From: a virus
Virus record (IMG/VR): IMGVR_UViG_3300047560_001242
Span: 1-24,078 of that record
DNA length: 24,078 nt
Direction: 5' to 3' (one strand)
Of this stretch, positions 1 through 24,078 are shown piece by piece. The translations under genes and the position numbers were made by a program. Under the pieces are notes generated by a model. The model was not told the origin of the DNA. It made no database searches and worked only from the letters and a program-made list of their open reading frames with translations. Numbering within the stretch: the stretch's first letter is position 1; every line of letters begins with the position of its first letter.

Positions 1-362
1 GTAAAACACATCATAGTATCCTGATGTGTAATTGGGTGAACAAACAATCCATCTGGATTGGTTGGATGTCTCATCATGTCGGTCAATTGATCTACAATCT
101 CTTCAGCCGTCTTGTCGTGAACGAGATGTTTATACTTCGCAGACCATGAATAAGAAGAATCGCACCCATAATCCCATACAGGGAGATCTTCTACTTTTTG
201 AATTTTACTAATATCAAACGTCTGGTATGGTAAAACGTATGTGGAAGGATCTTTAGGATCTTTTTGCCCGAACCCATTACATTCTAAGTTGCACCCAAAC
301 CATCTCACCCACACACTCGGTTTTCCAGCGTGCAAGGCCTCGCCTTGGAAGCTAAAAAACAT
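1..362 (-). CDS. queE: QueE-like radical SAM protein (7-carboxy-7-deazaguanine synthase family), 3' end cut by window
   Basis: The N-terminal 120 codons are visible; the frame stays open to the window edge. Translation begins MFFSFQGEALHAGKPSVWVR, matching the QueE opening, in which an SxQGEG-type stretch precedes the iron-sulfur site. Visible cysteines are C24, C28 and C67, and C67 is followed by Asp-Ser, as the third cluster cysteine of QueE is followed by Asp-Thr/Ser. Known QueE makes CDG from carboxy-tetrahydropterin, on the path to queuosine or 7-deazaguanine DNA bases. Between C28 and C67 lie 38 residues where classical QueE has two, so the cluster loop is expanded. The ATG lies one base after the stop of the preceding gene (TGAGATG), so it is probably translationally coupled. 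The family call is firm; the exact product is inferred, since the TGGEP region lies outside the window. Confidence 0.8.
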   Translation of the reverse strand, partial: MFFSFQGEALHAGKPSVWVRWFGCNLECNGFGQKDPKDPSTYVLPYQTFDISKIQKVEDLPVWDYGCDSSYSWSAKYKHLVHDKTAEEIVDQLTDMMRHPTNPDGLFVHPITHQDTMMCF

Positions 363-363
363 C

Positions 364-1140
364 TCACTGAGTCTGTATCTTTTCATTCCGAATCCTTCCA
401 TTATAACTTATAACGCTTCCCATAATTTCACACCCTTTAGTAACCATTGCCAATGCAAGCGCATCTTTTGGTAAACAATGACCACCGTACCCCAACATAC
501 CGTCCCAACCAGGAACGTTCGTGTGCTTAGCGTTAATACGATCATCGACTGTAATTCCACACTGTACAGGTCCGTAATCAACATTGTACTGTTGACATAA
601 CTTGGCTATCATATTGAAGTAGGCCACTTTGGTGGCTAAGAAACCATTCTGGCCTAATTTTATAATAACTGACTGTATAAAGTCAACATGCATCACCAAG
701 TCCTTCTTGGCATAGCCGGATAGGTGTAATACTTTGCTGAATTCTTCAGTCTCGTCTTTCTTACCACCCAACACTACAACCCAAGGCTTGTCGTTAATGT
801 GGTCACCGTGTTGTTTCATGAACTCTGGAAAGTGTATCATTCTGAGGTGGTCAAACGTTTTCAACCCACTCCACTCAGGTGATAGAGTGCTACGAATAGC
901 AACAATCCCTTTGAAATGTTCATCGTGAAGTCGCAATAGGCATTGATTGACTGCAGAATGATCGTATGGTCCGTTCTCTAAGCTAGAGACGCATAGTATT
1001 ACAACTTCATAATCATTGACATCTGGCACATCCAATCCTAGTTTTGGATCTACCCATCCGAAGGTGTTATCTACTCCTCTAGAAAGAGCATGTGAGGTAG
1101 CTTGACCTACCTTACCTTTGCCAAATATGAGGATCTTCAT
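364..1140 (-). CDS. UDP-glucose/GDP-mannose dehydrogenase-like protein, lacking the C-terminal domain
   Basis: 258 residues. The N-terminal Rossmann motif is GKGKVG (residues 7-12). A PEF motif follows mid-protein (HFPEFMKQHG), then the helix KLGQNGFLATKVAYFN that carries the family's conserved Lys and Asn. Near the C-terminus is GYGGHCLPKDALAL with candidate catalytic Cys222, matching the GGxCxPKD site. Full-length UDP-glucose 6-dehydrogenases are about 390-450 residues and have a third, sugar-nucleotide-binding domain after the cysteine motif; this protein stops about 35 residues past it. It therefore keeps the NAD domain and catalytic region but lacks the usual C-terminal domain. It overlaps the upstream peptide deformylase gene by 4 bases (ATGA). 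The family is well supported; substrate and activity are unknown. Confidence 0.82.
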   Translation of the reverse strand: MKILIFGKGKVGQATSHALSRGVDNTFGWVDPKLGLDVPDVNDYEVVILCVSSLENGPYDHSAVNQCLLRLHDEHFKGIVAIRSTLSPEWSGLKTFDHLRMIHFPEFMKQHGDHINDKPWVVVLGGKKDETEEFSKVLHLSGYAKKDLVMHVDFIQSVIIKLGQNGFLATKVAYFNMIAKLCQQYNVDYGPVQCGITVDDRINAKHTNVPGWDGMLGYGGHCLPKDALALAMVTKGCEIMGSVISYNGRIRNEKIQTQ

Positions 1141-1757
1141 AATGTTATAGAATCAGCTAACTGTACGGTTCTCTCAGTTGTAGAGATGGACAACTGACCT
1201 TGTGCTTCTCTCAATTGATTTTCCGTCAATACGTTATCCGGCTTGTAGTACACTTCTCCGCGCTTAAGGCGACGCATTAAAATCTTTTGCTGATGGAGAG
1301 CGCGATCTAGGTGAATCTTATTTGCTTTTGCCGTATACACTACACCATTCAAATGGTCTAGCTCATGTTGGAAAGCACGTGATGTCATTCCAATATATTT
1401 CTCTGTATGCGTTTGTCCTCGCTCATCTTCAAAACGAACTTTGATCGCGGAAGGTCTCTTAATTTTAATCAAGAGGTGTGGGAAAGTTAAACAACCCTCT
1501 TCCAATAGATTAGTTTCCGATGACGTATCAATAATACGAGGATTGAAGCATACCGTTGGCGTTTCCGACCACAATACAAATACGCGGTACGGCAAGCCAC
1601 ACTGGCTAGCAGAAAGACCTAAGCCACGCCTTGCAGCCATTGTCTCAATTAAGTTGTTCGCAAGCTCGATAGGATCTACAGGAGGATTTTTGAAATCAAA
1701 TTCCTCTAGCGTCTGCTTCAAGATAGGATGTTCAGGTGCTACTAAGTCTAATACCAT
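1137..1757 (-). CDS. def: Peptide deformylase with C-terminal extension
   Basis: 206 residues. All three deformylase motifs are present: GLGLSASQCG (45-54, the GxGxAAxQ motif), EEGCL with metal ligand Cys89, and QHELDHLNG with His131, Glu132 and His135 (HExxH). The enzyme removes the formyl group from N-terminal formyl-methionine of new proteins and uses a bound metal ion. Deformylases occur in marine T4-like phages. About 65 residues follow the HExxH helix, a long and partly charged tail. The start has GGAG about ten bases upstream and overlaps the preceding small gene by 26 bases. All catalytic residues are intact, so it is probably active. Confidence 0.95.
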   Translation of the reverse strand: MVLDLVAPEHPILKQTLEEFDFKNPPVDPIELANNLIETMAARRGLGLSASQCGLPYRVFVLWSETPTVCFNPRIIDTSSETNLLEEGCLTFPHLLIKIKRPSAIKVRFEDERGQTHTEKYIGMTSRAFQHELDHLNGVVYTAKANKIHLDRALHQQKILMRRLKRGEVYYKPDNVLTENQLREAQGQLSISTTERTVQLADSITL

Positions 1758-1974
1758 TTTGATAACTCTCCGTCCAAGTTTGACCGCACGAAAGACAACG
1801 GCGGTGATGTGTTGTAATATTCATATCAGGGTTTGTGTTTATTCCCTGCTTGTTGTAAACTGGCGGGTAATAAGCCGCCGTAGTCATACTAGGCCCATTC
1901 TCAGTAATCATGCAATCGTCTCTCATGCAACCTACGCCGCCGTCAACGAATTCAGCTAAGAATTGTTTTGTCAT
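1732..1974 (-). CDS. Small cysteine-rich protein, possible zinc-binding fold
   Basis: 80 residues, not recognised as a named family. It has two cysteine groups, C16 and C21 (GCMRDDC) and C60 and C63 (RCLSCGQTW), with His56 and His57 just before the second. The C-terminal RCLSCGQTWTE stretch resembles the knuckle of a zinc ribbon, so metal binding is a fair inference but not shown. It overlaps the FkbM-like gene upstream by 4 bases (ATGA) and the deformylase downstream by 26 bases. That tight packing, plus the absence of any other frame covering 1758-1970, supports a real gene. Confidence 0.7.
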   Translation of the reverse strand: MTKQFLAEFVDGGVGCMRDDCMITENGPSMTTAAYYPPVYNKQGINTNPDMNITTHHRRCLSCGQTWTESYQNGIRLSST

Positions 1975-2612
1975 GTTGGTATCCTTTCGATCGGCACATA
2001 TACAAAATTTGGAGGGTCTCCATATTCTGTTACTATCCTATAATTCAGACTTTTCATCAACTGGTTGATTTCCTGATGAGCTCTTGTTATTTCCAATACA
2101 ACTAGTGGCCTGCATCTCTCGATTGTTCTTACTGCACCTTGTATTACTTCATACTCATACGTTTCTACATCGAGATGAATTAATGAAACTACTGGTAGAT
2201 CTAGGCTATCGATTGTAATGCCATAAACAATAGTGTCGCCCCCGTTGATACATGGCATGCCGTTGTTAAGTGGATCTGGATTGCCAATTCGCAAATATTG
2301 AGGATTATCTGTAAGTGCAGTATTGAACTTAATTATCTTGCTATTCTTGCAATTAGCTGCAAGGCAATGAAAGTTAAGAGGATCAGGCTCGAATGTGAAC
2401 ACTCGCTCAAATATTTCAGCATAGTACAATGGATACAAGCCGCAGTTACCACCAGCCTGCACAACTACACGCGTGTCGTTGATCCATTTAGCAATGTGAT
2501 GAAAGTATTCTTTCCAATCGTGGATAATGTAGTCATAGCATCCTTGATCGCTAGCAACCCACAAAAGGTCTTCGCTTCTATTGCCAATCTGGGTCGGTTT
2601 CATTTTAAACAT
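1971..2612 (-). CDS. FkbM-family SAM-dependent methyltransferase
   Basis: 213 residues. The SAM-binding start of a class I methyltransferase is visible as VVQAGGNCGLYP (50-61), followed by the acidic strand end FEPDP (74-78) and the AAN turn. A later IDSL...LIHLDVETYEYEVIQGA block is the family signature ending in a conserved GA. FkbM-type enzymes are usually O-methyltransferases acting on sugars or small metabolites; the acceptor here is unknown. The start ATG overlaps the gp46 stop by one base (TAATG); a second ATG three codons later (MKPTQ) is also possible. The neighbouring epimerase and dehydrogenase genes suggest a sugar substrate, which is inference. Confidence 0.82.
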   Translation of the reverse strand: MFKMKPTQIGNRSEDLLWVASDQGCYDYIIHDWKEYFHHIAKWINDTRVVVQAGGNCGLYPLYYAEIFERVFTFEPDPLNFHCLAANCKNSKIIKFNTALTDNPQYLRIGNPDPLNNGMPCINGGDTIVYGITIDSLDLPVVSLIHLDVETYEYEVIQGAVRTIERCRPLVVLEITRAHQEINQLMKSLNYRIVTEYGDPPNFVYVPIERIPT

Positions 2613-4324
2613 TAAGCTATCCTTGAGAAGTTCTTGTGCTTTTCAAATTTAATGACGTGTTCAAACTTCTCAAAGAGTTGATCACCTTTATGGCTAATAA
2701 TGAAAGTATTTGTATCAGAAGTAACTCCGTTCAATATTTTCATAAACTCATCTGTACCTGATCCGTCTAAAGAGCTGTCAAATACTTCATCCATAATGAG
2801 GAGGTTAGTAGAAGCGCTATTACGCAACTTTGCAACAGCTCGCCAAGCAAATAACAAGGCAAGGTCAATACGTAATTTTTCACCTTCTGAAAAGCTGTCG
2901 TAAGTAAATTCATCTCTAAACCTCGATTTAATAGTTTCTTCAAAATTTTCATTCAACTCGAAATTGACAAAGAAGTCCATTGCAGCAAGATACTTGTTAA
3001 TTAGTTTATTAATTACGGGTATGTACTGTTTGATAATCTTTGTTTTAATTCCACCATCCTTCAATAACAACGCTGCTGTATCATACAGCGATCGTTGACC
3101 AGACAAACTTTCTTTATCTGCAATAGCTTGACGCAACTGTTCTTTGAGAGTGTTCACCTCTATTGTATTGTCATCTATTTGTTTTGTGTTCGTTCTAAGA
3201 TCTTCTACTTCTTTAGTGATCATAGAGACAAAGTTCTGCCACGTGCGTATCTGTACTAGGATATCAGATACCTCTCTGTTCTTTGCAGTAATTGACGCGG
3301 ACACTTCCGATATTTCAGCAAGACGAGTATTAATACTTTGTAGCTCTGTTGTTATTTGCGTCTTTCCCTGCTCAATTTCGGCTACCTGTGAACTACTATT
3401 TTCCAGGATAGTTGTTCGATGTTCGTGAGCAATCCCTTGCCTGCAGGTAGGACAATCATCGTGCGAATCAAAGAATTCGATGTCTTTCTTTATCTTCTCA
3501 AGTCGACTATCAACCTTATTGGATAGTACTTTAATCTTATCCAAGCGACTACGAACTTTATCCTCATCAGCAATTGTGCTAGTTTGCTTTTCAATTTCAA
3601 GTTGCAGCTTAATTACCGCTGAGTTTGAAAAATCAATATCCGTACACAACTTATCAATCTGAGCTTGCTTTTGTGCAATCAGTTCATCGTTGTTTTGTTT
3701 AAGTGTGTCAATATGCTTTTTATAGAGCTCAATCTTTTCAGCAGCCGACTTGATCGAGTAATCTGCGTCTCCAATCTTTATCTTATTGACATTCTGCTTG
3801 TCTTTCAACAAAGTGTTCATTACCGAAAAGATTTGAATATCCAACAAGTCTTCAATAACCTCACGACGGTGTGCAGCAGGCAGCTGCATGAATGGAACAA
3901 ATGACGCACTACCTAATATGACAATTTGTGAGAAGGAACGATAGTTGAGTTTGAGAATTTGCTTCTCGAGCATATCCTGATACTCGCGAGCATCGGAATG
4001 TTGATCGAGTAAGGTACCGTCAACATAGATCTCAAACAAGTTTGGCTTGATTCCGCGCTTGATAAGATACTGACGTTTGCCTACCTTGAATTCAATCTCT
4101 ACAACTAAGCCTTTACCGTTGATTGAATTCAACAGCTGATTCTTGTTAATTTTCCGAAACGGTTTACCATAAAGAGCAAAGCATAATGCATCAAGTATTG
4201 TAGACTTTCCTGCACCATTCTCCCCGACAATTAATGACGTTTTATGGTTGTTTAAATGAACTTCTGTAAAGGCGTTGCCAGTGCTGAGTATGTTTTTCCA
4301 TTTAAGTTTTTCGAACAATATCAT
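2612..4324 (-). CDS. 46: Recombination endonuclease subunit gp46 (Rad50/SbcC-like ATPase)
   Basis: 570 residues, close to T4 gp46 (560). Walker A is GENGAGKST (34-42), a zinc-hook CPTC lies at 291-294 within a long coiled-coil region (about 180-410), the ABC signature is SFSEGEK (477-483), and Walker B is NLLIMDEVFDSS (507-518). With gp47 it forms the SbcCD/Mre11-Rad50-type complex that resects DNA ends to load UvsX during recombination-dependent replication. Here it is separated from gp47 by an epimerase gene, which it overlaps by 23 bases. The downstream FkbM-like gene starts at its stop codon. Confidence 0.97.
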   Translation of the reverse strand: MILFEKLKWKNILSTGNAFTEVHLNNHKTSLIVGENGAGKSTILDALCFALYGKPFRKINKNQLLNSINGKGLVVEIEFKVGKRQYLIKRGIKPNLFEIYVDGTLLDQHSDAREYQDMLEKQILKLNYRSFSQIVILGSASFVPFMQLPAAHRREVIEDLLDIQIFSVMNTLLKDKQNVNKIKIGDADYSIKSAAEKIELYKKHIDTLKQNNDELIAQKQAQIDKLCTDIDFSNSAVIKLQLEIEKQTSTIADEDKVRSRLDKIKVLSNKVDSRLEKIKKDIEFFDSHDDCPTCRQGIAHEHRTTILENSSSQVAEIEQGKTQITTELQSINTRLAEISEVSASITAKNREVSDILVQIRTWQNFVSMITKEVEDLRTNTKQIDDNTIEVNTLKEQLRQAIADKESLSGQRSLYDTAALLLKDGGIKTKIIKQYIPVINKLINKYLAAMDFFVNFELNENFEETIKSRFRDEFTYDSFSEGEKLRIDLALLFAWRAVAKLRNSASTNLLIMDEVFDSSLDGSGTDEFMKILNGVTSDTNTFIISHKGDQLFEKFEHVIKFEKHKNFSRIA

Positions 4325-5027
4325 ATCTTATTTGTTCCAATACATTTTTGGTTGGACGCCAACCACATGATAATAATGCTGTAGGATTGGCTTCAGTGTG
4401 AACAGCCTCGCCAGTAACAGATTGAATAGGTAATCTTTGGCCTGCTGCCTCAACTAAATCTATCACAGAAACAGGAGCGCCAGTACCGACATCTATTACG
4501 CCAGTCAACCTATGTTGTATTACACACTCTATGGCCGATACAACATCTGACACATGAGTAAAGTCTCGTGAGTGATTCGTCGCATATTTTGCACGACCAT
4601 TAATCAATTTATCATACATCATATCTGGACGTGAGTCAACGCCATACACAGTGTGAAAGCGCATCCCACAAGAGTTGTTGGGAGCAAGCACTTCTACTAC
4701 AGCTTTTGTAGTGGCGTATGGATTGTTGTACCATTGCTTCGCTGATGAGCTTGAGGCATAGGCAATGTATGATGTTTGCTTATAGTGTTCAAATAATCTC
4801 TTACTGACTTCTACATTGTTACGCCAATAGGGAATTGGATCGGCAATGCTTTGCCTCACACCAGCATTTGCAGCAAGATGAATTACAACATCTACATCCG
4901 GCAATACACAATCGTATAAATCAATACCATCTTTGATATCGATTCCTACAACATCATGGTCGGTCGAGAAGTGTTCATAAACGTTGCGACCAATAAACCC
5001 TCTGTGCCCGGTTACTAATATTCTCAT
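4302..5027 (-). CDS. Short NAD-dependent epimerase/dehydratase (extended SDR family)
   Basis: 241 residues. The Rossmann motif is GHRGFIG (7-13), followed by HLAANAGVRQS (50-60), a serine run ASSSS (91-95) and the catalytic pair Tyr104/Lys108 (YATTK). This is the layout of nucleotide-sugar epimerases such as UDP-glucuronate 4-epimerase and GalE-like enzymes. Family members usually exceed 300 residues, so this one is compact, with shortened loops before and after the YxxxK helix. The gene sits between gp47 and gp46, overlapping gp47 by 4 bases and gp46 by 23. The specific sugar cannot be told from the sequence. The truncated dehydrogenase at 364-1140 is a plausible pathway partner (inference). 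Confidence 0.88.
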   Translation of the reverse strand: MRILVTGHRGFIGRNVYEHFSTDHDVVGIDIKDGIDLYDCVLPDVDVVIHLAANAGVRQSIADPIPYWRNNVEVSKRLFEHYKQTSYIAYASSSSAKQWYNNPYATTKAVVEVLAPNNSCGMRFHTVYGVDSRPDMMYDKLINGRAKYATNHSRDFTHVSDVVSAIECVIQHRLTGVIDVGTGAPVSVIDLVEAAGQRLPIQSVTGEAVHTEANPTALLSCGWRPTKNVLEQIRYDIVRKT

Positions 5028-6082
5028 TCAACAGCCAACGCTTCTTGATATAGTTCTTGCATTAGTTTATTCAATTGTTTACGATCTACTTGTACATCCA
5101 CTTGCTCAATGTACTTCTTGAGGATTGTGATTGTATCCTCTGCCTCGTTTACAATATCTTCGTCGCCTTCGAGATCTAAGTTGAGATGATCTTCTACCAC
5201 TTGCAGATCTGCAACACCAGCCTTCTCAAGACGTTCAATGTATTTGTCGAAGCAAACTGGATTATCTTTATTCTTAATAATGACTTTGACTATTTTTCCA
5301 GCTAAGCCTGACACATCTTCTTGTTTGTAGTAGTCTACGGTTTGATCTTGATCATTGTAAAACAACTTATGGAACATTCGTTCTGGATTTGGTACGAACG
5401 TTAGTTCTCGTGTTTCTGTATCATATACATGAAATCCTTTTGGATCATCAAAATCCGACCACGTCAATTCATAAGGTGTACCCAAGTATGAAATGTTACG
5501 GTTTGTTGATTTGTGGTGGAAATGGCCCGATATGACCAACTCCTGATCCTTAAACACTTCTGCTTCTAGCCCCTCATCGTTCAACATACCTCTTTGCATT
5601 TCAAATCCACGGATTTCAAAATGTCCAGCAATGACATTTGCTCGCGAAGTCTGAATAGCGTTAATCATTTCCTTTTCATTGTCTTCACATATCCAAGGAA
5701 TCAATAAGAAGGTCGTATCTTCGAATTCTACTTCTTTGGGTTCGTTCACGGGAATAATGTTGTGATATCCATCGAGCAATAAGTCCAATGAATTAACTTC
5801 GTTTGTGTTCTTGTAATAGGTGTCATGATTTCCAACTAGCACCCAAGTAGTGTAGCCATCATTCAGCCTATCGAAGAGATAACCGCGAGCTCGTTTAAGA
5901 GATTGGAAGTTAATATACTTACGACGATCGAATAGATCTCCAAGTTGCACAATGTGCAGTATATTATTTTGCTCTAGGTAAGGAAAAAAAGTCTTGGTGT
6001 AGAACTGGTCGAAGTGGTCATGGAACACAGCACTATCATTGCGAGCACCAATATGCGTATCTCCTAAGATGGCTACCTTCAT
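5024..6082 (-). CDS. 47: Recombination endonuclease subunit gp47 (Mre11/SbcD-like nuclease)
   Basis: 352 residues (T4 gp47 has 339). The calcineurin-like phosphoesterase motifs appear in order: GDTH (D8, H10), GDLFDRR (D49), GNHDT (N85, H86), GHFE (H154) and SGHFHH (H187, H189). These bind two metal ions in Mre11-family nucleases. It acts with gp46 in DNA end resection and recombination-dependent replication. The start overlaps the gp55 stop by 4 bases (ATGA), so it is probably coupled to gp55 translation and read from the promoter at 6676-6703. Confidence 0.97.
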   Translation of the reverse strand: MKVAILGDTHIGARNDSAVFHDHFDQFYTKTFFPYLEQNNILHIVQLGDLFDRRKYINFQSLKRARGYLFDRLNDGYTTWVLVGNHDTYYKNTNEVNSLDLLLDGYHNIIPVNEPKEVEFEDTTFLLIPWICEDNEKEMINAIQTSRANVIAGHFEIRGFEMQRGMLNDEGLEAEVFKDQELVISGHFHHKSTNRNISYLGTPYELTWSDFDDPKGFHVYDTETRELTFVPNPERMFHKLFYNDQDQTVDYYKQEDVSGLAGKIVKVIIKNKDNPVCFDKYIERLEKAGVADLQVVEDHLNLDLEGDEDIVNEAEDTITILKKYIEQVDVQVDRKQLNKLMQELYQEALAVE

Positions 6083-6651
6083 ACTTCTTCATCCTCACCA
6101 TCTTCTTTTTCTTCTTCCTCATCGAAGAATTTCTCTAGTGCCTTCTTACGCTTTTTCTTTTTAGCGTTTATGTTATCTTCAAAAGATTTAATGAAGTCGA
6201 ACATATTATCATTATCTAAATCAATTATATTATTAGTCTGGTGCGCATCATCAAACTGACCTTGTTCAACTAACTCATTGAACAACATCGAATTCTCCAT
6301 CGTCTTATGCTTAATGTATATTTGTTTCTTTTCTTTTAGAATACGACGTAGGAACGCATAGTAGATGATTTGGGTGAAGTAAGCAAATGGGTTGTTGGAT
6401 TTGTCAGGATCAAAATTATCAATATAACTAATACAGTTCTCAATCCCATCGCTAATCATTTCCTCTCTGTAGGAGTAGTTGATAAAATTAGGTTTCGTAC
6501 AAAGCCGTTTAGCAATTAAAAGAATACATTCCCCAACATAGTTAGGGATTTGCGGACGCAACGTACCATTAGCTTTCGCCTCTTTAACTGCGTTTCTATA
6601 TTCTACCATTACAGCATACAGCTGCTTATTATCAACATAGTGTACTGTCAT
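6079..6651 (-). CDS. 55: Late-transcription sigma factor gp55
   Basis: 190 residues (T4 gp55 has 185). The conserved core spans about residues 35-105 and includes IPNYVGECILLIAKRLC, the YREEMISDGIENCISYIDNFD region resembling sigma region 2, and NPFAYFTQIIYYAFLRRI. The C-terminus is strongly charged: a lysine-rich stretch then an acidic tail. In T4, gp55 replaces sigma70 on host RNA polymerase and, with gp33 and the clamp gp45, recognises TATAAATA. Copies of that motif occur before structural genes in this window, which supports the call. GGAG lies four bases before the ATG, and a sigma70-type promoter lies directly upstream. Confidence 0.93.
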   Translation of the reverse strand: MTVHYVDNKQLYAVMVEYRNAVKEAKANGTLRPQIPNYVGECILLIAKRLCTKPNFINYSYREEMISDGIENCISYIDNFDPDKSNNPFAYFTQIIYYAFLRRILKEKKQIYIKHKTMENSMLFNELVEQGQFDDAHQTNNIIDLDNDNMFDFIKSFEDNINAKKKKRKKALEKFFDEEEEKEDGEDEEV

Positions 6652-6675
6652 ACCACTCCAATATTATTATAATTC

Positions 6676-6703
6676 ATTATATAACCAAAAACAAAATAGT
6701 CAA
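6676..6703 (-). promoter_or_regulatory. Sigma70-type promoter for the gp55-47-46 operon
   Basis: Read on the minus strand, a -35 box TTGACT (6698-6703) is followed after 16 bases by a perfect -10 box TATAAT (6676-6681). Transcription should start near 6669, leaving a leader of about 18 bases to the gp55 ATG. A second TATAAT lies at 6666-6671 with a weaker TTGTTT 17 bases upstream (6689-6694). This lies in the only gap between UvsW and the left window edge. It probably drives all nine downstream genes before late transcription begins. Confidence 0.7.
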
Positions 6704-7108
6704 CTAGTTTAGTGGACCATCAAACTGAGTACGCTCCAATATTGCTTGATATACATCCATCATGTTGCTACGACTGTTCATTGTCTTCTCAGTTACCTCT
6801 TGCAATTCAGTGTCGATTGTTTCGTCGACAACTTCCTTACAATACTGCAACGCTTTTTTGTAGTATAACTCAAACGCTTTGCTAGGCACTGTTACATGCA
6901 TCACTTCCTTTGAAGGAAACACGTGCTGATGCTCAGCAGAGAAGGGAATGTATCTGCTCAAGCTAATAGAGGGCATCGGCTGCCCTGCAATAAATCGATA
7001 GTTAATAATAAAGGGATCCTGCAACTCAACAACATCATCGTCAACGTGAACTGCGTCTCCAATGACTTCATTTGAATTGCGTAATTTTAAGAGTACAATT
7101 GCTGCCAT
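6704..7108 (-). CDS. Unrecognised small protein between UvsW and gp55, N-terminal half possibly Sm-like
   Basis: 134 residues, no family recognised with confidence. The first half is predicted beta-rich: IVLLKLRNSNEVIGDAV, then DDDVVELQDPFIINYRF, a pattern like Sm/LSm folds (strand, N-G-like turn, strand, then an acidic stretch and L-x-D-P). The second half (about 70-134) looks helical and charged. The start has a good AGGGG site six to seven bases upstream and follows the UvsW stop by one base. An Sm-like RNA-binding role next to a transcription factor gene is attractive but unproven; no catalytic motif is visible. Confidence 0.75.
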   Translation of the reverse strand: MAAIVLLKLRNSNEVIGDAVHVDDDVVELQDPFIINYRFIAGQPMPSISLSRYIPFSAEHQHVFPSKEVMHVTVPSKAFELYYKKALQYCKEVVDETIDTELQEVTEKTMNSRSNMMDVYQAILERTQFDGPLN

Positions 7109-7109
7109 A

Positions 7110-8570
7110 TTACCCCTTGATGTTTACTGTGTAAATCTTATAATCAAACTTCTCTTCGCCATACATTTTAATCCGCTCAGTAAAGTGATTAAGTGTGTGG
7201 TTTTTACGAGACTTCCAAGTCAGGTCGTCGGCTATATCATAAAGAACTGCTCGCGACTTTGTATCACTTTTCCTTAGCCCTCTACCGATAGACTGAAGAT
7301 TCCTAACGCGCGATTTTGAAGGGCTACTGAATATAATATTATGTAGGTTCTTAATGTTGACGCCAGTAGAGAAAGTTCCATACGATGCTACAATAATTGC
7401 GTTTTGTTGTGTCTCGACAATTTTTCGAATCTCTTCTCTCTCATCCCCATCTACATTACCACTAACGAAGTATACATTTTCTCTATGCTTGAGTGCATCA
7501 TACAATACTTTACCATGCTTCTCAACATATTGAAACAGCAGTAGTGTGTTGCCTTCTAATGATAGGGCCAAATTCTTAATGAAAGCATTTCGTTTTGGGT
7601 GACGAACTAACCAATCAATCTCATCCTTATACAGGTATTTTTTAAGGAGTTGCCTGTCTTCATCAGAGTAGCTGAGAACGATACCTTTAATCAAAAACCC
7701 AGCAAGATGTTTCTGTTCTATTAATTCTGCGGTCGTAGTCACTTTCTTGACTGCACCAAACAGTCCTTCAAGCACTAATTTGTGTGTATGTGTACCATCA
7801 AGCGTTCCTGTAAATCCAAACCGGTGCTCACATACAGTCATTTTGGTTAGGATATCGGTCAAGCTCTTTGCTTTGAATAAGTGCGCTTCATCTCCAATGA
7901 CCAGATCAAACTGATCAAACCATTTCCGTGGCTGTTTGTATATTGATTGCCACGTCGATACAATCACTCTTTTGTTTGTATCTTTAGATTCGCCGGCTGT
8001 AATCTTGTGACACATACCATTAGCGTAGTGCGAATACGATTCAAAATCAGAAGACATTTGATGAACAAGAGATGTTGTAGGTACGACAATCAAACACCTG
8101 CCTTTTTTCTGGGTAAGAATGTACATCATAATTAAGAATATGATGAATGACTTACCTGATGCTGTAGGAGACAATAAAAGCGCTCTACGGTGCCTTATAG
8201 CGTGTACAAACGCTTCTAACTGATAATCCCTAGGATCGATTGTTAAATCGAGTTTACTGCAGAATTGACGTGCTTCTTCGACAGAAAAATTCTCAGCAGC
8301 ATTATCAAATGCATACTCAACCGTATAATCTCTCTCTTTTGCAAATTGCTCCACGTAAGGAATCAACCCAACATACAATAACCGAGTCATTAGATTGAAA
8401 AGACGTATCTTGCCGTCCCACATCTTGTTCCTGACCTTTGGATGAAACTTAGCGTTCGGAACGGAGAATGTAAAATATTCATTCAGCTCATACGCAACCC
8501 CATCATCGTTACTATAAACTTTGATGTGGACGTCGTTGTACTTTTCAATGAATAATGTTACGTCGCTCAT
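7110..8570 (-). CDS. uvsW: UvsW helicase (superfamily 2 DNA/RNA helicase)
   Basis: 486 residues, shorter than T4 UvsW (587). An N-terminal DNA-binding-type region (about 1-105, including WDGKIRLFN) precedes the helicase core. Motifs: Q-motif-like DPRDYQLEA (112-120), Walker A SPTASGKS (134-141), DEAH (227-230), FTGT (253-256), and motif VI QSIGRGLRKS (426-435). UvsW unwinds branched DNA and R-loops, shuts off origin-dependent replication and restarts stalled forks. Its ATG overlaps the UvsY stop by one base (TAATG), as expected for co-translated recombination genes. Confidence 0.96.
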   Translation of the reverse strand: MSDVTLFIEKYNDVHIKVYSNDDGVAYELNEYFTFSVPNAKFHPKVRNKMWDGKIRLFNLMTRLLYVGLIPYVEQFAKERDYTVEYAFDNAAENFSVEEARQFCSKLDLTIDPRDYQLEAFVHAIRHRRALLLSPTASGKSFIIFLIMMYILTQKKGRCLIVVPTTSLVHQMSSDFESYSHYANGMCHKITAGESKDTNKRVIVSTWQSIYKQPRKWFDQFDLVIGDEAHLFKAKSLTDILTKMTVCEHRFGFTGTLDGTHTHKLVLEGLFGAVKKVTTTAELIEQKHLAGFLIKGIVLSYSDEDRQLLKKYLYKDEIDWLVRHPKRNAFIKNLALSLEGNTLLLFQYVEKHGKVLYDALKHRENVYFVSGNVDGDEREEIRKIVETQQNAIIVASYGTFSTGVNIKNLHNIIFSSPSKSRVRNLQSIGRGLRKSDTKSRAVLYDIADDLTWKSRKNHTLNHFTERIKMYGEEKFDYKIYTVNIKG

Positions 8571-9004
8571 TAGCCACCCATCTGGAATTTGGTCCAGTCT
8601 ATTGCGTTCTTTATTTGGTATCCGCGCACAGATAGGCTCTTGATTGCTGAATCAAGAAAGTCAACTTTCTCTTTCTGCATTTCAAGTTTTAGTTGAAGGG
8701 TCTGTAGATCAATATCGCTCTCCAGGTAAAGACTGAGGTCTGTTCTGAGAATTTTCAGCTGGAAAGGATCCCACTGGTGTTCGCGAAGGTCTTCTTCACT
8801 AATCACTCCAGTGTAGTATTCATGTTTAAGACGAAGCAGTCTCTTATAATCAGACTCCATTTTCTTATAAGTTAATCGCTCTTGCGAGAATAGATTAAAG
8901 TACTTACTATGGAGTTGTGGGATTTTTAAACTTTCTTCACCCAATTCAGTTCGGTCAATGGCGCTGTCGGATTTCCAAGCAGCTTGTATATCTTCAAGTT
9001 TCAC
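8570..9004 (-). CDS. uvsY: Recombination mediator UvsY (GTG start)
   Basis: 144 residues from a GTG start, beginning MKLEDIQAAWKSD; T4 UvsY begins MRLEDLQEEL and has 137 residues. The frame also runs upstream to a TTG at 9025, but that adds a hydrophobic LLIIFN leader that does not match the family and overlaps the preceding gene. The GTG lies one base after the upstream TAA, fitting translational coupling. The C-terminal ESDIDLQTLQLKLEMQKEKVDFLDSAIKSLSVRGYQIKNAID matches the UvsY region ending in a SRGFxIK-like turn. UvsY loads UvsX recombinase onto gp32-coated single-stranded DNA. Confidence 0.88.
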   Translation of the reverse strand: MKLEDIQAAWKSDSAIDRTELGEESLKIPQLHSKYFNLFSQERLTYKKMESDYKRLLRLKHEYYTGVISEEDLREHQWDPFQLKILRTDLSLYLESDIDLQTLQLKLEMQKEKVDFLDSAIKSLSVRGYQIKNAIDWTKFQMGG

Positions 9005-9005
9005 A

Positions 9006-9524
9006 TTAAATATTATTAATAACAAAAGTCCTAAAAGTGAATGTAGCAGTACATTCCAAATGGTCGACGTCTGATAGTGTACTAGTAAAATTCAAACTAG
9101 TCAACGATGTGGGGTGGGCGTCGAGGAAAGTTATTTCACGTGTTGGGTTTTTTGAGCTGGACAAGATAATTAATTTAATATCAGAAAGAGCTTGTTTGTC
9201 TGCTGGCGGGAATCTTACAGATCGATCAAAACTCTGGTCAAAACTATCTGGAAATCCAAGACCGTTTATCCAATTCAGCATTTCAATATAGTTTTCAAGC
9301 TTCTCATCTACCTTGAACGTAACACTCATTTCAGAGTATGTTATATGATCTCCACCCAATTGTACGCGTGTAAACGGCGTAGGAACGCTAGTTAACCCTA
9401 AGTTAACAGAAGGCAGCTCCACAGCTTGAACAAAGTAATTAACGCTGGGTGCGCGCTCAATTATTAACTTGAATCCAAGTGGCGAAAGAAAGTTTACTGT
9501 GTCTGGTTGTGATCCAATAGCCAT
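9006..9524 (-). CDS. Tail-tube-like virion protein in the gp3 position
   Basis: 172 residues. Between gp23 and uvsY, related marine phages carry gp3, the tail-tube terminator (T4 gp3 has 176 residues). The sequence itself reads like a tail-tube fold: an early LSPLGFKLIIERAPSVNYFV, then VELPSVNLG, and a C-terminal half ending in SDVDHLECTATFTFRTFVI, beta-rich throughout. gp19 in this window has the matching layout (FQVQI, then ATTIPEATLG, then EEFSVTFAYDWW). gp3 by position is the leading guess, but a baseplate or tube paralogue remains possible. AGGAG lies six bases before the ATG, and a late promoter variant starts 17 bases upstream. Confidence 0.6.
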   Translation of the reverse strand: MAIGSQPDTVNFLSPLGFKLIIERAPSVNYFVQAVELPSVNLGLTSVPTPFTRVQLGGDHITYSEMSVTFKVDEKLENYIEMLNWINGLGFPDSFDQSFDRSVRFPPADKQALSDIKLIILSSSKNPTREITFLDAHPTSLTSLNFTSTLSDVDHLECTATFTFRTFVINNI

Positions 9525-9540
9525 ATTATCTCCTATGTGC

Positions 9541-9548
9541 TATTTATC
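9541..9548 (-). promoter_or_regulatory. Late promoter (GATAAATA) for the gp3-position gene
   Basis: GATAAATA on the minus strand differs from T4 TATAAATA only at the first base. It starts 17 bases before the ATG at 9524, the same spacing as the motif before the gp67-like gene, and lies just after the gp23 terminator, so it restarts late transcription there. Confidence 0.65.
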
Positions 9549-9552
9549 CAAT

Positions 9553-9578
9553 AAAAAAGGGCCGCATGAGCGGCCCTT
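9553..9578 (-). terminator. Rho-independent terminator after gp23
   Basis: A perfect 9-bp stem (9557-9565 with 9570-9578, core GGGCCGC/GCGGCCC) closes a 4-base loop. On the minus strand it is followed by a run of T ending at 9553, the two outer A-T pairs overlapping the run. It lies about 24 bases past the gp23 stop and should end the abundant capsid transcript. Confidence 0.92.
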
Positions 9579-9601
9579 GTAAAGATCTCTCTTAATGGAG
9601 A

Positions 9602-10951
9602 TTACATAATGTTGTCAACCAACACTCTGCGGTAGTAGACGTTGCTGTCCTTTGTGAGAGCGCCAGCACCAGCTGTTGCACCTTCAGCAAATGGGTTTGC
9701 AACCATGCCATAACGGGTCTTGAAGCCGATCTTAGGTTGGAAAGAACCTGTATCGACTGCACGAACCATTTGCAATGGAACGTATGGGCAGTAGAAGAGA
9801 CCAGCATCAAATGCGCTAGCGCCCTTATAGCCTACTGTCATGTAGTTGCCAGTTGCGTATGGGTCAATGTATACCTTGATACGACCGTTCAATACGCCAG
9901 CAAATGTAGCGCCTGTGTCGTCGACTTGAAGGTTGTTGCTATTCAAAGCAGGAGTGTAATCAAGAACACCAGCCATTTGAAGTGCAGAAGCAACATCAGA
10001 TGAGCAGATGATCATGTTACCCTTACCACGACGGGTAGCTTTAGCAATTTGGTTAGCTTCACGCTCGATTTGGAACATCAAGCCCTTGAACTTTTCAACA
10101 GACCAACGACCGTTAGAGTCAACATCAAGGTCGAAACGGCCAGTTGTTGTTGTACCTTCAGTAGCACCGCGTGTAGCAGTTACGTTGATTGTACGAACAA
10201 CTTCACGGTTGATTTCAGCAAGGATTTCACCAGTAAGGATGTTAGACAATTCTGTTTCAGCGTCAAGACCGTGAACTGCTTTCAAGTCTTGTGCAAGTTC
10301 CATTGTGTATTCTGCTTTCAAAGCACGTGTCTTTGCTGTAACAGATACTTTCTCGATCGAGAATGCCATTTCTGGGAAAGCTGTGTTGCCAGATGTGCCC
10401 AAAGCTTCTGCTTGTGCACGCGACATGCCAGTACCCATGTTGTAGATACCAGTTTCAGCCAAGTTAGCTGTACCAGTGGTTGTGTTGCCAGGATATCCGC
10501 CAACGTTCTTTTGACCGAGTGTGTTAGCACCGGATGTAACAGAGCTGTAAGCTGTGTTAACTTCGTTGTAGAATGTCTCTGTACCAGATTGATCTGTGTA
10601 ACGAGCACGCATTGCGAAGATCAAACCTGTAGGTCCTGTCATTGGCTGTACGCCGCAGATGTCATAAGCAATGAGGTTAGGCATTGCACGACGAACCAAG
10701 CTGATCAACACTGGATCAAACGTGTCGATTGCGCCGTCAGAAGCTGTGGAGCTAGAAGCACCCATGCTGTTGACGTGTGGAGCTTCTGTCAAGTATTGAC
10801 CGCCATATTGGCCAGACTCGCGAAGTGCTTTTTCTGTGTTCTCGAGAAGAACTGCTGTAACGCCACGGCGATGTGCATCTTTGATTGATGGTAGATCAGC
10901 GTGCTCGATGACAGGAGCCCATTTCTTTTGAATGTCTTCGGATAAGAACAT
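9602..10951 (-). CDS. 23: Major capsid protein gp23 precursor
   Basis: 449 residues (T4 gp23 has 521). Typical gp23 features include the helical N-terminal propeptide, IDTFDPVLISLVRRAMPNLIAYDICGVQPMTGPTGLIFAMR (about 75-115), and the C-terminal KIGFKTRYGMVANPFA. The LTE|A sequence at 54-57 fits the gp21 cleavage rule (hydrophobic-x-Glu), so maturation should remove 56 residues and leave about 393. It is the HK97-fold shell subunit. It has its own TATAAATA promoter with a 50-base leader, AGGAAAAGGGG before the ATG, and its own terminator, as expected for the most abundant protein. No gp24 vertex homologue is visible in the window. Confidence 0.97.
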   Translation of the reverse strand: MFLSEDIQKKWAPVIEHADLPSIKDAHRRGVTAVLLENTEKALRESGQYGGQYLTEAPHVNSMGASSSTASDGAIDTFDPVLISLVRRAMPNLIAYDICGVQPMTGPTGLIFAMRARYTDQSGTETFYNEVNTAYSSVTSGANTLGQKNVGGYPGNTTTGTANLAETGIYNMGTGMSRAQAEALGTSGNTAFPEMAFSIEKVSVTAKTRALKAEYTMELAQDLKAVHGLDAETELSNILTGEILAEINREVVRTINVTATRGATEGTTTTGRFDLDVDSNGRWSVEKFKGLMFQIEREANQIAKATRRGKGNMIICSSDVASALQMAGVLDYTPALNSNNLQVDDTGATFAGVLNGRIKVYIDPYATGNYMTVGYKGASAFDAGLFYCPYVPLQMVRAVDTGSFQPKIGFKTRYGMVANPFAEGATAGAGALTKDSNVYYRRVLVDNIM

Positions 10952-11000
10952 ATTTTCCCCTTTTCCTATTTTTCTAGTTAATAAAAAACTTACGTAAACT

Positions 11001-11008
11001 TATTTATA
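11001..11008 (-). promoter_or_regulatory. Late promoter TATAAATA for gp23
   Basis: Perfect match to the T4 late consensus on the minus strand, 50 bases before the gp23 ATG and just past the gp22 stop. The leader is longer than for the other late genes and A/T-rich, containing the palindrome TTACGTAA. Confidence 0.85.
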
Positions 11009-11013
11009 TTTGT

Positions 11014-12054
11014 TTATTTCTTGACTGTTCTAGCAATAGCGCTCACATAGCGTGACACTGATGCATCGACAGGCTTAGCTGGTGCTTCTTCGTTCAGATC
11101 CACTTGCGTATCTTCAGCGATATGCGTTACAGTAGGAGCTGCTTTTTGACCGAAGTATTGTTCTTTAACAATTTCAAGTTTCTTCTTGAAGGCTTCAGCG
11201 GAGTCATAAGACACGCCTTCTGCCAAAGCACGGAACTTTTCTACTTGTGAAAGTACAAGGCCTTCAGAAACATCAGCAAAGATAGTATTCTTTGTGCTTT
11301 CTTCGAGCTTCTTCTCTAAGTCAATCTTTTCAGCGACGATTGCGTCATACTTGCCTTCGAGTTCTTGCATAGCAGCTGCCATCTCGTCGATGACATTTAC
11401 TTTCTCTTCAGGAATCTCGATGTAGCTTTCTTCGAAAAGACCTTTCAACTTGCCAATGAATTCTTCCGTCAATTCAGTACGGAGAGAAGATTCAATAGCA
11501 ACTTCATTTTGCTTCATCCACTCTTCAACGACGTAGTCGAGGTACTCGTTTACTTTACCAGCGATTTCGTCTTTCATTTCTGTAACAGCTGTTTGGAAAG
11601 ACTCTTCTAGAGCGGCTTCCTTAGCTGCAAATTCTTCTTCCAAAGCAGTCTTAGCTTCAGAAACTGCACCAGAGACGGCAGCTTCAAAAATGACAGATGC
11701 TTTTTCTTTAAAATCTTCTGAAAGATCGTCACCCATGATAGCAAGCATTTCTTCCTTAACGCTGTTAGGAACAAAGCTATGAGTTTGGCCAGCTTGTGCT
11801 GCGCTGCTCTTCATTGCTACGGATGATTTGTGGGATGCAGAGTTGTCGCCTGTAGGCTTAGTGTTGTTAGCACTGTCTGTATCAGATACAGATTGGCCTG
11901 GTGTGTTGTCGTCCAACTTCTTCATTGGCTCTCCGTTGTTGTTAGACTTTGGAAGAGTTGCTTTGCCGCCAGTAGCGTCAGCAGACTTGGATACGCCGCT
12001 CTCGCCACCACCGACTGGATCAGAAGCTTTTTCAATTAGCTCTTTTTTTGACAT
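11014..12054 (-). CDS. 22: Prohead core scaffolding protein gp22
   Basis: 346 residues (T4 gp22 has 269). The first about 105 residues are low-complexity, rich in Ser, Asn, Gly and Lys. The rest is a long, highly charged helical region with the gp22-like block YLDYVVEEWMKQNEVAIESS and the following EEFIGKLKGLFEESYIEIPEEK. It forms the inner core around which gp23 assembles and is then degraded by gp21; it contains many L-x-E sites fitting that protease. The extended N-terminal linker explains the extra length. AGGAG precedes the ATG, and a perfect late promoter lies 28 bases upstream. Confidence 0.93.
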   Translation of the reverse strand: MSKKELIEKASDPVGGGESGVSKSADATGGKATLPKSNNNGEPMKKLDDNTPGQSVSDTDSANNTKPTGDNSASHKSSVAMKSSAAQAGQTHSFVPNSVKEEMLAIMGDDLSEDFKEKASVIFEAAVSGAVSEAKTALEEEFAAKEAALEESFQTAVTEMKDEIAGKVNEYLDYVVEEWMKQNEVAIESSLRTELTEEFIGKLKGLFEESYIEIPEEKVNVIDEMAAAMQELEGKYDAIVAEKIDLEKKLEESTKNTIFADVSEGLVLSQVEKFRALAEGVSYDSAEAFKKKLEIVKEQYFGQKAAPTVTHIAEDTQVDLNEEAPAKPVDASVSRYVSAIARTVKK

Positions 12055-12081
12055 AGGTAATCTCCTGTAAGATTTATTGGG

Positions 12082-12089
12082 TATTTATA
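12082..12089 (-). promoter_or_regulatory. Late promoter TATAAATA for gp22
   Basis: Perfect TATAAATA on the minus strand in the gp21-gp22 gap, 28 bases before the gp22 ATG and upstream of an AGGAG ribosome site. Confidence 0.85.
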
Positions 12090-12108
12090 ACTATTGATTT
12101 TTTAAGTA

Positions 12109-12777
12109 TTAGTTGCGGCCAATAGAATTAACAAAATTCTCAAACATTTGGAGCTTTTGTTCTTCTACTTGACGTGCAGTCATCTTGGTAATTTGCTTCT
12201 GCATCTTCTCAGCCTTCTCTATCATGACCTTACGATACACGCCAGTATCTGCGTCCATGACCCACTCGACGCCTTCCATAATGCCTTGTACAAAAGCATC
12301 AGGAGCTGATGGATCAGCTACAATGTCAGCAGGAGTAGCAAGGAAGAAGTCGTCTTGCACTTCCATGATACCGTTAATTTCTTTGATTGATCCCATTCCT
12401 CTAGAAGAGACACCAAGCTGCACTCCGCTCTCAAGCAAACTACGCGCAATCTTGCCCATAGGTGTATCAACAATCTTGGCCTTGCCAATAAAATTATTAC
12501 CGTCTTGTTCCAAGGCGACAATTTTGTGGGAAATGCGATCTAGGTTAATAGAAGGACCATTAGGATGTCCAAGCTCTCCAACAGCGCGGTTGGTAGCAAT
12601 GTATTCTTTTGCATAACGAGCAACTTCCCTCTCCATGACAGGGAGTTGGTATTTGCGGTTATTCCTATTTGCCATCTCAGCTTGCATGAAAATGCCCTGG
12701 ATGTAGTAGTTCTTAGAACCTTCTTTTTCTTCTACGATGTATTTTACATCTTCAATATGTTCTGATATCAGTTTCAT
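12109..12777 (-). CDS. 21: Prohead core protease gp21
   Basis: 222 residues (T4 gp21 has 212). It shows the phage prohead serine-protease pattern: the ELGHP motif with His71 and the GVSSRGMG motif with candidate nucleophile Ser124 or Ser125, linked by the IGKAKIVDTPMGK strand and helix. It cleaves gp22, other core proteins and the gp23 propeptide, then digests itself. A charged helical tail (about 185-222) probably anchors it in the core. The start follows the preceding gene's stop by one base, and no promoter of its own is visible. Confidence 0.95.
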   Translation of the reverse strand: MKLISEHIEDVKYIVEEKEGSKNYYIQGIFMQAEMANRNNRKYQLPVMEREVARYAKEYIATNRAVGELGHPNGPSINLDRISHKIVALEQDGNNFIGKAKIVDTPMGKIARSLLESGVQLGVSSRGMGSIKEINGIMEVQDDFFLATPADIVADPSAPDAFVQGIMEGVEWVMDADTGVYRKVMIEKAEKMQKQITKMTARQVEEQKLQMFENFVNSIGRN

Positions 12778-12778
12778 T

Positions 12779-13150
12779 TTAGTACTCGCTTACAAACGTC
12801 GATGTCTTATGGAATTCAGCGATGAAGTTAGTGTTAGCGCCAGGAACTACAAATATGATTGACTGATCTTTCAAATCTTCATCAGGCTTAATACCGTTAC
12901 CAGCAAAATCGAAATAAGCATTATCTTGCGATGCTATTCTGACAATTGCATTGTTGGCATCGGTTGTATTCTTGCGCCAGTATACTATACCACCTGTTGC
13001 ACCTTCGGAAGCTGCCCATATCTGCGTGATTGTTGCAGACGTGACTACTTCGCCGCCGTCTTTTGCAAGATCGGTCAGCGCTAACGTCGTGTTGGCACTG
13101 CCACGCACGACCACCTTACCGCCTTTTTTATTCGTTATAGTTACGGCCAT
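12779..13150 (-). CDS. Unrecognised small protein inside the prohead gene block
   Basis: 123 residues, family not recognised. The sequence looks beta-rich with little charge: MAVTITNKKGGKVVVRGSA, then VTSATITQIWAASEGATGGI and DQSIIFVVPGANTNFIAEF. There is no signal peptide, membrane segment or catalytic motif. It lies between the gp68-position gene and gp21, where T4 has no gene. The ATG overlaps the upstream stop (TAATG) and CGGAG lies about eight bases upstream. A virion component, for instance a head decoration or fibre-type domain, is plausible from context only. Confidence 0.75.
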   Translation of the reverse strand: MAVTITNKKGGKVVVRGSANTTLALTDLAKDGGEVVTSATITQIWAASEGATGGIVYWRKNTTDANNAIVRIASQDNAYFDFAGNGIKPDEDLKDQSIIFVVPGANTNFIAEFHKTSTFVSEY

Positions 13151-13920
13151 TACTCATCTCCGAGCGTTTCGATAAATGTCAGTATGTCATCATACTTTTC
13201 ATCTTCGAGTAGTTTAACCAGATGCTGTTGTTTTTCTTCATCAAGCAGATCGTACAGCTCAACAATATCATCTACCAAACCGTCGTCTTCGTTGAGGTTG
13301 AGATCTTCTCTCAATGAGGCAGTCTTCAGTTCTGGAGGCTTTGCCCACTCGCCGTGTTGGAGGATGTTATCGTGAATGTCTTGGAGTTGGCGATGAATGT
13401 GTTTGATGTCGCCAACGTGGCCCCAATTGGCCTTGCCATTATTGTATCCCTTTTTGCTTGTTACATTATCGTAATGCTTGGATAAACCGGCGTGTATGTT
13501 TTTAAGGAGTTTTGCAGTATCATCATGATACTTTTGAAATTGAGCATGTGCCTCTTCACCTTCTTGGATCTGATCTACGTCCTCTTTAGCCATTTTTGTA
13601 GCAGTACCGTACATGACCGACTTAGCATCTGCGCCATATCGTTGCTTGAAAGAAGCGAAGTTCTTCTTCATGCCTTTGACGATATCTTCACGCTTTGCCA
13701 TTTCACTATCAGTCAACGACTCGTAAACTTTGTGATCGTTTTCTGGGCTGTATCCGTGCTTTTCTTTTTCGCGGTCAACTGGCTTGATGTTCGTAGCTTG
13801 GAACACATCATCCTTGTTGCCGTTAGCATCTGGATGCTTGGCTGTAACGTGCTTATCCACAAATCTTTTTGTATCGTTTGATACTGAATGAGCACCTAAA
13901 ACTTTTTTAAGCGTTTTCAT
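13150..13920 (-). CDS. Putative head-core protein in the gp68 position
   Basis: 256 residues from MKTLKKVLGAHS. The frame is open further upstream to 14031, but this ATG has GAGGAA six bases upstream, while the longer form would overlap the gp67-like gene almost entirely. The protein is hydrophilic, lysine- and histidine-rich and mostly helical, with YGADAKSVMYGTATKMAKE (about 105-123) in the middle and an acidic C-terminus. T4 has gp68 (141 residues), a prohead core protein, at this place; sequence similarity to it is not evident. LRE|D and LNE|D sites near the C-terminal third would suit gp21 cleavage. Function is inferred from position. Confidence 0.75.
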   Translation of the reverse strand: MKTLKKVLGAHSVSNDTKRFVDKHVTAKHPDANGNKDDVFQATNIKPVDREKEKHGYSPENDHKVYESLTDSEMAKREDIVKGMKKNFASFKQRYGADAKSVMYGTATKMAKEDVDQIQEGEEAHAQFQKYHDDTAKLLKNIHAGLSKHYDNVTSKKGYNNGKANWGHVGDIKHIHRQLQDIHDNILQHGEWAKPPELKTASLREDLNLNEDDGLVDDIVELYDLLDEEKQQHLVKLLEDEKYDDILTFIETLGDE

Positions 13921-14167
13921 GTTCTTCCTCTTCGGCACTTGCCGTTGCGTCTTGTGAATCATCTTCTTGCGAAGAATTATCTGTTGGTTGCTGATCGCTA
14001 GCTTGCGAGCTACCATACATCGATTTAGCAACGTCGACTTTCTTGGCTTGGATAGCGTCCATTAATTTTGGACCTAACAAAGCGTTAAGCGTTTCAGCAG
14101 CTTTCGCTGCCTCGCCGTCTAAACATTGTTGTACTAAATCTACTGTTGTGTATTCTACGTCGCTCAT
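13907..14167 (-). CDS. 67: gp67-like prohead core protein
   Basis: 86 residues (T4 gp67 has 80). A short helical N-terminal half (VDLVQQCLDGEAAKAAETLN, then LMDAIQAKKVDVAKSMYG) is followed by a Ser/Gln/Asp-rich tail ending in EEEEHE. Size, strong acidic C-terminus and location between gp20 and the gp68 position all match T4 gp67, an internal core protein cut to small peptides during head maturation. AAAGGAA precedes the ATG and a perfect late promoter lies 17 bases upstream. It overlaps the next gene by 14 bases. Confidence 0.65.
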   Translation of the reverse strand: MSDVEYTTVDLVQQCLDGEAAKAAETLNALLGPKLMDAIQAKKVDVAKSMYGSSQASDQQPTDNSSQEDDSQDATASAEEEEHENA

Positions 14168-14183
14168 AGTGATTCCTTTACAT

Positions 14184-14191
14184 TATTTATA
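14184..14191 (-). promoter_or_regulatory. Late promoter TATAAATA for the gp67-like to gp21 block
   Basis: Perfect TATAAATA on the minus strand in the 25-base gap after gp20, 17 bases before the ATG at 14167. It probably serves the gp67-like, gp68-position, 12779-13150 and gp21 genes, which overlap or abut with no further promoter. Confidence 0.85.
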
Positions 14192-14192
14192 A

Positions 14193-15761
14193 TTACCCTT
14201 GGGAAGCTTGTGGAGCTGGAGGCATACCGCCTTCAGGGATCGGAGGATTGTATAATTGATCGGCTGCTTCCGATTCAATTTCATCTCTCATCTCTTCCAC
14301 ATCTTCTTCGGTCATTTTCAACACATTGGTCTGTACCCATCTATGTGAATAGTACTTACCAATCATTTGATTCTGCATCATCAAGCCAATCAAGCTGACG
14401 CGTTGTTGCATCATCTCCATATCCTTGAGTTCAGCAAATAAGTTATCGTTAGCATATATGAACTTGATCTTCGAGCAGATGTGCTTCCACTCGTCAGTCG
14501 TCATTATAGCTTTCAATACCAACTGCTTACCAAGTGCTTGAATGAACAGTTGGTTAAATTTTAGTCTCAAGCGATCAATGAATTTAGCAAACTTAACTTC
14601 ATCGCGCGAGATCTCCGTTGCCTTACCCATACTGTATGCAGCATCTTGTTGCAAGCGGGAAATTGGCACATTCAGAGATTTATATAATTTTTCTTGAAAG
14701 TATTGTATGTCGCCCATCTGACCCAAATTTTGGCCAGGTGGCAGTGTTGTTATTTCAGTGCCTCTGTTGCCCTCTCTGCGTGGCAACCAATAGTCTTCTA
14801 ACAACGTCATGAATTTACGATCGTCACGCATTTCACCAGTACCAGCATCATACACAAGTTTATTCTTGTGACGTGTCATCATGTCTCGCAGATACTGTTC
14901 TGCTTTCATCTTTGGCAAATTGCCGACATCGATGTAAAATATTCTACGCTCTGGTGCTCTGGATATTCTGTAAATAACAGCAGCATCTTCCAAAGACCGC
15001 AAGTTGTTTAACGGCTTAATAGCTTTATGAAGATACGAAAGCACTAAGCTGTTTGTCTTGTCTAGTAACCCTGACGTTACATGAATAATACTATCCTTAG
15101 CAATCTTCAATCCCTGCGTCGAGGACTGTCCTTGACCTGGTGAGTATCCTGTTGTCGTGTTTACAGCAAACCCTTTTTCGTTGTAAACATAATACTCTAA
15201 CGCCGTCTGTACTCCAGGAGTCTCTTGACTACCTTGTTGCTTCTTCTTTTTGACTTCACGCACTTTACGAATTTTGCGCGGGTCAATATATCTCATTTCT
15301 TGGATACCTAATCGCGGATCCGTCTTATCAATCACAGCGTGGTAATACAATCGCCCATCAACGTACCAGCGCTTGAATACTTCGTATGATTGATTATTAA
15401 AATCAAGCATTTCTAAGATGTAATCAAATTCCGCTTGGATAGCTTTTTTGACTTTTTCCGGAACGTCGACATCACTGAGATTCAACTTAACATTCTGTTC
15501 ATCAACTTCGCTTGTTATTGCTTCGTTGATAATATCATCTATAGCGCCTTCAACGTCTGCCGTGAGGGCCATTTCCCTATACCGAGTGACTAAATCAAAT
15601 TCTGTTTTAAGTGTACCGTCTAAATCAATGACAGTACCATAAACGCCACCTGCAGCAACAACAAGTGCTCCATCGTCTTGAACGGGAGCACTGAACGAAT
15701 CTAGATTCGGATTCTTTTCCGGATCATTGGAACGTTTTATTTCAAAACCAAATAACTGCAT
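14193..15761 (-). CDS. 20: Portal vertex protein gp20
   Basis: 522 residues (T4 gp20 has 524). Conserved portal blocks are easy to see: RYREMALTADVEGAIDDIIN (about 60-80), RMRYIDPRKIRK-like EMRYIDPRKIRKVREV (about 155-170), the ISRAPERRIFYIDVGNLPKMKAEQYL stretch, and NVPISRLQQDAAYSMGKATEISRDE. It forms the dodecameric ring through which DNA is pumped by gp17 and to which the neck binds, and it starts prohead assembly. GGAG lies eight bases before the ATG. A hairpin, but no late-promoter motif, precedes it, so it is probably co-transcribed with gp19. Confidence 0.97.
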   Translation of the reverse strand: MQLFGFEIKRSNDPEKNPNLDSFSAPVQDDGALVVAAGGVYGTVIDLDGTLKTEFDLVTRYREMALTADVEGAIDDIINEAITSEVDEQNVKLNLSDVDVPEKVKKAIQAEFDYILEMLDFNNQSYEVFKRWYVDGRLYYHAVIDKTDPRLGIQEMRYIDPRKIRKVREVKKKKQQGSQETPGVQTALEYYVYNEKGFAVNTTTGYSPGQGQSSTQGLKIAKDSIIHVTSGLLDKTNSLVLSYLHKAIKPLNNLRSLEDAAVIYRISRAPERRIFYIDVGNLPKMKAEQYLRDMMTRHKNKLVYDAGTGEMRDDRKFMTLLEDYWLPRREGNRGTEITTLPPGQNLGQMGDIQYFQEKLYKSLNVPISRLQQDAAYSMGKATEISRDEVKFAKFIDRLRLKFNQLFIQALGKQLVLKAIMTTDEWKHICSKIKFIYANDNLFAELKDMEMMQQRVSLIGLMMQNQMIGKYYSHRWVQTNVLKMTEEDVEEMRDEIESEAADQLYNPPIPEGGMPPAPQASQG

Positions 15762-15778
15762 GTATACTCCAAATAGTA

Positions 15779-15798
15779 GGGCTAGACTGAGCTAGCCC
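15779..15798 (-). other. Intercistronic hairpin between gp19 and gp20
   Basis: A 7-bp perfect stem (GGGCTAG/CTAGCCC) with a 6-base loop lies directly after the gp19 stop and 18 bases before the gp20 ATG. No T run follows on the minus strand, so it is more likely an RNA-processing, stability or partial-attenuation element than a full terminator. Confidence 0.5.
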
Positions 15799-15806
15799 CC
15801 ATAATA

Positions 15807-16355
15807 TTAAACGCCACCTGCGTCGCCAGTAGCGCCGCTTACTTCCCACCAATCATATGCAAATGTTACAGAAAATTCTTCAATGCTATCAGTCGAATTC
15901 CAATCTAGATCGATTGTCGAAATGTTTGTTGGGAATATTCCATTAAATTTATATTCGCGGATAGGCGTACCTGTCTTCGAATATTGAGTGACGGTTGCTG
16001 TCTGCTTGTATTGTAATGGACTTGCTGATCCGAAATCACGAACGTTACCTTCGAATGTTTGGATCTTGTTAGACCACTCTTCGAGTGCGTTGCGAATCAA
16101 GAAGTCTTCATCGTTCAACACTTGAACTGACCATGTACCATACGAACGATCACCTGCAAGACGAATCTTACGACCGAAGTAAGGAACTTCAATTATTCCG
16201 AGTGTAGCCTCAGGAATAGTTGTTGCGCGAACCATGAAGGGAACCTTGATGTCCCCTACACCATTGACTGGGTTTGTAATCTGTACTTGGAAAAGCGAAT
16301 TACGAGCACCACCCAAAGTCAATTGGCTTCTAATTTCATTAATATTAAATGCCAT
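15807..16355 (-). CDS. 19: Tail tube protein gp19
   Basis: 182 residues (T4 gp19 has 163). Matching blocks include NSLFQVQITN near the start, VRATTIPEATLGIIEVPYFGRKIRLAGDRSYGTWSVQVLNDEDF (about 42-86), the KFNGIFPTNISTIDLDWNSTDSIEEF stretch and a final FAYDWWE, all as in T4 gp19. It stacks as hexamers inside the sheath to form the DNA channel. A short Gly/Ala-rich tail follows. GGAG lies seven to ten bases before the ATG. A weaker late-promoter-like ACTAAATA starts 22 bases upstream. Confidence 0.96.
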   Translation of the reverse strand: MAFNINEIRSQLTLGGARNSLFQVQITNPVNGVGDIKVPFMVRATTIPEATLGIIEVPYFGRKIRLAGDRSYGTWSVQVLNDEDFLIRNALEEWSNKIQTFEGNVRDFGSASPLQYKQTATVTQYSKTGTPIREYKFNGIFPTNISTIDLDWNSTDSIEEFSVTFAYDWWEVSGATGDAGGV

Positions 16356-16376
16356 ATATTTTCTCCGTTATTGTTG

Positions 16377-16384
16377 TATTTAGT
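16377..16384 (-). promoter_or_regulatory. Possible degenerate late promoter (ACTAAATA) before gp19
   Basis: ACTAAATA on the minus strand matches TATAAATA at six of eight positions and starts 22 bases before the gp19 ATG, within the usual spacing here. The TAAATA core is intact, but the two mismatches make it doubtful. Confidence 0.4.
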
Positions 16385-16397
16385 ACCTGTTTTTCGC

Positions 16398-18578
16398 TTA
16401 GAAACCGCCTACGATTTCGCTAAACTCAACACCAGTTCTGACAGCAACAAAGTTCAATTGAATGAAGTTGATTGAACGAGCTGGCTTGATGTAGATGTCT
16501 CCAACAAATTCGGATCTATCAATTACTGTACCAGTGTTGTTAGACTCGTCACATACAACCTTAAAGTCGTATATACCTTGACGGCCTTGAATGTCGCGCA
16601 AGAATGGTTCGACGTAGTTTCTGAATTGTGATCTTGTAAACTCATTGTTGAATTCAAACAATGTAGATTTGGCCGCAATTGAGATTGCTTTCTCAAGTAC
16701 GATGAACAATCTACGTACGTTGATTCGATCAAATGCGCTAGCGCGGGCTAGCAACGTCTTATCGCCAAACAATACAGTACCTTGGCCAGGGAATGTTACC
16801 ACTGGGTTGATGCCAGCCTTATACAATTCATCACGCTCTGTCTTAGATGGGTTATATGCCAACTTGACAATGTTCTTGACTTGACCACGATTGAAACCAG
16901 CTGGAGAGAACCATGGATCTCTTTCGCTGTCTGTACGTACGCACAATCCTGCAGTATCGCCATTCAATGGAATGTAACGATACAAATCATTGTACTTATC
17001 ATACTGATATTTGTATCCAGAATCTAGTACAGCATATGACGTAGAAGTCAAATCATTTCTAAACAAGATTGTAGATGCCATCTCATTACCAGGAGTACGC
17101 ACAACTGCGGTCGAAGGTGGAGATACAAATACTAAGCAGTCTTTGCGCTTTTCAGCGATGTTTTCAATTAGGTAGTTGGCTAATTGAGCACCACGTATGC
17201 CGCCTCTTGCTGTACCTTGTAGGATCAAAGATACATCTACAGCTTCGGCAGAAGCATACTGATCAAATCCGCGAAGAACATCTCCTACCTCAATAGTCTT
17301 TTCATCAAAGCCATCTGATCCATACTTAAAATCAATGGTCAATGGAGTTGTAGCACTTGAAGATGCAATTGTAGAAGAATGAGCTGTAGGTGCGGTTGTA
17401 CGTGGGTTTGTTGCCCAAACATAATTAGAAGTATCGTTGATGAGATCAACATAATAGTTTGCACTACCATCTTCCAACTTAGCATCAGTAGCACGAGAAA
17501 CGTTAGCGTAGGTCTCTAGAACAGTTCCAGGAGTTCCTGAGAATTGACCGTTCTTGTCGACGACTACAACGTGCAATTCATCGACGACAGAAGTGTTTCC
17601 GCCCTTCGCAGCTTGCCAAGCAGATATGCCAGGAGCTCTGTCAAACAACGTTGCATATTCCCACTCTCTGACGAACGTTTCGTTAGAAACGGTTTTAGCC
17701 AAGTTGTAAGGGGTTTCGAAATCAATTTTTGCAAAGTAGTGAGTAGCATTAGAAAATGGATCCAAAGCACTCCAGCTTGTTGAAGTTAGATTTGCAGAGT
17801 TATCGGATGCGCTGACTGCAGAGAATGAAGCAATCTTTAGACGTTGATAACCAACAGTGCTGTTTCCAGCAACTACAACATCACCTACATTCAACAATCC
17901 AAATGTGGTATTGACGACGTTTGCTGCATCTGATAACGATCCGGTAGCTGTATTAGAAACAGCTACCAAAGCTTGCTTGCTTCCAACAGTGTATGTAATT
18001 GTGCTGACGCTGCTAATAAAAGTATTAGGAGTCAAATCAATTTGCTGTCTGAATTCGTCAGTAGTATCGCATTGAGAAATGCGTAATGAGTTACCGTAAG
18101 AACCTGGATACTTTGCTGCAAACAATACACCACTATCACCAGCAACACCAAAAGACGCTTGCTTAGCGTCAAAGTCATCTCTGTTCTTAATGTTGTATAA
18201 TGCTCTTGAAGCAATGGCACTTGTGTTAGCGAGCGCCGTATGGGTAGATACAGCATTACCAGCCAACGTAGCCGTTGTACCGTTTGCATATGTGTATGAT
18301 CCGGTTGTTACAACAGTCGTGTTTGCTGCTCTTGTAACATACAATTGATTGCCATACGACAAAAAGTTTGCAGCTGTAAAGAAGGTTTCAGCATTGTGGC
18401 TGCTTGGTTTTCCGAAACGATTAGCTAATGTATTTTCCGAATCAACTAGAATTTTTTGATCTATTGGACCCCAATGAAACACGCCTGCGATCGCACCTTC
18501 AGTGGTAGATACAGCAGGAACAACTGTTGTTAGGTCAATTTCAGATACATTTACGCCAGGACTAACTTGAAATGGCAT
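16398..18578 (-). CDS. 18: Tail sheath protein gp18
   Basis: 726 residues (T4 gp18 has 659). The start PFQVSPGVNVSEIDLTTVVP and the following TEGAIAGVFHWGPI are typical of contractile sheath proteins. The C-terminal third carries the core domain: FVSPPS, the DPWFSPAGFNRGQVKN block, NPVVTFPGQGTVLFGDKTL, FDRINVRRLFIVLEKAI, and a final PARSINFIQLNFVAVRTGVEF. It forms the contracting sheath around gp19. The middle (about 95-400) is Ser/Thr/Ala-rich and variable, consistent with surface-exposed protrusion domains and the extra length. AGGGAG precedes the ATG, with a perfect late promoter 43 bases upstream. Confidence 0.97.
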   Translation of the reverse strand: MPFQVSPGVNVSEIDLTTVVPAVSTTEGAIAGVFHWGPIDQKILVDSENTLANRFGKPSSHNAETFFTAANFLSYGNQLYVTRAANTTVVTTGSYTYANGTTATLAGNAVSTHTALANTSAIASRALYNIKNRDDFDAKQASFGVAGDSGVLFAAKYPGSYGNSLRISQCDTTDEFRQQIDLTPNTFISSVSTITYTVGSKQALVAVSNTATGSLSDAANVVNTTFGLLNVGDVVVAGNSTVGYQRLKIASFSAVSASDNSANLTSTSWSALDPFSNATHYFAKIDFETPYNLAKTVSNETFVREWEYATLFDRAPGISAWQAAKGGNTSVVDELHVVVVDKNGQFSGTPGTVLETYANVSRATDAKLEDGSANYYVDLINDTSNYVWATNPRTTAPTAHSSTIASSSATTPLTIDFKYGSDGFDEKTIEVGDVLRGFDQYASAEAVDVSLILQGTARGGIRGAQLANYLIENIAEKRKDCLVFVSPPSTAVVRTPGNEMASTILFRNDLTSTSYAVLDSGYKYQYDKYNDLYRYIPLNGDTAGLCVRTDSERDPWFSPAGFNRGQVKNIVKLAYNPSKTERDELYKAGINPVVTFPGQGTVLFGDKTLLARASAFDRINVRRLFIVLEKAISIAAKSTLFEFNNEFTRSQFRNYVEPFLRDIQGRQGIYDFKVVCDESNNTGTVIDRSEFVGDIYIKPARSINFIQLNFVAVRTGVEFSEIVGGF

Positions 18579-18620
18579 GTTGTTCTCCCTAAGAAAAAGG
18601 TTTTATTTAAGACTCAAAGT

Positions 18621-18628
18621 TATTTATA
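18621..18628 (-). promoter_or_regulatory. Late promoter TATAAATA for gp18
   Basis: Perfect TATAAATA on the minus strand in the gp17-gp18 gap, 43 bases before the gp18 ATG. It lets sheath and tube be made in larger amounts than the terminase upstream. Confidence 0.85.
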
Positions 18629-18641
18629 ATTTGCGTAATTA

Positions 18642-20321
18642 CTACTCTTTGGCCAACCAAGAGTCATCTGAAACAGCAATTGCAGCTCTAGGCCTCGTGT
18701 ACGAGAATCCTAACTGATCTTGCCACAACCAATTATCATCGGCAGCACTTACAGTTCGCTCATCTTCGGAAAGTTCTTGTCCATCATCTATCAATCCAAA
18801 CGGGGCCAAGTCTTCTTCGACCACCTTTTCTTGTAAGTTCATTACGTTTGCACGAATATCCATACTGGTCAATTCGCGCATGTATGGCTGGATCATCGCC
18901 CAAGCCAACAATACACAGCACATAACAAGGTCATCATTTCCGCTTTCAGCTTCGAATGAGTCTCCTTTTGCAACGAATCTATACATTTCGTTTAGCAAAT
19001 CTAAATCGTTTACTACAAGTCGATCCATTTCGACAAGCGTCTTGAAGTTGGCACATCCAAGCTTCTTGACCACTTTTGTAGTTTTAACACCAACACGCGA
19101 GTGGCCACCAAATCCTCCAGATATTGCTTGGCCCGTCTGTCCATCTAGTGCAGTGAACACGACGTTTTCATATTCTAAATCTTGGTGTAAGATGTCCGCA
19201 ATTTGTTTACCAACGTCGTTGGTTTCAACCAACACCAGCGCATTATTGTACAGTCTAGCAAAGTGATGAACATATGTTGGGTACAATAATGTGGATACCT
19301 CGTTGTTCCTATACACAGCTACCACATTATACGGTATCTCTGTTATATCAAAAACAACGAAAGCACTATAATCTTTTCCTGTACCTCTTGACACGTCCAC
19401 AACTATCATGTATAGTCGCTGTGCGGATGGTTCAGAATATATTTTAAAATCATCGGTACTTTTTATTGGGTACCTATACGGAATGGAGCGTAACTTGCTT
19501 CCGTTAATGAGTGTATTAGAGCTACCAACAAATTCACATTCAAACTCGACCCTAAATTGTTCAGGCGACGTGTTTCGAATCGTTTCTTCTTTCCACTTCT
19601 CATCTCTGCCTGGTACATCAGACCACGTAACCTCGATTCTTTGATAGTCGTTACGCTTTTCTTCACTATCCACCCACAACTTGTAAAACATATTCAATCC
19701 GTTAGGAGTTGAAGTTATCAACACTTTGGATGTTTTACCAGACGAAATTGTTGGATATACAGATGCAAAAAAGTCTTCTTGCAAGTTATTATCAACGAAC
19801 GCAAATTCATCAAGGTATACAAGATTGAAAGATCCACCACGAATTGCGCTTGAAGATGTAGCGGAGGCTAGAATGCGAGAACCATTTCCAAATTCAACAG
19901 TTCCCTTGTTCCATTCAGAGACTGGCTGTTTTAACCATTTTGGCAAATGCTCATATGCAAGTTGGATACGACCTACAATCTCAAGCGCTTGTGCACGCTT
20001 GTTAGCCAAAATAGCAGTGTTATGATTCTCATGGAATAAAGTATACCACAATATCAAACCAGCAATTGTTGTCGTTTTTCCACTTTGGCGTGGTAGCTTA
20101 CAAATAACAAATCGATTGTTTACGGATTTATCAATAATCTCTTTTTGATAATCATACAATGCAAAATTAATTAATCCACGATCGACGTGGACAATTTTTA
20201 CATACTTCTCAATAAAATATGTCGGACTACGAGAGCATTTAATGAATTCTTGTACTTGTTCAGCTGTGAAAGATATTTCTTCTTTAGCTGAAATTAAGTT
20301 TATGTTACCATTATAAGCCAT
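18642..20321 (-). CDS. 17: Terminase large subunit gp17 (DNA packaging ATPase and nuclease)
   Basis: 559 residues (T4 gp17 has 610). The ATPase domain has Walker A KLPRQSGKTT (75-84), Walker B LVYLDEF (167-173, Asp171 and Glu172) and the coupling motif STPNG (204-208). The RNase-H-like nuclease domain has Asp309 (VVDVSRGTGKDYS), Glu366 (LVETND) and Asp463/Asp464 (GNDDLV). It cuts concatemeric DNA and powers headful packaging through the portal. It overlaps gp16 by 11 bases and has no strong ribosome site of its own, so it probably relies on coupling to gp16 translation. Confidence 0.98.
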   Translation of the reverse strand: MAYNGNINLISAKEEISFTAEQVQEFIKCSRSPTYFIEKYVKIVHVDRGLINFALYDYQKEIIDKSVNNRFVICKLPRQSGKTTTIAGLILWYTLFHENHNTAILANKRAQALEIVGRIQLAYEHLPKWLKQPVSEWNKGTVEFGNGSRILASATSSSAIRGGSFNLVYLDEFAFVDNNLQEDFFASVYPTISSGKTSKVLITSTPNGLNMFYKLWVDSEEKRNDYQRIEVTWSDVPGRDEKWKEETIRNTSPEQFRVEFECEFVGSSNTLINGSKLRSIPYRYPIKSTDDFKIYSEPSAQRLYMIVVDVSRGTGKDYSAFVVFDITEIPYNVVAVYRNNEVSTLLYPTYVHHFARLYNNALVLVETNDVGKQIADILHQDLEYENVVFTALDGQTGQAISGGFGGHSRVGVKTTKVVKKLGCANFKTLVEMDRLVVNDLDLLNEMYRFVAKGDSFEAESGNDDLVMCCVLLAWAMIQPYMRELTSMDIRANVMNLQEKVVEEDLAPFGLIDDGQELSEDERTVSAADDNWLWQDQLGFSYTRPRAAIAVSDDSWLAKE

Positions 20322-20712
20322 TAGGATTCTTAATCATTTTCAACAATTCTGTTGCATTACCAACAAACATATTATTATTCACGGTAGCTGGACCCTTTTG
20401 TTCGTCTTGTTTGAGCAGCTCTTTTTTCTTCTTTGATAATTCGAGCAAGTCTTTATTAGCGTCAGCAACAGACTTGATTAAGGTAGCTACAACTTCATAG
20501 CTGCGCGCTTGTTGACTCATCCCAGCAACATCAAGGATACCGTTCAATGCTTCCTGCCCTTTCTCGATAATGGCAATCATATTACCACGAGCATATTCGA
20601 AGTCGTCCTCCACCTTATCTGGAGAAATTGCTTCAACTGGCCTATTTGGTATAGGCTCCAATTCAAGTGCAGTTGCTATTGGGTCGTTAAGTTTTGGTGA
20701 TGATGTATCCAT
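20311..20712 (-). CDS. 16: Terminase small subunit gp16
   Basis: 133 residues (T4 gp16 has 164). The central part (about 35-100) is helical: DDFEYARGNMIAIIEKGQEA, GILDVAGMSQQARSYEVVA and TLIKSVADANKDLLEL, typical of T4-like gp16 coiled-coil oligomers, followed by a lysine-rich turn and a short tail. It regulates gp17 and helps start packaging. It overlaps gp15 by 26 bases and gp17 by 11, so the three genes are translationally linked. Confidence 0.9.
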   Translation of the reverse strand: MDTSSPKLNDPIATALELEPIPNRPVEAISPDKVEDDFEYARGNMIAIIEKGQEALNGILDVAGMSQQARSYEVVATLIKSVADANKDLLELSKKKKELLKQDEQKGPATVNNNMFVGNATELLKMIKNPNGL

Positions 20713-21499
20713 AATTATCCGTTGGTTTAATCAATGACTTATCTATACTTAACAAAGAATTAGATGTGGGTTCTCCGTTGGATGTTAGACCAGGCTCCAC
20801 CCTTATCTGCATTTCTTTTACTGCATTTCCAACAGCTGTATCGATATCATCAAACGGATTAGCATCAAAGAAGTTAATGTCAGCTGTAGTAATAACACCA
20901 GACTCTTTCACTGGACCAAACAAATATCCTTTTAGAATAAAGTCCAATGTCCACGTCATTACCCGACGTTGAGAATAATCCCCTTCGTATGTGTCCTGGG
21001 CTAGCACATTCAATAACACAACTGGAATATCATACTTGAGATCCAACTCAGGAATTAAATTAACAGTAGGAGTCCAGTCTGGTGTAAAGTAAGGAAGGAT
21101 TTGCTCAATAATCTTCGTACCGTCTTCCGCATTTTTAACCATTACATACAATGTAAAAGATATATTATACGGCACTGGAACATATTGTCTCGTCGCCGTT
21201 CTATCATTATACTTAACATTACGTTGAATTGTTTGCAATTTACGAGTGCTATCGTAAGACATTGTCGTAATCTCGAATCCCATTCTAGGGAGCGTGGTAG
21301 CAAACGGATTATCTAAATTTGGATTAGCGGTTAAGCGAGCGAGAGCTTTTTCTTTTGGACCATACGTAAGAGGCACCTTTAGTGTAGCGATCGTGTTATC
21401 GGTGGGATTCTCTCTTGTAATGTATATGTCATTAAATAGAGTACCAAACACTGCGACATACTTTCGTATTGTGCCATGGTAGAATGTATTATTAAACAT
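20687..21499 (-). CDS. 15: Tail completion and sheath stabiliser protein gp15
   Basis: 270 residues (T4 gp15 has 272). The start MFNNTFYHGTIRKYVAVFGTLFNDIYI and the blocks VPLTYGPKEKALARL, PRMGFEITTMSYDSTRKLQTI and VPYNISFTLYVMVKNAEDGTKIIEQILPYFTPDWTPTVN are characteristic of the family. It caps the sheath and tube and joins the tail to the neck. The ATG overlaps the gp14 stop by one base (TAATG). Confidence 0.96.
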   Translation of the reverse strand: MFNNTFYHGTIRKYVAVFGTLFNDIYITRENPTDNTIATLKVPLTYGPKEKALARLTANPNLDNPFATTLPRMGFEITTMSYDSTRKLQTIQRNVKYNDRTATRQYVPVPYNISFTLYVMVKNAEDGTKIIEQILPYFTPDWTPTVNLIPELDLKYDIPVVLLNVLAQDTYEGDYSQRRVMTWTLDFILKGYLFGPVKESGVITTADINFFDANPFDDIDTAVGNAVKEMQIRVEPGLTSNGEPTSNSLLSIDKSLIKPTDNYGYIITKT

Positions 21500-22215
21500 T
21501 AATACACCCCTTCACTGAATGGATCCATCTCGCTAAAGTCTATCAATCCGCTAGCAATATTTTGAATTTCTAAGTTGTCGGAAATATTCTTATCCGTACC
21601 ATCAGGCGTATCTTCTAGCAACGTTTGGCCGGTTTCATCCACTAACACTGATCCATCTTCTAACATTAAAGCAACGCCAGATTCCAAGCTATAATCTTGA
21701 CTGAGAATATCAATATCTGGAATTCCGGTTGTAAACACTTCATTAGAAAAGTCAAACATTTGGCAACGCAAATCAACAAACGCTACAGTTCCTAGTTGAT
21801 AGAATACTGGACGCTCGCTGACGTAAGATATTTTGAACATTCTGTTGGCCATTGGGAACCATATTAGATCCCCTTCACGTGGTCTGTTAATGGACTCAGG
21901 TGCACCAACTTCTTCTGAGAATGTGCGAGAAGATATAGAGAATTCAATTTCATCTCTAATTTCAAGATTGAACTTAGACAGGAATTGACCTTCACCTCCA
22001 AACCCTTCAATGTTTTTAATGTACATTTCAATTGGGTAAGCACTATTAAAATGCGCCATAGGGACTTCGCCATACAGCATGTCCTTACCACCTGCAGCCA
22101 TTGGCAAGTAGTATACATCGTTGCCGTATATTTTTATTGATTCAATAACAAGATCCTCCAGGAGTGTCTGCTCCATAGAGTTTTGATAATTATTGAAATA
22201 AAAATTAGTAGCCAC
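21499..22215 (-). CDS. 14: Neck protein gp14 (GTG start)
   Basis: 238 residues (T4 gp14 has 256). Conserved blocks: an N-terminal NFYFNNY, ESIKIYGNDVYYLP, FEISIS-like EIEFSISSRTFSE, RPREGDLIWFPMANRMFKISYVSERPVFYQLG and VDLRCQMFDFSNE. It forms the head-to-tail connector with gp13. The first codon is GTG, two bases after the gp13 stop, with only a weak GGAT upstream; translation by coupling to gp13 is likely. Confidence 0.95.
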   Translation of the reverse strand: MATNFYFNNYQNSMEQTLLEDLVIESIKIYGNDVYYLPMAAGGKDMLYGEVPMAHFNSAYPIEMYIKNIEGFGGEGQFLSKFNLEIRDEIEFSISSRTFSEEVGAPESINRPREGDLIWFPMANRMFKISYVSERPVFYQLGTVAFVDLRCQMFDFSNEVFTTGIPDIDILSQDYSLESGVALMLEDGSVLVDETGQTLLEDTPDGTDKNISDNLEIQNIASGLIDFSEMDPFSEGVY

Positions 22216-22217
22216 GA

Positions 22218-22961
22218 TTATCCAATCATATCCATAACAGGCATAGAGTAGCTTGATATCATCTCAGCTTCGAGGCGTTTGATTTCTTCATCTGCTTCAT
22301 TGTAAATTTGTTGACCATTGAAAGTAACGCCGCCTGGTAACTGCATACCAATAAACTTCTTTAAATTGGTTCCCCACTGACGTTTAATTAGCTGTGTGGT
22401 ATATTGAGCCAACCACCTATCCTTCCACACGTCGCTGTAGACTGTAGGATCTACAATTTCATACGCCTCCACAATAATATATTGGCCAACATCTAGTTTG
22501 GTCCAATCCATATCAATATAAAGTTTGTTCTTATGTCGGCTATACCGTATTGGCTGACGACCAACGAGCACATCAGATACAGTAGCAAGATGCTGCATAG
22601 CCATATAATACGGAACGAGGCTAACTGAGGTCAGAGTATACAAATCATTCAAAGCAATTTGATAACGTATGTTAAAAATATCGCTAGCGCTGAGAGAAGG
22701 GTCGCCAATAGGAAAAATATTGACTGCACCAATAATATTTTCTGGCAACGTGATAAACTTGTCGGTAATATTCTGACTAGTTATTTGGTGTTTGTAGTAG
22801 GCTTTTTCTGAACCATCAAAATGATAGTCCCAATAGTAGCTGAGAGCTTGATCGACACGATCGTCGACCTGATCATCATCGACGTTGATCTCTATGACGG
22901 GCTTGCCTAACTCTCGTAGGCAATATTCTTTAAATTGTTCTCTAGATGCTGGTACAGCCAT
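22218..22961 (-). CDS. 13: Neck protein gp13
   Basis: 247 residues, shorter than T4 gp13 (309). Conserved features: SREQFKEYCLRELGKPVIEINVDDDQVDDRVDQALSYYWDYHFDG at the start, then ENIIGAVNIFPIGD, a HLATVSDVLVG helix, and WKDRWLAQYTTQLIKRQWGTNLKKFIGMQLPGGV, which marks gp13 clearly. It binds the portal and, with gp14, closes the filled head. AGGGG precedes the ATG and a perfect late promoter lies 19 bases upstream. Confidence 0.96.
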   Translation of the reverse strand: MAVPASREQFKEYCLRELGKPVIEINVDDDQVDDRVDQALSYYWDYHFDGSEKAYYKHQITSQNITDKFITLPENIIGAVNIFPIGDPSLSASDIFNIRYQIALNDLYTLTSVSLVPYYMAMQHLATVSDVLVGRQPIRYSRHKNKLYIDMDWTKLDVGQYIIVEAYEIVDPTVYSDVWKDRWLAQYTTQLIKRQWGTNLKKFIGMQLPGGVTFNGQQIYNEADEEIKRLEAEMISSYSMPVMDMIG

Positions 22962-22979
22962 ATGATCCCCTTTTTAGGG

Positions 22980-22987
22980 TATTTATA
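22980..22987 (-). promoter_or_regulatory. Late promoter TATAAATA for the gp13-gp17 block
   Basis: Perfect TATAAATA on the minus strand, 19 bases before the gp13 ATG. It probably drives gp13, gp14, gp15, gp16 and gp17, which overlap or nearly abut without another promoter. Confidence 0.85.
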
Positions 22988-22996
22988 AAGTGCAAA

Positions 22997-23623
22997 TTAT
23001 CGAATGATGACTTGCTTGCCTGGCTTTGCTGGAGTGCCGTCTGAGTTAAGAGGAATGTTAGGAACAACGAACGGTGCAACCAAATCTTCTCCAGTAACTG
23101 CAAATTTATGCTGTATATCAAATCGCAATTCCCCTGTCTTCGTGTCGGCTGAAATAGATCCAATAAATGGATTAAACACACTTTCCTGGATTGCGGGGTA
23201 CACGGTTCCTACCGTACCCTCGTTATTCAACCCGCTAGTATAGTCGTATGTCGTAAACACTACACTGGACGTCACCACCCTTTGTTTATTATACCATGAA
23301 GTATTATTAACAAACGACGATTTGATGGTAGTGTCAGTTTCTGAATTGATTGGAAATGCTCTGATTAAAGGATCCTGATCAATTTGCGCCGGAGCGGGTA
23401 CCGACTGATACGTTGTGTTGCTATACACCGCAATATCTAACACCCCCTGCTTGTATCCATTAATAGTAAAGTTGAGTGGCTTTGAATCGACTGTTTTAGT
23501 AAATTGTAAATTAGCAACCGGCATTTGACTGTTAAAGTATGCCGTATTACGAGCGTCCGGGCCCCCATCTACGTTATCATTAACGTAGATGGGAACTGTT
23601 ATAGACTGGCTCGAGTGACGCAT
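22997..23623 (-). CDS. Unrecognised, probable virion structural protein
   Basis: 208 residues, family not recognised. The sequence is beta-rich and polar with many Thr, Ser, Asn and Val (for example TSSVVFTTYDYTSGLNNEGTV and DTKTGELRFDIQHKFAV), as in phage tail or neck appendage proteins. There is no signal peptide, membrane segment or enzyme motif. It starts within the stop codon of the upstream gene (TAATG) and is followed by the gp13 promoter. A 13-bp perfect hairpin lies 30 bases into its coding sequence. A role in the virion is inferred from position and composition only. Confidence 0.75.
   Translation of the reverse strand: MRHSSQSITVPIYVNDNVDGGPDARNTAYFNSQMPVANLQFTKTVDSKPLNFTINGYKQGVLDIAVYSNTTYQSVPAPAQIDQDPLIRAFPINSETDTTIKSSFVNNTSWYNKQRVVTSSVVFTTYDYTSGLNNEGTVGTVYPAIQESVFNPFIGSISADTKTGELRFDIQHKFAVTGEDLVAPFVVPNIPLNSDGTPAKPGKQVIIR
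23564..23593 (-). other. 13-bp perfect hairpin at the start of a structural gene
   Basis: CCCATCTACGTTA and its exact complement flank a 4-base loop inside the coding sequence, starting 30 bases after the ATG at 23623. It encodes the PIYVNDNVDG region. No T run follows on either strand, so it is not an ordinary terminator. It could influence translation or transcript processing. Confidence 0.7.
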
Positions 23624-24078
23624 TATATGCTTTCTGTCACTGTACCAACAATTTTACCCGATATACTCGACACGATCTTAATACCAACGTTTGTAGATTG
23701 GCTATTGGACGTTTGAATAGTCTTAATATAGCTTCCATCGCTGAAGGTAATGCCTGGAGTACTTGTTGGACCAACAATACTTAAAGCAACATTCTTTTGC
23801 AACCTGTTGCCGAGATAGTTGTACACATCTACAGCCACATTAGATGTCAGCTCCGACCCAGCGTATGTAAACACCGTCTGAGCTGCCGTAATAGCTAATG
23901 TTTGTCCAACATCCACGGTCAGCAAGTCCATATAACAATTGTAGAGACCTCCACTTGCGGTAGTAGGATCCGTAAATTGTACAGCCCGACGACCCTCTTT
24001 GTCTTTAAACATACGCGGTGCTATGTACGGCATTGTCGACTGGTAGTTGTATAACCCAGTTGTGTTGTTGAGTGCATA
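23623..24078 (-). CDS. Probable structural protein, 5' end beyond the window
   Basis: The frame is open from the window edge to the stop at 23623-23625. An internal ATG exists at 24033, but no ribosome site precedes it. The frame upstream of it reads YALNNTTGLYNYQST without interruption, so the gene most likely starts outside the window. The visible 151 residues are beta-rich and Thr/Ser/Val-rich (DVGQTLAITAAQTVFTYAGS, VAVDVYNYLGNRLQKNVALSIVG), with no enzyme motif. It lies upstream of the neck genes, where marine T4-like phages carry lineage-specific virion proteins. The family is not recognised and a tail or fibre role is a guess. Confidence 0.7.
   Translation of the reverse strand, partial: YALNNTTGLYNYQSTMPYIAPRMFKDKEGRRAVQFTDPTTASGGLYNCYMDLLTVDVGQTLAITAAQTVFTYAGSELTSNVAVDVYNYLGNRLQKNVALSIVGPTSTPGITFSDGSYIKTIQTSNSQSTNVGIKIVSSISGKIVGTVTESI

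Follow-up and report, generated by a model that had tools for sequence, protein, structure and literature searches.

Gene organization upstream of the neck gene

The window, by which we mean the whole stretch of DNA analysed, is a virus record of 24,078 bases. PHROG matches identify it as a segment of a T4-type myovirus with its genes on the minus strand, including those for a gp13-type neck protein, head closure protein, tail sheath stabiliser, both terminase subunits, sheath, tube, portal, protease, scaffold, major head protein, a helicase and SbcCD-like subunits. Among annotated phages, Stenotrophomonas phage vB_SmaS-DLP_6 has the closest gp13 (67.2% identity). The neck gene (head-tail adaptor Ad2; phrog_211, E 1.6e-42) is the next gene of the late cluster, at 22218..22961 on the minus strand, and immediately upstream of it lies the 208-aa ORF that contains the hairpin studied here (22997..23623, minus strand). 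The start codon of this ORF overlaps the stop codon of the preceding one, the 3′ end of which occupies 23623..24078 on the minus strand, in the sequence TAATG. The preceding ORF is 711 aa long in a closely related contig (IMGVR_UViG_3300046804_002302, or L002), where the gene order is tail-fibre-type genes, 83-aa ORF, 711-aa ORF, 208-aa ORF and gp13. Searches with the 711-aa protein returned the same contig only, and neither PHROGs nor Pfam had a matching family at E 0.01; taken alone, its last 151 residues match phrog_20698, a family of unknown function (E 4.9e-5).

A motif scan placed a copy of TATAAATA, which we take to be the T4-type late-promoter motif, between the 208-aa ORF and the neck gene (22980..22987, minus strand). 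It is one of five in the window (at 11001, 12082, 14184, 18621 and 22980), every one on the coding (minus) strand, vs. 1.55 expected on both strands; five were reached in 2 of 100 shuffles. Four of them precede the major head, scaffold, sheath and neck genes, at 20-50 bases from the gene start. We also observed a 9-bp GC-rich stem-loop at 9557-9578, just past the major head protein gene (-19.7 kcal/mol at 9555-9594), which is probably the terminator of that gene. Among 40-nt sense windows it is less stable than the hairpin described below.

The preliminary description of this DNA had placed the hairpin in a structural gene, an assignment that our searches leave unestablished: the 208-aa protein had no match in PHROGs (E 0.01), Pfam (E 1) or PDB sequences (E 1). 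Its predicted structure is beta-rich and of low confidence (mean pLDDT 34.5, from a two-sequence alignment). The single relative found, 98% identical, is encoded on contig L002; annotated phages, viral contigs, genome contigs and the ORFs of gp13 loci yielded no other, and among the last of these nothing apart from the relative itself matched at E up to 1. A 22-residue match (E 3e-5) inside a 191-aa ORF of another locus, next to apparent siphovirus-type tail genes as read from the ORFs, was set aside as an unconvincing relative. Comparison with the one relative supports the coding status of the 208-aa ORF: the reading frame is unbroken, and of the codon differences 6 are synonymous and 5 nonsynonymous.

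Among 81 gp13 loci (relative included), 63 have an ORF of at least 90 aa ending near gp13, and these ORFs are of many unlike kinds; in the other 18 no such ORF was picked, partly because the contig starts there. Judged from their first residues, the genes in this slot in loci L003-L082 include fibre-like, glycosyltransferase-like, oxygenase-like and others. The 208-aa ORF is an orphan gene in a variable accessory slot before neck gene 13.

A perfect 13-bp hairpin near the start of the orphan gene

The hairpin lies at 23564..23593 on the minus strand and consists of two 13-nt arms (23564-23576 and 23581-23593) that are 100% complementary and separated by a 4-base loop. The 30 bases make up codons 11-20, which encode PIYVNDNVDG, the 5′ arm beginning at nucleotide 31 of the coding sequence. 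No T run follows the stem on either strand, so that it is not an intrinsic terminator. On each of these points (the perfect stem and its loop, its onset 30 bases past the start codon, the encoded peptide and the missing T run) the preliminary description proved accurate.

The 13-bp hairpin alone has a predicted stability of -19.3 kcal/mol. Two additional U-G pairs and a G-C pair would extend it in the mRNA to 16 bp (23561..23596, minus strand), giving -23.8 kcal/mol alone, and the hairpin region is the most stable of the 40-nt sense stretches of the window (-24.8 kcal/mol). In a 150-nt fold, the coding sense was more extreme than the antisense (z -5.47 vs. -4.06), and in neither sense did any of 200 shuffles do as well. 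Pairing between the flanks that would lengthen the helix further was not significant, 256 of 1000 shuffled flanks being as stable, and the extended flanking helix was dropped as a real feature for this reason.

A helix of this kind might act in RNA processing or stability, with a host double-strand-specific RNase cutting the stem or the stem shielding a decay intermediate of the late mRNA. An RNase processing site had already been suggested, and in principle the 16-bp helix, which is lengthened with gaps in some predicted folds, could serve as one. A cut here would, however, separate the start codon from its own gene, the flanking pairing is no better than in shuffles, and no Rfam 15 covariance model matched the stretch 22900-24078 at E up to 1. 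We regard this reading as improbable.

Frequency of comparable stems

The rarity of the hairpin was compared with dinucleotide-preserving shuffles of the window. A perfect stem of at least 13 bp with a loop of 3-10 bases was present in 41 of 7259 shuffled windows, about 0.6% per window, in agreement with the earlier claim that the stem is stronger than chance pairing usually gives. Related DNA (81 loci, 563,922 bases, near-duplicates included) contained nine 11-bp stems and one 18-bp stem, the latter being the only one of at least 13 bp and an apparent fold-back at the end of contig L032. Because stems of at least 11 bp are commoner in this DNA than in shuffles (10 in 563,922 bases, several of them from near-identical loci and one the contig-end fold-back), the true chance rate of such a stem is probably somewhat above the shuffle rate. 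The hairpin is rare for a single window, but expected when many windows are read.

Predicted stability gave a similar picture. In the 54 of 80 related loci left after removal of near-duplicates (373,622 bases, one strand, sense), a single window out of 123,854 was as stable as the hairpin, again at the L032 contig end. Post hoc, we also considered the possible encodings of PIYVNDNVDG: 2 of 24,576 give a perfect Watson-Crick stem (probability 1.6e-5 with the codon usage of the window), 64 of 24,576 give a stem if G-U pairs are allowed (probability 0.0022), and of 3000 synonymous encodings of the stretch drawn at random, 1 was as stable as the hairpin. The arms contain the rare codons CCC (7% of Pro) and GGG (8% of Gly), whose presence would be explained by the copying of one arm from the other, and equally by selection for pairing.

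The L032 stem raises the question of assembly or amplification artefacts. It is an 18-bp perfect hairpin at 4529-4571, and is most likely a fold-back artefact, since it sits at the contig end and similarity to relatives stops exactly there, in the loop. The same origin for the hairpin in the window is hardly credible: this one is internal, keeps the reading frame, and is shared with a second contig despite 11 differences over the 627 positions of the gene.

Distribution of the stem and its behaviour in relatives

The whole 30-mer occurs once in the window's own record. We looked for the stem elsewhere in two collections, using 10-bp exact arms with any 4-base loop, and recovered one viral contig, that of the near-identical relative, and none among the genome contigs; annotated phages contained no similar DNA. 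The proposal that the hairpin is a relic of a mobile or repeated element thus finds no support in this search. A TAATGA-like motif seen in the loops of several hairpins belongs to different genes and was taken as coincidence.

The same counts bear on a role at the level of DNA, either as a palindromic binding or recombination site or as a repeated palindromic element inserted in frame. The perfect symmetry and short asymmetric centre would fit such a site, and arms of this length presumably resemble those of tyrosine-recombinase sites. A single copy in the record, one viral contig, no genome contig and no similar DNA in annotated phages argue against it, however, and we consider it very unlikely.

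One of the 11 base differences between the window and the relative in this gene falls in the 30-bp element, vs. 0.53 expected (30 of 627 nt; one relative and very low power). With the little power that two sequences afford, the hairpin thus shows no sign of a depletion of changes compared to the surrounding gene. The difference is silent and one-sided, turning a C-G pair into U-G, so that the stem is kept; no two-sided change was seen. A second difference, in codon 4 and outside the stem, changes the amino acid and leaves a U-G pair in the non-significant flanking helix of the predicted fold. That both leave the predicted pairing possible through U-G weakly favours constraint.

We compared seven genes with those of the relative (4081 aligned positions, with small overlaps between genes entering twice). 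The 208-aa gene looks the least constrained of the seven, because all 5 nonsynonymous codon differences fall within it. In the same contig pair, the gp16-type small terminase gene (20311-20712) differs at 21 of 402 positions, all in synonymous codons, vs. 0 of 717 for gp14 and 1 of 813 for gp15; the gp16 divergence is probably a recombination tract.

As a control, we followed an 11-bp hairpin in gp17 (L003 8005-8035, L006 7270-7300), which is kept through three double silent changes. It was rejected as a covarying element: the stem is broken in two further loci that encode the same peptide (L026 and L027) and in more distant ones. Since it is broken in relatives with the same peptide, such stems can arise without selection.

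Relation of the hairpin to the translation start

The principal alternative to a neutral hairpin is a translational attenuator, a brake on coupled translation. According to this model, the 208-aa ORF is started by coupling, its start codon lying in a weak stem and overlapping the upstream stop codon. Near codons 5-6 the first elongating ribosome would then be held up by the hairpin, covering the start and delaying the next ribosome, so that the 208-aa protein is kept scarce relative to its neighbour. Several features of the junction fit. Besides the overlap of stop and start, a weaker stem is predicted to pair the start codon (23614..23641, minus strand; probability unpaired 0.27 for A, 0.06 for U and 0.03 for G). 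Among 26 genes picked manually from the ORF table, this one has the most structured start region (-13.4 kcal/mol) and also the most structured +20..+80 region (-24.8 kcal/mol). A structured start region would suit coupling by RNA unfolding as described in a review (PMC12548453), which also reports that coupling efficiency correlated negatively with structure immediately past the stop codon of the upstream gene. The stem is, moreover, kept in the single relative.

Other evidence argues against it. When the stem was forbidden in folding, the predicted accessibility of the start codon and of the sequence upstream did not change; with the same unpaired probabilities with and without the stem, the prediction is not that of a hairpin sequestering the start site. 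N-terminal structures within 13 nt after the start codon control initiation, according to a second-hand statement in PMC8223075, and the stem, whose onset is 30 nt from the A of the ATG, lies outside that footprint. Nor does the comparison with the relative show an excess conservation of the stem. What may remain of the brake proposed in the preliminary description is one that acts on coupling or during early elongation. We keep the attenuator as the main rival, but think it rather doubtful.

A more elaborate version, in which a two-stem intragenic device would set the dose of an accessory protein (the weak stem making the start dependent on translation of the overlapping upstream gene, and the 16-bp hairpin, just past the initiating ribosome, detaining the first ribosome as a shield over the start, with a low ratio to the neighbour as the outcome), appears unlikely to us. 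If the hairpin does function, it would show that the dose of a phage accessory gene can be set by structure within the gene itself, outside the range of the usual footprint rule. Frameshifting at the overlap was discarded: by eye there is no slippery heptamer, and a long distance separates the stem from the stop codon.

A probable mutational origin

The hairpin is real and occurs in two strains, but nothing we found points to a function. We think it fairly probable that it is a chance or template-switch product in a weakly constrained accessory gene rather than a selected RNA element. The inverted repeat would have arisen in the orphan gene either by chance or by template switching, through homogenisation of an imperfect palindrome. 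The hairpin would form in naked mRNA, but elongating ribosomes would melt it, and for this reason it would be tolerated, with little effect on expression. Template switching has been documented to make perfect stems (PMC8794818) and to change coding genes in yeast (PMC8604942).

A mutational origin is supported by the lack of change depletion, of copies elsewhere and of an Rfam match, by the unchanged accessibility of the start, by the concentration of nonsynonymous differences in this gene, by the shuffles with stems as long and by the gp17 control. Against it count the top stability in the record and, the L032 contig end apart, in related loci, the 1 in 3000 synonymous encodings as stable, the highly structured start region, and a position close to overlapping stop and start codons, a setting in which RNA structure may have effects. 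No relative or outgroup without the stem was found among annotated phages, viral and genome contigs or the ORFs of gp13 loci, so that template switching stands as a proposed mechanism. If the hairpin is not functional, it serves as a caution that the strongest RNA hairpin of a phage segment may be located within a gene and yet show no trace of selection; the apparent covariation in gp17, which disappears once more relatives are included, calls for the same care.

Comparison with known systems

The hairpin shares with template-switch (quasipalindrome) hairpins a perfect inverted repeat with a short loop that a single event could make (PMC8794818, PMC8604942); it differs in that no ancestor or outgroup lacking the repeat was found. 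Palindromes in mitochondrial coding sequences of Nematomorpha are likewise perfect inverted repeats in protein genes with both arms translated, but as described in PMC6649704 they are numerous and up to 284 bp long, whereas the phage has a single 13-bp repeat. The TAATG overlap and structured start region recall translational coupling (PMC12548453), although coupling is predicted here from sequence, and the strong hairpin is an extra element about 30 nt downstream. Finally, hairpins at T4 translation initiation regions, such as the gene e and gene 43 operators, are also phage mRNA structures near a start codon (PMC3014915). They involve or precede the ribosome binding site according to the same source, whereas the stem studied here is inside the coding sequence and leaves the predicted pairing of the start site unaffected.
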